The notes under the pieces: model-generated
Databases searched by the model: none
Told to the model about the DNA's origin: nothing
Seen by the model: only the letters and a program-made list of their open reading frames with translations
From: Rivibacter subsaxonicus
Lineage (GTDB): Bacteria; Pseudomonadota; Gammaproteobacteria; Burkholderiales; Burkholderiaceae_C
DNA: 64,000 nucleotides
Assembly (NCBI RefSeq): GCF_004217215.1
Contig: NZ_SHKP01000004.1
Location: forward strand, 1 to 64,000
Direction: 5' to 3'
In this document: positions 1 to 64,000 of the stretch, piece after piece
Layout: each line of letters starts with the position of its first letter
How positions within the stretch are numbered: position 1 is the stretch's first letter
Translations under genes and position numbers: made by a program

Positions 1-146
1 GGGACGACCGCCGCAGTGAAGCGGAGCACGCCGCCCGGCCGTGGCTTGGCGAAGCGATCGAACACCAGGAAAGCCGAACGACCGCAATGCGCCGCTAACA
101 GCCGTTCCGATCGAACGTCTGTTGCGAGCATTGGCGTGGTCCAGCT
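1..146. other. Left edge, downstream of the sugar permease gene; no supported gene
   Basis: This stretch follows the stop codon of the leftward permease gene. A leftward frame opens with ATG at 131 and stays open to the window edge (about 43 codons), but it uses codons unlike its neighbours (ACA, GTT, CGA, TTA) and has no recognisable similarity. I do not call it a gene. A transporter ATPase gene, absent from the visible locus, could lie further left. Confidence 0.3.
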
Positions 147-983
147 TCATCCCTTGACGGCGCCCGCCGTCAGCCCCGAGACGATCTTGCGCTGGAACAC
201 CAGCACCAGCAGCAGCAGCGGCACGGTCACGATCACCGAGGCGGCCATGATGCTGCCCCACGGGATCTCGAAGGCATTGGAGCCTGCCATCTGCGAGATG
301 CTGACCGGCACCGTGCGCTGCGTGTCGTCGACGACGAAGGTCAGCGCGAACAGGAACTCGTTCCAGGCGCCGATGAAGGCCAGCAGCCCGGTCGACACCA
401 GCGCCGGCCACAGCAGCGGCATGAAGACCGAGAAGATGATGCGCAGCGGGCCGCAGCCATCCATGATCGCGGCCTCTTCCAGCTCCTTGGGCAGCTGGCG
501 CATGAAGGTGCTGAGGATCCACACCGTGAACGGCAGCGTGAACACGGTGTAGGGCACGACCAGGCCGAGCGCACGGTTGTAGAGGCCGAGCGCCTTGATC
601 AGTTCGAACATGCCCGAGAGCACCGCGACCTGCGGGAACATCGAGACGCCGAGGATCGTCAGCAGCAGCAGGCCCTTGCCCTTGAACTGGATGCGGCCGA
701 GCGCATACGACGCCGTCACGCCCATCAGCAGCGCGAAGCCCACCGTCAGCGTGGCCACGAAGATCGAGTTCCAGAGATGGCGGCCGAACAGCTGCTCGCC
801 CTGGAACAGCGCGAGGTAGTTGTGCAGCGTCGGCTGCGAGGGCCACAGATTGGTGTCGAACAGCGCGGCGCCGGTCTTCAGCGAGGTCGAGACCGCGTAG
901 AACAGCGGGAAGACCGAGACGAAGACGAGCAGCGCGGCAAAGCCGTAGATGGCAATGCTGGCCGGTAGCGAGCGCTGGTTCAT
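147..983 (-). CDS. Sugar ABC transporter inner-membrane permease, MalG/ThuG-like
   Basis: The 278-residue product is the second permease of a carbohydrate ABC importer and should form a heterodimer with the product of the preceding gene in the cytoplasmic membrane. About six hydrophobic segments are visible, and the EAA loop that contacts the ATPase is present (EEAAIMDGCGPLRII). The start is ATG at 983, which overlaps the stop of the upstream permease by four bases (ATGA), so the two are translationally coupled. Longer readings of this frame run into the upstream gene and are artefacts. It is the last gene of the pullulanase-binding protein-permease-permease operon. The substrate is inferred from context to be maltose or maltodextrin (or trehalose). 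No ATP-binding subunit is encoded in the window. Confidence 0.9.
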   Translation of the reverse strand: MNQRSLPASIAIYGFAALLVFVSVFPLFYAVSTSLKTGAALFDTNLWPSQPTLHNYLALFQGEQLFGRHLWNSIFVATLTVGFALLMGVTASYALGRIQFKGKGLLLLTILGVSMFPQVAVLSGMFELIKALGLYNRALGLVVPYTVFTLPFTVWILSTFMRQLPKELEEAAIMDGCGPLRIIFSVFMPLLWPALVSTGLLAFIGAWNEFLFALTFVVDDTQRTVPVSISQMAGSNAFEIPWGSIMAASVIVTVPLLLLVLVFQRKIVSGLTAGAVKG

Positions 984-1897
984 TGCGCGTCCTCCGCCAG
1001 CTTGAGCCGCGCCGCGCGCATGAACAGCAGCGCCGACAGCAGGATGATCAGGAACAGCGAGGTCGAGGCCGCCGAGCCGAAGCCGACGTTGCCGTTGTCG
1101 ACCATCTCGCGTCGCACGAAGCCCGACATGCTGATCGTGCGGCTGCTGTTCGAGGTCAGCACGTAGATCAGGTCGAAGACCCGCAGCGCGTCGAGCAGGC
1201 GGAACACCACCGCCACCATCAGCGGGTGCTTGATCAGCGGCAGCGTGATCTTCCAGAACACGCGCAGCGGGTGCACGCCATCCACGCGCGCGGCCTCGTA
1301 GCAATCCTTGGGCAGGGTCTGCAGCGCGGCCAGGATCAGCAGCGCCATGAAGGGCGTGGTCTTCCAGACGTCGACCGCGACCACCGTCCACATCGCGAAG
1401 GCCGGCTCGGCGGTCCACGCGATCTTCTCGCTGATGAGCCCGGCGCGCAGCAGCAGGTCGTTGATGACGCCGAACTGGTCGTGCAGCATCCAGCCCCACA
1501 TCTTGGCCGAGACGATGGTCGGGATCGCCCAGGGCACCAGCACCGCGGTGCGCACCAGCGCGCGGCCGTGGAAGGCTTGGTTCAGCAGCAGCGCCACGCC
1601 GAGGCCGGCCAGCGTCTCGAGCAGCACCGAGACGATCGCGAACTTGAAGGTGTTGCGGATCGAGATGCCCCAGTCGCTCTTCCAGAAGCCGTCGGTGTAG
1701 TTCGGGTTGAAGAACAGCCCGTACTCGCCGAAGTAGTTCTCGAGGCCGATGAAGCGGCTGTTGCTCAGCTCGTTGAGGTTGGTCTCGGTGAAGGAGAACC
1801 AGATCGAGCGTCCGAGCGGCCAGGCCGCGACGACGATCATCGCGACGATCATCGGCGCCAGGAAGATCCAGGCGGTGCGGGTGCGGTTGTTCTTCAT
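980..1897 (-). CDS. Sugar ABC transporter inner-membrane permease, MalF/ThuF-like
   Basis: This 305-residue membrane protein is the first permease of the sugar importer. It has a short cytoplasmic N-terminus, an initial transmembrane helix (residues about 9-30), further hydrophobic segments and an EAA loop near residue 205 (EAARVDGVHPLRVFW). It lacks the long periplasmic P2 insertion of enterobacterial MalF, so it belongs to the ThuF/LacF size class. It starts 18 bases after the stop of the binding-protein gene and overlaps the next permease by four bases. Role and localisation follow from the family; substrate choice is inferred from the neighbouring amylases. Confidence 0.9.
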   Translation of the reverse strand: MKNNRTRTAWIFLAPMIVAMIVVAAWPLGRSIWFSFTETNLNELSNSRFIGLENYFGEYGLFFNPNYTDGFWKSDWGISIRNTFKFAIVSVLLETLAGLGVALLLNQAFHGRALVRTAVLVPWAIPTIVSAKMWGWMLHDQFGVINDLLLRAGLISEKIAWTAEPAFAMWTVVAVDVWKTTPFMALLILAALQTLPKDCYEAARVDGVHPLRVFWKITLPLIKHPLMVAVVFRLLDALRVFDLIYVLTSNSSRTISMSGFVRREMVDNGNVGFGSAASTSLFLIILLSALLFMRAARLKLAEDAQ

Positions 1898-1915
1898 TTC
1901 AGCGGCCTGTCCTCG

Positions 1916-3184
1916 TCACCACTGGCCGCGGCGGATCAGGCGCAGCTTGCCTTCGAGGCGGCGGGTGGCGTCCTCGCCCTGGGCTTCCTTGGACAGCACG
2001 TCGTGCGTCGCGTCCCAGAACGACTGGCTGACTGACGGGTACTTCAGACCGGTCACGGTCGATGGCCGCGCCACCGCGTTGGCGAAGACCTCGCGCAGGT
2101 TGGCCATGAAGGGGTTGGCGCGCGCGATGTCGGCATCGCCGTAGAGCGCGGGTCGGGTCGGGTTGAACGAGCCCTTGATCGCGCGGTCCTTCTGCACCAC
2201 CGGTCCGGTCATGTAGAGCAGCAAGTCGACCGCGGCCTCGGCGTTCGGCGAGTAGCGGTTCACCGCCAATTGCCAGCCGCCGAGCGTGGCCGCGCTCTTG
2301 GCGCCGGCGCCCTCGCCGCGCGGCAGCGCGGCGACGCCGACCTTGCCATTCACCGGACTGTCGGGCGCGTTGAGCAGCGCCCATGCGTAGGGCCAGTTGC
2401 GCATGTAGAGCGCCTGGCCGTTCTGGAACACGCCGCGCGTGTCTTCCTCGCCGTAGTTCAGCACGCCGATCGGCGCGATGCTGCCGATCCAGCCGGCCGC
2501 CATGTTCAGCGCGCCGGCCGCGCCGGCGTTGTTGATCGAGATCGTGCCGTCGGGCTCGACGATCGTGCCGCCACCCCAGCTCGCGACCCACTCCAGCGCG
2601 TTGCAGGTCAGGCCCTCGTAGGCCTTGGCCTGGAACACGAAGCCGTGGAAGTCCTTGACGCCGGCCGCGCGCTCCGCGGCCTGGATCTTCTTCGCGCCGG
2701 CGCCGAGTTCGGCCCACGTCAGCGGCACGCTCAGACCGTGCTTGGCGAGCAAGTCCTTGCGGTAGTACAGCAGCCCGGCGTCGACGTACCAGGGCATGCC
2801 GACCAGGCGACCGTTCACCGTGTTGTTCTGGATGATCGCCGGGTAATGCTCGTTCTCGGCGCCCTTGGTGTAGGCCTTCAGGTCGAGCAGGTGGTCCTTG
2901 AGCACGCCGGGCCAGACGGCGTCGATCAGGATGATGTCGACGTCGGTCGAGCGCGCGCCGAGCAGTTGGCGGTAGAGCGCCAGCGCCTCGGTCGGGTTGG
3001 CCGGCGGCGAGAAGGTTTTCACCTCGTTGCCGGTGCGACGGGCCCAGGCGTCCGCGTGCTTCTTGCAGACCTCGAGCTCGTTGCTGGTCGAGCCGCAGGC
3101 GATGGTGATGGTGGCGGCGGGGCTGGCCGCGGCACCGGCCGCGAGGCATAGCGCGAGGGCGAACTTCTGGAGCGGGATGTTCAC
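1916..3184 (-). CDS. Periplasmic sugar-binding protein, ThuE/MalE-like (solute-binding family 1)
   Basis: The 422-residue product captures sugar in the periplasm and delivers it to the two permeases encoded downstream. It carries a signal peptide ending near AGAAASPA. The mature protein starts with a pattern I associate with the trehalose/maltose-binding ThuE group (CGSTSNELEVCKKHADAW, then ALYRQLLGARSTDVDIILID). The chosen start is GTG at 3184, preceded by AAGAAG, because it leaves a normal signal peptide; a longer reading to 3310 adds a sequence overlapping the pullulanase gene end and looks like a frame artefact. The gene begins 16 bases after the pullulanase stop, so both share one transcript. 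Maltodextrin is the likeliest ligand, with trehalose possible. Confidence 0.88.
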   Translation of the reverse strand: MNIPLQKFALALCLAAGAAASPAATITIACGSTSNELEVCKKHADAWARRTGNEVKTFSPPANPTEALALYRQLLGARSTDVDIILIDAVWPGVLKDHLLDLKAYTKGAENEHYPAIIQNNTVNGRLVGMPWYVDAGLLYYRKDLLAKHGLSVPLTWAELGAGAKKIQAAERAAGVKDFHGFVFQAKAYEGLTCNALEWVASWGGGTIVEPDGTISINNAGAAGALNMAAGWIGSIAPIGVLNYGEEDTRGVFQNGQALYMRNWPYAWALLNAPDSPVNGKVGVAALPRGEGAGAKSAATLGGWQLAVNRYSPNAEAAVDLLLYMTGPVVQKDRAIKGSFNPTRPALYGDADIARANPFMANLREVFANAVARPSTVTGLKYPSVSQSFWDATHDVLSKEAQGEDATRRLEGKLRLIRRGQW

Positions 3185-3200
3185 GGCTGGGTTCTTCTTG

Positions 3201-5981
3201 TCATTGCACGACGACGTAGACCACGGCGCTGCTGCCCGGCACGACGAAGCGCCCGCTCGCAGGCTCGTAGCTTGCCGATTCGCGCGGCCGTCGGTCGGCG
3301 GCGTTTTCACCGAGATGCACCGGATGCAGCCTGTAGTTGCGGCCGGCCAGCTCGGGCAGCTCCAGCGTCTGCGCGCGCGGATCGACGTTGACGAGGTACA
3401 GCAGCTCGGCGAAGCCGGCGCCGTCCAGGCGGCGGCCGTCGAGCCGGCCGGCCATCACGCGCGGGTTCTGGCGGGCGCCGCTGTTCGGAAAGCTCAGCCG
3501 CGCGCGCACCGCGTCGGCATCGGGCAGGCGCAGCAGCGCGCTGCTCTGGCGGATGCGCAACAGGTCGAGGAACTGATCGCGCGCGAAGCCGATGTCGGCT
3601 GGCTGCGCGCGCAGGCGCTCGTCGCGCAACAGAGGGGCTGCCAGCGCGTCGTAGGCCGGCGTGCCATGGGTCGGCGGCAGGCCACTGCCGAAGTGGTTCT
3701 GGCGGTAGCTCCAGTCGATGCGGTTGAACCAGTCGCCCGAGTCGTAGCTGTTGGCGTCGAGCGACTTGCTGCGCAGCAGGTCGATGCCGGCGTGAAAGTA
3801 GGCGATGCCTTGGCTGAACATGTTCAGCGCCGCCGCCAGCATCTGCACCCGCGCGCGCTCGGCGCTGCTGGTGCCGCGCGGCAGCTTGAAGGCCGCCACG
3901 TCCCACAGTGTGTGGTTGTCGTGGTTCTCCACGTAGTTCACCACTTCGCCCGGCTGGCTCGCGTAGCCGGCGGGCTGGCCGGCGTAGTCGATGCGGGCGA
4001 GCGGCTTGCGTTCGCCGGAGTGGGTCGTGAGCTCGTAGTCGCGCAGCGAGCCGGCCAGGCCGACGCGCACCAGGTCGGCGGCGCGCAGCAAGGGCTCGAT
4101 CGAGGCGCTGGCCTGGTCGCTGTCCTCGAAGTTCAGGCCGGTCACGTAGCCGCGGCGTGACTGCAGTTCCTGCTCGCCGTCGCCGGCACCGCCGCCGCGG
4201 ATCGCGTCACGCGCGCGGTCGCTGAAGGTGCCGATGCCGCTGCCGCCCAGCGACAGTTGCGAGGCCTGAACGAAGCGCTTGCCATCGGCCACCTCGCCGA
4301 AGTTCCAGCCCTCGCCGAGCAGGTGGATCTCGCGCCCGTTGTCGGCCGCCAGCAGCGCCTTCAGCGCCACCATCGCCGCGCGCGGCTGGTGGCCCATCAG
4401 GTCGAAGCGGAACGAGTCGATCCGGTACTCCCGCGCCCACAGCCGCACCGAATCGAGCATCAGCTTGCCCATCATCAAGTGCTCGGTCGCGGTGTTGTCG
4501 CAGCAGGTGCTGCGCTCGACCTGGCCGTCGGCGTCGAGCCGGTGGTAGTAGCCGGGGACGATGCGGTCGAGCACCGACTTCGGATGCTGGCCCGAGGCAT
4601 AGGTGTGGTTGTAGACGACGTCCATGCCCACGCGCAGCCCGGCCGCGTGCAGCGCCTGCACCATCTGGCGGAACTCGATCACGCGCGCCGCGCCGTCCTC
4701 GGCGTCGCTGGCGTAGCTGCCCTCGGGCGCGTTGAAGTGGAAGGGGTCGTAGCCCCAGTTGAAGCAGTCGCGCTCGGCCACGGCCTTGACCGCGTTGCGC
4801 TGCGTGGTGCCGTCGGCAGTGGCGTCGGCCGGGATCGCCGGGATCAGGCAGCCGCGCTCGGGCACGCTGCCGAAGTCGAACACCGGCAGCAGGTGGACGT
4901 CGCTCAAGCCGGCCGCGGCCAGCGCGCGCAGGTGGCGCATGCCGGCCGATCCGGCTTCTGCGAAGGCAGCGTACTTGCCGCGGCGCGCGACCGGCACGCT
5001 GGCGTCGTTGATCGAGAAGTCGCGCACGTGCAGCTCATAGATCACCTGGTCGGTGGCGGCGCGCGCGCCCTGCGGCACGGTGTGCGCATCCCAGCCGGGC
5101 GGCTTCAGCGCGGCCGAGGCGAGATCGGCCACGTAGCTGCGGGCCGAGTCGGCCGACAGGCTCACCGCGTACGGGTCGGTGACCGCGTTGCGCACGATGC
5201 CGACGCCGGGCACGAAGACCTCGACCAGATAGCGGTAGTAGGCGCCGCTGAGGTCGACACCCTGGCGCGCCGACCAGCTGCCGCTGTGCGCGTCCCACTG
5301 CATCGGCAGCGTCGACAGCGCCTTGCCGGCCGGCTTGCCGTACAGGCACAGCGCGACGCTGCGGGCGCTCGGCGCCCAGAGCCGGAAGCGCGTGCTGCCC
5401 GGCGCGCCGGCGCGCGGGTCGGCGCGCTGGACCACGACGCCCAGGTCGTCGAGACCGGCCGCGGCGGCGTACAGATCGTCGAGCGCGCCGGCCGGCTGCA
5501 GGCCGGTGGCCTCGATCACGCGGCCGGCATCGTCTTCACGGACCAGCAGCAATTGCCCGCGATGCAGCGCCTGTAGCCGCGCCGGCGGCAAGGCCGCCAG
5601 CTCGAGCCGCGCCCCCGCGCCGACGAAGGCAAAGCGCTCGGCGAGCGCGGCCGGCAGCGGCTCGGCGCGAATGTCGAGCGTGAGCGCGCCGTCGGCGCCG
5701 CGCACCGGCATGCCGGGCTCGGCGAGCAGGGCGCCACGCTCGGCGTGATGGAGCCGGTAGCGGCCGCTGACCGGCGCGCCCGGCCATGCCAGCAGGCGCC
5801 GGTCGAGCCAATGGGCGCGCGCCTCGCGCCGCGTGGTGGCGGCCGGCGCCAGCAGCACGGCGTGCTCGGCGCTGTTGCAGTCTGCCAGCGCGGGTGCGGC
5901 GACGGCCGGCGCCGCGCCCGCCGCGAGCCCGAGCACCAGCGCCGAGGCCAGCACGGCCGTCGGCCGCGCGCCTGGACGCAT
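3201..5981 (-). CDS. pulA: Secreted pullulanase-type alpha-glucan debranching enzyme (GH13)
   Basis: This 926-residue enzyme should hydrolyse alpha-1,6 branch points in pullulan, starch or glycogen fragments outside the cytoplasm. An N-terminal signal peptide is followed by carbohydrate-binding/N2-like modules, then the GH13 barrel: YELHVRDF near residue 314, DVVYNHT near 455, the nucleophile in FRFDLMGH near 525, the acid/base in GEGWNFGE near 556 and ENHDNH near 685. It ends with a pullulanase-type C-terminal domain. The start at 5981 is preceded by AGGAG about 11 bases upstream; ATG 6005 is an alternative. It is the first gene of the ABC-transporter operon and is read from the divergent regulatory region near 6081. 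In Klebsiella, pullulanase is the classical type II secretion cargo, and this window also carries a type II secretion operon. Confidence 0.92.
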   Translation of the reverse strand: MRPGARPTAVLASALVLGLAAGAAPAVAAPALADCNSAEHAVLLAPAATTRREARAHWLDRRLLAWPGAPVSGRYRLHHAERGALLAEPGMPVRGADGALTLDIRAEPLPAALAERFAFVGAGARLELAALPPARLQALHRGQLLLVREDDAGRVIEATGLQPAGALDDLYAAAAGLDDLGVVVQRADPRAGAPGSTRFRLWAPSARSVALCLYGKPAGKALSTLPMQWDAHSGSWSARQGVDLSGAYYRYLVEVFVPGVGIVRNAVTDPYAVSLSADSARSYVADLASAALKPPGWDAHTVPQGARAATDQVIYELHVRDFSINDASVPVARRGKYAAFAEAGSAGMRHLRALAAAGLSDVHLLPVFDFGSVPERGCLIPAIPADATADGTTQRNAVKAVAERDCFNWGYDPFHFNAPEGSYASDAEDGAARVIEFRQMVQALHAAGLRVGMDVVYNHTYASGQHPKSVLDRIVPGYYHRLDADGQVERSTCCDNTATEHLMMGKLMLDSVRLWAREYRIDSFRFDLMGHQPRAAMVALKALLAADNGREIHLLGEGWNFGEVADGKRFVQASQLSLGGSGIGTFSDRARDAIRGGGAGDGEQELQSRRGYVTGLNFEDSDQASASIEPLLRAADLVRVGLAGSLRDYELTTHSGERKPLARIDYAGQPAGYASQPGEVVNYVENHDNHTLWDVAAFKLPRGTSSAERARVQMLAAALNMFSQGIAYFHAGIDLLRSKSLDANSYDSGDWFNRIDWSYRQNHFGSGLPPTHGTPAYDALAAPLLRDERLRAQPADIGFARDQFLDLLRIRQSSALLRLPDADAVRARLSFPNSGARQNPRVMAGRLDGRRLDGAGFAELLYLVNVDPRAQTLELPELAGRNYRLHPVHLGENAADRRPRESASYEPASGRFVVPGSSAVVYVVVQ

Positions 5982-6080
5982 GCTCCTGTTGTCTCCTGGG
6001 CCCATCGCTGTCCGCTCTCGTCATGTGGTCGCCGTCGCGGCCGCGGGCAGGCGGCGATCGGTCTTTGGCGGCGCGATAAT

Positions 6081-6097
6081 ACAGTAGCAAAACTACA
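6081..6097. promoter_or_regulatory. Predicted HexR-type operator upstream of the pullulanase operon
   Basis: GTAG-CAAAA-CTAC (6084-6096) is an exact inverted repeat with a 5-base centre. On the minus strand it reads TGTAGTTTTGCTAC and lies just upstream of a TATTAT -10 candidate (6081-6076) for the leftward operon, so binding there would block that promoter. The same palindrome recurs at 6161, 13491, 14871 and, with one change, 15046. Confidence 0.65.
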
Positions 6098-6160
6098 TCA
6101 ATGGGCCAGGTTCTTCAGGGTAACTACCAAGCGATGGCCTCATTGGTTCACGATGTTGTG

Positions 6161-6177
6161 CTGTAGTTTGGCTACAG
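6161..6177. promoter_or_regulatory. Predicted HexR-type operator upstream of the GH13 pair
   Basis: CTGTAG-TTTGG-CTACAG is a perfect 17-bp inverted repeat with 6-base arms, 85 bases ahead of the rightward amylase start. It is the best-conserved copy of the locus-wide palindrome. With the copy at 6081 it lets one regulator control both divergent transcription units. Confidence 0.7.
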
Positions 6178-6261
6178 TATGGTGGCGTCGGTTTCTGCTT
6201 CCGTAGAACATTCCTCCGGCTTCGATGCCACGGCCTCCGGGCGCGTCCACACAGTCCCACC

Positions 6262-7878
6262 ATGTTCCGAAACACAAGTCTTGCCCTTGGCCTGCTGGTC
6301 GCGCTCGCGTCCGCCGCCGCGACCCCGCCGGTCGACCTGAGCCACGTCCCGCCGCGCGTCACGGCCAGCCCGCTGGCCCCCGGCTGGCAGCATGGCGCCT
6401 TCATGGAGGTCTTCGTGCGCGCCTACCAGGACAGCGACGGCGACGGCATCGGCGACCTGCGCGGACTCATTGCGCGCCTCGACTACCTCCAGGACCTCGG
6501 CATCAAGGGCATCTGGCTGATGCCGATCCAGCAAAGCGCCGACCGCGACCATGGCTACGCCACCACCGACTTCCGCGCCATCGAGCGCGACTACGGCGCG
6601 CTGGCCGACTTCGACGAACTGATCCGCGAGGCCCACAAGCGCGGCATCGGCGTGATCACCGACTACGTGATCAACCACAGCGCCAAGGAGCACCCGCTGT
6701 TCGCCAGCGCCGCCGCGAGCCGCCAGAGCCCGTTCCGCGACTGGTATGTCTGGCAGGGCAGGGCGCCCAAGGGCTGGGACATCTGGGACAAGGACCCGTG
6801 GACGCAGACCCCGAACGGCGCCTACTTCGGCACCTTCGGCCCGCACATGCCGGACTTCAACTTCCTCAACCCGAAGGTGCTGGCCTACCACGAGGACAGC
6901 CTGCGCTTCTGGCTCAACCGCGGCATCGACGGCTTCCGCCTCGACGCGGTGCCGCACCTGGTGGAGCGTGACGCGGTGGAGTGGAACGACCAGCCCGAGA
7001 GCCGCAAGCTCACGCGCGAACTGACGCAACTGGTGCACCGCTATCCCGGTCGCCACGTCGTCTGCGAGGCCACCGCGAATCCCAAGGTCTACGGCCTGCC
7101 GCAGGTCTGTGGCAGCGCCTTCGCCTTCAACCTCGAATCGAACATCGTCAAGGCCGTGAAGTCGGGCGGCGCCGACGAGGCCGCGCTGCGCTTCGTCGCC
7201 GACTACTTCGTCGCGGCGCCGGGCGGCATGGCGACGATGATTTCCAATCACGACCATTTCGCCGGCGCGCGGCTCTGGGACCAGGTCAAGGGCGACCAGC
7301 GCCAGTACCGGCTGGCCGCGGCCAGCTACCTGCTGCTGCCCGGCACGCCCTACATCTATTACGGCGAGGAGATCGGACAGGCCGGCGCCGACGCGCCGGC
7401 GGATCCCGACCATCCGTTGCGCTCGCCGATGAGCTGGAGCGCCGGGCCCAACGCCGGCTTCGCGCGCGAGGGCATCAAGCCGTTCCGGCCGATCGCGCCG
7501 AACGCCGCGAGCCACAACGCCGAGGCGCAGCGGCGCGACCCGGACTCGCTGTTCAACTTCTACAAGTCGATGATCGGGCTGCGCAACCGCCTGCCGTCGA
7601 TCGCGCAGGGCAGCTACGAGCGGCCCTTTGTCGCGGGCCAGGCGATCGGCTTCCAGCGCCGGCTCGGCGACGAGCAGAGCCTGGTGCTGATCAACTACGG
7701 CACCACGCCGGCCGCGCTCAGCGTGCCAGCGCTCGGTGCCGGCAAGCCGCTGCAGGCGGCCTATCCGGCCGGCGCCGCGCCGCTGGCGGTGGGCGCCGAC
7801 GGCAACGCGGCGATCACGCTGGCGCCGCAGTCGGTGCAGGTCTTCGTGCGCGGCTCCGAATCCGTGCCCGGGCAATGA
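6262..7878 (+). CDS. Exported GH13 alpha-amylase/alpha-glucosidase-family enzyme
   Basis: This 538-residue glycoside hydrolase has a signal peptide (first ~20 residues, ending ALASAAA) and a single GH13 catalytic barrel. Conserved regions are DYVINHS (about 134-140), GFRLDAVPH with the nucleophile near 227, CEATA with the acid/base near 269, and SNHDHF with the transition-state Asp near 330. [12 protein letters not shown] near residue 55 resembles the oligo-1,6-glucosidase/trehalose-synthase/alpha-glucosidase side of GH13. It probably cleaves maltodextrins in the periplasm or outside the cell. Its stop overlaps the start of the next GH13 gene by four bases. Two operator-like palindromes lie in the upstream region shared with the pullulanase operon. 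The exact linkage specificity cannot be read from the sequence. Confidence 0.9.
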
Positions 7879-10352
7879 AGCCGACCGCAAACCGCGCGCT
7901 GCCCGCCGTGGCTGCGCTGCTGCTGAGCGCGTGCGCGGTCAACGCGCCGGCGCCGCGGCAGGCGCCGGTCGCCCCCGTCAAGCCGGACCCCGGTTGCCTG
8001 CCGGCGCCGCTGGCCGGCCGCGACCTCTACCTGCGTGGCGCCTTCAACAACTGGGCGGCGACCGAGAACGAGCGCTTCGCCTGGGTCTGCGACCACCACG
8101 AATTGCTGGCCGCGCTGAAGGGCGAGCATCCCTTCAAGCTCGCCGACGAGGACTGGTCGGACGACGCCGACTTCGGCGCCGGCCCGGGGCCGGACCGGCG
8201 CCTGGAGCCCGGCCGCGCGCGCACCCTGGTGCCCAAGGGCACCGCAGTCGAGGCTGCGTTCGAGGGCCAGCAGCGCTTCGTGCTGCGCTGGCCGGCCGGC
8301 GCCGCGCCGCAGCTCGCGTTGGAGGCCTTGCCGGCGGGTTCGCTCGACGTCGAGGCCTGGCGCCGACGGCACGCGGTGGCTGCGACCAGCGTCGATGACC
8401 CGGTCGCGCTCGGCCTGCGCTTCGACTCGCGCGACGCCGCGCACAAGGCGCCCTTCGGTGCGATCACGGCCGGCACCGAGGCGCGCTTCGCGCTGGCGGC
8501 GCCGGCCGGCGTGCAGCGCGCGACGCTGGTGGTCGAGAAGCGTCGGCTCGAAGGCAACCAGGAAGTCCTCGAGTACCGCGAGGTGGCCCGCGTGCCGATG
8601 GAACTGCGCGACGGGCGCTGGCGCGCGACGCATCGCTTTGCCGAGCCGGCGGTCTACGGCTACTGGTTCGAGATCGAGGTGAACGGCAGGCGCTACGCCT
8701 ACCAGAACAACCGCGACGCGATCTACTGGACGCGCGAGAAGGGTTCCGGCGGCCTCGGCCTGGTCGAGCCGCTGCCGGAGCAGCTCAAGCGCATCCGCCG
8801 CTTTCGCCAGACGGTCTACGCCGCCGACTACCAGGTGCCGGCCTACGCGCCCGACCTCGTCTACTACTACGTCTTCCCGGACCGCTTTCGCGATGGCGAC
8901 CCGCGCAACAACCCGCGGCCGGGCGCGCGCGGCTACCAGGACAAGCCGATCGAGCTGCACGCGAACTGGCTCGAAAAGCCCTTCAAACCTGGCAGCGGCG
9001 ACGGCTCCGATGCGATCTACAACAACGACTTCTTCGGCGGCGACATCCAGGGGTTGATCGACAAGCTCGACCACATCGCCGATCTGGGCGCCAACGCGCT
9101 CTACATCACGCCGATGTTCACCGCCGCCAGCAACCACAAGTACGACACCGCGGACTACCGGAGCATCGACCCGGCCTTCGGCAGCAATGCCGACTTCCAG
9201 CGCCTGACGCAGGAAGCGGCGAAGCGCGGCATCCGCGTGATCCCCGACACTTCGCTCAACCACACCGGGATCGACTCGATCTACTTCGACCGCTTCGGCA
9301 AGTACCCCGGCATCGGCGCCTTCGAGGCGGGGCGCATCCGCGCCGATTCACCGTGGGCGAGCTGGTACCGCTTCGATCCGATGCAGGCCGACCCTGCCAG
9401 GCAGTACCGCGGCTGGGTCGGCGTGGCCGACCTGCCCGAACTCGACAAGAGCTCGAAGGACTTCCGCGCCTTCGCCTACGGCGAGGGCGGCGTGACGCAG
9501 CAATGGCTCGAGCTCGGCGCCGCCGGCTGGCGCATGGACGTGGCGCCCTGGGTGCCGGACGACTTCTGGCGCGAGTGGCGTGCGGCCGTCAAGCGCGCCA
9601 AGCCGGACGCGATCACGATCGCCGAAACCTGGTTCGACGCCTCGAAGCATTTCCTCGGCGATGCCTTCGACTCGACGATGAACTACATCTTCCGCAACAC
9701 CGTGCTCGACTACGCGGCCGGCGGCGATGCGCGCAAGCTCTACCCCAACATCGAGCTGATGCGCGAGCAGTACCCGAAGCAGAGCTTCTACGCGTTGATG
9801 AACCTGGTCTCCTCGCACGACCAAGCGCGCGCGCTGCATGTGCTGGGCGCGACCGACGAGCGCGACGCCGCCGCGCTGGAACTCGCCAAGCGGCGCCTGC
9901 GACTGGCCACGCTGTTCCAGGCCATCTTCCCCGGCTCGCCGGCGATCTACTACGGCGACGAGGTCGGCGTCGGCGGCGGCGACGATCCCTACAACCGCGC
10001 GACCTATCCCTGGCCCGATCGCGGTGGCCGGCCCGATCTCGCGCTCGAGGCCGACGTGAAGCGCTTGCTCGCGATGCGCAAGGCGCACCCGGTGCTGCGC
10101 CATGGATCGTTGGATGCGCCGCTGCTGCTCGACGAACACCTGATCGTGCTCGCGCGCGAGCAGGCCGGCGCCTTCGCGATCAGCGCCACCAACAATGCGG
10201 GCAACGCCAGGACGGCGAGTGTCAGGCTGCCGCCCGCGATGGCGGGGCGCAGCTTCGTCGACGTACTGAGCGGTGCGGTCGTACAAGCCGAGGGCCAGAC
10301 GTTGAGCTTCAGCGTGCCGCCGCTGTTCGGCCGCGTGCTGATCGCGCGCTGA
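7875..10352 (+). CDS. Lipoprotein GH13 enzyme, neopullulanase/cyclomaltodextrinase-like, with N-terminal starch-module
   Basis: The 825-residue product begins with a lipoprotein signal (AALLLSAC, lipidated Cys20), so it should be membrane-anchored, probably in the outer membrane. Residues about 50-110 (LYLRGAFNNW, HPFKLADEDWSDDADFG) look like the X25/starch-binding module found in some pullulanases. The catalytic part follows: PDTSLNHT near 456, GWRMDVAPWVPDDFW with the nucleophile near 555, AETWFD near 583 and SSHDQAR near 647, closest to the neopullulanase/cyclomaltodextrinase subgroup. The ATG at 7875 overlaps the stop of the previous enzyme (ATGA), so the pair is translationally coupled. 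A strong hairpin terminator lies just downstream. Confidence 0.88.
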   Translation: MKPTANRALPAVAALLLSACAVNAPAPRQAPVAPVKPDPGCLPAPLAGRDLYLRGAFNNWAATENERFAWVCDHHELLAALKGEHPFKLADEDWSDDADFGAGPGPDRRLEPGRARTLVPKGTAVEAAFEGQQRFVLRWPAGAAPQLALEALPAGSLDVEAWRRRHAVAATSVDDPVALGLRFDSRDAAHKAPFGAITAGTEARFALAAPAGVQRATLVVEKRRLEGNQEVLEYREVARVPMELRDGRWRATHRFAEPAVYGYWFEIEVNGRRYAYQNNRDAIYWTREKGSGGLGLVEPLPEQLKRIRRFRQTVYAADYQVPAYAPDLVYYYVFPDRFRDGDPRNNPRPGARGYQDKPIELHANWLEKPFKPGSGDGSDAIYNNDFFGGDIQGLIDKLDHIADLGANALYITPMFTAASNHKYDTADYRSIDPAFGSNADFQRLTQEAAKRGIRVIPDTSLNHTGIDSIYFDRFGKYPGIGAFEAGRIRADSPWASWYRFDPMQADPARQYRGWVGVADLPELDKSSKDFRAFAYGEGGVTQQWLELGAAGWRMDVAPWVPDDFWREWRAAVKRAKPDAITIAETWFDASKHFLGDAFDSTMNYIFRNTVLDYAAGGDARKLYPNIELMREQYPKQSFYALMNLVSSHDQARALHVLGATDERDAAALELAKRRLRLATLFQAIFPGSPAIYYGDEVGVGGGDDPYNRATYPWPDRGGRPDLALEADVKRLLAMRKAHPVLRHGSLDAPLLLDEHLIVLAREQAGAFAISATNNAGNARTASVRLPPAMAGRSFVDVLSGAVVQAEGQTLSFSVPPLFGRVLIAR

Positions 10353-10373
10353 GCCTCACGGCCCCAAAGAAGG

Positions 10374-10403
10374 AAGCCCCCGCGGCTCGCGCCGCGGGGG
10401 CTT
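10374..10403. terminator. Bidirectional hairpin terminator between convergent genes
   Basis: A perfect 13-bp stem (AAGCCCCCGCGGC / GCCGCGGGGGCTT) with a TCGC loop sits between the rightward GH13 gene (stop 10352) and the leftward receptor gene (stop 10426). It is followed by CTGTTCTTC on the plus strand and preceded by an A-rich stretch, so it could act in both directions. Confidence 0.85.
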
Positions 10404-10425
10404 CTGTTCTTCGCTCAGCTCAGTC

Positions 10426-13239
10426 TCAGAACTTGTAGTTCGCACCCAGGAAATAGGTGCTGCCCCACTTGATGTACTCGAGAGGGCGATCCTTGGCGCC
10501 GGCGAAGTAGGTCTGGTAGGCCTCGTTCGTCAGGTTGGTGACCTGGAACAGCAGACCCAGTCCGTTCAGCGGGCCGTCGCGGAAGTTGTAGCCGAGCTGG
10601 GCATCGACGATGGTTTCGCCGACCACGTAGCGCAGCGTGCGGTTGCCGTTGAAGTTGCCGATCTCGCCGATGAAGTCCGAACGCTTGCGGCCGCTGATGC
10701 GTGCCTCGAAGCCGCCGTTCTCGTAGTACGCGGTCAGGCTGTAGACGCGATCGGACAGGCCGGGCAGCGAGATGTTGTCGGGGCCGACGCTGGACGAGCT
10801 TTCCGGATCCTTGATCGAGATGTTGCTGCTGTTGAAGCTCGCGTTGGCCACGACGCCGAAGCCCGACAGCACCGGGGTCAGCTTGTCGAAGGGCAGCGAC
10901 GCCGAGAGCTCGAAGCCCGACAGGCGGCCGCCCTGGCCATTGGTCGGGGCGGAATAGCTGCCGGTCGGCGAGATCGGGCAGGTCGGGCAGCTCGGGTTCG
11001 GCGCGATGCCGGAGGTGAACTGCGTGAAGTCGAAGTTCGGGTTGGTCTGCGTGTAGATGTAGGAGTCGAGGTCCTTGTAGAAGTAGGCCGCGGCGACGTA
11101 GGCCTTGGTGCCCCAGTACTTCTCGTACGAGATGTCGAAGGCGTTGGCCTTCCACGGGTCGAGCTGCGGGTTGCCGCCGCTGCCGTTGACGTTGCGCACG
11201 CCGTTGGTGGGGTTGTCGTCGACGTTGACCTCGATCGACGCGCGCAGCTGGTCGACGCGCGGACGTGCCATCTGCTTGGCCAGCGCGACGCGCACGAACT
11301 GATCGTCCTTGAAGCCGAACGCCAGGTTCATGCTCGGCAGCACGTCGGTCATGGTCTTGCCATCCGAGACCGGCGTCGGCGTGCCGCCGTTGGTCAGCTG
11401 GATGGCGTCGGACGACTGGTCGGTGCGCACCACCTGCACGCCGACATTGCCGCGCACGCTGACGCCGCTCCAGACGTCGGAGTCGATGTTGGCCTGCAGG
11501 AAGCCGGTGGTGGTCTTCTCGTTGACGTCCCAGGACTTGGCGACCAGGTAGGGCGCGGCCGTCGAGCTGGGGTTGAAGGTCATGTAGCGCGCCACCGCGG
11601 CCGGCACGTTCCACGACGGGATCATGCCGACGCCGGCGAAGCCGAGGTCGACCAGGCCGTACTGCAGGTCGGGGGCGATCGCGGTGTCACCCTGGGCGCC
11701 GACGTTGATGTTGCCCTCGGGCTGGCGCTTCTTCTTTGAGCGGTCGGCGTAGTTCAGGCCGGCGCTGATGTCGGAGAAGAAGTCCTTGGCCACCGGCATC
11801 GGCACGCTGCCGACGAACTTGAAGCCCTTGAGTTCGTCCTCGACGCTGGGCACCTTGCCGTAGCCCGAGCCATAGATCGTGTTGCGCAGGAACAGGCGCG
11901 TCGCGTCCGAGTAGTCCAGCGTCGGCCTCATCTGCGAGAAGCCGTTGTTGATGAAGCCGATCTCGACGTTGTCGAACTGCGGCGCGGGCACCAGCTGGGT
12001 GTTGTTCTCGAGGTTGAGCTCGTCGCGCGTGGCCTTCGAGTAGTTGATGTCGGCGACCAGCTTGACCTCGCCGAGCATCAGCTTGTTGTTCCAGCCGATC
12101 GCGCGGATCTCGTCCTCGCGCTTGTTGTACATGCCACGCACCAGCGGATAGACGCCGCTGAGGGTGCCGTTCGTGAGCGTGCCGTTGCCGTTGACCGCGA
12201 CGTTGGAGTAGTCGCAGGACGGGTTGCAGGGGAAGTTGCCGTTGTACTGGGTGTTCATCTCCCACTGGTTGGCGGTGTCCTCCTGCTTGGCCCTCGATGC
12301 AAACAGGTCGAGCACGCTGTTGAAGTCCTTCGACGGCTTGAACTCGATCGTGCCCATCAGGCCGTCACGCTGGGCGCTGCCGGTGCGACGCAGCGCCTTC
12401 ATGCCGTCGGTGGCCCAGGTGCCGGCCGGCAGGCCGGGCCGCGCATCGGTCTTCCAGGGCTCGTAGAGGCCGACCTGCTGCTCCTGGACCGGCGTGTCGA
12501 GGTGGGCGTAGCCGAGCGAGATGCCGATGGTGCGGTCGGCGAACTGGTCGATGTAGCTGATCGAGAAGCGGTTGCCGGTGGAGTCGGCATTGGCCGCCGA
12601 GCCCAGCGAGTTCTGCGAGACCCGCGCGTTGAGCGAGACGACGCGGCCGGCGAAGTCGAGCGGCTTGACCGTCTGCATGTCGATCGTGCCCGACAGGCCC
12701 TGGCCGATCAGCGCGGCATCGGGTGTCTTGTAGACGAGCACGCCCTTGAGCAGTTCGGAGGGGTACTGGTCGAACTCGACGCTGCGGTTGTCGCCGGTGC
12801 TGACGATCTCGCGGCCGTTGAGCAGGGTGGTTGCGAAATCGGGCGACAGGCCGCGCACGCTGATCACCTGGGCGCGACCGGCCACGCGCTGGGCCGACAG
12901 GCCGGGCAGGCGCGCGATCGACTCGGCGATGCTGACGTCGGGCAGCTTGCCGATGTCCTCGGCCGACACCGCCTCGACGATCGAGGTGTTGTCCTTCTTG
13001 ACGGCGATTGCGCTCTCGATGCCGCGCCGGATGCCCGTCACGGTGACCGTGTCGAGTTCGGTCGCCGGCTTGGCGCTGGCGTCGGCGGGCGCCGGCGTGG
13101 GGGTTGGCGCGGCCTGCTGGGCATGGGCGCTGCCGATGACCAGCAGCAGCGCTGCGCAGCCGGCGGCCACCGGGCTGAACTGGAACGACGCGCGCTTCGG
13201 GGCTTGGCCCTCGAACCGCTGCTTGGCGGAAGTTCTCAT
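10426..13239 (-). CDS. TonB-dependent outer-membrane receptor, probable maltodextrin transporter
   Basis: This 937-residue protein is a TonB-dependent receptor. It has a signal peptide (ending GSAHAQQ near residue 41), a TonB-box-like ELDTVTVTG near residue 60, a plug domain (ISVRGLSPDF, LLNGREI), a long beta-barrel, and the typical C-terminal aromatic residue (GANYKF). ATG 13239 is chosen because GAGGAGA lies just upstream; a longer reading to 13308 has no such site. It resembles the MalA/sucrose-type receptors found next to amylases in Caulobacter and Xanthomonas, so maltodextrin import is the likely role. Two palindromes lie in its upstream region. It would supply oligosaccharides to the periplasmic enzymes and ABC importer encoded nearby. 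Confidence 0.9.
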   Translation of the reverse strand: MRTSAKQRFEGQAPKRASFQFSPVAAGCAALLLVIGSAHAQQAAPTPTPAPADASAKPATELDTVTVTGIRRGIESAIAVKKDNTSIVEAVSAEDIGKLPDVSIAESIARLPGLSAQRVAGRAQVISVRGLSPDFATTLLNGREIVSTGDNRSVEFDQYPSELLKGVLVYKTPDAALIGQGLSGTIDMQTVKPLDFAGRVVSLNARVSQNSLGSAANADSTGNRFSISYIDQFADRTIGISLGYAHLDTPVQEQQVGLYEPWKTDARPGLPAGTWATDGMKALRRTGSAQRDGLMGTIEFKPSKDFNSVLDLFASRAKQEDTANQWEMNTQYNGNFPCNPSCDYSNVAVNGNGTLTNGTLSGVYPLVRGMYNKREDEIRAIGWNNKLMLGEVKLVADINYSKATRDELNLENNTQLVPAPQFDNVEIGFINNGFSQMRPTLDYSDATRLFLRNTIYGSGYGKVPSVEDELKGFKFVGSVPMPVAKDFFSDISAGLNYADRSKKKRQPEGNINVGAQGDTAIAPDLQYGLVDLGFAGVGMIPSWNVPAAVARYMTFNPSSTAAPYLVAKSWDVNEKTTTGFLQANIDSDVWSGVSVRGNVGVQVVRTDQSSDAIQLTNGGTPTPVSDGKTMTDVLPSMNLAFGFKDDQFVRVALAKQMARPRVDQLRASIEVNVDDNPTNGVRNVNGSGGNPQLDPWKANAFDISYEKYWGTKAYVAAAYFYKDLDSYIYTQTNPNFDFTQFTSGIAPNPSCPTCPISPTGSYSAPTNGQGGRLSGFELSASLPFDKLTPVLSGFGVVANASFNSSNISIKDPESSSSVGPDNISLPGLSDRVYSLTAYYENGGFEARISGRKRSDFIGEIGNFNGNRTLRYVVGETIVDAQLGYNFRDGPLNGLGLLFQVTNLTNEAYQTYFAGAKDRPLEYIKWGSTYFLGANYKF

Positions 13240-13320
13240 CTCTCGTCTCCTCAGGTTCTTCAGAACAACACAGATTCGTGCGTGTGAGATCGGCAGCCGC
13301 GCTCGCAAGGCCAGGGCCTC

Positions 13321-13338
13321 AACACTCCATGGAATGTT
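13321..13338. promoter_or_regulatory. 18-bp near-perfect palindrome upstream of the receptor gene
   Basis: AACACTCCATGGAATGTT is an inverted repeat with a single mismatched pair and a CCATGG centre. It lies about 80 bases upstream of the receptor start and directly abuts a degenerate copy of the locus palindrome. It differs from the CTGTAG-type site, so a second regulator (for example LacI-type) is possible. I noticed no second copy. Confidence 0.4.
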
Positions 13339-13353
13339 GTACTAAAACTAGAT
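13339..13353. promoter_or_regulatory. Degenerate HexR-type site and candidate promoter of the receptor gene
   Basis: On the minus strand TCTAGTTTTAGTACA matches most of TGTAGTTTTGCTACA. It is embedded in a candidate promoter, TTGGCA-N16-TACAAC, reading toward the receptor. The match has about three deviations, so it is much weaker than the other copies. Confidence 0.35.
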
Positions 13354-13490
13354 ATGTTGCCAACCAAAGTAAACCCTAGCGCCGCATTGATGTCCTGATG
13401 GCGGCCACGTTTCATGGGCGTACGCCGCGTTGTTTCAGGGTATTTACCGGCAATCTGTCGCCGTCGCGCGACAGCTGCTTCGAGTCCGGA

Positions 13491-13507
13491 ATGTAGTGGG
13501 ACTACTT
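13491..13507. promoter_or_regulatory. Predicted HexR-type operator, receptor/glucokinase intergenic region
   Basis: GTAG-TGGGA-CTAC (13493-13505) is an exact copy of the core palindrome with the same 5-base centre. It lies 254 bases upstream of the receptor start, further than the other copies from their genes, so its regulatory effect is less certain. Confidence 0.5.
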
Positions 13508-13643
13508 ATGCAGGTGCTGCGGGGCAGCATCAGTTCGGCTACATCGCGCGCCTGCTCCGCCCGCGCTGCTGGCGGGATGGGCGCGATCCGCGGTGACCGA
13601 CGACCAGGCGGCGACCACGTCGCCGTGACCGCCGCCGAAGCTC

Positions 13644-14651
13644 TCAGTCCGCGCTCTGCTCGATGGCGAGAGCTGCCCCGGTCAGCGCCGCCTCGGTGTC
13701 GACGATCAGCACGGTCGGGATGCCTTCGAGGTAGCTGCGAAAGCGGCCCTTGGCCTCGAAGCGCTCGCGAAAACGCGAGGCGAAGAAGCGCTCGCCCAGG
13801 CGCGGCACGATGCCGCCGCCGATGTAGACGCCGCCGCGCGCGCCGAGCGTCAGCGCCACGTTGCCGGCAAAGCTGCCGAGCAGCGCGCAGAACAGGTCGA
13901 GCGTGCGTGCGCAGTCGGGGTCGCTCCCGGTGGCGGCGCGCTCGACGATCTCTTCGGCCGTCAGGGCGGCGGCCGTGGCGCCGGTCGTCGCGGTGGCCGC
14001 CGCATGCAGCACCGGCAGGCCGATGCCGGACAGCAGTCGCTCGGCCGAGACATGCGGGTACTCGCGTCGCACGCGCGCCAGCAACTCGCTCTCGAAGTCG
14101 TCGGCAGCCGACAGCGTGGCGTGCCCGCCCTCGCCCGACAGCGCGACCCAGCCGTGCCGGGTCTGCACCACGCCGCCCACGCCGAGGCCGGTGCCGGGGC
14201 CGATCACCGCCAGCGTGCCGCCGGGCGCCGGCAGGGGCCGCTGGTCATGGCTGCGCAGTTGTGACGCACCCAGGCGCGGCAGCGACAGGGCCAGTGCCTC
14301 GAAGTCGTTGAGCACCAGCAGCATGTCGAGGTCCAGTTCGGCCTCGACCCCGGCACGCGAGAAGCTCCAGTGGCTGTTGGTCAGGTCGACCTGGTCGCCG
14401 GCGACCGAGGAGGCGACCGCGAACGCGGCCCGGCGCGGTGGGCGGTACGCGGTGCCCAGCAGCAGCTCGAGTTCGCCGAGGTAGGCATTGACCGCCGGGG
14501 CCGGACCCGCGTGCGCCAGCACCGGCAGGCGGCGCACATGCTGCACGGTGCTGGCGGCGTCGGCCAGCCAGCCAAAGCGGGCGTTGGTGCCGCCGATGTC
14601 GGCAACCAGGCGCGGAAACGAGTCGTGCGCGGCCGAAGCGTCGCCCCTCAT
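13644..14651 (-). CDS. glk: Glucokinase (stand-alone copy)
   Basis: The enzyme phosphorylates glucose with ATP in the cytoplasm, the entry step for glucose released from maltodextrins. The 335-residue protein has the phosphate-binding ADIGGTNARF (residues 17-26), the catalytic LNDFEAL (Asp near 116), GPGTGLGVGG and the glucose-contacting EGGH. The length fits the bacterial Glk family. ATG 14651 is chosen because family similarity begins a few residues later; ATG 14825 in the same frame would add 58 Pro/Arg-rich residues without similarity, although the predicted promoter lies close to it, so an N-terminal extension is not excluded. It is transcribed divergently from the glucokinase-HexR fusion, and a HexR-type site overlaps its predicted transcription start. 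Confidence 0.9.
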   Translation of the reverse strand: MRGDASAAHDSFPRLVADIGGTNARFGWLADAASTVQHVRRLPVLAHAGPAPAVNAYLGELELLLGTAYRPPRRAAFAVASSVAGDQVDLTNSHWSFSRAGVEAELDLDMLLVLNDFEALALSLPRLGASQLRSHDQRPLPAPGGTLAVIGPGTGLGVGGVVQTRHGWVALSGEGGHATLSAADDFESELLARVRREYPHVSAERLLSGIGLPVLHAAATATTGATAAALTAEEIVERAATGSDPDCARTLDLFCALLGSFAGNVALTLGARGGVYIGGGIVPRLGERFFASRFRERFEAKGRFRSYLEGIPTVLIVDTEAALTGAALAIEQSAD

Positions 14652-14870
14652 GGACGAACTCACGGCGCGGGGCACGGGCAGGGCGCTGCGCGCATGCCTG
14701 CGCGGCGCTTCGCGGTGGATCGGGGTCGGGGGACGCAGGCGGGCATGGTCATCTCGGGACGAAAGGGCGGCGCTCCGTGGGGCCGCGACGCCCGGCACCC
14801 GGAGCGGCGCCGTGATGGGATGCATGGCGCGGGCCAGGCTGATGGCTCGACTCGCGTAACGACTACAAAG

Positions 14871-14885
14871 GTAGCGAAACTACAG
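14871..14885. promoter_or_regulatory. Predicted HexR-type operator at the stand-alone glucokinase promoter
   Basis: GTAG-CGAAA-CTAC (14871-14883), read on the minus strand as TGTAGTTTCGCTAC, lies immediately downstream of the predicted -10 at 14901-14896. Bound protein would cover the transcription start. A further half-site (ACTACA) is adjacent at 14862. Confidence 0.65.
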
Positions 14886-14895
14886 TTCAAAAACA

Positions 14896-14924
14896 ATAGC
14901 ATGAAACCTACTGGCTCCGCTCAA
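14896..14924 (-). promoter_or_regulatory. Candidate sigma-70 promoter of the stand-alone glucokinase gene
   Basis: On the minus strand TTGAGC (14924-14919), 17 bases, then TGCTAT (14901-14896) form a plausible sigma-70 promoter. Transcription would start near 14889, directly over the operator at 14871-14885. Confidence 0.45.
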
Positions 14925-15045
14925 AACGCTGCCGCGATCAGCGCGGTGGCGGCAACGGCCAGTCTGTAGCCAGTGAATCCAGGGGGGCATGCTGGTCGCG
15001 TCAGCGGTTCCCGGACGGGTAAATCGGCGACCTTCAAGCTTGAAA

Positions 15046-15062
15046 CTGTAATCCAGCTACAG
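15046..15062. promoter_or_regulatory. Predicted autoregulatory operator upstream of the glucokinase-HexR gene
   Basis: CTGTAA-TCCAG-CTACAG has 6-base arms with one mismatch, and flanking A and T extend it to 15045-15063. It lies about 180 bases before the fusion gene start, consistent with autoregulation by the encoded regulator. Confidence 0.6.
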
Positions 15063-15244
15063 TAAGTGCGGCACTTCTGCAACGCGTCGGTCTGGCGTCC
15101 TGCGGCCCGACCTGCGTCACCCGGGGCGCTGGTTCTCGCCGTTTCGGGGCTCCGACCTGCGGCCCGATAATGAATCGGTGCCCTGGGCCGAGCGTCGTTG
15201 CCGAGCCGGGCCGACAGCCATTCACCGCGAGTCCGACCGCCAGC

Positions 15245-17158
15245 ATGTCCCCATTCGATAGCCCCCGGCTGATTGCCGACATCGGCGGCACCTACGCCAG
15301 GTTTGCGCTGGAAACCGCGCAGGGCGAGTTCACCCGCACCGCGTCGCTGCGCTGCGCCGACCACGCCGATTTCCACGCCGCGGTCAGCGCCTACCTCGCC
15401 ACCTTGCCGGCCGCGACCCGTGTCGAGCACGCGGCGGTGGCGATCGCCAACCCGGTCGACGGCGACCAGGTGCGGATGACCAACTACCACTGGCAGTTCT
15501 CGATCGAGCAGATGCGCCAGCAGCTCGGCCTGGAAACGCTGGTGGTGGTCAACGACTTCACCGCGCTGGCGATGTCGCTGCCACGGCTGGGCGCGCGCGA
15601 GCTGCGCCAGGTCGGCGGCGGCGAGCCCAACAAGCACGGCGTGATCGGCCTGCTCGGTTCGGGCACCGGCCTCGGCGTCTCGGGCCTGATCCCGGCCGGC
15701 GACGGCTGGATCTCGCTCGGCTCGGAGGGCGGCCACAGTTGCTTCTCGCCGCGCGACGAGCGCGAGATCGCGGTGCTGCGCTACGCATGGAAGTTCTTCG
15801 ACCATGTGTCCTTCGAGCGTCTGCTCTCGGGCCCGGGTCTGGAGCTGATGTACCGCGCGCTGGCCGACCACGCCGGCGCGCCGATGCAGCCGCTGTCGGC
15901 GCCCGAGATCACGCAGCGCGGGCTCGATGGCAGCGATGCGGTCTGCGTCACCACGCTCGAGGTGTTCTGCGCGCTGCTCGGCACCGCGGCGGCCAACCTG
16001 GCGGTGACGCTCGGGGCGCTGGGCGGCATCTACATCGGCGGCGGCATCGTGCCGCGCCTGGGCGAGTACTTCGATCGCTCGCCGTTCCGCAGCCGCTTCG
16101 AGGACAAGGGCCGCTTCAGCGCCTACGTGGCGGCCATCCCGACCTACGTGATCACGGCCGAGCACGCCACCTTCACCGGTGCCTCGGCGATCCTCGAGGC
16201 GCAACTCAAGCGGCTGCGCGCGGCCCCCGGCTCGGCGATCCTCGAGCAGATCCGGCGTGCGCGCGGCGAGCTCTCGCGCGCCGAGTTGCGCGTGGCCGAG
16301 CATGTGCTGGCGCATCCGCGCTCGGTGCTCAACCACCCGATCGCCGAGATCGCGCGCGCCGCCGAGGTGAGCCAGCCGACGGTGATCCGCTTCTGCCGCT
16401 CGCTGGGCTGCGAGGGGCTGTCGGACTTCAAGCTGCGCCTGGCCTCGGGCCTCACCGGCACCGCGCCGGTCAGCCATGTGCAGGTCACCGACGACGACTC
16501 GATGCTCGAGCTCGGTGCCAAGGTGCTGGGCAATACCGCGTCGGCGATCCTCGAGGTGCGCAACCAGCTCAACCGCACGATGATCGACCGAGCGATCGAG
16601 CTGCTGATCCACGCCGACCACGTCGAGTTCTACGCGGTCGGCCACTACGGCGTGGTGGCGCAGGACGCGCAGTTCAAGTTCCTGCGCTTCGGCGTCTCGA
16701 GCGCGGCCTATACCGACCCGCGCCTGCAGCTGCTGGCCGCGGCGGTGCTCAAGCCGCGCGACGTCGCGGTGATCATCAGCAGCGGTGGCAAGCTGCCCGA
16801 ACTGCTCGAGGTGGTGGCCAAGGCGCGCGAGCGCGGCGCCGCGGTGATCGCGATCACCGCCAGCCAGTCACCGCTGGCGCGCAAGGCCGACGTGGCGCTG
16901 ATCGTCGACCACGTGGAAGACGTGGCCACGCACCTGCCGATGGTCAGCCGCATCCTGCACCTGCTGGTGATCGACATCCTTGCGGTCGGGGTAGCCATGC
17001 GACGCAGCCCTGATGGCGCCGGCGCGCTCGACGGCCAGGCCGACGAGCGGCTCGACGAGGCGGCGAGCCGGGCACCGGCCGGCCCCGCGGCGCGCAGTGC
17101 CGCGCCGGGCATCAGCATGGCCTCGCCGCTTGCGCGGCTCACCTCACACAGTCGCTGA
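15245..17158 (+). CDS. Bifunctional glucokinase / HexR-type (RpiR family) transcriptional regulator
   Basis: The 637-residue protein fuses a complete glucokinase (residues about 7-322) to an RpiR-family regulator. The kinase half has ADIGGTYARF (11-20), VVNDFTALA (catalytic Asp104), GSGTGLGVSG (138-147) and EGGH (161-164). The second half has an HTH (about 360-392, including SQPTVIRFCRSLGCEG) and a SIS phosphosugar-binding domain (about 445-580, with ISSGGKLPEL). HexR proteins sense a sugar phosphate, KDPG in characterised cases, and repress central carbon genes; glucokinase-HexR fusions are known in Burkholderia. ATG 15245 is chosen because the kinase fold begins there; ATG 15170 would add 25 residues without similarity. 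All predicted catalytic residues remain, so both halves look functional. Confidence 0.93.
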   Translation: MSPFDSPRLIADIGGTYARFALETAQGEFTRTASLRCADHADFHAAVSAYLATLPAATRVEHAAVAIANPVDGDQVRMTNYHWQFSIEQMRQQLGLETLVVVNDFTALAMSLPRLGARELRQVGGGEPNKHGVIGLLGSGTGLGVSGLIPAGDGWISLGSEGGHSCFSPRDEREIAVLRYAWKFFDHVSFERLLSGPGLELMYRALADHAGAPMQPLSAPEITQRGLDGSDAVCVTTLEVFCALLGTAAANLAVTLGALGGIYIGGGIVPRLGEYFDRSPFRSRFEDKGRFSAYVAAIPTYVITAEHATFTGASAILEAQLKRLRAAPGSAILEQIRRARGELSRAELRVAEHVLAHPRSVLNHPIAEIARAAEVSQPTVIRFCRSLGCEGLSDFKLRLASGLTGTAPVSHVQVTDDDSMLELGAKVLGNTASAILEVRNQLNRTMIDRAIELLIHADHVEFYAVGHYGVVAQDAQFKFLRFGVSSAAYTDPRLQLLAAAVLKPRDVAVIISSGGKLPELLEVVAKARERGAAVIAITASQSPLARKADVALIVDHVEDVATHLPMVSRILHLLVIDILAVGVAMRRSPDGAGALDGQADERLDEAASRAPAGPAARSAAPGISMASPLARLTSHSR

Positions 17159-17178
17159 ACGAGTGGGCGCTGTTCTTT

Positions 17179-17199
17179 CGGCCCGCGACCGGCGGGCCG
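17179..17199. terminator. Weak hairpin between glucokinase-HexR and methyltransferase genes
   Basis: CGGCCCGC / GCGGGCCG with a GACCG loop lies between the convergent genes. No T-run follows on either strand, so intrinsic termination is uncertain. Confidence 0.3.
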
Positions 17200-17271
17200 T
17201 CGCCGGCTCCAGCTCCGGGCAACCCTGAGTCACCGCAGCGCCGCGACCGCGACACGGCGACGCACGCCGTT

Positions 17272-17892
17272 TCAGCGTCGCACCAGAACCAGCGCCAACT
17301 CGGCCCAGTCGGCTTGCGATGGATGGTCGATGCGCACATAGGGCAGCTTCGGCCATTGCCAGTCCGACTGCGGCAGTAGCGCGCGCAGCGCGTTGATGTC
17401 GACGTGATAAGGCGGTCCTTCGACCCGGCCTTCGCGCGCACCCGGGCGCGGCGCCTGCATCGCCAGCAGGCACAGGCGGCCGCCCGGACGCAGCCAGCGC
17501 CGCAACTGAAGCGCGTAGGCAATCCAATGGTCGGGGTGCAGCGCGCACAGGCAGGTCTGCTCGTAGACCGCGTCGAGCGGCGTGCCTGGCTGCCAGGCGA
17601 GTACGTCGGCTTCGACCAGCGTAGCCCGCACCTCGGGGCTCGAGGCAAGCCGCCGGGCGACCAGCGCGATGGCCGCGCTGGCGTAGTCGATCGCCGTCAC
17701 CTCGAGGCCGGCGCGCGCCAGCGGTTCGATCTCGTGGCCGGCGCCGCAGCCCGGCAGCGCGACGCGGTCGCCACGTATCAACGTGCCGTCTGCCAGCCAG
17801 CGCGCCAGCTGCGGGTTGGCGCCGCCACGGTCCCACGGCAGATGCTGTTCGACGAAGCGTTGTTGCCAGAAGGCGCGGTCGGGCCCACTCAT
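17272..17892 (-). CDS. TPMT-family SAM-dependent methyltransferase
   Basis: The 206-residue protein resembles the thiopurine S-methyltransferase family. It has FWQQRFVEQHLPWDRGGAN near the N-terminus, the SAM-binding LPGCGAGHEIEPLA near residue 46 and a class-I methyltransferase core. Its natural substrate is unknown; family members methylate thiols or metalloids. ATG 17892 is chosen because the family N-terminus begins there; a longer reading to 17961 adds an unrelated stretch. It is convergent with the glucokinase-HexR gene; an 8-bp GC-rich inverted repeat (17179-17199) without a T-run lies between them. Confidence 0.82.
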   Translation of the reverse strand: MSGPDRAFWQQRFVEQHLPWDRGGANPQLARWLADGTLIRGDRVALPGCGAGHEIEPLARAGLEVTAIDYASAAIALVARRLASSPEVRATLVEADVLAWQPGTPLDAVYEQTCLCALHPDHWIAYALQLRRWLRPGGRLCLLAMQAPRPGAREGRVEGPPYHVDINALRALLPQSDWQWPKLPYVRIDHPSQADWAELALVLVRR

Positions 17893-18063
17893 GGCGCGAC
17901 TGTAGGTCCTCCCCCGAAGGAAGGCGGTAGCCCCCGCTTCGCTTAAGGATTCGTGAGCCAAGACTTAGGGCCGATTTAGCAGCGACGGCGCGGCGGCGCT
18001 CCTAGAGTCACTGCGTCGTGCCGCCAGGTTGCGACCCTCAACGCAACCCCGAGCGAGACCACG

Positions 18064-18840
18064 ATGCTGACGACGACCCTTCACCGTTCCGAACACCCGA
18101 GCGCTGCCGCCGCTCTTCCAGCCACGCCGGCCGTGCCGCATGACGCGCCGCCGCGCCTGGACCTTTACGCGCCGATCCACAAGGCACTGCGGCTGTTCAT
18201 GAACGACACCCTGGCCCGCGTCGGGCGAATCGACATCGACGACGCGGCCGAATGTGCCGCGACGCTGGCGCAGGTCGACGGGCTGCTCGAGTTCTGCGCC
18301 CGCCATCTGGCGCACGAGAACGAGTTCATGCATCCGGCCATCGAGGCCCGTGCCGGCGGCGCCGCCGCGCGCGCCGCGGCCGACCATGGCGAGCACCTGA
18401 TCGCGATCGCCGAGTTGGCGGCCGAGGCGCACCTGCTGGCCTCGACCACCGGTGCCGCGGCACGTTCGGTGCTCGCGCTGCGGCTGTATCGCCACCTCGC
18501 GCTGTTTGTCGCCGACAACCTGCAGCACATGCACATCGAGGAGACGGCGCACAACCAGGCGCTGTGGGCCCACTATCGCGACGACGAGCTTGCGGCCCTG
18601 CATGGCGCGCTGCTCGCCAGCATCGGCGACGCCGAGATGGCGCAGGTGCTGCACTGGATGCTGCCGGCGCTGGCACCGGTCGAGCGGGCCGAGATGCTCG
18701 CCGGCATGCAGGCCCAGATGCCGCCCGAGGCCTTCCGCGGCGTGCTCGGCATCGCCCGCGATCGGCTCGACGACACGGCCTGGGCCAAGCTTTGCCGGGC
18801 GCTGAAGCTGCCGGTCGCGCCCGGCCTGTGCGGCGCCTGA
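18064..18840 (+). CDS. Hemerythrin-like (HHE domain) cytoplasmic protein
   Basis: The 258-residue protein carries a hemerythrin-type helical bundle expected to bind a non-heme di-iron centre and oxygen or nitric oxide. Candidate ligands are His in YAPIHKALRL, the His/Glu cluster in CARHLAHENEFMHPAIEA, DHGEHL and QHMHIEETAHNQ. There is no signal peptide. The last ~90 residues form an additional Ala-rich helical part. The preceding 171 bases show no clear promoter. It is convergent with the GAF/PNPOx gene, with only 3 bases between the stop codons. A role in oxygen/NO handling is inferred from the fold. Confidence 0.8.
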   Translation: MLTTTLHRSEHPSAAAALPATPAVPHDAPPRLDLYAPIHKALRLFMNDTLARVGRIDIDDAAECAATLAQVDGLLEFCARHLAHENEFMHPAIEARAGGAAARAAADHGEHLIAIAELAAEAHLLASTTGAAARSVLALRLYRHLALFVADNLQHMHIEETAHNQALWAHYRDDELAALHGALLASIGDAEMAQVLHWMLPALAPVERAEMLAGMQAQMPPEAFRGVLGIARDRLDDTAWAKLCRALKLPVAPGLCGA

Positions 18841-18843
18841 GCG

Positions 18844-20214
18844 TCAGCCGACCGGCAGCTCGACCAGCTTCAGGCTGCGTTGCAGGTCCAGCCTGAAGCG
18901 GCCACGGCCGGTCTTCTCGATGCGCACGCCGGCGCCGCGTTCATCGAGCCGGCGCGCGAGCAGGATCAACCGCGCCTCGAGGTTGTCGGCGACCTCCGGC
19001 AGGCCCAGCCGGGCATCGAGGCGCAGTTCGCGGTTGCTGAAGCTGTCGCGGCCCTCGTCGACGACGCTGCGCGCGAGCTTCCAGAAGATCGCGCCGGCCA
19101 CGCCCTTGACCAGGTAGTCGTCGTCCAGGAAGACGCTGTCGTTGGGCGCGAAATGACGCACCACCAGCGGCGGCCCGCTGGGCACGGTCCGCTCGACCGC
19201 GGTCGTCGATGGATCGTCGGCCACGTCGGTCGCCGACTGCAGCAGCGCGATGCCGGCGCCGATCTGCGTGCCCAGCGTGGCCAGCAGATCCTCGTCGTCG
19301 TAGTCGAAGAACAGGTCTTCGGTGCTCTCGACGAACAGCACGCCCTGGACCCGACCACCGGCCAGCAGCGGCACCGCGAGCTGGCTGCGCGCATCGGCCA
19401 GGCCCGGCAACGGGATGTCGGCGTGCGCCGGGTCGGCCAGGCCGCTGGCGGCAGCGGCGTCGCGCATCGCCCGCGCGTAGCGGTAGGCGGTGGTCGCATG
19501 GCCGATGCGGATCGCGCTGCGCTCGCGCGCGGCCACACCGATGATCCCCTGCCCCCATTCGATCTCGGAGCCCAGGCCCGAGCCGGCGTAGCCGAAGCTG
19601 GCGACGGTGTAGAGCCGCTGTCGCGACGGGTCGGCCAGCAGCAGCAGCGCGTGCGGCAGGCCAAGGCGGTCGCGCAGGCAGGCCATGGTCTCGTCGATCA
19701 GCGCCTCCAGCGTACTGCACGCGGCCAGGTGCTCGCTGGCCGAGCGCAGCAACGGCCCGCGCGCACAGCGCGGCGGGGCCGGCGGCAGTGTGCGACCTGG
19801 CACCAGTTCGATCGCGCGGACCCGGTAGACGTCGGACCCGAGCAACCTGAACACGCCGTCCATGCCGGTGTGCGAGGCGATGCCGGCCAGCTTGGCGCGC
19901 ATGCGCTCGAACAGCGGCCCGCTGTCCTCGGTGTGGTCGTACTCGATGTGGAGGCGGGCCTGCTGGGCCGTGACGGGGTCGACCACCAGCACCACCGCGC
20001 GCCGGGTCGCCAGCACGTTGGCGCGGGTGCGGTTGAAGAACTGGAACGACAGCGCGACATGCTGCGGATCAACGTACTCGACCTGCGACAGATAGGCCAC
20101 GTTGGGCACCCCGGCGGCCGACACGGTGGTCATCACGGCCGGGACCACGCCGTCCATCGAACTGCGCAGCGCCTCCAGCACCGGCGCCGCTCCGGTCGTG
20201 AGCGCCGCACTCAT
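18844..20214 (-). CDS. PNPOx-fold / GAF / winged-helix-like multidomain sensor protein
   Basis: The 456-residue protein has three parts. Residues about 10-150 resemble a pyridoxamine-5'-phosphate-oxidase-like split barrel (flavin-binding fold). Residues about 165-320 form a GAF domain (GQGIIGVAARERSAIRIG, SQLAVPLLAGGRVQGVLFVES). The C-terminal ~100 residues (FSNRELRLDARLG, then ERGAGVRIEKTGRGRFRL) end with a GRGRFRL pattern like the wing of OmpR-type DNA-binding domains. This suggests a redox- or ligand-responsive regulator, but no function is established. The ATG at 20214 overlaps the stop of the upstream PNPOx gene by four bases (ATGA); a TTG two codons earlier is less likely. Confidence 0.75.
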   Translation of the reverse strand: MSAALTTGAAPVLEALRSSMDGVVPAVMTTVSAAGVPNVAYLSQVEYVDPQHVALSFQFFNRTRANVLATRRAVVLVVDPVTAQQARLHIEYDHTEDSGPLFERMRAKLAGIASHTGMDGVFRLLGSDVYRVRAIELVPGRTLPPAPPRCARGPLLRSASEHLAACSTLEALIDETMACLRDRLGLPHALLLLADPSRQRLYTVASFGYAGSGLGSEIEWGQGIIGVAARERSAIRIGHATTAYRYARAMRDAAAASGLADPAHADIPLPGLADARSQLAVPLLAGGRVQGVLFVESTEDLFFDYDDEDLLATLGTQIGAGIALLQSATDVADDPSTTAVERTVPSGPPLVVRHFAPNDSVFLDDDYLVKGVAGAIFWKLARSVVDEGRDSFSNRELRLDARLGLPEVADNLEARLILLARRLDERGAGVRIEKTGRGRFRLDLQRSLKLVELPVG

Positions 20215-20714
20215 GCGCAAGCCGCCTTCAGCGCGCTGCCGGCGTTGGGGCCGGGCGTCTGGTCATAGGCCTCGGTCGGACGGAAATGCGCCGCGACCAT
20301 GTCGCCCGGTCGCCAGGAATGGATCGCGCAGGCGAAGTCGTGACCGAAGCCGAGCGCGTCGATCGCGGCCGCGAACTGCTGCTGGTGGCGGGTTGCCGTG
20401 GCCCAGTCGGTCGGCGTGGCCTCGGCCACCGTCGCTCCCGGCGCCTTGAGCTGCAGCGCGCGGTGGGTCGGCGGTTCGGTGAACACCACCGCGATCGGTC
20501 CACCGCCACGCAGCTGCTCGAGCAGCGCGCTGCATTGAGAGGCGACCAGCAGGACGGTCATCAGCGCGCGGTCCGCGCTGACGCGACAGCCGACGGCGCG
20601 CACCACGCTTGGCACGCCGTCCGCGCCGCAGGAGCCGACGATGATGCTGACGCCGCCTTCGATGAAGGTGACGGTGGCGGCGTCGAGCTGCAATGGGGCA
20701 GGCGTGGCGTCCAT
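20211..20714 (-). CDS. PNPOx-like flavin-binding split-barrel protein
   Basis: The 167-residue product resembles small pyridoxamine-5'-phosphate-oxidase-fold proteins (FIEGGVSIIVGSCGADGVPS, VRAVGCRV, PIAVVFTEPPTHRALQLKG-like region). It is translationally coupled to the larger GAF-containing protein downstream, so they probably work together. ATG 20714 is chosen because the fold begins there and a TAGCAT -10-like element ends only ten bases upstream, implying a very short or absent 5' leader. Substrate and flavin preference cannot be read from the sequence. Confidence 0.72.
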   Translation of the reverse strand: MDATPAPLQLDAATVTFIEGGVSIIVGSCGADGVPSVVRAVGCRVSADRALMTVLLVASQCSALLEQLRGGGPIAVVFTEPPTHRALQLKAPGATVAEATPTDWATATRHQQQFAAAIDALGFGHDFACAIHSWRPGDMVAAHFRPTEAYDQTPGPNAGSALKAACA

Positions 20715-20815
20715 GGTGACTGCAATGCTAGGGCCCCTAATGCGGCGGTGTCGAGCGGGCAGGACTATGGCCGCGCGTAGACTGGATTTTCCCGTCACTC
20801 AACGAGGTCGACCTC

Positions 20816-21685
20816 ATGAAGTCACGCTCCACGATGCCGCTGGCGCTCGCGCTGGCCGCCGCCGTGCTCGCCGGTTGTGCCAGCACGACCGGTGCGCCGC
20901 CCAAGGACACGCTGGCCCGCATCAGCCAGACCCAGACCCTGACGCTGGGCTACCGTGAGGACTCGAGGCCGTTCTCGTTCAAGGGCACCGACGGCGCGCC
21001 GGCGGGCTACTCGGTCGAGCTGTGCAAGCGGGTCGCGAGTTCGCTCCAGGCCCAGCTCAAGCTGCCCAAGCTCGACCTGAAGTGGGTACCGGTGACCGTG
21101 GCCACGCGCATGCAGGCCGTCAACGACGGCAGCGTCGACCTCGAATGCGGCACCACCACGCGCACGCTGGGCCGCGAGGAGCAGGTCGACTTCAGCAACA
21201 CGACCTGGGTCGACGGCTCGTCCTTCGTCTCGGCCGCTGCCACGCCGCTGCGCAAAGTGCCGGATCTCAATGGCAAGCGGGTCGGGGTGATCGCCGGCAC
21301 CACCACCGAAGCGGCGCTGAAGGCGCTCGCCGGCCGTGGCGTGGTGCCGGTCTTCGTGCCGGTGACGACGCACACCGACGGCGTCGCCGCGGTCCGCGAC
21401 GGCCGTGCCGACGCCTATGCGACCGACCGCCTGATCCTGGTCGGCGAGGTACTCGGCAGCCCGGCCGGTGCCCTGCTGCTGCTCAGCGACGACTATCTCT
21501 CGGTCGAGACCTACTCGCTGATGCTGCGTCGTGACCCGGCCTTCCGGCTGGCCGTCAATCGCGGGCTGGCCCAGCTCTACCGCAGCGGCGAGATCGGCGC
21601 GACCTTCCGCCAGGTCTTCGGTCCGCGCGTGACGCCGGCACCGCTGCTGGAGGCTGCGTACATCCTGAACGCGCTGCCGGATTGA
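20816..21685 (+). CDS. Amino-acid-type ABC transporter substrate-binding lipoprotein (SBP family 3)
   Basis: The 289-residue protein has a lipoprotein signal (AAAVLAGCAS) and the family-3 solute-binding fold: LTLGYREDSRPFSF, GYSVELCKRVA, DLECGTTTRTLGREEQVDFS and LNGKRVGVIAGTT. Homologues such as GltI bind glutamate/aspartate or other polar amino acids. No permease or ATPase gene is adjacent, so it may serve a transporter encoded elsewhere or act as a sensor. It is divergent from the PNPOx operon across about 100 bases. Confidence 0.82.
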   Translation: MKSRSTMPLALALAAAVLAGCASTTGAPPKDTLARISQTQTLTLGYREDSRPFSFKGTDGAPAGYSVELCKRVASSLQAQLKLPKLDLKWVPVTVATRMQAVNDGSVDLECGTTTRTLGREEQVDFSNTTWVDGSSFVSAAATPLRKVPDLNGKRVGVIAGTTTEAALKALAGRGVVPVFVPVTTHTDGVAAVRDGRADAYATDRLILVGEVLGSPAGALLLLSDDYLSVETYSLMLRRDPAFRLAVNRGLAQLYRSGEIGATFRQVFGPRVTPAPLLEAAYILNALPD

Positions 21686-21727
21686 GATGGCGGCGGCCGG
21701 CAATCGACAGCGATCGCCGGCCGCGCC

Positions 21728-22042
21728 TCAGCGCTGCGACAGCAGCACCGGCGCCGAGGCGCCGAGCACGGCCGCCGCGACGACCTCGCGCACGCAGCGG
21801 TGGCGCTGAGCGCCGGAGCGCTCCTGCTGACAGCTCTGCGCCGCGGGGGCGTATGCCGAGCCTTCGCTCAGCCAGGGCGTGCGCCCGTCCTCGGCGAACA
21901 GCAGAACCGCGCACGACAGCACCGCAGCGCTGGCGACCGCGGCCATCAGGCCGCCCGCCCATCGTTCGCTTGAAGACAACATCTCGAATGCTTTCATGAT
22001 CCTCTCCAACCAGGGGAACTCGTCGGCGTGCCGGTGGCTCAT
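21728..22042 (-). CDS. Small single-pass membrane protein of unknown function
   Basis: The 104-residue product has one hydrophobic segment (GGLMAAVASAAVLSCAVLLF) and a polar C-terminus with two Cys. No family is recognised. The ATG at 22042 directly follows the stop of the upstream small gene (TAGATG) and has GGAGG six bases upstream. An internal ATG at 21997, preceded by GGAGAGG, would give an 89-residue protein beginning MKAFEMLSSSERW and is a real alternative. It is the last gene of a cluster of very small leftward genes. Confidence 0.6.
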   Translation of the reverse strand: MSHRHADEFPWLERIMKAFEMLSSSERWAGGLMAAVASAAVLSCAVLLFAEDGRTPWLSEGSAYAPAAQSCQQERSGAQRHRCVREVVAAAVLGASAPVLLSQR

Positions 22043-22318
22043 CTAGAGCCTCCGCACGCCGGCCACATGACCGACATAGCGGCCGTCCGAATAGAGAACG
22101 CCGTCGGCGAACTCCAGTTCGGGCGCGGCGCGCGAGCGCGGAGCCGCCTCTTCGGCAAGCCGCGCCGCGATCCGGGCCAGCAACGAACTGGCACTGCGCA
22201 GCGCCAGCGCTGCGGCGTGGCGCAGGGCACCACCGGAGTGCCGCGTCGGCACCACCACGGGACCGCCGGGGCGCGGGCCGCTGGCGCGGCGAGGAGCGAG
22301 ATGAATGATCGTGACCAT
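22043..22318 (-). CDS. Small basic protein of unknown function
   Basis: The 91-residue product is rich in Ala and Arg, with a C-terminal segment (ELEFADGVLYSDGRYVGHV) that looks like a folded beta-hairpin. No family is recognised. The ATG at 22318 is preceded by AAGGAAAC at a suitable distance. It sits between two other tiny genes in the same orientation and its stop abuts the next start, which supports a real operon. Confidence 0.6.
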   Translation of the reverse strand: MVTIIHLAPRRASGPRPGGPVVVPTRHSGGALRHAAALALRSASSLLARIAARLAEEAAPRSRAAPELEFADGVLYSDGRYVGHVAGVRRL

Positions 22319-22384
22319 GATCGTTTCCTTGGCGATCTGGCTGCGGCCGTGGCGCCTTTGCGCCGGCGAGGCTTCAGCCCGGAT

Positions 22385-22573
22385 TCAGGGTCCCTGCGTC
22401 CGCAGGGCATCGAGTTCGTGGCGCAGGCCCAGTCGCGCGCGCTGGCGCTGGGCGCCGGTGCCGTGGCGACCGCCGTTGCGGGCGGAGGCTGCCGTGGCGA
22501 AGGGATTGCGCGGCTTGCGCTGGCCGAGGCTCAGCGTCTGATTGCCGCGTTGGGCAGTGGTGGTCCATTTCAT
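22385..22573 (-). CDS. Very small Arg-rich protein of unknown function
   Basis: The 62-residue product (begins MKWTTTAQRGNQTLSLGQRK) is strongly basic, mostly Arg, Gly and Ala, with no membrane segment. A strong ribosome binding site, AAGGAG, lies six bases before ATG 22573, the best evidence that it is translated. A longer overlapping frame (22374-22634) is a shadow. A nucleic-acid-binding role is only a guess from composition. It is the first well-supported gene after the structured leader at 22574-22908. Confidence 0.55.
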   Translation of the reverse strand: MKWTTTAQRGNQTLSLGQRKPRNPFATAASARNGGRHGTGAQRQRARLGLRHELDALRTQGP

Positions 22574-22636
22574 GGCTGACTCCTTGAGTGGCAGATTCGG
22601 GAACGTGAACGACGGCGACTGATGGCGGGTGCAAAC

Positions 22637-22674
22637 GGCGACGGCCCGGGGGCTCTCGCCATCCCGGGCCGTCG
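22637..22674. repeat. 13-bp perfect inverted repeat in the leader of the small-gene cluster
   Basis: GCGACGGCCCGGG / CCCGGGCCGTCGC with a 12-base loop would form a very stable RNA hairpin between the promoter and the first small gene. On the minus strand it is followed by CGTTTGCACC, a poor T-run, so it may be an attenuator or a stability element. Confidence 0.6.
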
Positions 22675-22698
22675 CGAGGCCGAGGCCCCGTGCGCGTT

Positions 22699-22720
22699 GC
22701 GCAGACTTCTAGGTCTGCGC
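22699..22720. repeat. 8-bp inverted repeat, second leader hairpin
   Basis: GCGCAGAC-TTCTAG-GTCTGCGC forms an 8-bp stem with a 6-base loop. It contains the stop codon of a possible 35-residue leader peptide reading leftward. Confidence 0.5.
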
Positions 22721-22816
22721 GTGCAGGAGGTCCGGCCCGCGCGGGGCCCGAAGGATCCGCAGCGAGTTGAGGCCAGAGACGGCGATGCCTTGCGACGTGG
22801 CAAACAGCATGTGCAT
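22709..22816 (-). CDS. Possible 35-residue leader peptide
   Basis: A leftward frame starting ATGCACATG at 22816 encodes 35 residues (MHMLFATSQGIAVSGLNSLR...) and stops inside the hairpin at 22699-22720. A GGAG lies about ten bases upstream, which is far. ATG 22855 in frame is another possible start. Its position between a good promoter and two hairpins suggests a leader peptide, but coding is unproven. Confidence 0.25.
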   Translation of the reverse strand: MHMLFATSQGIAVSGLNSLRILRAPRGPDLLHAQT

Positions 22817-22914
22817 CGAGCTTCGGCTCCGGTGAGGGTTGGTCGGTGGCGTCATCGTTGGCGGGCCGGGGACTGCTGCTGCAGTTGGCTGGGCATCGCG
22901 ATCGACTTGCTCAC

Positions 22915-22942
22915 ATGATAAACAAACATTGATCTTGCGCAA
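22915..22942 (-). promoter_or_regulatory. Candidate promoter of the small-gene cluster
   Basis: On the minus strand TTGCGC (22942-22937), 16 bases, then TATCAT (22920-22915) form a sigma-70-like promoter in one of the few AT-rich patches of the window. GCGCAA-type repeats at about 22935, 22949 and 22962 are spaced roughly one and a half helical turns apart and may bind a regulator. Confidence 0.45.
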
Positions 22943-23021
22943 GCGACTTTGCGCAGGATGTGGCGCAAATCGCGCGCGCATCCCAAAGCTTTGGGGGTGC
23001 CCGGGGCGGGCACCGATGGCG

Positions 23022-23603
23022 TCACTTCTTGCGCTTGAGCGGCTGGATGCCGCGCTGGGCGCTGGTCCAGGCGCTCTGGTCGTCGACCGGCGCCTTGTCC
23101 TTGGCCGCTACCGGCGGTGCAGCAGGCATCGTGCTCAGCACCTCGCCGAGCAGGTCGAGCAGGCGCGTGCGGGCGCGCTGCGGGTGGCGCCGGTAGTAGC
23201 TCAGCACCAGGCCGACGATGAAGCGCTCATCGTCGTCGCGCGGCAGGTTCTCCGCATCGCTCGACACCGGCCCGGCGCTGGGCACGCCCGGGACGATGTG
23301 CGGACTCGGCGCCGCCGCGGCCGGTGCCCGGGCGGGCACTTCGGCCGCGCCATGCGGATGGTCCATCCAGCCCGGCGGCTTGTGGCAGGCCTGCTCGAAC
23401 TGGCGTGCCAGGCGCTCGCCGATCTGGCGTCCGCGCGCCTTGATCTGGCTCCAGTAGCTCGGCTGGATGCCCAGGCGCTCGGCGAAGCGACCCTCGAGTC
23501 CGCGCAGCGTGGCGGCGTCGGGATGCTTGATGGTGGCCTGCACGAACTCGTCGAACAGGCGCAGCGCGTTGGCGAGTCGGATCGAGGCGAGGTCTTGGGG
23601 CAT
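23022..23603 (-). CDS. Small HTH-type DNA-binding protein with Pro/Ala-rich middle
   Basis: The 193-residue protein has an N-terminal all-helical part (RFAERLGIQPSYWSQIKARGRQIGERLARQFE) that looks like a phage-repressor-type helix-turn-helix, then a low-complexity Pro/Ala linker (about 85-115) and a helical C-terminal part ending in basic residues (PLKRKK). The ATG at 23603 follows a TATCAT element by nine bases, so its mRNA may be nearly leaderless. Its targets are unknown; the small-gene promoter immediately downstream in the same orientation is an obvious candidate. Confidence 0.65.
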   Translation of the reverse strand: MPQDLASIRLANALRLFDEFVQATIKHPDAATLRGLEGRFAERLGIQPSYWSQIKARGRQIGERLARQFEQACHKPPGWMDHPHGAAEVPARAPAAAAPSPHIVPGVPSAGPVSSDAENLPRDDDERFIVGLVLSYYRRHPQRARTRLLDLLGEVLSTMPAAPPVAAKDKAPVDDQSAWTSAQRGIQPLKRKK

Positions 23604-23692
23604 GCAGGCGCGATGATAAAGGAGCCTTGCGCTGGCGCTGCGGCCGCGGCGGGCGCGCTACATTCAACGCGGCCCTTTGCTCGGAGTCGCCC

Positions 23693-24523
23693 ATGCCGCT
23701 TGCCTTGCCGCTTTCTGCGCGTCGACTGTTCGCCGGTGGCGCGGCCCTGGGCCTGTGCATGCTGGCGGCCGGAGCCGCCGCCGCCGAGACGCCGACCGTG
23801 CAGCAGCTCCAGTGCCGCGGCTTCGAACCCTTCTTCGCGATCACGGCCGGCCCGGACGCCGCCACCTGGTCGGAGCCCGGCAAGGAAATGACGCTGCGTG
23901 GTGGCTTCAAGCCGCTGGATTTCCTGCAGCCGCCGTGGCTGGTCTGGCGCGGCGTCGACGCCAAGGCGCGGCGCAGCGCGCCGGCGGTGGTGGTCACGGC
24001 GCGCCAGGAGGCCTGCGTGCCGTCGATGGGCGAGGGCGACAAGATCGCCGCGCTCGACTGGCGGGCGGTCGTCTCGCACCCCGACGGCCGTGTCATGACC
24101 GGCTGCTGCACGCTCAAGACCGGGATCGACCTGTCCCGTGCGCCGGTGGCCAGAGCCGCTGCCAAGCCGTCCGAGGACTGGTCGCGTCACCTGGGCGAGC
24201 TGCTGCCGGCGATCAACGTCTGTCTGGTCGATGGCGTGCCGAGCACCGAGCGCGTCAGCAAGGCCTGGCCGATGAACCACGGCAAGGCGGGCGTGCGGCT
24301 GGTCGATCGCGAGGGCGTGGCTTACGACTGCGTGGCCGATCTGGGCCTGCGCAAGGTCGAGACCGTCGAGCGGGTCGCGCTGGGCGACACGCTGCCCGGC
24401 GACGGCGACCCGGTCTTCTGGCCGGCACGCGAGCAGCCGCCCTCGATTCCCTGCGGTCGCGCCGAGCGGGTGCTCGACCGCCAGGGCCGCACGGTCGGCT
24501 ACCTGAACTACCAGGCCTGCTGA
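23693..24523 (+). CDS. Exported protein of unknown function
   Basis: The 276-residue product has a signal peptide ([21 protein letters not shown]) and a periplasmic domain with several cysteines ([35 protein letters not shown], a final Cys). The opening RGFEPFF pattern recalls COG3650-type exported proteins, but similarity is weak. The ATG at 23693 is favoured by the signal peptide; an upstream reading to 23627 lacks similarity. A TACATT -10-like element lies about 30 bases upstream. Confidence 0.65.
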
Positions 24524-24642
24524 CGCGGCGGCGCGCGGCGTCGACCGCCGGTAGCCGGGGCGGCGCCTCCGGTCGGCCGGTTGCTGCACCGGCGGCCGGC
24601 GGCAGGGACAATCAGACATCGACGACCAACAGCGATGCCGCG

Positions 24643-25899
24643 ATGAACGCCACCGACCCCGCCACCGCCCTGCCTCTGGGCACGCCACTGTCTGCCGCGG
24701 CCACGCGCGTGATGCTGCTTGGCAGCGGTGAACTCGGCAAGGAAGTGCTGATCGCGCTGCAGCGCCTCGGCGTCGAGACCATTGCCGTCGACCGCTACGA
24801 CAACGCACCCGGCCACCAGGTGGCGCACCACGCCCGCACGATCACGATGAGCGATCCGGAGCAGCTGCGGGCGCTGATCGAGGCCGAGCGCCCGCTGCTG
24901 GTGGTGCCAGAGATCGAGGCGATCGCCACCCCGGTGCTGCAGGACCTGGAGGAGCGCGGCGTGGTGCGCGTGATCCCGACCGCCCGCGCCGCGCGGCTGA
25001 CGATGGATCGCGAGGGCATCCGCCGCCTGGCCGCCGAGGCGCTCGGGCTGGCGACCAGTCCCTACCGCTTCTGCGACTCGCTGGCCGAGTTGCAGGCGGC
25101 GATCGATGGATCGACGGCGGAGGGCGGCGAGCGCCGTCCGGGCATCGGCTACCCCTGCGTCGTCAAGCCGGTGATGAGCAGTTCGGGCAAGGGCCAGAGC
25201 AAGATCGACGGCCCGGCCGACGTGCAGGCGGCCTGGGACTACGCGATGGCCGGCGGCCGGGTCGGCGCCGGGCGGGTGATCGTCGAGGGCTTCATCGACT
25301 TCGACTACGAGATCACGCTGCTGACCGTGCGCGCGATCGGCATGGACGGCCAGATCGAGACCCACTTCTGCGATCCGATCGGCCATGTGCAGGTGGCCGG
25401 CGACTATGTCGAGAGCTGGCAGCCGCATCCGATGTCGAGCTTCGCGCTCGGCCGCGCGCGCGAGATCGCCAAGGCGGTCACCGACGACCTCGGCGGCCAG
25501 GGCCTGTTCGGCGTCGAGCTCTTCGTCAAGGGCGACCAGGTCTGGTTCAGCGAGGTCAGCCCGCGTCCGCACGACACCGGCATGGTGACGATGATCACCC
25601 AGCGCCAGAACGAATTCGAGCTGCACGCGCGCGCAATCCTCGGCCTGCCGGTCGACACCCGGCTGGCCAGCCCCGGTGCGAGCGCCGTGATCTACGGTGG
25701 GGTCGACGCGCGCGCCATGGTCTTCGACGGCGTCGATGCCGCGCTGCGCGTGCCGCAGACCGAGCTGCGCCTGTTCGGCAAGCCCGAGAGCTTCGTCAAG
25801 CGTCGCATGGGCGTGGCGCTGGCCTTCGACGCCGATGTCGAGCGTGCCCGCGCCCGCGCCAAGCAGGCGGCCGCGCTGGTCAAGCCACGCGCAGTGTGA
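24643..25899 (+). CDS. purT: Formate-dependent phosphoribosylglycinamide formyltransferase
   Basis: PurT is an ATP-grasp enzyme that makes formyl-GAR from GAR, formate and ATP, an alternative to folate-dependent PurN in purine synthesis. The 418-residue protein has the N-terminal nucleotide-fold ([13 protein letters not shown]), the ATP-grasp region ([29 protein letters not shown]) and the C-terminal signature ([25 protein letters not shown]). Its length and motifs match the family closely. The ATG at 24643 follows a GACAAT -10-like element by about 30 bases. Its stop overlaps the start of the next gene. Confidence 0.96.
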
Positions 25900-26582
25900 G
25901 CGTGACGAGCGTGGGCCGCCGCCCGCGCCGGTGGCCGGTGCTGCTGCTGTGCCTGGCGGCGGCGATCGCGGTGCATCTGCTGTTGCTGGCGTGGCCACTG
26001 GCGCCACGCGATGTCGAGCAACCAGCGGTGCCGGCAAGGGCCGCCTCGCGCGTGCAGGTCTTGAAGCTGGGCCACGCTCTGGCAACCGACGCGCTGGTCG
26101 CGAGCGAGCCATCGACCCGCCAGCCTCGGGCCGTCGCCGCGCCCGTCGCATCCGAGCCGGCGGCGAGCGCGGCCGCGACTCGCTCGACGGCGCCCGCGTC
26201 GGGCCCGCAGTCGGCGTCGACCGAAGCGCTGGGCTCGGCCGTGGTGCCCGATGCCGAGCCCGACTGGTGGCCGCGCGAACGGCTCGACGGCGGCCCGCAA
26301 CCGTTGCAGCCGGTGTTGCTGGACAGCGCGCGCATGGGGATCGATCAGCTGCCGGCCGGCAGCAATGCGCTGCTCTTCATCGATGCCAGCGGTCGTGTCG
26401 AGCGCATGGAGTTTGGCGGTACGCCGCTGGCGGCGGCGGTCGAGGAGGCGCTGCGCGCCGCCTTTGCCGCCACTCCCTTCGCGCCCGGAACGCGCGACGG
26501 CCAGCCGGTACGCGCGCGGGTTCGCATCGCCCTCGATGCGGTGCTCGACGAGCCGCCGCCAGCGCAGCCGGTAGCGCGCTGA
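25896..26582 (+). CDS. TonB C-terminal-like single-pass membrane protein
   Basis: The 228-residue product has an N-terminal membrane anchor ([20 protein letters not shown]), a Pro/Ala/Ser-rich periplasmic stretch and a C-terminal fold like the TonB C-domain ([17 protein letters not shown], then [21 protein letters not shown]). It starts at GTG 25896, overlapping the purT stop, or at GTG 25902. Canonical TonB transfers energy to outer-membrane receptors with ExbB/ExbD, which are not nearby, and the membrane segment lacks the clear SHLS-like motif of true TonB. An accessory energy transducer or an unrelated envelope protein are both possible. Confidence 0.62.
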
Positions 26583-26589
26583 TGCGCTG

Positions 26590-28674
26590 CTACTCGTCGT
26601 CGTGCACCTTGAACTGCGTCACCAGTTGCTGCTGGACCGAGGGCGGCGCCTGCTCGTAGTGGCTGAAGGCGAGCGTGTAGCGACCCTGGCCGCCGGTCAT
26701 TGCGTTCAGGCGTGACTGGTAGCTCGACAGCTCGGCCAGCGGCGCCTGTGCGCGCACCGTGAGCCAGCCCGGCTGCAACGCGTCGGTGCCGGCGACCTGG
26801 GCCCGGCGCGATGCGAGGTCGCCGGTGATGTCGCCCATGTGCGCCTCGGGCGTGGCGATCTCGACCTCGACGATCGGCTCCAGAACGATCGGCCGCGCCT
26901 CCTGGACGGCGGCGACGAAGGCCTTGCGGCCCGCGGTGACGAAGGCGATCTCCTTGCTGTCGACGCTGTGGTGCTTGCCGTCGTAGACGATGACCTTGAC
27001 GTCGACCACCGGCTGGCCGGCAAAGGCGCCCTGCGCCAGCGCCAGGCGCACGCCCTTCTCGACCGCCGGCATGAAGGCGCCGGGGATCACGCCGCCCTTG
27101 ACCGCGTCGACGAACTCGAAGCCGGCGCCGCGCGCCAACGGCTCGATGCGCAGGAAGACCTCGCCGAACTGGCCGGCGCCGCCGGTCTGCTTCTTGTGGC
27201 GATGGTGGCCTTCGGCATTGGCGGTCACCGTCTCGCGGTAGGCGATGCGCGGCGGCTTGGTATCGACCTCGAAGCGATGCAGCTCGGTCAGGCGCTCCAT
27301 CAGCAGGCGCAGGTGCAGGTCGCCGAGGCCGCGCACGATGGTCTCGTGGGTCGCGGCCGATTGCTCGATCGCCAGGCAGGGGTCTTCGGCCGTGAGCTTG
27401 GACAGTACCTCCCACAGACGCTGCTCGTCGCCGGGCCGCTTGGGCAGCAGCGCCAGGCCGTGCACCGGCACCGGCAGCTCGATCGGCTTGAGGTGGATGT
27501 GATCGTCCTCGGCCGCGTCGTGCAGCACCGCGTCGAGGTGGATCTCGTCGACCTTGGCGACCGCGCACAGCTCCCCCGGGCCGGCGCTCGGCACCTCGAC
27601 CAGGCTCTTGCCCTGCAGCATGAACAGGTGGCCGACCTTGAAGGGTTTGCGGCCGTCGCCGATGTAGAGCTGGCTGTCGCGCGTGACCGTGCCCTGGTGG
27701 ATGCGGAAGATGCCGAGCTTGCCGACGTAGGTGTCGACGGTGAGCTTGAACACATGGGCCAGCACATGCGCCTTGGGATCGGGTCCCACCTCGATCGGCT
27801 TGGCGGCGGCCCCCTCGCCGAGCAGGAAGGCCGGCGGGTTGCCCTCGGTCGGGTTCGGCATCAGCCGCGCGAAGACCTCGAGCAGTTCGGTCAGCCCGGC
27901 GCCGTTGCGCGCCGAGACGAAGCAGACCGGGATCAGGTGACCCTCGCGCAGCGCCTGCTCGAGCGGCGCGTGCAGCTCGCCGGCATCGACGTCGCCCTCC
28001 TCGAGGTAGCGCTCGACGAAGGCCGCATCGACCTCGACCACCTGCTCGACCAGCGCGCGATGCGCCTCTTCCACCGAGGAGAAGTCGGCCTCGTGGCCCG
28101 GCCGGGCGGCCGGCGCGAAGAAGCAGTCGACCACCTCCTTGCCGCCGTTGGCGGGCAGGTTCAGCGGCAGGCATTCCTTGCCGAAGGCGGCGCGCAACTG
28201 CTCCATCAGCAGCGGCAGGTCCAGGCCCTGGGCGTCGATCCGGTTGACGACGATCATGCGGCACAGCCCGCGCGTCGCGGCGGCCTGCATCAGGCGGCGT
28301 GCGGCCGGTTCGATGCCGTTGCCGGCGTTGACGACGACCACCGCGGTCTCGACCGCCTCGAGCGCGGTCAGCGCCGGCCCGATGAAGTCGGGGTGCCCGG
28401 GGGTGTCGATCAGATGGATGCGCACCTCGCCGCCATCGGGCAGCGGGTGGTGCAGGTGCACCAAGGCGCTGTTCAGCGAGTGCTCGTGTTTCTTCTCGAG
28501 CGGGTCGAAGTCACTGACGGTGCTGCCGCGCTCGACGCTGCCGGGGGCGCCGAGTGCCCCGCTGCGATGCAGCAGCGCCTCGACCAGGGTGGTCTTGCCG
28601 GCCGCGGCCGGCCCGATGAAAGCCAGCGTGCGCAGCGCCTCGGGCGGCAGCGCACGCAATGGGGTGGATGGCAT
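26590..28674 (-). CDS. Elongation factor G-like translational GTPase (EF-G paralogue)
   Basis: The 694-residue protein has the EF-G domain order. The GTPase domain shows GPAAAGKTT (P-loop, residues 21-29), DTPGHPDF (G3) and NRID in place of NKxD (G4). Domain II, a domain IV with HHRHKKQTGGAGQFGEV, and a C-terminal domain V follow. It belongs to the divergent EF-G-like group found beside the canonical FusA in many proteobacteria. Whether it acts in translocation, recycling or stress is unknown. ATG 28674 is chosen because AAGGAG lies nine bases upstream; ATG 28698 would place that site inside the gene. Confidence 0.88.
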   Translation of the reverse strand: MPSTPLRALPPEALRTLAFIGPAAAGKTTLVEALLHRSGALGAPGSVERGSTVSDFDPLEKKHEHSLNSALVHLHHPLPDGGEVRIHLIDTPGHPDFIGPALTALEAVETAVVVVNAGNGIEPAARRLMQAAATRGLCRMIVVNRIDAQGLDLPLLMEQLRAAFGKECLPLNLPANGGKEVVDCFFAPAARPGHEADFSSVEEAHRALVEQVVEVDAAFVERYLEEGDVDAGELHAPLEQALREGHLIPVCFVSARNGAGLTELLEVFARLMPNPTEGNPPAFLLGEGAAAKPIEVGPDPKAHVLAHVFKLTVDTYVGKLGIFRIHQGTVTRDSQLYIGDGRKPFKVGHLFMLQGKSLVEVPSAGPGELCAVAKVDEIHLDAVLHDAAEDDHIHLKPIELPVPVHGLALLPKRPGDEQRLWEVLSKLTAEDPCLAIEQSAATHETIVRGLGDLHLRLLMERLTELHRFEVDTKPPRIAYRETVTANAEGHHRHKKQTGGAGQFGEVFLRIEPLARGAGFEFVDAVKGGVIPGAFMPAVEKGVRLALAQGAFAGQPVVDVKVIVYDGKHHSVDSKEIAFVTAGRKAFVAAVQEARPIVLEPIVEVEIATPEAHMGDITGDLASRRAQVAGTDALQPGWLTVRAQAPLAELSSYQSRLNAMTGGQGRYTLAFSHYEQAPPSVQQQLVTQFKVHDDE

Positions 28675-28849
28675 GGCACGCGTCTCCTTGCGCGCCATTT
28701 GCAGGCACGCCGTGGTGCGGCGTCGCCATCAAGATTTCCTGAGCAGCACCGCGGGGCTTGGGCCGGGGAACGGGAGCGTAGGCTTTTGGCCGGTGCGGCA
28801 CAAGCGGGGCGCTGCGGGTGGCACGCCCGGCTTGGTGGCCACGGACAGC

Positions 28850-29863
28850 TCAGGCGTGGCCGAGCACCGGATGCGGCTCGTAGCCGGTGCCGAGTGCGGC
28901 GAGCTCTTCGGCGGACAGCGCCAGCTCGACGGCGGCGGCCGCCTCGTCGAGCTGCGGCAGCTTGGTGGTGCCGATGATCGGCGCGGTCACGCCGGGCTGG
29001 TTCAGCAGCCAGGCGTAGGCCAGGGTGGCCGCGCTGATGCCGCGCTGCGCGGCCATCGCCTTGAGCCGCTCGACGGTGGCGAAGTCGCTGGCGCGGTAGT
29101 AGTAGCCGAGCGCGATGTCGTCGCTCTGGGCGCGGGTGGTGGCGCCGGCCTCGCGGTCCCCGGCGGCGCGGTTGCCGGCCAGGAAACCGCGTGCCAGCGG
29201 GCTCCAGGGCAGAACTGCCACGCCCTGGCTGCGGCACAGGGGCAGCATCTCGCGCTCCTCCTCGCGGTAGGCGAGGTTGTAGTGGTTCTGCATGCTGACG
29301 AAGGGCGTCCAGCCATGGCGGGCTGCTGCCTCCTGCATCCGGGCGAACTGCCAAGCCCACATCGAACTCGCGCCGAGGTAGCGCACCTTGCCGGCCTTGA
29401 CCACCTCGTGCAGCGCTTCCATCGTCTCCTCGACCGGCGTGTGCGGGTCGAAGCGATGGATCTGCCAGAGGTCGATGTAGTCGGTATCCAGCCGCTGCAG
29501 CGAGGCATCGATCGCGTGGAAGATGCGCTTGCGACCGAGGCCGTGGCTGTTGGGCGGGAAGCCGCGGCTGTCGCCCTTGTAGTCGAGGCTGACCGGGAAG
29601 AAGAGCTTGGTCGCGATGACGACCTCCTCGCGCCGGCAGAACTCGCGCACGAAGCGGCCGGTCAGGATCTCGCTCTCGCCGGCCGAGTACATGTCGGCGC
29701 TGTCGAAGAAGTTGATGCCAAGCTCGACCGCGCGTTGCACCACCGGGCGGCTCGCCGCCTCGTCGAGCACCCACGGCCGCCAGCGCGGCGTGCCGTAGCT
29801 CATCATGCCCAGGGCCAGGCGCGAAACGACGAGGCCGCTGCGGCCGAGGCGGGTGGTCTTCAT
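28850..29863 (-). CDS. Aldo/keto reductase
   Basis: The 337-residue cytoplasmic enzyme is an NADPH-dependent oxidoreductase of the aldo/keto reductase fold. Visible features are LGRSGLVVSRLALGMMSYG, the catalytic Asp/Tyr region NFFDSADMYSAGESE, the catalytic Lys in IATKLFF, the His in WQIHRFD and the cofactor-binding IIGTTKL near the C-terminus. The start at 29863 is preceded by GGAGA; a longer reading to 29893 is not needed. It resembles the broad YajO/YhdN-like group; the substrate is unknown. It stands alone. Confidence 0.9.
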   Translation of the reverse strand: MKTTRLGRSGLVVSRLALGMMSYGTPRWRPWVLDEAASRPVVQRAVELGINFFDSADMYSAGESEILTGRFVREFCRREEVVIATKLFFPVSLDYKGDSRGFPPNSHGLGRKRIFHAIDASLQRLDTDYIDLWQIHRFDPHTPVEETMEALHEVVKAGKVRYLGASSMWAWQFARMQEAAARHGWTPFVSMQNHYNLAYREEEREMLPLCRSQGVAVLPWSPLARGFLAGNRAAGDREAGATTRAQSDDIALGYYYRASDFATVERLKAMAAQRGISAATLAYAWLLNQPGVTAPIIGTTKLPQLDEAAAAVELALSAEELAALGTGYEPHPVLGHA

Positions 29864-29927
29864 CGAGCGTTCTCCGTTGGGCCGCTGCAGCATAGGCGGC
29901 CCGGGCGCGCCTGTCCGGCCTGGGGCT

Positions 29928-31043
29928 TCAGGCGCTCATCCAGCGCTGCGCCGACTGCTCCATCACCGCGCGCAACGGCTCGCCGCCGGCGCGGCACTGG
30001 CGCAACCAGCGCGCGTCGTTGCCGTCGAACAGCGTGTCGCGCAGGCCCTGCAGCGCGTCGACCGCGCCGAGGTCGAGCGCATGTTCGTCGAGCCGCGAGA
30101 GGGTGCGCAGGATGTCGTCGCGCAGCCGCTGGCGCTGCTTGGTCTTGGGGTCGACGACCTCGCCCTCGAGGCCGAAGCGGCAGGCCTGGAAGCGGTTGAA
30201 GGTGTAGACGAGGTAGTCGTCCTCGGCCGGCTCGAAGGGCCGCTCCAGGCTGAGCTGCCGGCACAGGCACTGGAGGTAGGCGGCGAGCGCTGCCGCCTTG
30301 TGCACCGACAGCGGCGTGTCGCAGACGCGCAGTTCGATGGTGCCGTACTCGGGCTTGGGCCGGATGTCCCAGTAGAAGTCCTTCATCGACTGCACCACGC
30401 CGGTGGCGCTCATCTTGTCGAAGTAGACGCCGAACTCGGCCCAGCTGGTGGTGAACGGCGCCCGGCCCGAGAGCGGGAACGCGAACACCGAGTTCAGCCG
30501 CGCCGAGTCGAAGCCGGTGTCCTGGCCCTGCACGAAGGGCGAGGAGGCCGACAGCGCGATGAAGTGCGGCACGTAGCGGCTCAGCGCGTGCAGCAGCCAC
30601 AGCGCCCGGTCGCCATCGGCGCAGCCGATGTGCACATGCTGGCCGAACACGGTGAACTGCTTGGCGAGGTAGCCGTAGAGCTCGCTGATGTACTGGAAGC
30701 GCTCGCCGGGATAGATCTGCTGCTGGCTCCAGTGCTGGAAGGCATGGGTGCCGCCGCCGGCGATGGCGACGTTGAGCCGGCGCGCGGCGTGGGCGAGCTG
30801 GCCGCGCATGTCGAGCAGCTCGGCCAGCAGCGGGCCGTGCTGGTGCTGGATCGAGCTGCCGATCTCGATCATGCTGCGCGTGATCTCGGGCTTGATGTCC
30901 CAGGCGCCACTGTGGCGTGCCGTCTCGCGCAAAAGGTCGACCGCCTGGGGCGCTAGGTCGAAGTCGTGGGTCGAGAGGATCTGCAGTTCGAGCTCGACCC
31001 CCATCGTCAGCGGCTCGGAGTGGCTGAAGTCCTGCAGCGGCAT
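29928..31043 (-). CDS. ybdK: YbdK-type carboxylate-amine ligase (glutamate-cysteine ligase family 2)
   Basis: The 371-residue protein belongs to the GCS2 family, ATP-dependent ligases forming a gamma-glutamyl-like amide. Family features include [12 protein letters not shown] at the N-terminus, [19 protein letters not shown] and [12 protein letters not shown]. coli YbdK has only weak glutamate-cysteine ligase activity, so the natural reaction is uncertain. It starts four bases after the antiporter stop and is probably co-transcribed with it. Confidence 0.9.
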
Positions 31044-31047
31044 GGCC

Positions 31048-32292
31048 TCAGCTCCTTGGCTGTTGAGTTGCCTCGCCCGCCACGCGGTGCAGGGCGAACT
31101 GGGTGATGACCGGGCCGGCGAGCTGCAGCAGGGTCGAGGCGATCAGCAGCGCCTGCCAGACGCCGGCGTCGATCGCCGGCGCGCCGGCCGGCCAGCCGTA
31201 GGTGCTCGAGCTCAGCAGCAGTGCGGTCTGCGCCATCGGCTGCAGCGCCAGCGTCAGCGCCAGCGCCTGGCGCCAGCCCAGGCCGCTGACGCGCGAGAAG
31301 GCGAACACCGCGGCCCCCTTGCCGAGCAGCCGCGCACCGATCATCGCCAGCACCAGCGGCCAGACCTGCGCCAGGCCGTCGAGCGTGGCGAGCAGGCCGA
31401 TGCTGACGAACAGCAGCACGGCCAGTGCGGCGCCGGCGCTGCCGAGCTGGGGCAACACGCTGAGCCGGTGGCCCATGCGCGCGCGCGCCACCGTGCCCGC
31501 CACCAGCAAGGTCAGCAGCGGCGACAGCGTCCACTGCACAGCCAGCAGCGCGGCGATGACGATCAGCGCCAGCTGCAGCACCACGCCGGAGGCAGCGTCG
31601 CGCGTCGGGCGGGTCAGCCAGGCCAGGGCAAAACCGGCGCCCGCGCCGAGCAGGAAGGAGCCGGCGAGCACGACGACCATGTTGACGAGTGCGGCCAGTG
31701 CCTCGCTGCCGACGCCGGCGCTGCCGGTCGCGCTGGCCAGCAGCTGCCACAGCTTGACCGCCAGCACCGCCAGCACGCTGTTCAGTGCGGTCAGCATCAG
31801 CAAGCGCTCGGTGACCTGGCCGCGCGGCTGCGCCTCGTGCAGCACCGCCATCGTGATCACCGGCGAAGTGGCCATCGCGACCGCACCGGCGAGCGCGGCC
31901 GCCGTGTGGCCGACGCCGAGCCAGGCCAGCACGGCCCACACCGCGACGGCCGCGAACAGCGCCTCGGCCAGCGACTGCAGTGCCAGGCCCGGGTTGTCGA
32001 CCAGCCAGCGCGGGCGCACCCGGCTGCCGAGCTCGAACACCAGTACCCCGACCGCGAGGTCGAGCAGTGGCTTCCAGGGATCGAGGTCGCTGCGCTCGAG
32101 CAGGCGCAAGGCCAGCGGGCTGGCCAGGGCGCCGACCAGCATCTGCCCGCAGACGCGCGGCAGGCGCGTCGATCGGTGCAGCACCTCGCCGGCAACGACC
32201 GCGACGATGACCAGCAGCGCCAGGCCGAGCACCGGGTCGGCGCCGCGCAGCAGTTCGAGCAGCCACGGCAGGGTTGGGGTCGGATCTGGCAT
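31048..32292 (-). CDS. CPA2-type cation/proton antiporter
   Basis: The 414-residue membrane protein has about a dozen hydrophobic segments and the Na+/H+ exchanger fold of the KefB/CPA2 family ([45 protein letters not shown]). It has no C-terminal nucleotide-binding TrkA-N domain, so it is a membrane-only member. It would exchange K+ or Na+ for protons across the inner membrane. It is the promoter-proximal gene of a two-gene unit with ybdK. Some KefB-like systems are glutathione-gated, which makes the pairing with a glutamate-cysteine-ligase-family protein interesting but does not prove a link. Confidence 0.85.
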
Positions 32293-32436
32293 GGGTTGGC
32301 GGTTCGGATGGTGGCGGGCGCAGTGTGAACCCTGAGGATTGCAGATTGAGCCCCTCGTTTATCGCAGGCGCGCGTCCTTACCGATGGATGCCGAACATGG
32401 GCTTCGGTCGCAGTTGCCGACACGTCGATCCTGGGG

Positions 32437-32464
32437 CTTGAAAGCGGCGCCACGCGCCCCAAGT
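32437..32464 (+). promoter_or_regulatory. Sigma-32 heat-shock promoter of htpG
   Basis: CTTGAAA (32437-32443), 13 bases, then CCCCAAGT (32457-32464) matches the sigma-32 consensus CTTGAAA-N(11-16)-CCCCATNT almost exactly. It lies about 80 bases before the htpG start, in the right orientation. Confidence 0.88.
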
Positions 32465-32541
32465 CCCCGGCCGGCGGTGCCACGCCACAATCGCTGCCCG
32501 GCGGCGCCGGCCACCGGCCAGACTTTAGCGATCCGAGCATC

Positions 32542-34425
32542 ATGGAAAAACAAACCCTGCCCTTCCAGGCCGAGGTGCAGCAGTTGCTGCACCTGGTCAC
32601 CCACGCGCTCTACTCCAACAAGGAGATCTTCCTGCGCGAACTGATCTCCAACGCCTCGGACGCCTGCGACAAGCTGCGCTTCGAGGCGCTGGCCGACGCC
32701 ACGCTGATGGAGGGCGGCGCGCCGCTGGCGATCCGGCTCGCCGTGGACCGCGAGGCCAGGACGCTGACGGTCAGCGACAACGGCATCGGCATGAGCGCCG
32801 AGGAGGCGGTGAGCCATCTGGGCACGATCGCCAAGAGCGGCACGCGCGAATTCATGAGCGCGCTCAGCGGCGACCAGCAGAAGGACGCGCAGTTAATCGG
32901 CCAGTTCGGCGTCGGCTTCTACTCGGGCTTCATCGTGGCCGACCGCATCACCGTCGAGTCGCGTCGCGCCGGCCTTGGCGCGGCCGAGGGCGTGCGCTGG
33001 AGCAGCGACGGTAGTGGCGCTTTCGAGGTCGACTCGATCGAACGCGCCGCGCGCGGCACCGACGTGATCCTGCACCTGCGCGAGGACGCCGCCGAGTACC
33101 TGGATCGCTGGCGACTTGGCTCGCTGGTGACCAAGTATTCCGACCACATCGCGCTGCCGATCGAGATGCGCAAGGAGGTTTGGGACCAAGACGCCGGCGC
33201 GATGCGCCAGAGCGACGAGTGGGAAACGCTGAACGCGGCCTCGGCGCTGTGGACGCGCAGCAAGAACGAGATCAGCGAGGAGCAGTACCACGCCTTCTAC
33301 GAGGCCCTGACGCACGACTCGCAACCGCCGCTGGCCTACAGCCACAACCGGGTCGAGGGCCGCAGCGAGTACACCCAGCTGCTCTACCTGCCGGCCAGCG
33401 CGCCGCACGATCTGTGGAACCGCGATCGCGCGACCGGCGTCAAGCTCTACGTGCGGCGCGTCTTCATCATGGACGACGCGCAGGCGCTGCTGCCGGCCTA
33501 CCTGCGCTTCGTGCGCGGCGTGGTCGACTCCAACGACCTGCCGCTGAACGTCTCGCGCGAGCTGCTGCAGGAAAGCCGCGACGTGCGGTTGATCCGCGAG
33601 GGCTGCACCAAGCGCGTGCTGTCGATGCTCGAGGACCTGGCGCAGAACGCGCCCGAGAAGTACCTCGGCTTCTGGCGCGAGTTCGGCGCGGTGCTCAAGG
33701 AGGGCGTCGGCGAGGACTTCGGCAACCGCGAGCGGCTCGCGAAGCTGCTGCGCTTCGAGTCGACCACGCAGACCGAGCCGACCGCGCTGGCCGATGTGCT
33801 GGCGCGCATGAAGGAAGGGCAGGAGGCGATCTACGTGCTGACGGCCGAGTCGCTGGCGGCCGCGAGGTCGAGCCCGCAGCTCGAGCTGTTCCGCAAGAAG
33901 GGCATCGAGGTGCTGCTGCTCAGCGACCGCGTCGACGAGTGGCTGCTGAGTCACCTCACCGAGTTCGAAGGCAAGCCGATCAAGAGCGTGGCCAAGGGCG
34001 CGGTCGACCTCGGCGCCCTGCAGGACGAGGCCGAGAAGGCCGCGGCCGAGGCCGCCGGCAGCGAGTTGCAGCCGGTGCTCGAGCGCCTGCGCGGCGTGCT
34101 GAAGGATCGGGCCAAGGATGTGCGGGTGACGGCGCGCCTGGTCGAGTCGCCGGCCTGCCTCGTGGCCGAGGAGGGCGAGATCAGCGGCCATCTGGCGCGC
34201 CTGCTCAAGCAGGCCGGGCAGCTGCGGCCTGAAGATGCCGAGCGGGCGCGGCCGGTGCTCGAGATCAACCCGGAACACGCGCTGGTCAAGCGGCTTGCAT
34301 CCGAGGAGGCGCGTTTCGAGGACCTGGCCCAGCTTCTCTTCGACCAGGCCGTGCTCGCCGAAGGCGGGCAGCTCGAGGACCCGGCGGCCTTCGTGCGGCG
34401 ACTCAACCTGTTGCTGGTCGGCTGA
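32542..34425 (+). CDS. htpG: Molecular chaperone HtpG (Hsp90)
   Basis: HtpG is the bacterial Hsp90, an ATP-driven dimeric cytoplasmic chaperone acting late in folding with the DnaK system. The 627-residue protein has the GHKL ATPase motifs [31 protein letters not shown] and [12 protein letters not shown], the middle domain ([21 protein letters not shown]) and the C-terminal dimerisation domain. Length matches the family. The ATG at 32542 is in the conserved N-terminal context ([16 protein letters not shown]). A sigma-32 promoter precedes it, so heat induction is expected. It is convergent with srkA, with four bases between the stop codons. Confidence 0.98.
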
Positions 34426-34429
34426 GTCG

Positions 34430-35464
34430 CTACCCGTCGGCCAGGCGCTGCAGCTGTTCGTGCAACTGGGAGACCTGCTGCTCCCAGTAGGCGCCGCTGC
34501 CGAACCACGGGAACGCCACCGGGAACGCCGGGTCGCTCCAGCGCTGGGCGATCCAGGCGCTGTGGTGGAGCATGCGCAGCGCCCGCAACGGTTCGACCAG
34601 TTGCAACTCGCGTCGGTCGAAGTCGCAGAAGTCCTCGTAGCCTTCGAGCAGGCAAGCCAGCTGGATCCGCTCGGCGGCCGGGTCGCCGCTCAGCAGCATC
34701 CAGAAGTCGTGCACGGCGACGCCGGTGCCGCAGTCGTCCAGGTCCACGAAATGCGGGCCGGTGGCGCTCCACAGCAGGTTGCCTGGGTGGCAATCGCCGT
34801 GCACGCGCTGCCAGCGCAGGCCGTCGACGGCCTCGAAGCGCCGGGCCACGATCTTCAGCACCTCGGTTGCGGCACGCAGCCAGCGCTCGCGGTGCTCGGG
34901 GCCGAGCAGGTCGGCCTGCACGAGTGTCGACACCGCGCCATGGCCGAGGCTGTCGATGTCGAGGCGGCGGCGGTGGCGGAACGGTGCGCGGCGGCCGATC
35001 GCGTGGATGCGGCCAAGGAAGCGGCCGATCCAGGTCAGCGTCTCCGGGTCGTCGAGTTCCGGGGCGCGGCCGGCCCGGCGCGGGCTGACCGAGTAGCGCA
35101 TCGCGCCGACCCGGGCCAGGGTCGGCGGATGCCCGAGCAGGTCGAGCTCGATGCCGGCCACCGGTGTCGACTCCAGCACCAGCGGCGCCACCACCGGAAT
35201 CTCGGCCTCGGCGAGCTCGCGCGCGAAGCCGTGTTCCTCGAGGATCTGCTCGTCGGACCAGCGTCCGGGTCGATAGAACTTGGCGACCACGGCGTCGCCG
35301 CCTTCGAGCATCGCGAGCACGACCCGGTTCTCGTAGGAGTTGAGCTGCAGCAGGCGGCCATCGGTGCGCTGGCCGACGGCGTCGAGCAGGTCGAGGCTGC
35401 GGTGTGGCGTGAGCTCGGAGAAGGGCGCGCCGGCTGTCGCGGCCGCGGGTGCATCTGGGGTCAT
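34430..35464 (-). CDS. srkA: Stress-response serine/threonine kinase SrkA (YihE)
   Basis: SrkA is a cytoplasmic Ser/Thr kinase with an aminoglycoside-phosphotransferase fold that counteracts stress-induced death in E. coli. The 344-residue protein closely follows the E. coli sequence: LNSYENRVV, KFYRPGRWSDEQILEEH, the catalytic loop VHGDCHPGNLLW, the metal-binding FVDLDDCGTG and MLLSGD. ATG 35464 is taken as start; ATG 35479 five codons upstream is equally possible. It is convergent with htpG, and both genes relate to protein stress. Confidence 0.93.
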   Translation of the reverse strand: MTPDAPAAATAGAPFSELTPHRSLDLLDAVGQRTDGRLLQLNSYENRVVLAMLEGGDAVVAKFYRPGRWSDEQILEEHGFARELAEAEIPVVAPLVLESTPVAGIELDLLGHPPTLARVGAMRYSVSPRRAGRAPELDDPETLTWIGRFLGRIHAIGRRAPFRHRRRLDIDSLGHGAVSTLVQADLLGPEHRERWLRAATEVLKIVARRFEAVDGLRWQRVHGDCHPGNLLWSATGPHFVDLDDCGTGVAVHDFWMLLSGDPAAERIQLACLLEGYEDFCDFDRRELQLVEPLRALRMLHHSAWIAQRWSDPAFPVAFPWFGSGAYWEQQVSQLHEQLQRLADG

Positions 35465-35515
35465 CCCCGATGCTCGCATGCCGACCGCCGGCGAGGTGCT
35501 GGCAGGACTTTGGCG

Positions 35516-36244
35516 CTACTGCGAGCCCGGGCCGCGGCGGCCGATCTGCTGCTTGAGCTCCTGCATGCCGTCGATGAACTCCTCCAGCCGCAGCGCCTGG
35601 CGCTTGAGCTGGTAGTTCATCTCGGCCGCGTGGGCCTCGACCATCGCCTCCATCTGGCTGCCTATGGTGTCGGGTTCGAGCTTCAACCAGGCCTGCGACT
35701 CACCGCCGTCGCGCTCGACCTTGGCGCCGGCGTTGCGGGCGATCCGCAGCATCGCGTGGTTCTCGCTGAGCGCGTGGATGTAGAGGCTGTCGATGCCACG
35801 ATTGCGCGCATGCATCACCGCATGGTCGAACAGGCGGGCACCGTAGCCGCGGCCGCGGGCCGACTCCAGCACCGAGACGCCGAACTCGACCATCGTCGGC
35901 CGGCCGGGCAGTTGCTGCGCCACCGGCTCGTAGGCCAGGTGCGCCATCGCGATCAGCTGCAGGCGACGGTTGAAGATGCCGAAGACCTCGTCGCGGTCGA
36001 AGCGGATGCCCTGGACGTACTGCCGGATCTGCTCGTCGCTGGCCGGGAAGCCGAAGCGCAGGTAGCGGTCGCCGGGCTCCAGCGCCACTAGGTGCGCCTC
36101 GATGCGGTCGCGGTGCCGCGCCGCCAGCGAGCGGATCGGCACCCAGCTGAACCGCGGCGGGCGTGGTTGCGCCGGGTCGCCGGGGCGAGCGTGTCGATCG
36201 GCCTGTTGGCCGAAGCGGTTGAGGAAGTCGCCGGGGTAGCCCAT
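35516..36244 (-). CDS. GNAT-family acetyltransferase with C-terminal helical extension
   Basis: The 242-residue protein has a GNAT core: FGVSVLESARGRGYGARLF is the acetyl-CoA-binding motif A, followed by IYIHALSENHAMLRIARNAG. After about residue 190 comes a charged helical extension (MEAMVEAHAAEMNYQLKRQALRLEEF) likely to form a coiled coil. The substrate is unknown. ATG 36244 is chosen because longer readings run into the upstream ribosomal promoter region. It is divergent from the rplM-rpsI operon. Confidence 0.82.
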   Translation of the reverse strand: MGYPGDFLNRFGQQADRHARPGDPAQPRPPRFSWVPIRSLAARHRDRIEAHLVALEPGDRYLRFGFPASDEQIRQYVQGIRFDRDEVFGIFNRRLQLIAMAHLAYEPVAQQLPGRPTMVEFGVSVLESARGRGYGARLFDHAVMHARNRGIDSLYIHALSENHAMLRIARNAGAKVERDGGESQAWLKLEPDTIGSQMEAMVEAHAAEMNYQLKRQALRLEEFIDGMQELKQQIGRRGPGSQ

Positions 36245-36533
36245 GGGTGAATGATAGGGGCAAACCCTAATAACCATTGGAGACTCGGGCCTAGTGCGCC
36301 GGGTTGCCGTTGGGGCGCCGCCCCTAGCGGCCTGCGCCAGCACTGGTACTTGCTGTATGATCGAGGGCTTTCCCGCCAATTGGCTCCGGGAAAGTCTGCG
36401 CTTTCGGCCCCGACCGCCGGTGCAAGTCCGCCTAAGAGGCCTCGATTCGCGCCGCTACCGCAAGGTGGTGAGCGCGACCCGACAAGAGGTACCGACCGCG
36501 GAAGTTCGAGCCAGGATCCACTCAAGGAACGTC

Positions 36534-36962
36534 ATGAAAACCTTCAGCGCCAAAGCGGCCGAAGTGACGCACGAGTGGTTTGTGATCGATGCCACCGACA
36601 AGGTGCTCGGACGAGTGGCCAGCGAAGTCGCTCTCCGTCTGCGTGGCAAGCACAAGCCAATCTATACGCCTCACGTCGATACCGGTGACTTCATCGTCAT
36701 CGTCAACGCAGACAAGCTGCGTGTCACCGGCAACAAGGCCAACGACAAGATCTACTACCGTCACTCGGGATTCCCGGGCGGCATCTACGCGACCAAGTTC
36801 AAGGACATGCAAGCCAAGCATCCGGGCCGTGCGCTCGAGAAGGCTGTCAAGGGCATGCTGCCGAAGGGTCCGCTGGGTTACGCCATGGTCAAGAAGCTGA
36901 AGGTCTATGCCGGTGCCGAGCACCCGCATACCGCTCAGCAGCCCAAAGTGCTCGAGATCTAA
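36534..36962 (+). CDS. rplM: 50S ribosomal protein L13
   Basis: L13 is an early-assembling protein of the large ribosomal subunit. The 142-residue product matches the family along its whole length, with [34 protein letters not shown] and GMLPKGPLG. The ATG at 36534 follows CAAGGAA. It is followed by rpsI after nine bases, the usual operon. The 289-base upstream region holds a TATGAT -10 element at 36356-36361 and implies a leader of about 170 bases, where feedback control is possible but no known motif is recognised. Confidence 0.98.
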
Positions 36963-36971
36963 GGAGCCGCG

Positions 36972-37364
36972 ATGATCGGTAATTGGAACTACGGCACTGG
37001 CCGCCGCAAATCGTCGGTGGCCCGTGTCTTCATCAAGCGCGGCACCGGCCAGATCGTGGTCAACGGCAAGCCCGTCGACCAGTATTTCGGCCGCCAGACC
37101 TCGATCATGATTGTCAAGCAGCCGTTGTTCCTCACGAACAACGTCGAAGCCTTCGACATCAAGGTCAACGTCCACGGTGGTGGCGAATCGGGTCAGGCCG
37201 GCGCGGTGCGCCATGGCGTGACGCGCGCGCTGATCGACTATGACGAGACGCTGCGCCCCGAACTGCGCCGCGCCGGCTTCGTGACGCGTGACGCGCGCGA
37301 AGTGGAGCGCAAGAAGGTCGGCCTGCACGGCGCCCGTCGTCGCAAGCAGTTCAGCAAGCGCTGA
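36972..37364 (+). CDS. rpsI: 30S ribosomal protein S9
   Basis: S9 sits at the decoding region of the small subunit, and its C-terminal tail contacts the P-site tRNA. The 130-residue product has [13 protein letters not shown] near the N-terminus, [16 protein letters not shown] and the basic tail ending KQFSKR. A GGAG ribosome binding site sits in the short gap after rplM. A strong terminator follows 69 bases downstream. Confidence 0.98.
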
Positions 37365-37432
37365 TACGAGCAGGAGGATCGGAGCGGCTTATTGCCGTTC
37401 TGCATCGATCCTCACCGCTTGTTGCCAAGATC

Positions 37433-37455
37433 AGGCCACCTCCGGGTGGCCTTTT
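37433..37455 (+). terminator. Rho-independent terminator of rplM-rpsI
   Basis: An 8-bp stem AGGCCACC / GGTGGCCT with a TCCG loop is followed by TTTTCGTTT, a classical intrinsic terminator just after the ribosomal protein operon. Confidence 0.9.
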
Positions 37456-37502
37456 CGTTTCCCAACGACAAGAATTCAGGGATTGTCTTCTCGTCCCGTC
37501 CC

Positions 37503-38213
37503 ATGCGTCTGAAGTTGCTTCGTCGTCGTCTGTCGGTCAGCGCCCCGCGCATGACCGTGCGCAGCCACCTGTCGTGGCCGCTGCGCTGGGCGGCACTGGC
37601 GCTGATGCTCGGCTTCTCGGCGGCGCTCGCGCTGTGGGCCTTCGAGTTCGGACGCGAGATCGCCGGCCTCGACGGCAACCTGAAGCAGCAGCTGGCCGCG
37701 ACCCAGGAGGAACTCGCCCAGACGCGGCTCGAGCGCGACCGCGCGCAGGGCATCGCCAACACCGCCGACAGCCTGCTCAAGGCCGAGCGCGCCACCCAGG
37801 ACAGCCTGGCGGCCCAGGTGCGCTTGCTGCAGAGCGATAACCTGACGTTGAAGGCCGATCTGGGCTTCTTCGAGCGCCTGCTGCCACTCGGCGGTAAGGA
37901 GGCCCTGGCGGTGCGCGGCATGCAGGCCGAGGTGCCGGTGGCCGGACGTCTGCGCTACCAGTTGCTGGTCATGCAGGGCAGCCGGGCGCCGGCCGACTTC
38001 CAGGGCCGCTATGAACTGGCGCTGAGCGGGCAGCTGGACGGCAAGGGCTGGACGCAGGCGGTGGCCGGCGGCGCGCGCCCCATCCGTTTCCGGCAGTACC
38101 AGCGGGTGGAAGGCGAGGTCGACTTCCCGCCGCAGGCGGTCGTGCAGAGCGTGGAAGTCCGCTTCGTCGACGCCGACGGCGGCGTGCGGGCACAGCAGAG
38201 CCTGAAGCTTTGA
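37503..38213 (+). CDS. DUF6776-like single-pass membrane protein with coiled coil
   Basis: The 236-residue protein has a basic N-terminus (MRLKLLRRRLSVSAPRM), one membrane helix (about 30-55), a coiled coil (about 60-115) and a periplasmic beta-rich domain. I associate this layout, and its position before bactofilin and erpA, with the DUF6776 family of betaproteobacteria. No function is known; a link to the cell envelope or bactofilin scaffold is inferred from the neighbour. The ATG at 37503 lies about 50 bases past the ribosomal terminator. Confidence 0.75.
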   Translation: MRLKLLRRRLSVSAPRMTVRSHLSWPLRWAALALMLGFSAALALWAFEFGREIAGLDGNLKQQLAATQEELAQTRLERDRAQGIANTADSLLKAERATQDSLAAQVRLLQSDNLTLKADLGFFERLLPLGGKEALAVRGMQAEVPVAGRLRYQLLVMQGSRAPADFQGRYELALSGQLDGKGWTQAVAGGARPIRFRQYQRVEGEVDFPPQAVVQSVEVRFVDADGGVRAQQSLKL

Positions 38214-38247
38214 CGGCGCGAGTATCAACAACAAGGAAGGGACGTCG

Positions 38248-38655
38248 ATGTTCGGAATCAATCGCAATAAACAACCGCCGATACGCACGCTGATCGGCGA
38301 GGGCACCGTGATCGAGGGCGAGGTGCGCTTCAGCGACGGCCTGCGCATCGACGGCGAGGTGCTGGGCGACGTGATCGCCACCGGTGCCGGCCGCAGCCTG
38401 CTCGTGATCGGCGAGAAGGCCTCGATCACCGGGCGCGTGCACGCCGCGCACGTGATCGTCAACGGCACCGTGCGCGGGCCGCTCGAGTGCGAGCAGTTGC
38501 TCGAACTCCAGCCCAAGGCCAGGATCGAAGGCGATGTGCGCTACCTGACGCTGGAGATGCACCAGGGCGCGCAGGTCCACGGCGAGTTGCGACCGCTCGA
38601 TGCGCCTGTAGAGCAGGAAATGCCCGCACTCAAACTGGCCTCAAACAACGGTTGA
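38248..38655 (+). CDS. Bactofilin (polymer-forming cytoskeletal protein)
   Basis: Bactofilins polymerise without nucleotides into filaments that position envelope enzymes. The 135-residue protein shows the core beta-helix repeat pattern (GEGTVIEGEVRFSDGLRIDG, GEVLGDV, SITGRVHAAHVIVNG, ARIEGDVRYLTLEM) with short disordered ends. GGAAGG precedes ATG 38248. It follows the membrane coiled-coil gene by 34 bases and probably shares its transcript. M23 endopeptidases are common bactofilin partners, and one is encoded at 40298-41701. Confidence 0.92.
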   Translation: MFGINRNKQPPIRTLIGEGTVIEGEVRFSDGLRIDGEVLGDVIATGAGRSLLVIGEKASITGRVHAAHVIVNGTVRGPLECEQLLELQPKARIEGDVRYLTLEMHQGAQVHGELRPLDAPVEQEMPALKLASNNG

Positions 38656-38732
38656 GCGCACGCGGCGGCGGCAACTGCGACAATCAGGGCATGGATCGCG
38701 GCTTCCGGCCGCGCCGCTGAAGGAGAAAGACG

Positions 38733-39113
38733 ATGAGTGCCGTCGCTGAGAACAAGGTTGCCGTTGGCGGCAACGACATCCCGCCCCCGCCGATCCTGTT
38801 CACCGACAGCGCCGCCGACAAGGTCAGGCAGCTGGTCGACGAGGAAGGCAACCCGGAGCTGAAGCTGCGCGTGTTCGTGCAGGGCGGCGGCTGTTCCGGC
38901 TTCCAGTACGGTTTCACCTTCGACGAGATCGTCAACGAGGACGACACGCAGATGGCCAAGAACGGCGTCACGCTGCTGATCGATGCGATGAGCCTGCAGT
39001 ACCTGAGCGGCGCCGAGATCGACTACAAGGAAGACCTCGAAGGCGCGCAGTTCGTCATCAAGAACCCGAACGCGACGACGACTTGCGGTTGCGGGTCCTC
39101 GTTCTCGGCCTGA
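38733..39113 (+). CDS. erpA: Iron-sulfur cluster insertion protein ErpA
   Basis: ErpA is an A-type carrier that transfers 4Fe-4S clusters to apo-targets such as the isoprenoid enzyme IspG. The 126-residue protein has the three conserved cysteines: one in [12 protein letters not shown] and two in [11 protein letters not shown]. There is also the family core [10 protein letters not shown] ribosome binding site (AAGGAG) precedes the ATG, and a GACAAT -10-like element lies about 50 bases upstream. A terminator follows immediately. Confidence 0.97.
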
Positions 39114-39134
39114 TCGTCCGGATCACCCGCTGAC

Positions 39135-39157
39135 AAGCCGCCCGAGGGCGGCTTTTT
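39135..39157 (+). terminator. Rho-independent terminator of erpA
   Basis: AAGCCGCC / GGCGGCTT with a CGAG loop is followed by a T-run. The last T at 39157 is also the first base of the complement of the anmK stop codon, so the terminator abuts the convergent gene. Confidence 0.9.
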
Positions 39158-40278
39158 CACGCCGGGTAGAGCGCGCCGAGCACCCGCGCGCCACGCGCGC
39201 CGGTCACCGCCGGCTCGTTGCCAGCTACCCGTGAGAGATGCGCGCGCGCCAGCCAGGCGAAGGCCACGGCCTCCACCTGCAGCGGCGGCAGGCCACGCCC
39301 GGCGGTAGACAGCACCGTCACGGCGGGCAGCGCCGCCCCCAGCCGACGCATCAGCTCGCCGTTCAGCGCACCGCCGCCGCAGACCAGCAATTCCGCGGCC
39401 GAGGGCATCGACGCCGCCAGCGCCTGGGCGACGCTGCGCACAGTGAGCTCGCACAGGGTGCTCTGCACGTCCGCCGCGGCCACGCCCGGGTGGCGTGCCA
39501 GCAGGCGCTCGAGCCAGTCGGCGTGGAACAGGTCGCGGCCGGTGCTCTTGGGCGCCGGCGCGGCAAAGTAGGGTTCGCACAAGGCGTCGGCCAGCAGCGT
39601 CGGCAGCACCTTGCCCTGCGCGGCCCACGCGCCGTCCGCGTCATAGGGCAGGCCGCGCGTGCGCTCGATCCACAGATCCATCAGCACGTTGGCCGGGCCG
39701 GTGTCGAAGCCGCTCAGGCGGCCGTCGGCGTGCAGCAGGCTCAGGTTGGCGATGCCGCCGAGGTTGAGCACGGCAATGTCGCGACCCGGTCGCGCGAACA
39801 GCGCCCGATGCACCACCGGCACCAGCGGCGCCGCCTGGCCTCCGGCGGCCAGGTCGCGGCTGCGAAAGTCGGCCACCACGTCGATGCCGCAACGCTCGGC
39901 CAGCAGCGCGGGCGCGTTGAGCTGCAGGGTGTAGCCGGTGCCGTCGAAGGCGCCTGGTCGGTGCCTAACGGTCTGGCCGTGGGCGCCGACCGCCTGCACC
40001 TCGGCGCCAGCCACGCCGCTGTCTGCCAGCAACGCGTCGACGGTCCGCGCATAGGCCTCGGTCAGCGCGTTGGCCGCCAGCGCGGCGCGATGCAGTTCGT
40101 TCTCGCCGGGGCTGTTGAGCGCCAGTAGTTCGGCGCGCAATGCCGGATCGAAGGCGTGCTGGACATGGGCCAGGACCTCGGGTCGGTCGTCGGCCGACCA
40201 GCGCACCAGCACACCGTCGACGCCATCGGTCGAGGTGCCGGACATCAGTCCGATGGTCGTCGAGCCGACGCCGCCCAC
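39157..40278 (-). CDS. anmK: Anhydro-N-acetylmuramic acid kinase
   Basis: AnmK opens and phosphorylates 1,6-anhydro-MurNAc released during peptidoglycan turnover, giving MurNAc-6-phosphate for recycling. The 373-residue protein has the nucleotide-binding IGLMSGTSTDGVDGVLV, VGAHGQTVRHRPG, VLNLGGIANLS, FDTGPANVLMD and the ATP-site LLVCGGGALN. It starts at GTG 40278; the next ATG falls inside the first motif and is too late. It follows the M23 peptidase gene by 19 bases, so turnover and recycling functions are co-transcribed. Confidence 0.96.
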   Translation of the reverse strand: MGGVGSTTIGLMSGTSTDGVDGVLVRWSADDRPEVLAHVQHAFDPALRAELLALNSPGENELHRAALAANALTEAYARTVDALLADSGVAGAEVQAVGAHGQTVRHRPGAFDGTGYTLQLNAPALLAERCGIDVVADFRSRDLAAGGQAAPLVPVVHRALFARPGRDIAVLNLGGIANLSLLHADGRLSGFDTGPANVLMDLWIERTRGLPYDADGAWAAQGKVLPTLLADALCEPYFAAPAPKSTGRDLFHADWLERLLARHPGVAAADVQSTLCELTVRSVAQALAASMPSAAELLVCGGGALNGELMRRLGAALPAVTVLSTAGRGLPPLQVEAVAFAWLARAHLSRVAGNEPAVTGARGARVLGALYPA

Positions 40279-40297
40279 CGTGCGACGCCGCCCGCGC

Positions 40298-41701
40298 TTA
40301 CTCGAAGCGGGCGCCGATCGCCGCCGGCGCGGCGGCCAACTGGGCGCTGGCGGTCTGCGCCGTCTCGGTAAAGCGGGCGCGCGCGGCGGTCGAGACGGTG
40401 ACCGATTCCGAGCTGCGCGCCATCGTCACCGGATCGACATGGCGATCGTTGACGAGGAACTCGAAGTGAAGATGCGGCCCGGTGGCCCAGCCGGTGGCGC
40501 CGACCGCACCAAGCGACTGGCCTTGATCGACGCGGGCGCCACGGCGGGCGTCGATGCGCGAAAGGTGGGCGTAGCGCGTTTCGCGGCCGCCCGCATGCTG
40601 CACGATCACCACGTTGCCATAGCCGTTCTGCCAGCCGGAGAAGGTGACGATGCCATCGCCGACCGCGCGCACCGGGGTGCCCGTGGGTGCAGGGTAGTCG
40701 ACGCCCAGGTGCCGGCGCCAGCTCTGCAGCACCGGGTGGAAGCGCATCGCAAAGCCCGAGCTGACCCGCGAGAAGGCCATCGGGGATGCCAGGAACGCGC
40801 GGCTCTTGCTGCTCCCGTCGAGGCTGAAGTAGCCGCCCTTGCTGCCCGGCTCCTGGAACCAGACCGCGTCGTAGCGCTTGCCGTTGTTGACGAACTGCGC
40901 CGCCAGCAGCCGGCCCGAGGAGGACGAGCCCCAGGTGATCGGCTCGCCGTCGGCGGTGAGCGCCTCGTAGAGCACCGAGAAGGTGTCGCCACGCTTGAGT
41001 TCGCGGCGGAAATCGATGTCGGTGCTGAACAACTCGGCCAACTGGGAGGTGATGCCGTCGGGCAGGCGCGACTCGTCGGCGGCGGCGAACAGCGTGCTCA
41101 GGATGGTGCCGGAACCAAGCCGCACCTCGGCCGCCAGCGGTACCTGCTCGCTGAGCGCGGTGAACTGCCCGTCGGCCGCGCGGCGCACGCTGATGCGGGT
41201 GAAGTGGCTGCCCTGCTGCGCGGCGCTCGCGGCCGGGGCGCGCACGGTGAGTTCCTGTAGGCGGCCGTTGGCGGTCAGCGCCTTGCTCATCTTGCCGGGG
41301 CGACCCTCGAGGATCGTCCTCGCCGTCGGGTCGCTGCGCAGGAAGGCGGCGGCCTCGGTGTCGTCGATGCCGAGTCGGCGCAGAAGCGCATCGGCGGTGT
41401 CGCTGCTGCGGGTCAGGTCGCTGCGATAGAGCTCAGGAGAGAACTCCTCGAGTGCCTTGAGCTGTGCGTCGAGCGCGGCCGGGGCGATCGATTCCGAGAT
41501 GAGGCGGCGCGGCAGGTCGGCCGCATCGGGCGCCAGCGGCGCGATCGCGAAGGCGGTGACGCCAGCGCTGGTCAGCGCGGCCACCACCACGGCGGTCAGC
41601 CGGCGCGGGTGGCGCTGGAGCACCGACTCGGTTCGGCGCCAGGCGCGAGCGACCAGTTGGTCTAGAGAAGACAAGGGCACGAACGATCCTGAACTAGGCA
41701 T
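40298..41701 (-). CDS. M23-family murein endopeptidase (MepM/OapA-like)
   Basis: The 467-residue protein is a membrane-anchored zinc endopeptidase predicted to cut peptide cross-links in peptidoglycan. It has an N-terminal membrane helix (about 35-55), a long periplasmic region with an OapA-like/regulatory domain, and a C-terminal M23 domain with the zinc motifs HLGVDYPAPTGTPV and GPHLHFEF. ATG 41701 is chosen because it gives a normal cytoplasmic N-terminus; a longer reading to 41782 overlaps the tyrS promoter region. It lies upstream of anmK and divergent from tyrS, a gene order common in betaproteobacteria. Confidence 0.92.
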   Translation of the reverse strand: MPSSGSFVPLSSLDQLVARAWRRTESVLQRHPRRLTAVVVAALTSAGVTAFAIAPLAPDAADLPRRLISESIAPAALDAQLKALEEFSPELYRSDLTRSSDTADALLRRLGIDDTEAAAFLRSDPTARTILEGRPGKMSKALTANGRLQELTVRAPAASAAQQGSHFTRISVRRAADGQFTALSEQVPLAAEVRLGSGTILSTLFAAADESRLPDGITSQLAELFSTDIDFRRELKRGDTFSVLYEALTADGEPITWGSSSSGRLLAAQFVNNGKRYDAVWFQEPGSKGGYFSLDGSSKSRAFLASPMAFSRVSSGFAMRFHPVLQSWRRHLGVDYPAPTGTPVRAVGDGIVTFSGWQNGYGNVVIVQHAGGRETRYAHLSRIDARRGARVDQGQSLGAVGATGWATGPHLHFEFLVNDRHVDPVTMARSSESVTVSTAARARFTETAQTASAQLAAAPAAIGARFE

Positions 41702-41943
41702 CCCGGCGCTCGATGTCAGAGCTTGCACGGGGTTGGAGGGAGAACAGCGTGGCGGCCGCGGCCACCATGCACGCCGAACCAACGCTGGGCCCGGACAGGG
41801 AGTCTCAAGCCTCGGGAACCAAGCTGGGGCGCATCAAAGGCCGCCCCTACAATCCCGAGAGAGGTCGCGATTTTAGCCGCGCCGGCCGGCCGGCCTTCGG
41901 CGATAACCCTCAAGAACACTCCATCCCAAGCCCCGGGCGCCCA

Positions 41944-43224
41944 ATGGCTCACGTTTCTGCAACTTCCGATCAGCTCAGTCGTCATCAATCGTCCGAGGCG
42001 TCTGCGCCGAAGTATCCGCTAACTGACAAGGTCCGCGAAGCCTTGGCGATCAGCCTGCGCGGGGTCGAGGAACTGCTGCCGCAGGAAGAGTGGGCAGCCA
42101 AACTGGCGCGCTCCGAGGCCACCGGCGTGCCGCTGCGCATCAAGCTCGGCCTCGATCCGACCGCACCCGACATCCACCTCGGCCACACCGTGGTGCTCAA
42201 CAAGATGCGGCAGTTGCAGGATCTGGGCCACCAGGTGATCTTCCTGATCGGCGACTTCACCTCGACCATCGGCGACCCCTCCGGCCGCAACAACACCCGC
42301 CCGCCGCTGACGCGCGAGCAGATCGAGTCCAACGCCAAGACCTATCTTGCCCAGGCCAGCCTGGTGCTCGACCCGGCCCGTACCGAGATTCGCTACAACT
42401 CCGAGTGGAGCGACCCGCTCGGCGCGCGCGGCATGATCGAACTCGCCGCCAAGTACACGGTGGCGCGGATGATGGAGCGCAACGACTTCCATGACCGCTT
42501 CCACGCCGGCACGCCGATCTCGGTGCACGAGTTCCTCTACCCACTGATGCAGGGCTACGACTCGGTGGCGCTCAAGGCCGACCTCGAACTCGGTGGCACC
42601 GACCAGAAGTTCAACCTGTTGATGGGACGCACGCTGCAGGCCGAGTACGGCCAGGAACCGCAGTGCGTGCTGACCATGCCCCTGCTCGAAGGCCTCGACG
42701 GTGTCGAGAAGATGAGCAAGAGCAAGAACAACTACATCGGCATCAGCGAGGACGCCAACAGCATGTTCGCCAAGCTGCTGTCGATCAGCGACGTGCTGAT
42801 GTGGCGCTACTTCACGCTGCTGAGCTTCAGAAGCGAGGCCGAGATCGCGGCGCTCCAGGCCGAGATCGAGGCCGGTCGCAACCCGAAGGACGCCAAGGTC
42901 ATGCTCGCCAGCGAGATCACCGCGCGCTTTCACGGCGCGGCGGCGGCCGAGGCGGCGCATGCCGACTTCCAGCATCGCGCGCGCGGCGGCGTGCCCGACA
43001 ACATTCCGGAAGTGGCCCTGACCGGCGCACCACTGGGCATCGGCGCCTTGCTCAAGCAGTCTGGTTTGGTAGCTTCGACCAGCGAGGTCATGCGACTCAT
43101 CGACGGAGGCGGCCTACGTGTCGACGGTGGCGTGGTCGCCGACAAGTCGCTGAAGCTGGCCGCTGGCACCTATGTTGTGCAGGTGGGCAAGCGCAGGTTC
43201 GCGCGTATCACTCTCGCGCCCTGA
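41944..43224 (+). CDS. tyrS: Tyrosyl-tRNA synthetase
   Basis: TyrS charges tRNA-Tyr. The 426-residue class-I synthetase has the HIGH-type motif HLGH (78-81), the KMSKS loop (about 256-260) and a C-terminal S4 RNA-binding domain (VMRLIDGGGLRVDGGVV). It is of the shorter TyrRZ-type layout. ATG 41944 is chosen; an upstream open frame back to 41713 has no similarity. A TACAAT -10 element lies at 41848-41853, about 90 bases upstream. Confidence 0.97.
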   Translation: MAHVSATSDQLSRHQSSEASAPKYPLTDKVREALAISLRGVEELLPQEEWAAKLARSEATGVPLRIKLGLDPTAPDIHLGHTVVLNKMRQLQDLGHQVIFLIGDFTSTIGDPSGRNNTRPPLTREQIESNAKTYLAQASLVLDPARTEIRYNSEWSDPLGARGMIELAAKYTVARMMERNDFHDRFHAGTPISVHEFLYPLMQGYDSVALKADLELGGTDQKFNLLMGRTLQAEYGQEPQCVLTMPLLEGLDGVEKMSKSKNNYIGISEDANSMFAKLLSISDVLMWRYFTLLSFRSEAEIAALQAEIEAGRNPKDAKVMLASEITARFHGAAAAEAAHADFQHRARGGVPDNIPEVALTGAPLGIGALLKQSGLVASTSEVMRLIDGGGLRVDGGVVADKSLKLAAGTYVVQVGKRRFARITLAP

Positions 43225-43228
43225 GCTG

Positions 43229-43579
43229 ATGCTGACTCGGCGCGCGCTGCTGCTCGGCCTGCTGGCGGTTGCCACCGTTGCCGGCGCCGCCCCGTCCGCG
43301 GCCGAGCAGGCCCGGATCGACGCGCTGGTCGACGGCATCGAGCGCGAACCGTCGCTGAAGTTCGTCCGCAACGGTCGCGGCTACGGTGCCATCGACGCGG
43401 CGCGCTTCCTGCGCGAGAAGCAGAAGGCGATGGGCGACAAGGTGCGCAGCGCCGAGGACTTCATCGAGCAGATCGCCACCCGCTCCAGCACCACAGGCCA
43501 GCCCTACCTGATCCGCTTTGCCGACGGCCGCGAGCAGCCGGCGGCCGAGTTCCTGCGCGCGCGACTGGCGCCGCGCTGA
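43229..43579 (+). CDS. DUF5329-like small exported protein
   Basis: The 116-residue product has a signal peptide (ALLLGLLAVATVAGAAPSAA) and a short domain (FVRNGRGYGAIDAARFLREKQ, EDFIEQIATRSSTTGQPYLIRF) that I recognise as DUF5329. No function is known. The ATG at 43229 is four bases after the tyrS stop, so it is read from the same transcript. Confidence 0.75.
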   Translation: MLTRRALLLGLLAVATVAGAAPSAAEQARIDALVDGIEREPSLKFVRNGRGYGAIDAARFLREKQKAMGDKVRSAEDFIEQIATRSSTTGQPYLIRFADGREQPAAEFLRARLAPR

Positions 43580-43594
43580 GCGGGCGACGGCAGC

Positions 43595-44494
43595 ATGCAG
43601 ATCCACGGCTACTTCAGGCTTTCGGTCGGCGTCGCGCTGGCCACGATCGCGCTGAAGACGGCGGCCTGGTGGTGGACCGGCTCGGTCGGCCTGCTGTCGG
43701 ACGCGCTGGAGTCCTTCGTCAATCTCGCCGCCGCGATCTTCGGACTGTGGATGGTGACGGTCGCGGCGCGGCCGGCCGACGACGATCATCCCTTCGGCCA
43801 TGCCAAGGCCGAGTACTTCTCGAGCGGCTTCGAAGGCCTGCTGATCCTCGGCGCGGCGATGGCCATTGCGGTCGCCGCGCTGCTGCGCTGGTGGCAGCCG
43901 CAGCCGCTGGAGGCGGTCGGTATCGGCATGGTGCTGTCGGTTGCCAGTTCGGCGCTCAACGGCCTGCTGGCCTGGGTCATGTGGCGCGCCGCGCGCCAGC
44001 ATCACTCGATCGCGCTCGAGGCCGGCGCGCGCCACCTGCTGACCGATGTCTGGACCTCGGCCGGCGTCGTGCTGGCGCTGCTGCTGATCGTGCTGACCGG
44101 CTGGCAGTGGCTCGACCCGGCGGTCGCGCTGCTGGTGGCGGCCAACATCTCGCGCGAGGGCATCGCGCTGGTGCGACGTTCGGCCGACGGCCTGATGGAT
44201 CACGCGCTGACCGACGCCGAACAGCGCGTCATCGAGGACACGCTGCGAGCAGCCGTGGCCGCGGTCGATGGCGTTCGCGCCGACGACCTGCGCACCCGCC
44301 GCGCCGCGCAGCTGCGCTTTTGCGAACTGCATCTGCACGTTCCGGCCGACTGGACCATCGGCCGCTCGATGCGGCTGCGCGAGGACATCGCCCGCGCCTT
44401 GGTGCGCGCGGTGCCACGGCTGCAGGTCACGATCGAGCTGCTGCCTTTCGGCGAGGAGCCGCTCGGCCGCGCGGCTTCGACGAGCCCGTCGTAG
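43595..44494 (+). CDS. Cation diffusion facilitator family metal transporter
   Basis: The 299-residue protein is an inner-membrane divalent-metal/proton antiporter of the CDF family. Six membrane segments are visible, with the metal-site motif LLSDALESFVNL in helix 2, HPFGHAKAEYFSS after helix 2 and the second site HLLTDVWTSAGVVLAL in helix 5. A cytoplasmic C-terminal domain (about 205-290) follows. The metal (Zn2+, Fe2+, Mn2+ or other) is not determinable; the first site reads S-DALES rather than the Zn-type HMLSD. It is third in the tyrS unit and is closed by a terminator. Confidence 0.92.
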   Translation: MQIHGYFRLSVGVALATIALKTAAWWWTGSVGLLSDALESFVNLAAAIFGLWMVTVAARPADDDHPFGHAKAEYFSSGFEGLLILGAAMAIAVAALLRWWQPQPLEAVGIGMVLSVASSALNGLLAWVMWRAARQHHSIALEAGARHLLTDVWTSAGVVLALLLIVLTGWQWLDPAVALLVAANISREGIALVRRSADGLMDHALTDAEQRVIEDTLRAAVAAVDGVRADDLRTRRAAQLRFCELHLHVPADWTIGRSMRLREDIARALVRAVPRLQVTIELLPFGEEPLGRAASTSPS

Positions 44495-44505
44495 TCGGGA
44501 ACGCA

Positions 44506-44529
44506 AACGGCCCGCCGAGGCGGGCCGTT
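44506..44529. terminator. Hairpin terminator between convergent transporter genes
   Basis: AACGGCCCGC / GCGGGCCGTT with a CGAG loop lies between the CDF gene and the convergent binding-protein gene. A-rich and T-poor flanks make it moderate in the plus direction, but its position is typical. Confidence 0.7.
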
Positions 44530-44552
44530 CCTAGCGTCCGTGCCTTTGGTGA

Positions 44553-45527
44553 TCAGTCGGCGTACTGACCGGCCGCCTTGATCACCGGGCCCCACTTGCC
44601 GATCTCGGCCTCGACCCACTTCTTGTGCTCGGCAGGATTGACCCGCGCGTCGGTGACGACCACCGCGCCGAGCGCCTCCTGGCGCTTGTCGAAGTCGGCG
44701 TCCTTGAGCGCGACCTTGAGCGCGGCGTTGAGCTTGTCGAGCACCGGCTTGGGCGTGCCCTTGGGCGCGTAGAGGCCGTGCCAGATGCTGACGTTGAAGC
44801 CCTTCATGCCGCTCTCGTCAAGCGTCGGCAACTGCGCCAGCTTGCCGGGCAGGCGCTTGGGCGTCGTGACGGCGTAGGCCTTGACCTTGCCGCCCTCGAT
44901 CTGACCGGTGGTGTTGGTCGTCTGGTCGCACATGATGTCGATCTGGCCGCCGATCAGGTCGGTCATCGCCGGGCCGGTGCCCTTGTACGGAACGGTCGTC
45001 ATGTCGACCTTGAGCGTGCTCTGGTAGAGCAGGCCGCACAGGTGCGAGGCCGAGCCGAGGCCAGCGTTGCCGAGGTTGACCGTACCCTTGTTGGCGCTGA
45101 TCCACTTCACCAGATCGGCGTAGTTGCCGGCCGCCAGCGAGGGCTTGCCGATCAGCGTCATCGGCACCTCGTTGATCAGGCCGAGGTACTCGAAGTCGTC
45201 GAGGGTCTTGTACTGCAGGTTGCGGTAGAGGCCGGGCGAGGTCGCCATGCCGATGTGGTGCAGCAGCAGCGTGTAGCCGTCGGGTGCGGCCTTGGCGACC
45301 TTGGAGGCGCCGAGGGTGCCGCCGGCGCCACCGACGTTCTCGATGACGATCGGCGTGTTGCCGAGCTGCTTGCGCAGCGCCTCGGCGAAGTCGCGCGCGA
45401 CCTTGTCGGTCGGGCCGCCGGCCGCGAAGGGCACGACGATCGTGATCGGCTTGTTGTCCGGGTAGTTCTGGGCGAACGAGCCCGTCACCGCGAGCGTGGT
45501 GGCCATCGCCAGCAGGATGCGCTTCAT
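44553..45527 (-). CDS. Bug-family (tripartite tricarboxylate transporter) substrate-binding protein
   Basis: The 324-residue periplasmic protein has a signal peptide (ILLAMATTLAVTGSFAQ) and the Bug/TctC signature: YPDNKPITIVVPFAAGGPTD, IVIENVGGAGG, GAGLGSASH-type loop and TVPYKGTGPAMTDLIGGQID. Such proteins are hugely expanded in Burkholderiales and bind diverse organic acids, often without adjacent membrane subunits, as here. GAGGAGA precedes ATG 45527 and a TAGCAT -10-like element lies about 45 bases upstream. The ligand is unknown. Confidence 0.9.
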   Translation of the reverse strand: MKRILLAMATTLAVTGSFAQNYPDNKPITIVVPFAAGGPTDKVARDFAEALRKQLGNTPIVIENVGGAGGTLGASKVAKAAPDGYTLLLHHIGMATSPGLYRNLQYKTLDDFEYLGLINEVPMTLIGKPSLAAGNYADLVKWISANKGTVNLGNAGLGSASHLCGLLYQSTLKVDMTTVPYKGTGPAMTDLIGGQIDIMCDQTTNTTGQIEGGKVKAYAVTTPKRLPGKLAQLPTLDESGMKGFNVSIWHGLYAPKGTPKPVLDKLNAALKVALKDADFDKRQEALGAVVVTDARVNPAEHKKWVEAEIGKWGPVIKAAGQYAD

Positions 45528-45644
45528 GTACTTGTCTCCTCTAGAGCTTGGGGAATCGACCGACCCCGATGCTAGGGCCCGAGCGTCACCGCGCGCGCTG
45601 CGGAAACTACGTAGCGGTGCCGCGGGCCGGCGCGCGACGCGTGG

Positions 45645-46919
45645 CTACTCGTAGCTGCGCGCGTCCTCGATCACCTTGCCGTCGTTGGGCAGGCTGCCGG
45701 CGGCAACCAGCTCGACCTCGCCGCGCAGCTTGGTGATCTCGCGGATCGATTCGACGACTCGCGATGCCAGCGCCTCGTCGGCGCCGGCCGCGGCCTCGAC
45801 GCGCAGGCTCATGCGCTCGGCCGCGATGGTGCCGCTGAGCACGAGGCGCGCGCGCAGCAACTCGGGATGGCGCCTGAGGATCTGCGCGACCTGGCCGGGA
45901 TGCACGAACATGCCGCGCACCTTGGTGGTCTGGTCGGCGCGGCCGAGCCAGCCGCGGATGCGGGTGTTGCTGCGGCCCGTGGGACAGGCGCCCGGCAGCA
46001 CCGCCGACAGGTCGCCGGTGCCGAAGCGCACCAGCGGGTAGTCGGGGTTGAGCGTGGTCACGACCACCTCGCCGACCTCGCCGTCGGGCACCGGCTCGCC
46101 GGTGCCGGGACGCACGATCTCGAGGATCACGCCCTCGTCGAGCACGAGCCCCTCGCGCGCCGAGGTCTCGTAGGCGATCAGGCCGAGGTCGGCCGTTGCG
46201 TAGCACTGGTAGGCCTCGACGCCCTGCGCCCGCACCGCGTCACGCAGGCTCGGCGGGAAGGCCTCGGCCGAGACCAGGGCCTTGCTGAAGCTCAGGCGCT
46301 CGCCGGCCTCGGCCGCCTTGTCGAGCAGCAGCTTCAGAAAGCTCGGCGTGCCGGCATAGGCCTGCGGACGCAGCTCGCGGATCGCCTGCAACTGCAGCTC
46401 GGTGTTGCCGACGCCACCGGGGAACACGGTGCAGCCCAGTGCGTGGGCGCCGCTTTCCATCATCGAGCCGGCCGGCGTGAGGTGGTAGCTGAAGCTCACG
46501 TGAACCAGGTCGCCGGCCTCGATGCCGGCGGCGCGCAGCGCGCGCGCGCTGCGCCAGTAGTCCGCGGCCGCACCCTCGGGTTCGTAGAGCGTGCCGGGCG
46601 ACTGGAACACGCGGCGCGCGCCGCGGCCGGCGCGCAGCCCGCTCCAGCCGATGGCCGAGAAGCCGCCGAAGGGATCGCCGTCGGCGCTCGCACGCGCCTG
46701 CTGCTGGCGTGCCAGCAGGTCGCTCTTGCGGGTGACCGGGAGCCGCGCGAGCGCCTGCCGGCTCGTGATGGTGGCCGCGTCGATGCCTTGCAGGATCTCG
46801 CCAAAGGCCGCCGTGCCGGACTGTGCGGTGGCCACCAGCGCCGGCAGCGCTGCCAGCAGCGCCGCCTCGCGCTGCGCCGGCGCGCGCGTTTCCAGGGGAT
46901 CGAGGACCGGCGGATTCAT
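45645..46919 (-). CDS. Phenylacetate-CoA ligase-like AMP-forming enzyme
   Basis: The 424-residue enzyme belongs to the PaaK branch of acyl-adenylate synthetases, which activate aryl or other carboxylates to CoA thioesters. It has VHVSFSYHLTPAG, the PaaK-type ATYGTPSF-like loop (AYAGTPSFLKLL), YQCYATADLGLIAYE, and the C-terminal hinge and domain (RIRGWLGRADQTTKVRGMFVHPGQV). It lacks the canonical TSGTTG loop in usual form, as in PaaK relatives. ATG 46919 overlaps the MmcQ stop (ATGA). It is the last gene of the Liv-type operon, probably activating the acid that the transporter imports. Phenylacetate is only one possible substrate. Confidence 0.88.
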   Translation of the reverse strand: MNPPVLDPLETRAPAQREAALLAALPALVATAQSGTAAFGEILQGIDAATITSRQALARLPVTRKSDLLARQQQARASADGDPFGGFSAIGWSGLRAGRGARRVFQSPGTLYEPEGAAADYWRSARALRAAGIEAGDLVHVSFSYHLTPAGSMMESGAHALGCTVFPGGVGNTELQLQAIRELRPQAYAGTPSFLKLLLDKAAEAGERLSFSKALVSAEAFPPSLRDAVRAQGVEAYQCYATADLGLIAYETSAREGLVLDEGVILEIVRPGTGEPVPDGEVGEVVVTTLNPDYPLVRFGTGDLSAVLPGACPTGRSNTRIRGWLGRADQTTKVRGMFVHPGQVAQILRRHPELLRARLVLSGTIAAERMSLRVEAAAGADEALASRVVESIREITKLRGEVELVAAGSLPNDGKVIEDARSYE

Positions 46920-47284
46920 GCGAGCAACTCCCTTTGCGTCTTCTTCGGCAGCGCAGCCAGCACCAGCGCATGCGAGCGGCTCACCAGTGCGCGCAGATCG
47001 GGCAACGGCAGGCCGCACGTGGCGTCGACCTTTACCCAGCGGGCTCGTGCCAGGTAGGGCGCCGGCGCGATGCCGGGCAGTCCGGTCAACTCGATGAAGC
47101 GATCGGCATCGACCTTGAACGAGCAGCCCTCCACCGGACCCGGCCAGGGCCCGACGACGAAGAACATCTTGCTGCCGACGCTGGCAACCCAGTCGGCGCC
47201 CCACTTGATGTCGGTGGTCGCGCCGGGCAAGCCCGCGGCATGCTCGCGCAGCGCCTCGAAGGCAGCAGTCGCGGATCGCCTCAT
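46916..47284 (-). CDS. MmcQ/YjbR-family protein
   Basis: The 122-residue protein matches the small MmcQ/YjbR (CyaY-like fold) family: DIKWGADWVASVGSKMFFVVG, FKVDADRFIELTGLPG and WVKVDATCGLP. Members are often next to metabolic operons; the function is unknown, and DNA binding or double-wing folds have been proposed. It overlaps both neighbours by four bases, so it is tightly coupled within the operon. Confidence 0.85.
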   Translation of the reverse strand: MRRSATAAFEALREHAAGLPGATTDIKWGADWVASVGSKMFFVVGPWPGPVEGCSFKVDADRFIELTGLPGIAPAPYLARARWVKVDATCGLPLPDLRALVSRSHALVLAALPKKTQRELLA

Positions 47285-47574
47285 TCCTCGCTCCAGCGCT
47301 CGACCCGCTTCTTGAGGTCGTCGAGCCAGCGTCGCACGTCGGCGCTGTCGCGCAGCGTCTGCACTTCCCACTCCGGCGTGCGGCCGGGACGCTTGGCAAT
47401 GCGGACCCGGATGACCTGGCCGTCGACCGCGGCCTCGACCGCCTGCATGCCCTTCCAGTCGAAGCGCGAGGCGCCGCGCTCGCTGAACTGGCGCAGGTCA
47501 CGCAAGCCGCGCCGCAGGCGCTCGAGCCCTTCCTCGGGCTTGAACGGAGGCAGGGCAAAGAAGTCGTCACTCAT
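47281..47574 (-). CDS. Small conserved operon protein of unknown function
   Basis: The 97-residue product is acidic at the N-terminus (MSDDFFALPPFKPEEGLERL) and helical, with a central strand-rich part (GQVIRVRIAKRPGRTPEWEV). No family is recognised. It is coupled to the MmcQ gene by an ATGA overlap and separated from livF by a repeat-containing 133-base gap. Confidence 0.7.
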   Translation of the reverse strand: MSDDFFALPPFKPEEGLERLRRGLRDLRQFSERGASRFDWKGMQAVEAAVDGQVIRVRIAKRPGRTPEWEVQTLRDSADVRRWLDDLKKRVERWSEE

Positions 47575-47580
47575 GGCGTT

Positions 47581-47711
47581 GATGAACGATGAAGGCGTCG
47601 CTGCGCGACGGCCGATGAACGATGAAACAACGATTGCCGTGTTCGGGCGCCTTGCTCATTGGCGCCGCAGGCGCCTTCATGCGAGGGCGCAGCCGAGCGT
47701 TCATTGTTCAT
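47581..47711. repeat. Repeat-rich gap downstream of livF
   Basis: The 13-base GATGAACGATGAA occurs twice (47581-47593, 47614-47626), and an inverted near-copy, TTCATTGTTCAT (47700-47711), overlaps the livF stop. A GGCGCC-GCA-GGCGCC hairpin lies between them, and TTCATGCGAG, the livF 3' end, is duplicated at about 47679. The gap can fold into a large structure and may tune expression of the distal genes. Confidence 0.55.
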
Positions 47712-48535
47712 GCGAGCCAGCGCTTGCGCCGCTTGTAGCTCTTCACGTCCCTGAAGCTCTTGCGTGCACTGTCGTCCTTGGCGCCGCCGGTTCCGAGGTA
47801 GAACTCCTTGACGTCCTCGTTCTCGCGCAGCTCGGCGGCCTTGCCGTCCATCACGATGCGGCCGCTCTCGAGGATGTAGCCGTAGTCGGCGTAGCGCAGC
47901 GCGATGTTGGTGTTCTGCTCGGCCAGTAGGAAGGTCACCTTCTCGCGCTGGTTCAGGTCCTTCACGATCTCGAAGACCTCCTCGACGATCTGCGGCGCCA
48001 GCCCCATCGAGGGTTCGTCGAGCAGAACCATGTTCGGGTTGGCCATCAGCGCGCGGCCGATCGCGCACATCTGCTGCTCGCCGCCCGAGGTGTAGGCGGC
48101 CAGCGAGGTGCGGCGGGTCTTGAGGCGCGGAAAGTAGTTGTAGACCTTCTCCAGCGTCTGCGCGACCGCAGCCTTGCCGTCGGTGCGGGTGTAGGCGCCG
48201 GTGAGCAGGTTCTCCTCGATCGTCAGGTGCGCGAAGCAGTGCCGGCCCTCCATCACCTGGATCACGCCGCGCTGCACCAGCTGCGCCGGCGTGAGGCGCT
48301 CGATGCGCTCGCCGCGCAGCTCGATCGAGCCCTTGGTGACGTCGCCGCGCTCGCCGGCCAGCAGGTTGCTGACCGAGCGCAGCGTGGTCGTCTTGCCGGC
48401 GCCGTTGCCACCCAGCAGCGCGACCACGCTGCCCTCGGGCACCTGCAGCGAGACGCCCTTGAGCACCAGGATCACGTGGTTGTAGATGACCTCGATGCCG
48501 TTGACGTTGAGGAGGATGTTCGGTGATGTGCTCAT
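47708..48535 (-). CDS. livF: Branched-chain-amino-acid-type ABC transporter ATP-binding protein LivF
   Basis: The 275-residue ATPase powers the Liv-type importer together with LivG. It has Walker A GGNGAGKTT near residue 43, the LivF-type QVMEGRHCFAHLTIEENLL, the signature YTSGGEQQM, Walker B MVLLDEPSMGLAP and the H-loop replaced by EQN as is usual for LivF. The C-terminus is extended by about 30 basic residues (SFRDVKSYKRRKRWLA), longer than typical LivF. ATG 48535 is in the conserved context. It is the second-to-last transporter component and is flanked on both sides by hairpin-rich gaps. Confidence 0.93.
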   Translation of the reverse strand: MSTSPNILLNVNGIEVIYNHVILVLKGVSLQVPEGSVVALLGGNGAGKTTTLRSVSNLLAGERGDVTKGSIELRGERIERLTPAQLVQRGVIQVMEGRHCFAHLTIEENLLTGAYTRTDGKAAVAQTLEKVYNYFPRLKTRRTSLAAYTSGGEQQMCAIGRALMANPNMVLLDEPSMGLAPQIVEEVFEIVKDLNQREKVTFLLAEQNTNIALRYADYGYILESGRIVMDGKAAELRENEDVKEFYLGTGGAKDDSARKSFRDVKSYKRRKRWLA

Positions 48536-48550
48536 GGTCGTCGGCCTTCA

Positions 48551-48631
48551 CTCATGCAAGCACCGTGCTCGGTGCTTGCATGAGGGCTCCGCAGGAGCCC
48601 TCCCTCGCCCTTTCCCTCCAGGGGGAAGGGC
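48551..48631. repeat. Three tandem hairpins between livK-like and livF genes
   Basis: Three inverted repeats follow one another: a 14-bp perfect stem (48551-48584, CTCATGCAAGCACC / GGTGCTTGCATGAG), a 7-bp stem (48584-48600, GGGCTCC-GCA-GGAGCCC) and an imperfect 10-bp stem (48607-48631). They lie right after the binding-protein gene, where a processing or partial-termination element would raise binding-protein levels over the ATPase. Confidence 0.7.
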
Positions 48632-48669
48632 GTGGTGCAAGAAGCTCAAAGTCCGGGCGGGGTCGCCGC

Positions 48670-50007
48670 TCAGCTCTGACATTCCTCCGGGGTGCGACGA
48701 GTCAGCTTCTTCTCGCTCGCGTACTTGTCGGCCGCGGCCTTGACCATCGGCTTGATGATCTGGTCGTCGCTCTGGAACCAGTCGGAGCTGAAGTTCCACT
48801 TGCTGCCATCCCAGGTGTGGACGCGGGCGTAGGAGGCGCCCATGTGGTCGGCGCAACTGGTCGAGATCGGCCGCATCACGCCCGAGAAGCCAAGCGCGTC
48901 GAGCTTCTTCTGGTCGAGCGCCAGGTTCTCGTAGCCCCAGCGTGCCTGCTCGCCGCTGACGACCTTGCCCTTGCCATAGCGCTCCTGGGCGCGGCGCACG
49001 CCTTCCACCGCCAGCATCGCCGACATCAGGCCGCGCGTGTACAGCACGGTGCCCACTTCCTCCTTCGGGCCGGTGCCCTGGCCCTTTTCGTGGACCAGCT
49101 TCAGCACGTCCTGATGGACCTTGGCCTGGCCGGCGCCATGCTGCAGCGCCAGGCCGTTGTAGCCCTTCGCGCCCTCGCCCACGTCCTTCACGTCGGGCTC
49201 CGCGGCGGCCCACCAGACGCCATACATCTTGTCGCGCGGGTAGCCGGTGGCCACTGCCTCCTTGAGTGCGGCCGAGTTCATCACGCCCCAACCCCACAGC
49301 AGTATGTAGTCGGGCCGGCTCTGGCGGATCTGCAACCAGGCGGCCTTCTGCTCGACGCCGGGGTGCGTGACCGGGATCGCGCTGAACTCGAAGCCGTGCA
49401 TCTTGCTGCGCTCGGTCAGCAGCGGGATCGGCTCCTTGCCGTAGGGGCTGTCGTGATAGACGAGCGTGATCTTCTTGCCCTTGAGCTTGTCGAATCCACC
49501 CTCCTTCTTGGCCAGGTGCTGGATCAGCACGTCGGCCGCCACCCAATAGGTCCCGGCGAGCGGGAAGTTCCACTTGAAGACGTTGCCGTCGGCGCTCTCG
49601 CTGCGGCCGTAGCCGGCGGTGATGAGCGGGATCTTGTCGGCCGGCGCCTTCTCGGTGAGCGCGAATGTGATGCCGGTCGACAGCGGCTGGAACACCGTGG
49701 CGCCGCCGTTCTTGCCCTTGAGCCGCTCGTAGCACTCGACACCACGGTCGGTGGCGTAGCCGGTCTCGCACTCCTCGAACGAGAGCTTGACGCCATTGAT
49801 GCCGCCCTGCGCGTTGACCAGCTTCAGGTAGTCGACATAGCCGTTGGCAAAGGGCACGCCGTTGGGCGCGTAGGCACCGGTGCGATAGACCAGCACCGGA
49901 AAGAACTGCTCCTTGGCCGCCTGGGCGCTGGCGGTGACGGGAGCCAAGGTGGCGCTGATGCCGACCGCCATGACGGCGGCGGCAAGCGCAAGGGACTTCA
50001 GTTTCAT
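48670..50007 (-). CDS. Liv-type periplasmic substrate-binding protein
   Basis: The 445-residue protein (longer than the ~370 of amino-acid LivK) binds the transporter substrate in the periplasm. It has a signal peptide (AAAVMAVGISATLAPVTASAQ), then a periplasmic-binding-protein-type-1 fold (FANGYVDYLKLVNAQGGING, GYGRSESADGNVFKWNFP, YHDSPYGKEPIPLL). GGAGG precedes ATG 50007. Its size and the CoA-ligase partners suggest a carboxylic acid or aromatic ligand rather than leucine/valine. Longer readings of this frame into the permease gene are artefacts. Confidence 0.9.
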   Translation of the reverse strand: MKLKSLALAAAVMAVGISATLAPVTASAQAAKEQFFPVLVYRTGAYAPNGVPFANGYVDYLKLVNAQGGINGVKLSFEECETGYATDRGVECYERLKGKNGGATVFQPLSTGITFALTEKAPADKIPLITAGYGRSESADGNVFKWNFPLAGTYWVAADVLIQHLAKKEGGFDKLKGKKITLVYHDSPYGKEPIPLLTERSKMHGFEFSAIPVTHPGVEQKAAWLQIRQSRPDYILLWGWGVMNSAALKEAVATGYPRDKMYGVWWAAAEPDVKDVGEGAKGYNGLALQHGAGQAKVHQDVLKLVHEKGQGTGPKEEVGTVLYTRGLMSAMLAVEGVRRAQERYGKGKVVSGEQARWGYENLALDQKKLDALGFSGVMRPISTSCADHMGASYARVHTWDGSKWNFSSDWFQSDDQIIKPMVKAAADKYASEKKLTRRTPEECQS

Positions 50008-50084
50008 GTCTGCCTCCAGGGATGGAACAAAGATGCACTCTGCGGTGCGGGAATCACTCGTGACGGGCGTTTCGGCGCCGATGT

Positions 50085-51149
50085 TCAGTGCGGGAATGGC
50101 CACAGGCGCAGCTTTTCCTTGGCGGTGGACCACAGCCGCGCGATACCGTGCGGCTCGACGATCAGGAAGAACACGATCAGCGCGCCGAAGATCATCGACT
50201 CCAAGTGCGATGCCAATGCGGTGTCGATTTGCACGCCGAACAAGGCCGGCAACTGGTTGAGCATGATCGGCAGGATCACGATGAAGGCGGCGCCGAAGAA
50301 GCTGCCCATGATCGAGCCGAGGCCGCCGATGATGACCATGAACAGCAACTGGAACGAGCGGTCGATCGAGAACGCCGCCGGCTCCCACGAGCCGAGGTGG
50401 ACGAAGCCCCACATCGCGCCGGCGACGCCGACGATGAAGGAGCTCACGGCGAAGGCGCTGAGCTTGGCGTAGACCGGCCGGATGCCGATCACGGCTGCTG
50501 CCACGTCCATGTCGCGGATGGCCATCCACTCGCGGCCGATGTGGCCGCGCACCAGGTTCTTGGCCAGCAACGCGAACACCAGAACGACATCGAGGCAGAA
50601 CAGGTACTTGGCCACCGGCGTGTCGAGCGGTATGCCGAGGAAGCTCAGATTGGAAACGTTGACCGAGCCGGACGACGAGTTGTTGGTGAACCAGGCGACG
50701 CGCAGGAATGCCCAGTCGACGAAGAACTGCGCCGCCAGCGTGGCCACCGCCAGGTAGAGGCCCTTGATGCGCAGCGACGGTATGCCGAACAGAACGCCGA
50801 CGGCGGTGGCGCAGGCACCGCCGAGCAGCATCGCCAGCAGCATCGGCATGCCGTCGATGCGGACCTGGAAGTTGTAGGCCGCGTAGGCGCCGACCGCCAT
50901 GAAGGCGCCGGTGCCCAGCGAGATCTGGCCACAGTAACCGACCAGGATGTTCAGCCCGATCGCGGCCAGCGACAGGATCAGGAACGGGATCAGGATCGCG
51001 CGATACAGGTATTCGCTGGCGAAGGCCGGAATGACCAGGAACGCGAAACCCAGCATCAGCAGGATCGCGATTCGGTCCTGCCGGATCGGGAAGATCTGTT
51101 GATCAGCCCGGTAGCTGGTCTTGAACTGGCCGTTCTCGCGGTAGAACAC
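50085..51149 (-). CDS. livM: Liv-type ABC transporter permease LivM
   Basis: The 354-residue inner-membrane permease has about ten hydrophobic segments and LivM family features (GLNILVGYCGQISLGTGAFM, GIPSLRIKGLYLAVATLA, GREWMAIRDMDVAAAVIGI, IIGGLGSIMGSFFGA). It starts at GTG 51149, with AGGAG eight bases upstream, eleven bases after the livH stop. The longer frame extending through livH is an artefact. It pairs with LivH. Confidence 0.93.
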   Translation of the reverse strand: MFYRENGQFKTSYRADQQIFPIRQDRIAILLMLGFAFLVIPAFASEYLYRAILIPFLILSLAAIGLNILVGYCGQISLGTGAFMAVGAYAAYNFQVRIDGMPMLLAMLLGGACATAVGVLFGIPSLRIKGLYLAVATLAAQFFVDWAFLRVAWFTNNSSSGSVNVSNLSFLGIPLDTPVAKYLFCLDVVLVFALLAKNLVRGHIGREWMAIRDMDVAAAVIGIRPVYAKLSAFAVSSFIVGVAGAMWGFVHLGSWEPAAFSIDRSFQLLFMVIIGGLGSIMGSFFGAAFIVILPIMLNQLPALFGVQIDTALASHLESMIFGALIVFFLIVEPHGIARLWSTAKEKLRLWPFPH

Positions 51150-51160
51150 GGATGGAGCTC

Positions 51161-52090
51161 CTAGACGCGATCGATGATCTTTTCGCCGAACAGCCCCTGC
51201 GGGCGAACCAGCAGGAACAGCAGCGCCAGCACGTAGGCGAACCAGATCTCGATGCCGCCACCGAGCATCGGCCCGAGGTAGACCTCGCTGAGCTTTTCGC
51301 CGACGCCGATGATCAGGCCGCCGACGATCGCGCCCGGCACCGAGGTCAGGCCACCGAGGATCACCACCGGCAGCGCCTTCAGCGCCACCAGCGACAGCGA
51401 GAACTGCACGCCGAGCTTGGAGCCCCAGATCACGCCGGCGACCAGCGCGACGAAGCCGGCCACGCTCCAGACGATGACCCAGATGCGGTTGAGCGGGATG
51501 CCGATGCTCTGCGCGGCCTGGTGGTCGTCGGCCACCGCGCGCAGCGCGCGGCCGGTGGCGGTCTTCTGGAAGAACAGGCTGAGTGCCGCCACCAGCGCGG
51601 CGGCAATCAGCGCCGCGTAGAGGTCTTCCTTGTTGATCAGCAGTCCGCCCTCGAACAGGCGATCGAGGATGAAGATCGGCTCCTTGGGCATGCCGATGTC
51701 GATCTTGTAGATGTCGGAGCCGAACACCGTCTGGCCGAAGCCGTCGAGGAAGTAGGCGATGCCGAGCGTGGCCATCAGCAGCGTGATGCCTTCCTGGTTG
51801 ACCAGCTTGGACAGCACCAGCCGGTTGATCAGCCAGGCCACCGCCACCATCACCGCCATCGCGGCGACGAAGCCGAGCACGTTGCCCAGCGTGCGGTTGT
51901 CGAAGCCGAGCCAGGCCGGGATCCACTGCGAGAAGCGCGCCATCGCGAGTGCCGCGAACAGCACCATCGCGCCCTGCGCGAAGTTGAAGACGCCGCTGGC
52001 CTTGTAGATCAGCACGAAGCCGAGCGCGATCAGCGAATAGAGCATGCCGGCCATCAGGCCGCCGAACAGGGTCTCGAGGAAGAAGCCCAT
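51161..52090 (-). CDS. livH: Liv-type ABC transporter permease LivH
   Basis: The 309-residue permease has the LivH pattern: LFGGLMAGMLYSLIALGFVLIYKASGVFN-type start, AVADDHQAAQSIGIPLNRI and VILGGLTSVPGAIVGG. About eight membrane segments are visible. ATG 52090 lies 16 bases after the livG stop. It forms the membrane channel with LivM. Confidence 0.93.
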   Translation of the reverse strand: MGFFLETLFGGLMAGMLYSLIALGFVLIYKASGVFNFAQGAMVLFAALAMARFSQWIPAWLGFDNRTLGNVLGFVAAMAVMVAVAWLINRLVLSKLVNQEGITLLMATLGIAYFLDGFGQTVFGSDIYKIDIGMPKEPIFILDRLFEGGLLINKEDLYAALIAAALVAALSLFFQKTATGRALRAVADDHQAAQSIGIPLNRIWVIVWSVAGFVALVAGVIWGSKLGVQFSLSLVALKALPVVILGGLTSVPGAIVGGLIIGVGEKLSEVYLGPMLGGGIEIWFAYVLALLFLLVRPQGLFGEKIIDRV

Positions 52091-52106
52091 CGATGCAACC
52101 TCGCGC

Positions 52107-52883
52107 TCAGTGGCTGGTGCCGAGGTACGCGCGGATCACGTCCTCGTTGCCGCGCACCTCGTCCGGGGTGCCGTCGCCGATCTTCTTGCCGTAGTCGAGC
52201 ACGACCACGCGGTCGGAGATGTCCATCACCACGCCCATGTCGTGCTCGATCAGCACGATGGTGGTGCCGAACTCCTCGTTGACGTCGAGGATGAAGCGGC
52301 ACATGTCCTGCTTTTCCTCTACGTTCATGCCGGCCATCGGCTCGTCGAGCAGCAGCACCTGCGGCTCCATCGCCAGCGCGCGGCCGAGGTCGACGCGCTT
52401 CTGCAGGCCGTAGGGCAGGCGGCCGACAGGTGTCTTGCGGTGAGCCTGGATCTCGAGGAAATCGATGATGCGCTCGACCACCGCGCGATGCGCCATCTCC
52501 TCGCGCTCGGCCGGGCCGATGCGCAGCGCCTGCAGGAACAGGTTGCTCTTCATGCGCAGGTTGCGCCCGGTCATGATGTTGTCGAGCACGCTCATGCCCT
52601 TGAACAGCGCCAGGTTCTGGAAGGTGCGCGCCACGCCCATCTCGGCCACCTGGCGCGAGTTCATGTGCTTGAAGGTCTTGCCGCGGAAGCTGATCGAGCC
52701 TTCCTGCGGTTGGTAGACGCCGTTGATGCAGTTGAGCATCGAGCTCTTGCCGGCGCCGTTGGGGCCGATGATCGCGCGCACCTCGTGCTCGCGCACGTCG
52801 AAGCTGATGTCCGAGAGCGCCTTGACGCCGCCGAAACGCAGGCTGATGTTGCGCACGTCGAGGATCACTGAACCGTCGGCCAT
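52107..52883 (-). CDS. livG: Liv-type ABC transporter ATP-binding protein LivG
   Basis: The 258-residue ATPase has Walker A GPNGAGKSS near residue 40, LivG-type GVARTFQNLALFKGMSVLDN, a degenerate signature (LPYGLQKRVDLGRAL), Walker B VLLLDEPMAGMN and the switch His in LIEHDMGVV. ATG 52883 shares a base with the ligase stop (TGATG); GTG 52886 is an alternative. Coupling to the ligase gene is therefore tight. Confidence 0.95.
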   Translation of the reverse strand: MADGSVILDVRNISLRFGGVKALSDISFDVREHEVRAIIGPNGAGKSSMLNCINGVYQPQEGSISFRGKTFKHMNSRQVAEMGVARTFQNLALFKGMSVLDNIMTGRNLRMKSNLFLQALRIGPAEREEMAHRAVVERIIDFLEIQAHRKTPVGRLPYGLQKRVDLGRALAMEPQVLLLDEPMAGMNVEEKQDMCRFILDVNEEFGTTIVLIEHDMGVVMDISDRVVVLDYGKKIGDGTPDEVRGNEDVIRAYLGTSH

Positions 52884-54838
52884 CACGCGGCCCTCCCGAG
52901 GGCAGCCGCGGCCGGGTAGGTTTCGGCCTCGCCGATCTTCAGCGTGGCCGAGATGCTACCGCTGCGGCCGTCCTCGAACTTGACCTGGGTCTCGATGTAC
53001 TGCTCGCTCGCACCGGCATAGAGCGCCTCGACCAGCACGCCGTACTTCTCGGCGATGGTGCCGCGACGGACCTTGTTGGTTCGGGTCAGCTCGCCGTCGT
53101 CGGCGTCGAGTTCCTTGTGCAGGATCAGGAAGCGGCTGATCTGCGAGCCCGCCAGCAGCGCGTCGGCGGCGAGGTCGGCGTTGACCTTCTGCACGCAGTC
53201 GCGCACCAACTCCGCCACCTCCGGCTTGGCCGCCAGGTCGGCGTAGCCGGCGTAGGGCAGGTTGCGCTTCTCGGCCCAGTTGCCGACCGCATCGAAGTCG
53301 ATGTTGATGAAGGCGCAGACGCGGTCACGCTGGTGGCCGAAGGCGACCGCCTCCTTGATGAAGGGAAAGAACTTCAGCTTGTTCTCGACGTACTTGGGCG
53401 CGAACAGCGCGCCGTCGCTGGCGCCCCCGGCCAGGCGGCCGACGTCCTTGGCGCGATCGATGATCTTGAGGTGGCCGCCGGCATCGAGAAAGCCGGCGTC
53501 GCCGGTGCGGTACCAGCCATCGGCGCTCGTGACCTCGGCGGTGGCGCCCGGGTTCTTGTAGTACTCCTTGAACAGGCCGGGCGATCGCACCAGGATCTCG
53601 CCGCTGTCGTCGACCTTGATCTCGACGCCCTCGATCGGCACGCCGACGGTGTCGGCACGCACCTCGTTGTCTGGCTGCAGGCAGACGAAGACCGCGGTCT
53701 CGGTCGAGCCGTAGAGCTGTTTGAGGTTGATGCCGATCGAGCGGTAGAAGCTGAACAGGTCGGGTCCGATCGCCTCGCCGGCGGTGTAGGCCACGCGTAC
53801 CCGGGACAGGCCCAGCGTGTTGCGCAGCGGGCCATAGACGAAGAGCTGGCCGAGCGCGTAGTGCAGGCGGTCGATGGGAGGCAGCGGGTGGCCGTCGAGT
53901 GCCGACGGGCCGACCCGGCGTGCCAGGTCCATGAAGTGCCGGAACAGCCAGCGTTTGAAGCTGCCGGCGTCTTCCATGCGGATCATCACGCTGGTCAGCA
54001 GGCCCTCGAAGACGCGCGGCGGCGCGAAGTAGTAAGTGGGGCCGACCTCCTTCAGGTCGATCGTCACCGTGCTCGCGTTCTCCGGACAGTTGACGACATA
54101 ACCGCAGGCCAGCCACTGCGAGTAGCTGAAGATGTTCTGGCCGACCCAGGCCGGTGGCAGGTAGGCCAGTACTTCCTCGTGCTCCGTGAGCTTGTCGAAG
54201 CGGGCGCCGGCGGCGGCGCGGTCGATCAGCGAGGCGTGCGTATGCACCACGCCCTTCGGGTTGCCGGTGGTGCCGGAGGTGAAGAACATCGCCGCCACGT
54301 CCTGCGGCTGCGCGCGCTCGCCCTCGGCCCTGACGAAGTCAGGCTGGTGGATGTTGAAGTTGAGCCCGTCAGCCACCAGCGTGTCGAGCGAGGCCAGGCC
54401 CGGCTCCTCGACCTTGCGCATGCCGCGCGGGTCGTCGTACCAGATGCGTGCGAGGCGCGGGCATTGCGGGCGGATCTCGAGCAGCTTGTCGACCTGCTCC
54501 TGGTTCTCGACGATGGCGAAGCCGACCTCGGCGTTGCCGAGCGGAAACAAGAACTCGGCCGCGACGGCGTCCTGGTACAGCGGCACCGGGATACCGCCCA
54601 GTGTCTGCACTGCCAGCATCGAGGCGTAGAGCCGGGGACGGTTGTCGCCGACCACGACCACATGGTCGCCGCGCGCGAGGCCGGCCGCCGCGAGACCGCC
54701 GGCTATATCGCGCACCAGCGCGGCCAGTTCGCCCCAACTCAGCGTCTGCCAGATGCCGTATTCCTTCTCGCGCAGCGCCGGCGCCTGCGGGCGCTGCGTC
54801 GCGTGCTCGTGAAGAAGGCGAACGAACGTGGTCTGCAC
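52883..54838 (-). CDS. AMP-forming long-chain-type acyl-CoA synthetase
   Basis: The 651-residue enzyme activates a carboxylic acid to its CoA thioester via an adenylate. It has the ATP loop FFTSGTTGNPKG near residue 190, YGSTETAVFVC near 370, the WYRTGDAGFLD motif and IIDRAKDVGRL near the C-terminal hinge. It resembles the long-chain (FACS-like) group seen at the head of Liv operons. It starts at GTG 54838, with AAGGAG eight bases upstream. It is the first gene of the nine-gene operon. A TAGCAT -10 lies at 54871-54866, with a regulator-like palindrome just upstream. Confidence 0.92.
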   Translation of the reverse strand: MQTTFVRLLHEHATQRPQAPALREKEYGIWQTLSWGELAALVRDIAGGLAAAGLARGDHVVVVGDNRPRLYASMLAVQTLGGIPVPLYQDAVAAEFLFPLGNAEVGFAIVENQEQVDKLLEIRPQCPRLARIWYDDPRGMRKVEEPGLASLDTLVADGLNFNIHQPDFVRAEGERAQPQDVAAMFFTSGTTGNPKGVVHTHASLIDRAAAGARFDKLTEHEEVLAYLPPAWVGQNIFSYSQWLACGYVVNCPENASTVTIDLKEVGPTYYFAPPRVFEGLLTSVMIRMEDAGSFKRWLFRHFMDLARRVGPSALDGHPLPPIDRLHYALGQLFVYGPLRNTLGLSRVRVAYTAGEAIGPDLFSFYRSIGINLKQLYGSTETAVFVCLQPDNEVRADTVGVPIEGVEIKVDDSGEILVRSPGLFKEYYKNPGATAEVTSADGWYRTGDAGFLDAGGHLKIIDRAKDVGRLAGGASDGALFAPKYVENKLKFFPFIKEAVAFGHQRDRVCAFINIDFDAVGNWAEKRNLPYAGYADLAAKPEVAELVRDCVQKVNADLAADALLAGSQISRFLILHKELDADDGELTRTNKVRRGTIAEKYGVLVEALYAGASEQYIETQVKFEDGRSGSISATLKIGEAETYPAAAALGRAA

Positions 54839-54892
54839 CTGGGTTCTCCTTGCGGATGCGTCGCGATGCTAGGGCGCGCTTTGACGCCGAGG

Positions 54893-54908
54893 TGTCTTTC
54901 CAAAGACA
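54893..54908. promoter_or_regulatory. Predicted Crp/Fnr-family operator between regulator and Liv operon
   Basis: TGTCTTT-CC-AAAGACA is a perfect 16-bp inverted repeat, the size of Crp/Fnr-family sites. Its centre lies about 41-42 bases upstream of the start expected from the TAGCAT -10 at 54871-54866, the class II activator position. The neighbouring divergent gene encodes a Crp/Fnr-type protein. Confidence 0.65.
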
Positions 54909-55000
54909 ATCTAAGGGCCTGTCCGGAAGGGACTTTCCCACCCCCTGATCGCAAGTCGCTGGCTCCTCCCGTGCAAACCGTCGCCCCCGAAGCGCTCACC

Positions 55001-55708
55001 ATGGCCGGCCTGCGGGCGCGCTCGCGCGCGGCGCACACCGACGAGTTCGATGCCGTGCCCTGGGTGGCGCGGCTGGACGACGAGGATCGCCTGCTCGCGC
55101 AGCAGACGATGCGGGTGGTCGAGGTGGCCGCTGGCGAGACGGTGTGCCGCGTCGGCCGTGCCCCGACCTACTGGTTCGGCCTGCTCGACGGCCTGCTCAA
55201 GATGAGCAACGACTCGGCGGTCGGGATGCCGATCACCTTTACGGGCGTGCCGCCTGGCGGCTGGTTCGGCGAGGGCACCGCGCTCAAGCGCGAGCCCTAC
55301 CGCTACAACATCGAGGCGCTGCGCAGCAGCCTGGTGGCCGGCATACCGGTCGAGACCTTCCATCTGCTACTCGAACGCAGCATCGGCTTCAACCGCTTCA
55401 TCCTGCAGCAGCTCAACGAGCGGCTCGGCCAGTTCATCGGTGCGCGCGAGATCGACCGATTGAGCGACCCCGACTCACGCGTCGCACGCAGCCTGGGCGC
55501 ACTGTTCCATCCGGTGCTCTACCCCGGCGTCGGCTCGCTGCTCAAGATCACCCAGCAGGAGCTGGGCTACCTGGTCGGCCTGTCGCGCCAGCGGGTCAAC
55601 GTCGCGCTGCGAACGTTGCAGGCGGTCGGCCTGATCCGCATCGAGTACGGCGGTGTGCGCGTGCTCGACCTCGAAGGCCTGCGGCGCTACCAGTCGCGTG
55701 CGGCATGA
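55001..55708 (+). CDS. Crp/Fnr-family transcriptional regulator
   Basis: The 235-residue protein has an N-terminal cyclic-nucleotide-binding-like beta-roll (GETVCRVGRAPTYWFGLLDG, PPGGWFGEG), a long dimerisation helix (LQQLNERLGQFIG) and a C-terminal winged helix (TQQELGYLVGLSRQRVNVALRTL). There is no Fnr-type cysteine cluster. ATG 55001 is the conservative start; GTG 54971 in frame would add ten residues. It is divergent from the acyl-CoA ligase-Liv operon and probably activates it. The effector is unknown; an acyl-CoA or the imported acid is plausible. Confidence 0.88.
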   Translation: MAGLRARSRAAHTDEFDAVPWVARLDDEDRLLAQQTMRVVEVAAGETVCRVGRAPTYWFGLLDGLLKMSNDSAVGMPITFTGVPPGGWFGEGTALKREPYRYNIEALRSSLVAGIPVETFHLLLERSIGFNRFILQQLNERLGQFIGAREIDRLSDPDSRVARSLGALFHPVLYPGVGSLLKITQQELGYLVGLSRQRVNVALRTLQAVGLIRIEYGGVRVLDLEGLRRYQSRAA

Positions 55709-55754
55709 GAAAGGGCAGCCGAAGCTGCCATCGGGTCATTGCGGCAGCCGCAGA

Positions 55755-56264
55755 TCAGACGCGGCGGCGCGTCGCGACGAAGCCGATCGCGCCGAGGCCG
55801 GCCAGCATCAACGCGTAGGTGCCCGGCGCGCGCGCGGGCGGGATCTCGAGCGCGTCTGCGGGGTCGTTGCCGTCGGCAGCCGGCGGCCGATCACGGGCGA
55901 TGGTCGCGTCGGCGTAGAGGTCGGCCGCACGGCTGTGCGTGTCATAGCCGATGCCGCCAGCCAACTCGCTGAACGCAGCGTCGGCACCAGGGCGGTCGGG
56001 GTTCGCGAAGCCGCCGTCGTTTGCGGCAGCCGTGCAGATCAGGCACCGGCCGGTTGCTTCGCCGTCCTGGCTCGGGCCAGCGTGCCAAGCGGCACTGGCA
56101 TACCAGCCAAGCTCGAAGGGTCGGAACTCCTCGGAGCCGTGGCGGACGAGCGCGTCACGTACGGCGCCGCCGTCGCCGTAACCGAAGATGTACTGATCCT
56201 CGGCCAGCGCCGGGATGCTCATGACCGTGGCGATGGCGAGCACTCGCAAGGAGGCTTGGTTCAT
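55755..56264 (-). CDS. Exported protein with PEP-CTERM-like C-terminal anchor
   Basis: The 169-residue product has a signal peptide (VLAIATVMSIPALA) and ends with ARAPGTYALMLAGLGAIGFV followed by basic residues. This is the PEP-CTERM sorting tripartite tail except that the usual PEP reads RAP. In PEP-CTERM systems exosortase cleaves this tail during export to the surface. The central part is Asp/Gly-rich and not recognised. AAGGAGG precedes ATG 56264. No exosortase gene is in the window. Confidence 0.7.
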   Translation of the reverse strand: MNQASLRVLAIATVMSIPALAEDQYIFGYGDGGAVRDALVRHGSEEFRPFELGWYASAAWHAGPSQDGEATGRCLICTAAANDGGFANPDRPGADAAFSELAGGIGYDTHSRAADLYADATIARDRPPAADGNDPADALEIPPARAPGTYALMLAGLGAIGFVATRRRV

Positions 56265-56414
56265 GAGGGCTCTTGGACTGCATGGCCGCGGACGGATCTC
56301 TGCGGCAATCGATCAACCTTAGGTGAGCGATGGCAGGAAACAGCCCCACGGTCGAAGCCTGGCACACCCGCGAGCGCGGGGGTCGGTAGCTTCTCGTTAC
56401 GCGCCGGGCGGCTC

Positions 56415-57311
56415 TCAGCCGCCCGCCACGCCCGCAGCCACGTGGCCGGCCGGCACATGGCCGGCAGCGCTCTCCACGTGGCGCGTCTGGTCGTCGAAGA
56501 AGAAGTCGGGTTCGAACTCGCGCAGGAACTCGCCCTTTGCGAGGCCGCCCAGGAACATGGCTTCGTCGATCTCGATCTGCCAGTCCATCAGCGTGCGCAC
56601 GGCGCGCTCGTGCGCCGGTGCGCTGCGCGCGGTAACGAGCGCGGTGCGCAGTCTCATCGCGGCAGTGCCCTCGCGCTGCAGCCTTTGCAGCGCCGTCAGC
56701 AGCGGCTTGAAGGGGCCGGCCGGCAGCGGGCTCGCCGCGCGTGCCGCCTCGTGGCGCTGGAACTCGTCGAGCCCGTCGGCCTGGAACACGCGCTCGGCCT
56801 CGTCCGAGAACAGCACCGCGTCGCCGTCGAAGGCGATGCGAACCTCGTTGGGATGGGCATCGGTGGCGCGCGCAGAATGCGGCAGCACGCGCGCGGCCGG
56901 GAATCCGCGCTCGAGCGCGGCCCGCACATCGGCCTCGTTGGCGCTGAGGAACAGGTTGGCGCTCAGCGGCTTCAGGTAGCGCCACGGCGAGGCGCCGCGC
57001 GTGAACACGCCGCGCTGGATCGGCAGGCCGTAGTGCTGGCAAGAGCGGAACACGCGCAGGCCCGAGACCGGGTCGTTGCGCGACACGATCACCACCTCGA
57101 CCCGCGCGGCGTCGCCCGAGTTGAAGCTGAGCAGCTTGCGCACCAATGAGAAGGCGACGCCCGGACGCGCCGGCTTCTCCAGGCGCTGCAACTGCAGTTG
57201 CATGTAGGCGCGGTCGTCGTTCGCTTCGAAGACGGTGTTCTCCTCCTCGAAGTCGAAAAGCGCGCGCGATGAGATGGCCACGACCAACTGGTCGGCAAGG
57301 GTGACGGGCAT
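56415..57311 (-). CDS. Cytosolic 5'-nucleotidase (NT5C1-like family)
   Basis: The 298-residue protein matches the bacterial members of the 5'-nucleotidase family (PF06189-type), which remove phosphate from nucleoside monophosphates. Typical features are VVAISSRALFDFEEEN near the N-terminus with the catalytic Asp, VEVVIVSRNDP, NLFLSANEADV and RIAFDGDAVLFSDEAE. A TAGCAT -10-like element ends only six bases before ATG 57311, so the transcript may be leaderless. Confidence 0.85.
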   Translation of the reverse strand: MPVTLADQLVVAISSRALFDFEEENTVFEANDDRAYMQLQLQRLEKPARPGVAFSLVRKLLSFNSGDAARVEVVIVSRNDPVSGLRVFRSCQHYGLPIQRGVFTRGASPWRYLKPLSANLFLSANEADVRAALERGFPAARVLPHSARATDAHPNEVRIAFDGDAVLFSDEAERVFQADGLDEFQRHEAARAASPLPAGPFKPLLTALQRLQREGTAAMRLRTALVTARSAPAHERAVRTLMDWQIEIDEAMFLGGLAKGEFLREFEPDFFFDDQTRHVESAAGHVPAGHVAAGVAGG

Positions 57312-57402
57312 GACCGGATGCTAGCCGGCCGGACGGACGCCAGCCGTGACGGCGCGCTGCGCTCCTTGCCGGCGAGCAAGGAGGCGCCAAAGCGCATACA
57401 CT

Positions 57403-57414
57403 AGGGTTAACCCT
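57403..57414. promoter_or_regulatory. 12-bp perfect palindrome after a -10-like element
   Basis: AGGGTTAACCCT immediately follows a TACACT -10-like hexamer (57397-57402), so a bound protein would cover the expected start of the rightward small gene at 57486. An 8-bp hairpin (CTCCTTGC/GCAAGGAG, 57362-57383) lies just upstream. Confidence 0.4.
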
Positions 57415-57485
57415 TAACTGCCGCAGCGCAGATCGTCGAGTCCCGGCAGTCCGCGCGCCGGTCGCCACTGCATCACGGAGATCCC

Positions 57486-57803
57486 ATGTTCAACCGCCTG
57501 CTGTCAAAGCTCGTGCCGGCACTCGTGCTGGCTGCCGCCGCCACCCTGCCGGCCCACGCGCAACGCGCGCTGCCGTCCCAGGACTTCGACGTTTATGTCG
57601 ACCTGCCGACCGGCTTTGCCTTCATCAAGACGCCGATCGGCTGGAAATTCATCCGCAAGCTCGACGTGGCGCAACTCAAGAAGCTGCACCCGATGACGCT
57701 GACCACGCTGTTGGAACCGTCGCCGGCCGATGCCCTGGGCAGCCCGCGCCTCGCTCGACTCGAATCGCGTGCCGACGCGATCCGCGCAGGCGGCGAAGAT
57801 TGA
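57486..57803 (+). CDS. Small exported protein of unknown function
   Basis: The 105-residue product has a signal peptide (LVPALVLAAAATLPAHA) and a short domain beginning RALPSQDFDVYVDLPTGFAF. No family is recognised. The start at 57486 is preceded by GGAG. It is convergent with the MipA/OmpV gene. Confidence 0.65.
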   Translation: MFNRLLSKLVPALVLAAAATLPAHAQRALPSQDFDVYVDLPTGFAFIKTPIGWKFIRKLDVAQLKKLHPMTLTTLLEPSPADALGSPRLARLESRADAIRAGGED

Positions 57804-57818
57804 GCGTCGCACCGACGG

Positions 57819-58619
57819 TTATCGCCAGACGTAGCCAACCGCGAGTAGCACGTCGTAGCGGCCGCGCTTCTGCACCAGCGGGCTGTCGCTGATGCGGTCG
57901 GAGAAGATGTCGGCGCCTAGCACCGCCCCCAGCAGCCACTGCGGGCTCAGCCGGTACGAGGCGACCAGGCTCGGCGACAGCGACCACGCATTGCCGACGT
58001 CGTAGGCCGGGCGGCCGGGTGCCGCCTCTGCGGCCGAAACGCCGCCGAAGTAGTAGTTGGCCAGCCTCGACGAGCGCCAGAAGACTCCGACCCCCGGCAT
58101 CAGCAGCCAGCGCTCGCCGACGATCGGTGCCGACCAGTTGAACAGCAGCTCGGTGCCCTTGCTGCGGCCCGAGACATCGCTGCTGAAGCGCGCGGTCCAC
58201 GCGCCCACCGGGCTGATCAGCACCGCGCCGAGCCCGGCCTCGAGCTGACCCTTGCGCTCGTTCAAACCGGCCCACTCGGGCTGGTCCTCGGGGTCGAGGT
58301 TGCCCAGCCGCACCCGCAGCCGGCCATAGAAGGCCACCGGGCCCTGGCGGCCGAAGGTGTAGAAGGCGCGGTCGCCGAGGTACATGAACTTCGGGCCGAT
58401 GTAGATCGCGCCCGGGATGGCCATCGTGCTCGAGTCGCCATCGCGGTAGACCGACGAGCCGGTGTAGGCCACGCCACCCAGCGTCCAGCCCGCTGGCACT
58501 GGCGAGTTCTCGCTGTCGCCCAGCACCTGCTGGATCGCCTGCAGATCGTCGGCTCGCGCGGCGCCGGCCAGCAGGGCCAGCAAGGCGGTCGGCAGTAGCA
58601 GCTTGCGCGTGTGTTGCAT
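57819..58619 (-). CDS. MipA/OmpV-family outer-membrane protein
   Basis: The 266-residue protein has a signal peptide (LLPTALLALLAGAARA) and a beta-barrel with the MipA/OmpV layout: GWTLGGVAYTGSSVYRDGD at the N-terminus, the GLGAVLISPVGAWTARFSSD strand pair and a C-terminal aromatic strand (LLAVGYVWR). MipA was described as a scaffold for murein enzymes in E. coli; other members are simple porin-like proteins. It lies just downstream of gspF in the same orientation, 43 bases away, but GATCC-type spacing and the lack of overlap suggest it may be separate from the secretion operon. Confidence 0.85.
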   Translation of the reverse strand: MQHTRKLLLPTALLALLAGAARADDLQAIQQVLGDSENSPVPAGWTLGGVAYTGSSVYRDGDSSTMAIPGAIYIGPKFMYLGDRAFYTFGRQGPVAFYGRLRVRLGNLDPEDQPEWAGLNERKGQLEAGLGAVLISPVGAWTARFSSDVSGRSKGTELLFNWSAPIVGERWLLMPGVGVFWRSSRLANYYFGGVSAAEAAPGRPAYDVGNAWSLSPSLVASYRLSPQWLLGAVLGADIFSDRISDSPLVQKRGRYDVLLAVGYVWR

Positions 58620-58662
58620 CGGCGATCCTTCCTTGTGAACGACGCCGGGGCCGGCGATCTCG

Positions 58663-59880
58663 CTACTTGACCCAGGTGTTGAGCTGGATGATCGGCAGCA
58701 GCACCGCCAGCACGATCAGCATCACCACCACGCCCATCACCACGATCAGCAGCGGCTCGAGGATCGTGGCCAGCGCCATCGCGCGCCGCTGCACCTCGGC
58801 GCTCAACTGGTTGGCGGCGCGCTGCAGCATCAGTGGCAGCTGGCCGGTCTGTTCGCCCAGGCGCGCGAACATCGGCAGCAGTCCGGGGAAGCGCTTCTTG
58901 GCGGCGAGGGCGGAGGCCAGCGGCGCGCCCTCGCGCACCTGCACCAGCGCGGCCAGCGCGTCGGCCCGCATCGCGCGGTTGGAGAGCGTCTCGGCCGCCG
59001 CCTGCAGCGCCTTGAGGATCGGCACGCCGGCGTTGGCCAGCATTGCCAGCGTGCTGGCGAAGCGCGCCGCGTTGTAGCCGCGTGCGAGGCGGCCGATCAG
59101 CGGCAAGGTCAGCCAGAAGGCGTCGAAGCGCTCGCGGAAGGCCTCGTTGCGCAACGAGTACATCAGCAGCGCGAGGCCGCTCGCTCCGGCCAGTAGAACG
59201 ACCCAGCCCCAGCCGCGCACGAAGGCGCTGATTGCCAGCATGGCGCTGGTCAGCCAGGGCAGCGCGCGCTTGCCGCCGGCGAACACGCTGGCGACCTGCG
59301 GCACGACGTAGGTCACGAGGAAGACGACGATCACCACCGCCACCAGCGAGACGATGGCCGGATAGAGCGCGGCGCCGATCAGCTTGCTGCGCAGGGCCTG
59401 GCGCTCCTCGAGGTCGTCGGCCAGCCGTTCGAGCACGCCGCCGAGTTGTCCGCTCTGCTCGCCGGCGGCGACCACGGCGCGGTAGACGTCGTCGAACTCG
59501 TGCGGCTGCTGCGCGAGCGCGCGCGCGAAGGCGCTGCCGGCGTTGACCTCGGCGCGCAGCTGGGCCAGCAGCTCGCGCTGGCGCGGGTCCTCGGCCTCGT
59601 CGGCGAGCGCGGTCAGCGCGCGTTCGAGCGGCAGGCCGGCGCCGACCAGTCCGGCCAGCTGGCGGGTCCAGATCGCCAGCCCGGTGCTTGAAAACACCCG
59701 GCGCGAGAAGCGCGAGGCAGCGGCGGCCTCGCGCGCGGCGGTCTGCACCGGTTGCACGTCGAGCGGCACCAGCGCCTGCGCACGCAACTGCGCCCGCACC
59801 GCCTTGGCGTTGTCGGCGTCGATCAGCCCGCGCGCGGTCTTGCCGGCGGCGTCGAGGGCTTCGTACTTGTAGGCAGGCAC
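58663..59880 (-). CDS. gspF: Type II secretion inner-membrane protein GspF
   Basis: GspF is the polytopic platform protein of the type II secretion system. The 405-residue protein has the characteristic opening YKYEALDAAGKTARGLIDAD, two repeated GspF domains (about 70-195 and 270-395) with FARALAQQPHEFDDVYRAVV and FARLGEQTGQLPLMLQRAA, and three membrane helices. It starts at GTG 59880, 24 bases after the gspE stop. Confidence 0.95.
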   Translation of the reverse strand: MPAYKYEALDAAGKTARGLIDADNAKAVRAQLRAQALVPLDVQPVQTAAREAAAASRFSRRVFSSTGLAIWTRQLAGLVGAGLPLERALTALADEAEDPRQRELLAQLRAEVNAGSAFARALAQQPHEFDDVYRAVVAAGEQSGQLGGVLERLADDLEERQALRSKLIGAALYPAIVSLVAVVIVVFLVTYVVPQVASVFAGGKRALPWLTSAMLAISAFVRGWGWVVLLAGASGLALLMYSLRNEAFRERFDAFWLTLPLIGRLARGYNAARFASTLAMLANAGVPILKALQAAAETLSNRAMRADALAALVQVREGAPLASALAAKKRFPGLLPMFARLGEQTGQLPLMLQRAANQLSAEVQRRAMALATILEPLLIVVMGVVVMLIVLAVLLPIIQLNTWVK

Positions 59881-59904
59881 TGGCGGCGGGTCGCGGACCG
59901 GGAA

Positions 59905-61335
59905 TCAGGATTCTCGGGTCACGCGCACCAGTTCCTCGCGCGAGGTGATGCCGGAAGCCACCAGCCGCTCGCCGTCTTCGCGCATGGTGCGCATGCCGCC
60001 CTTCTCGGCGGCGACGAAGAGCTGGCTCTCGGCGGCGCGGGCGTGGATCAGGGCCTGCACGCCGCTGTCGGCCACCATCAGTTCGTAGACGCCGGTGCGG
60101 CCCTTGTAGCCGGTCATGCCGCATTCGGGGCAGCCCACCGGGTGCCAGTGGCCGCGCTCGTCCTGGCGCCGGCAGATCGGGCACAGCTTGCGCACCAGCC
60201 GCTGAGCCAGCACGCCGAGCAGCGAGCTGCTGAGCAGGAAGGGCTCGACGCCCATGTCGGTCAGCCGCGTCACCGCACTCGGCGCGTCGTTGGTGTGCAG
60301 CGTGGCAAGCACGAGGTGGCCGGTCAGCGAGGCCTGGATCGCGATCTGCGCGGTCTCGTAGTCGCGGATCTCGCCGATCATGATGACGTCCGGGTCCTGG
60401 CGCAGGATCGCACGCAGCGCCTTGGCGAAAGTGAGGTCTATCTTCGGATTGACCTGGGTCTGGCCGATGCCGGGCAGTTCGTACTCGACCGGGTCCTCGA
60501 CCGTCAGCACGTTGGTGGTGCCGGTGTCGACCTGGCCCAGCGCGGCGTAGAGCGTGGTGGTCTTGCCGGAGCCGGTCGGTCCGGTCACCAGCACGATGCC
60601 GTGCGGCTGCGCGGTCAGGCGCTTGAAGCGCGTCAGCGTGTCGCCACCCATGCCGAGCGACTCGAGCGAGAAGCGGCTGCTGTCGCCCTTGTCGAGCAGG
60701 CGCAGCACCGCGCGCTCGCCATGCGCGGAGGGCAGCGTCGAGACCCGCACGTCGATCGCGCGGCCGCCGATGCGCAGCGAGATGCGGCCGTCCTGCGGCA
60801 GGCGCTTCTCGGCGATGTCGAGCTCGGCCATGATCTTCAGGCGCGAGATCAGCGCCGCGTGCAGCGCCTTGTTGGGTCGTACCACCTCGCGCAGCGTGCC
60901 GTCGACGCGAAAGCGCACCGCGCTGCTGCGCTCGTAGGGCTCGATGTGGATGTCGCTCGCGCCGTCCTTGGCCGCCTGCGTCAGCAGCGCGTTGAGCATG
61001 CGGATGATCGGCGCGTCGTTGGCGGCCTCGAGCAGGTCTTCCACGGCCGGGATGTCCTGCATCAGGCGCGACAGGTCGACCGCGCTCTCGACCTCGCCGA
61101 TCACGGTGGCCGCGCTCGATTCACCGCCGGCATAGGCGCGCGCGATGCGCAGCGCCAGCGTGTCGGCTGCCTCGAGCTCGATCGCGTCCACTGCGTAGAG
61201 TCGCATGACCTCGGCGCTGGCCGCGCTCGGCGTGGTGGCCGGCGGCATCCACAGCGTGAGCTGGTCGCCGCTGTCCTCGAGCAGCAGGGTGTTCGCCTTG
61301 GCCCAGGAGTAGGGCAGCGGGTGGCGCACGGCCAT
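59905..61335 (-). CDS. gspE: Type II secretion ATPase GspE
   Basis: GspE is the cytoplasmic ATPase that drives pseudopilus assembly. The 476-residue protein has an N1E-like domain, [10 protein letters not shown], Walker [13 protein letters not shown] near residue 255, the Asp box and Walker B ([17 protein letters not shown]), the His box ([14 protein letters not shown]) and the zinc-binding CPIC...CPEC near residues 393-415. ATG 61335 starts 15 bases after the gspD stop. Confidence 0.96.
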
Positions 61336-61350
61336 CTCGAAACTCCGGGT

Positions 61351-63630
61351 TCAGCGCTGCGGCTCGCTCGCCGCCGGCGCCGGTGCCTGCGGCACCGCAA
61401 AGCCGTCCGGCCACAGCGGCTGCTGCGGACTGGTGCCGGCGGGCGGGCGCGCCTCCGGCAGGACCGCGGATTCCTTGATCGGCATCAGGGGGCGCGACGG
61501 CGGCTGCAGGCCCCTCTGCTCGGCGCGGATCAGGTCGTAGCGGTCGAGCGACAGCTTGGTCGTCGACTCCTGGTCGCGCATCACGACCGGGCGCAGGAAG
61601 ACCATCAGGTTGGTCTTGACGCGGCTGCGGTTGTTGGCTCGAAACAGGGCGCCGACCACGGGCAGGCTGCCGAGGTAGGGCAGGCGGTCCTCGCCGCCCT
61701 GGTAGGTGTCCTGCATCAGGCCGCCGAGCACGATGATGTTGCCGTCGTCGACCACCACGTTGGACTCGATGGCCCGCTTGTTGGTGATCAGGCCGGCGTT
61801 GGCGGGCGCGATGCCCTGTGACACGCGCTGGTCGACCACGTTCGAGACCTCCTGATAGATCTGTAGGCGCACGGTGCCGTTCTCGCCGATCTGCGGCTTC
61901 ACGCGCAGCGTGATGCCGACGTCCTTGCGCTCGATCGTCTGGAACGGATTCACCGCGCCGCCGGCGGTGCCGGTGTTGGTGAAGGAGCCGGTCACGAAGG
62001 GCACGTTCTGGCCGATCGTGATGCGGGCCTCCTCGTTGTCGAGCGTCACCAGATTCGGCGTCGAGAGGATGTTGCCGTCGGCGTTGGTTTCCAGGAAGCG
62101 GGCCAGTGCCGAAAGCGCGTAGGTGCCACCGAAATCGCGGATCAGCGCCAGGTTCAAGCCCGCCGACGGCAGTGTGGCGGCGAGCGCGCTGCCGGTCGCG
62201 ATGGCCGCGCTGAGGTTGAGCAGGTTGTTGCCGCCGGTGCCGAAGTTGGTGCCACCGGCCAGCCCGTATTTGTCGCCCTCCTTGCCGATCAGGCCCTGCC
62301 ACTGGAAGCCGATGTCGGCCGCCTTGTTGGCGTTGACCTCGACGATCATGGTCTCGACGTAGACCTGCGCGCGGCGCGAATCGAGTTGCTCGATCACCGC
62401 CCGCAACTGGCGGTAGAGCGGCTCGGCGGCGGTGATGATCAGCGAGTTGGTGTTCGGGTCGGCCTGGATGAAGCCGCCGGTCTGGGCCTGGCCGGAGCCG
62501 GCCAGCGGCGAGGTGGCCTGGATCGAGGTGGCGCCCCCGGTACCGGCCGCGCCGCCGGCCGGCGTCGCGCCGGCGGCGGCGCCGAGTGCGCCGGCGAGCG
62601 GACTGGCGCCACCCGTCGTGCCGCCACCGGCGGCGCCGGTCGTGCCGCCGGAACCGCTGGCGAAGGCCGCGCGCAGCACCGGTGCCAGCTTGGCGGCATC
62701 GGCGTTCTTCAGGTAGACGACGTGGATGTTGCTGCCGGCGGCCCCGGTCACGCCCGGCTTGTCGAGCTTCTCGACCAGGCCCCTGACGATCGCCAGCCGG
62801 GCCGGGCTCGAGGCCTTGACCAGCAGCGAGTTGGTACGCGGATCGGCCAGCACCTGCAGTCCACCGGTGGCTGCGGCCGGCGCGCCACTGACCGGCGCGC
62901 CGTCGGCCAGTCGCGCGATCAGCGGTGCCAGGTCGGAGGCCACGCCATGCTGGATCGCGATCACCTCGAGGTCGGTGCTGGCCGGCACGTCGAGGCCGGC
63001 GATGATCTTGGCTAGGCGCTGCAGGTTGTCGGCGTAGTCGGTGATGACCAGCGAGTTGTTGCCGGGGTTGGCGTTGATCGTGTTGTTGGGCGTGATCAGC
63101 GGCCGCAGCACCGTGACCATGTTGTTCGCGCTCTCGTGCTGGAGGCGGAAGATCTGCGTGATGATCTGGTCGCCGCTGCGCGTGACCGAGCCGACCGAGA
63201 CGGTGCCGGTCTGCAGCTTGGCCTCGGCCTCGGGCACCACCTTGAGCAGGCCGCCCGACTCGACCACCGCGAAACCCAGCCCGCGCAGCGCGGCGAGGAA
63301 GTTCAGGTAGGCCTCGCGCGGCGTCACCGCCTGCTCGCTGTAGAGCGTGATCTGGCCCTTGACCCGCGGATCGACGACGATCTGGCGCTCGAGGATGGCG
63401 CCGACCGCGCGCGCCACGCCGTCGATCTCGGCGTTGACGAAGTTCAGCGTCACCGGCTCGCGCGCCTGGGTGAGCCTGTCGCGTCCGGCCTGTGGCTGCG
63501 CCGGCACCGGTAGCGATGCCAGCGTCAGCGCTGCGGCCAGGCCGAGTGCGCTCAGGCGCTGCGATGCAGTCGCGGCGCGGGCCGAGAGGGACCGGGACGG
63601 GGCCCGTTGAGTGGGGCTTGGCATGCTCAT
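61351..63630 (-). CDS. gspD: Type II secretion outer-membrane secretin GspD
   Basis: GspD forms the outer-membrane channel of the secretion system. The 759-residue protein has a signal peptide, N0-N3 domains (LNFVNAEIDGVARAVGAILE, QIFRLQHESANNMVTVLRPL, NPGNNSLVITDYADNLQRL) and the secretin barrel (ILSTPNLVTLDNEEARITIGQ-type motif, GLMQDTYQGGEDRLPYLGSL, LPVVGALFR). A Gly/Ala/Thr-rich insertion of about 65 residues (roughly 325-390) interrupts N3. ATG 63630 overlaps the gspN stop by four bases; an ATG two codons later is possible. The C-terminal ~50 residues are Pro-rich and may bind a pilotin. Confidence 0.95.
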   Translation of the reverse strand: MSMPSPTQRAPSRSLSARAATASQRLSALGLAAALTLASLPVPAQPQAGRDRLTQAREPVTLNFVNAEIDGVARAVGAILERQIVVDPRVKGQITLYSEQAVTPREAYLNFLAALRGLGFAVVESGGLLKVVPEAEAKLQTGTVSVGSVTRSGDQIITQIFRLQHESANNMVTVLRPLITPNNTINANPGNNSLVITDYADNLQRLAKIIAGLDVPASTDLEVIAIQHGVASDLAPLIARLADGAPVSGAPAAATGGLQVLADPRTNSLLVKASSPARLAIVRGLVEKLDKPGVTGAAGSNIHVVYLKNADAAKLAPVLRAAFASGSGGTTGAAGGGTTGGASPLAGALGAAAGATPAGGAAGTGGATSIQATSPLAGSGQAQTGGFIQADPNTNSLIITAAEPLYRQLRAVIEQLDSRRAQVYVETMIVEVNANKAADIGFQWQGLIGKEGDKYGLAGGTNFGTGGNNLLNLSAAIATGSALAATLPSAGLNLALIRDFGGTYALSALARFLETNADGNILSTPNLVTLDNEEARITIGQNVPFVTGSFTNTGTAGGAVNPFQTIERKDVGITLRVKPQIGENGTVRLQIYQEVSNVVDQRVSQGIAPANAGLITNKRAIESNVVVDDGNIIVLGGLMQDTYQGGEDRLPYLGSLPVVGALFRANNRSRVKTNLMVFLRPVVMRDQESTTKLSLDRYDLIRAEQRGLQPPSRPLMPIKESAVLPEARPPAGTSPQQPLWPDGFAVPQAPAPAASEPQR

Positions 63631-64000
63631 CCGATCACGATGACAGAACGGGCACCGTCGCGCCGTCCGATGATGTTCAACAGGTTCTGCAACGGGGCCG
63701 GGTCGCCCTGCGCGCTGGCCTCGCCGCGAAAGCGGACTCCGCCGGCACCGATCTCGCCACTGCCCGAGAGCTGGAGTGCGCCGTCGGTGGTGCTCAACTC
63801 CAGCCGCGCGCGGCCGGCGTTGCCCGGGTCGCTGGCCAGGCTCAGGCGGTAGCTGCCGAGCCGGTCGAGGGTGCTGACGCGCGAGGATACGTCCAGCAGG
63901 TCGAGCGTGGCGCTGCCGTCGACGCGCCAGCGCCCCTTGGCGCCATGCAGCGCGATGCCGTCTGGCGATGACAGGCGCAGGGCGCCGCCCAGCTGCAGCG
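63627..64000 (-). CDS. gspN: Type II secretion protein GspN, C-terminal part (cut by window edge)
   Basis: The last 123 or so codons of a leftward gene continue past the window end. The visible C-terminus ends with PLQNLLNIIGRRDGARSVIV, as in GspN proteins of betaproteobacteria, and is rich in strand-like segments (YRLSLASDPGNAGRARLEL). GspN is a periplasmic accessory component of the type II secretion system. It overlaps gspD by four bases. The remaining gsp genes should lie to the right. Confidence 0.85.
   Translation of the reverse strand, partial: LQLGGALRLSSPDGIALHGAKGRWRVDGSATLDLLDVSSRVSTLDRLGSYRLSLASDPGNAGRARLELSTTDGALQLSGSGEIGAGGVRFRGEASAQGDPAPLQNLLNIIGRRDGARSVIVIG

Follow-up and report, generated by a model that had tools for sequence, protein, structure and literature searches.

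A conserved putative TGTC-N8-GACA operator with predicted class II geometry between a Crp/Fnr-type regulator and a divergent acyl-CoA ligase/Liv-type ABC operon

CRP binds 16-bp sites with the half-site TGTGA, and at class II CRP promoters the site is centred at -41.5, with a -10 hexamer present and no -35 hexamer of its own. In FNR, a cysteine cluster holds a [4Fe-4S] centre. CooA carries a glutamine at the position of E181 in CRP. CooA sites are printed as TGTCGGCNNGCCGACA (PMC545781) and as tGTCg-N6-tGACa (PMC8047169), and HbaR of Rhodopseudomonas palustris is described as a Crp/Fnr sensor of 4-hydroxybenzoate that controls its degradation (PMC4424350). For the group of regulators described here, searches of an open-access library found no description.

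The window, i.e., the whole 64,000-nucleotide stretch of Rivibacter subsaxonicus DNA that was analysed, encodes a protein with a cNMP-binding domain (PF00027, 5.6e-13) followed by a Crp-type helix-turn-helix (PF13545, HTH_Crp_2, 1.2e-12), both above cut-off, which places it in the Crp/Fnr superfamily (Table 1). A previous sequence-only reading had taken it for a Crp/Fnr protein without a cysteine cluster, and this is borne out, because there is a single cysteine in its 235 residues; in this respect the regulator differs from FNR. With CRP-type systems it shares the same domains, a 16-bp site and class II geometry, but it scores only 34.1 bits on the CRP equivalog model NF008732, against a cut-off of 266, and its half-site is TGTC in 80 of 80 relatives where CRP has TGTGA. 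The helix-turn-helix aligns without gaps with that of the solved chain 4cyd, which we take to be GlxR of Corynebacterium and whose helix was the nearest seen, SRETVN standing opposite SRQRVN; the E and T of the 4cyd recognition helix are thus Q and R in the window regulator. Convergent to the regulator gene, at 55755-56264, lies a gene for a small protein that bears a PEP-CTERM sorting motif.

Table 1. Coordinates of the operator, promoter elements and genes in the window
Feature	Position	Strand	Remarks
Operator TGTCTTTCCAAAGACA	54893-54908		Exact match; core TGTC-N8-GACA
-10 hexamer TAGCAT, ligase promoter	54866-54871	minus	21 bp from operator
Predicted transcription start of ligase operon	54859	minus	Inferred from -10 position
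AAGGAG ribosome-binding site	54846-54851	minus	7 nt before ligase GTG start; direct reading
-35 hexamer TTGACG, regulator promoter	54881-54886	plus	
-10 hexamer GACAAT, regulator promoter	54905-54910	plus	18-bp spacer; overlaps right half of operator
Conserved block GGG-N4-CCC-N5-GG-N2-TTTCCC	54915-54939	plus	At or just after predicted regulator start
Crp/Fnr-type regulator, 235 aa	55001-55708	plus	Recognition helix SRQRVN
AMP-binding acyl-CoA ligase, 651 aa, GTG start	52883-54838	minus	First gene of presumed operon
LivG-like ABC ATPase	52107-52886	minus	Below NCBIfam equivalog cut-off
LivH-like permease	51161-52090	minus	Below NCBIfam equivalog cut-off
LivM-like permease, start uncertain	50085-51161	minus	Pfam BPD_transp_2
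Liv-type periplasmic binding protein, start approximate	48670-50010	minus	Pfam Peripla_BP_6
LivF-like ABC ATPase	47708-48535	minus	Below NCBIfam equivalog cut-off
PaaK-like AMP-binding ligase, start approximate, downstream	45645-46970	minus	Below NCBIfam equivalog cut-off

Between the regulator gene and the divergent ligase operon lies, as the sequence-only reading had proposed, the perfect palindrome TGTCTTTCCAAAGACA, centred at 54900.5. With up to three mismatches, 0.02 occurrences of this sequence are expected from dinucleotide shuffles of the 64-kb window, and TGTCTTT-NN-AAAGACA with up to two mismatches is found at one further place in the whole 3.94-Mb genome. To follow the palindrome among relatives we used the best 80 of 101 matches of a contig search and added more from genomes of the order. 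The close set comprises 84 loci, the window included, with regulators at least 60% identical, and in 80 of them the ligase is adjacent and divergent. Conservation wherever regulator and operon co-occur had been named in advance as a check on the palindrome, and TGTC-N8-GACA is present between the genes in all 80 of these loci (drawn partly from the best 80 of 101), against about 0.05 core matches expected at the rate of such words in the Rivibacter genome, although such counts are not independent trials because the aligned loci share descent. The core also occurs in 21 of 21 members of a distant set from other families of the order (regulator 45-55% identical) when the search extends to 120 bases past the aligned start, and in 19 of 21 in a narrower search; 17 of the 21 have a divergent ligase no more than 450 bp away. 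No site was found at three loci with regulators below 40% identity (L029, L030, L032). Conservation drops toward background about 50 bases from the site on both sides. The site is genuine, and over a hundred related bacteria conserve it. Four loci were left out of the counts, namely L001, a copy of L003, and L002, L028 and L031, which gave no tblastn match to the regulator. L005 carries two TGTC-N8-GACA words; the spacing and consensus counts use the one within the composite pattern TTTGACG-N6-TGTC-N8-GACAAT (at most one mismatch), and the conservation profiles and core search use the other.

The consensus from 80 relatives, TGTCGttctgaCGACA, has the form TGTCG-N6-CGACA. Perfect 7+7 arms are found in 3 of the 80 close loci, the window among them, and the inner positions are variable; the window copy differs from the consensus in two rare bases, a T at position 5 (3/80) and an A at position 12 (1/80). 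The sequence-only reading had predicted a new specificity within the family, which is not supported as worded because the core matches the published CooA sites. Compared by site alone, and with CooA sites as printed, the 16-bp length, the TGTC...GACA core and the TGTCG-N6-CGACA form are common to both, and the TGTC half-site is therefore a known alternative in the superfamily. The targets differ: those of CooA are CO-oxidation and cowN genes, whereas the operator here adjoins an acyl-CoA ligase/ABC operon, and a Pfam scan of 11 neighbouring proteins returned no CO dehydrogenase. The operator looks like that of a new regulon with a CooA-like core, not like a wholly new kind of recognition.

We then considered the position of the operator with respect to the ligase promoter. 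The palindrome is separated by 21 bases from TAGCAT, which, if this hexamer occupies -12 to -7, places the operator centre at -41.5, in agreement with the earlier estimate of 41-42 bases from the predicted start. The distance to the start had also been named as a check, and the predicted spacing is kept: in 76/80 close relatives 21 bp separate the operator from the best -10 hexamer, and in 4/80 the distance is 22 bp, while in 200 shuffles no offset gathered more than 10. In the distant set the best -10 hexamer lies at 21-22 bases in 14 of 21 loci, compared with a shuffle maximum of 4 at one offset; all hexamers were scored with textbook base frequencies. By eye, the conserved profile has no -35-like hexamer at the usual distance on the ligase strand. 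In its geometry, reckoned from the predicted start, the ligase promoter corresponds to a class II Crp-dependent promoter, and a class II activator reading is well supported in silico.

A second promoter, missed by the earlier reader, faces the first. A search of 54700-55100 for sigma-70-like promoters returned TTGACG-18-GACAAT alone, against a mean of 0.0 over 50 shuffles, and this promoter points toward the regulator gene. The operator sits in its spacer and over its -10 hexamer, so a bound dimer should block the regulator promoter. TTTGACG is kept at 94-100% per base among the 80 close relatives. It is also kept where genes separate the site from the regulator, in eight loci (L172-L179) and in three of four rearranged genomes, all of which were found by a pattern that itself contains TTTGACG, and in L173 the intervening gene runs in the opposite direction; TTTGACG may therefore not serve only as the -35 hexamer of the regulator. 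The block found where the regulator transcript is predicted to begin is conserved in most of the 80 relatives, and GGG..GGGTctaACCC or a similar sequence was noted in several of L172-L179. Folded one sequence at a time, the 113 leaders had a mean z of -0.61 (43/113 below -1), versus 0.09 for 135 control stretches. RNA structure was rejected as an explanation of the block, as RNAalifold found no consensus structure in the 113-row alignment and no column pair was outstanding. The block corresponds to no known operator and to no RNA hairpin with support.

Taken with the layout of both promoters, the conservation of the operator leads us to a reading to which we give a probability of roughly 0.8, in which a dimer of the neighbouring regulator at the operator would act both as a class II activator of the ligase/Liv operon and as a repressor of its own gene. 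In the presence of its signal, the regulator would bind the operator as a dimer, and from -41.5 this dimer would recruit RNA polymerase to the ligase promoter, with its -10 and no recognisable -35 hexamer, and so switch on the operon for the acyl-CoA ligase and the Liv-type ABC transporter. This dimer would also fill the spacer and cover the -10 hexamer of the face-to-face TTGACG-18-GACAAT, so that the regulator gene would be repressed. The regulator might instead repress the ligase operon, or both promoters, given the general knowledge that Crp/Fnr proteins can repress and that the site coincides with the expected contact of sigma region 4 on the ligase promoter; we hold this to be improbable, since a repressor needs no fixed spacing, whereas the strict 21-bp spacing and the missing -35 hexamer are a class II layout.

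Activation by the neighbouring regulator also has to be weighed against binding of the site by another Crp/Fnr paralogue, such as a global regulator, which we consider a little less probable again than repression. The genome has three more homologues of the regulator (E up to 0.001), and TGTC-N8-GACA occurs in it at 14 places versus 3 for the reversed control. The presence of the site, however, follows the neighbouring regulator. In a family sample of 150 genomes the composite is present in 120 (reversed control, 0), the regulator (E <=1e-60) in 125 and the ligase (E <=1e-150) in 125; site and regulator occur together in 119 genomes and are both missing from 24, leaving 7 discordant, one with the site only and six with the regulator only (five regulator-less genomes in this table were assigned by elimination). 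Inspection resolves five of the seven: G395, the site-only genome, has a regulator fragment beside the site, and G324, G419, G431 and G441 have an exact core between regulator and ligase. The other two regulator-only genomes are G380, which has both genes but only a degenerate site with two core mismatches, and G330, which has no ligase. Further against a paralogue, 118 of the 120 genomes have a single copy of the composite and the other two have two copies, so that it is not spread over a regulon, and distant regulators keep helix and site together. Outside the family the composite is rare: in a sample of 300 genomes of the order it is found in 9/9 genomes of the same family and in 2/291 others (reversed control, 1/300), and the two outside matches (L114, L124) have neither regulator nor ligase nearby.

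Rearranged loci show which gene the site accompanies. In the places of the family sample that were given as loci, the ligase adjoins the site in 30/30. Four loci have a regulator with no adjacent ligase and no site there (L039, L068, L109, L110), and each of these four genomes carries one composite, beside the ligase (L167-L170; up to two mismatches allowed, none found). The site lies about 1.7 kb from the regulator of L068, with one gene between, and about 4.6 kb from those of L109 and L110; L039 lies at a contig end. Conversely, nine loci of the family have no regulator near the site; in the eight viewed further (L172-L179) the regulator lies 1.4-2.9 kb off in the same direction, and L127, the ninth, lies close to the end of its contig. 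The site thus travels with the ligase promoter, as rearranged and separated loci alike keep it beside the ligase. By eye, genes resembling secretion ATPases (MYAAFFGLEH...), with a partner in some cases, lie between operator and regulator in L174-L179; running in the same direction, they are possibly co-transcribed with the regulator.

A one-site regulon does not account for the excess of 14 over 3 core words, among which there may be additional sites of the same regulator or of a different Crp/Fnr protein. Leaving the window site aside, seven of the remaining 13 places fall within a reading frame, as judged by a rough composition filter, and six do not (L002, L154, L156, L159, L164, L165); none of the 13 matches TGTC-N8-GACAAT or the composite. 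In L002, TGTCTTATATAAGACA (1501-1516) has, by eye, a malate-dehydrogenase-like gene on one side and a divergent GntR-type gene on the other, and is probably the operator of this adjacent GntR-type regulator. In L164, the core (1501-1516) lies between an acyl-CoA-ligase-like gene and a gene resembling a Liv-type binding protein.

Perfect 7-N2-7 palindromy alone is unremarkable in the 64-kb window, which holds 33 such palindromes. That the operator is one more chance inverted repeat, conserved only through the promoter elements that overlap it, would fit this number and the unconserved inner arms, but is very improbable, since TGTC and GACA are invariant in 80/80 loci, none of the promoter hexamers covers any of TGTC (GACA, by contrast, overlaps GACAAT), and both are kept in distant relatives with no match to the TTTGACG composite.

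In the recognition helix of the aligned regulators R-Q-R-x-N is invariant, being found in 83/84 of the close and 20/21 of the distant set with gaps in the remainder; the preceding residue is S, once C, and x is V or A, once T. TGTC-N8-GACA is presumably read by this R-Q-R-x-N. Seven homologues from one family in a phylum sample, a family of another class that we infer to be Alphaproteobacteria, have SRQN or SRQR helices and TGTC-N8-GACA upstream in 7/7. Divergent from the site these loci carry a LivG-like gene, 57-59% identical to that of the window, followed by an AMP-ligase with 36-43% identity over the part of the sequence covered. Among plasmid paralogues (8 of 23 records), the site lies close to the start in 3/4 of those with SRQR-x-N, L182 being the exception, and in 0/4 of those with other helices. 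The helix-to-site rule is not absolute: the site was found in 0/5 remote paralogues with SRQRVNQEL (L207, L209-L212), some SRQN- and SRQT-type homologues do carry TGTC-N8-GACA, and a third group with SRQV helices (L197, L202, L203) has none. Three remote paralogues with SRQTTN helices and 27-28% identity (L204, L205, L208) have TGTC(A/G)GC-N2-GCCGACA near their own start, almost the CooA consensus. On an Aminobacter plasmid (L188), AMP-binding and ABC genes follow, in the same orientation, a Crp/Fnr homologue whose helix is SRPVAN, and there is no TGTC-N8-GACA site.

The composition of the presumed target operon suggests that it imports a carboxylic acid and activates it with CoA. Its Liv-type binding protein is related to the solved chain 4ru0_A (E 8.4e-116), and a search of the literature for the substrate of the operon found nothing. 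The signal would probably be the carboxylic acid that the operon imports and activates, or its CoA thioester. The HbaR locus presumably has a ligase and branched-chain-type ABC genes nearby. As a Crp/Fnr sensor of an acid, HbaR offers a functional parallel.

More broadly, it is tempting to speculate, at slightly less than even odds, that these regulators form a branch of the Crp/Fnr superfamily, present in at least two classes, in which an S-R-Q-(R/N)-x-N helix would read TGTC-N8-GACA. The ligase/Liv switch would then be an ancient one-site device answering to a carboxylic acid or CoA thioester so far unassigned to the family, and the leader block might add a second layer of control. For a widespread group of regulators, the work presented here supplies a predicted operator, the promoter geometry, a target operon and candidate DNA-reading residues. 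Two questions become testable, namely the identity of the acid handled by the ligase/transporter operon, and the extent to which the replacement of E by Q in the recognition helix sets TGTC versus TGTGA across the superfamily.
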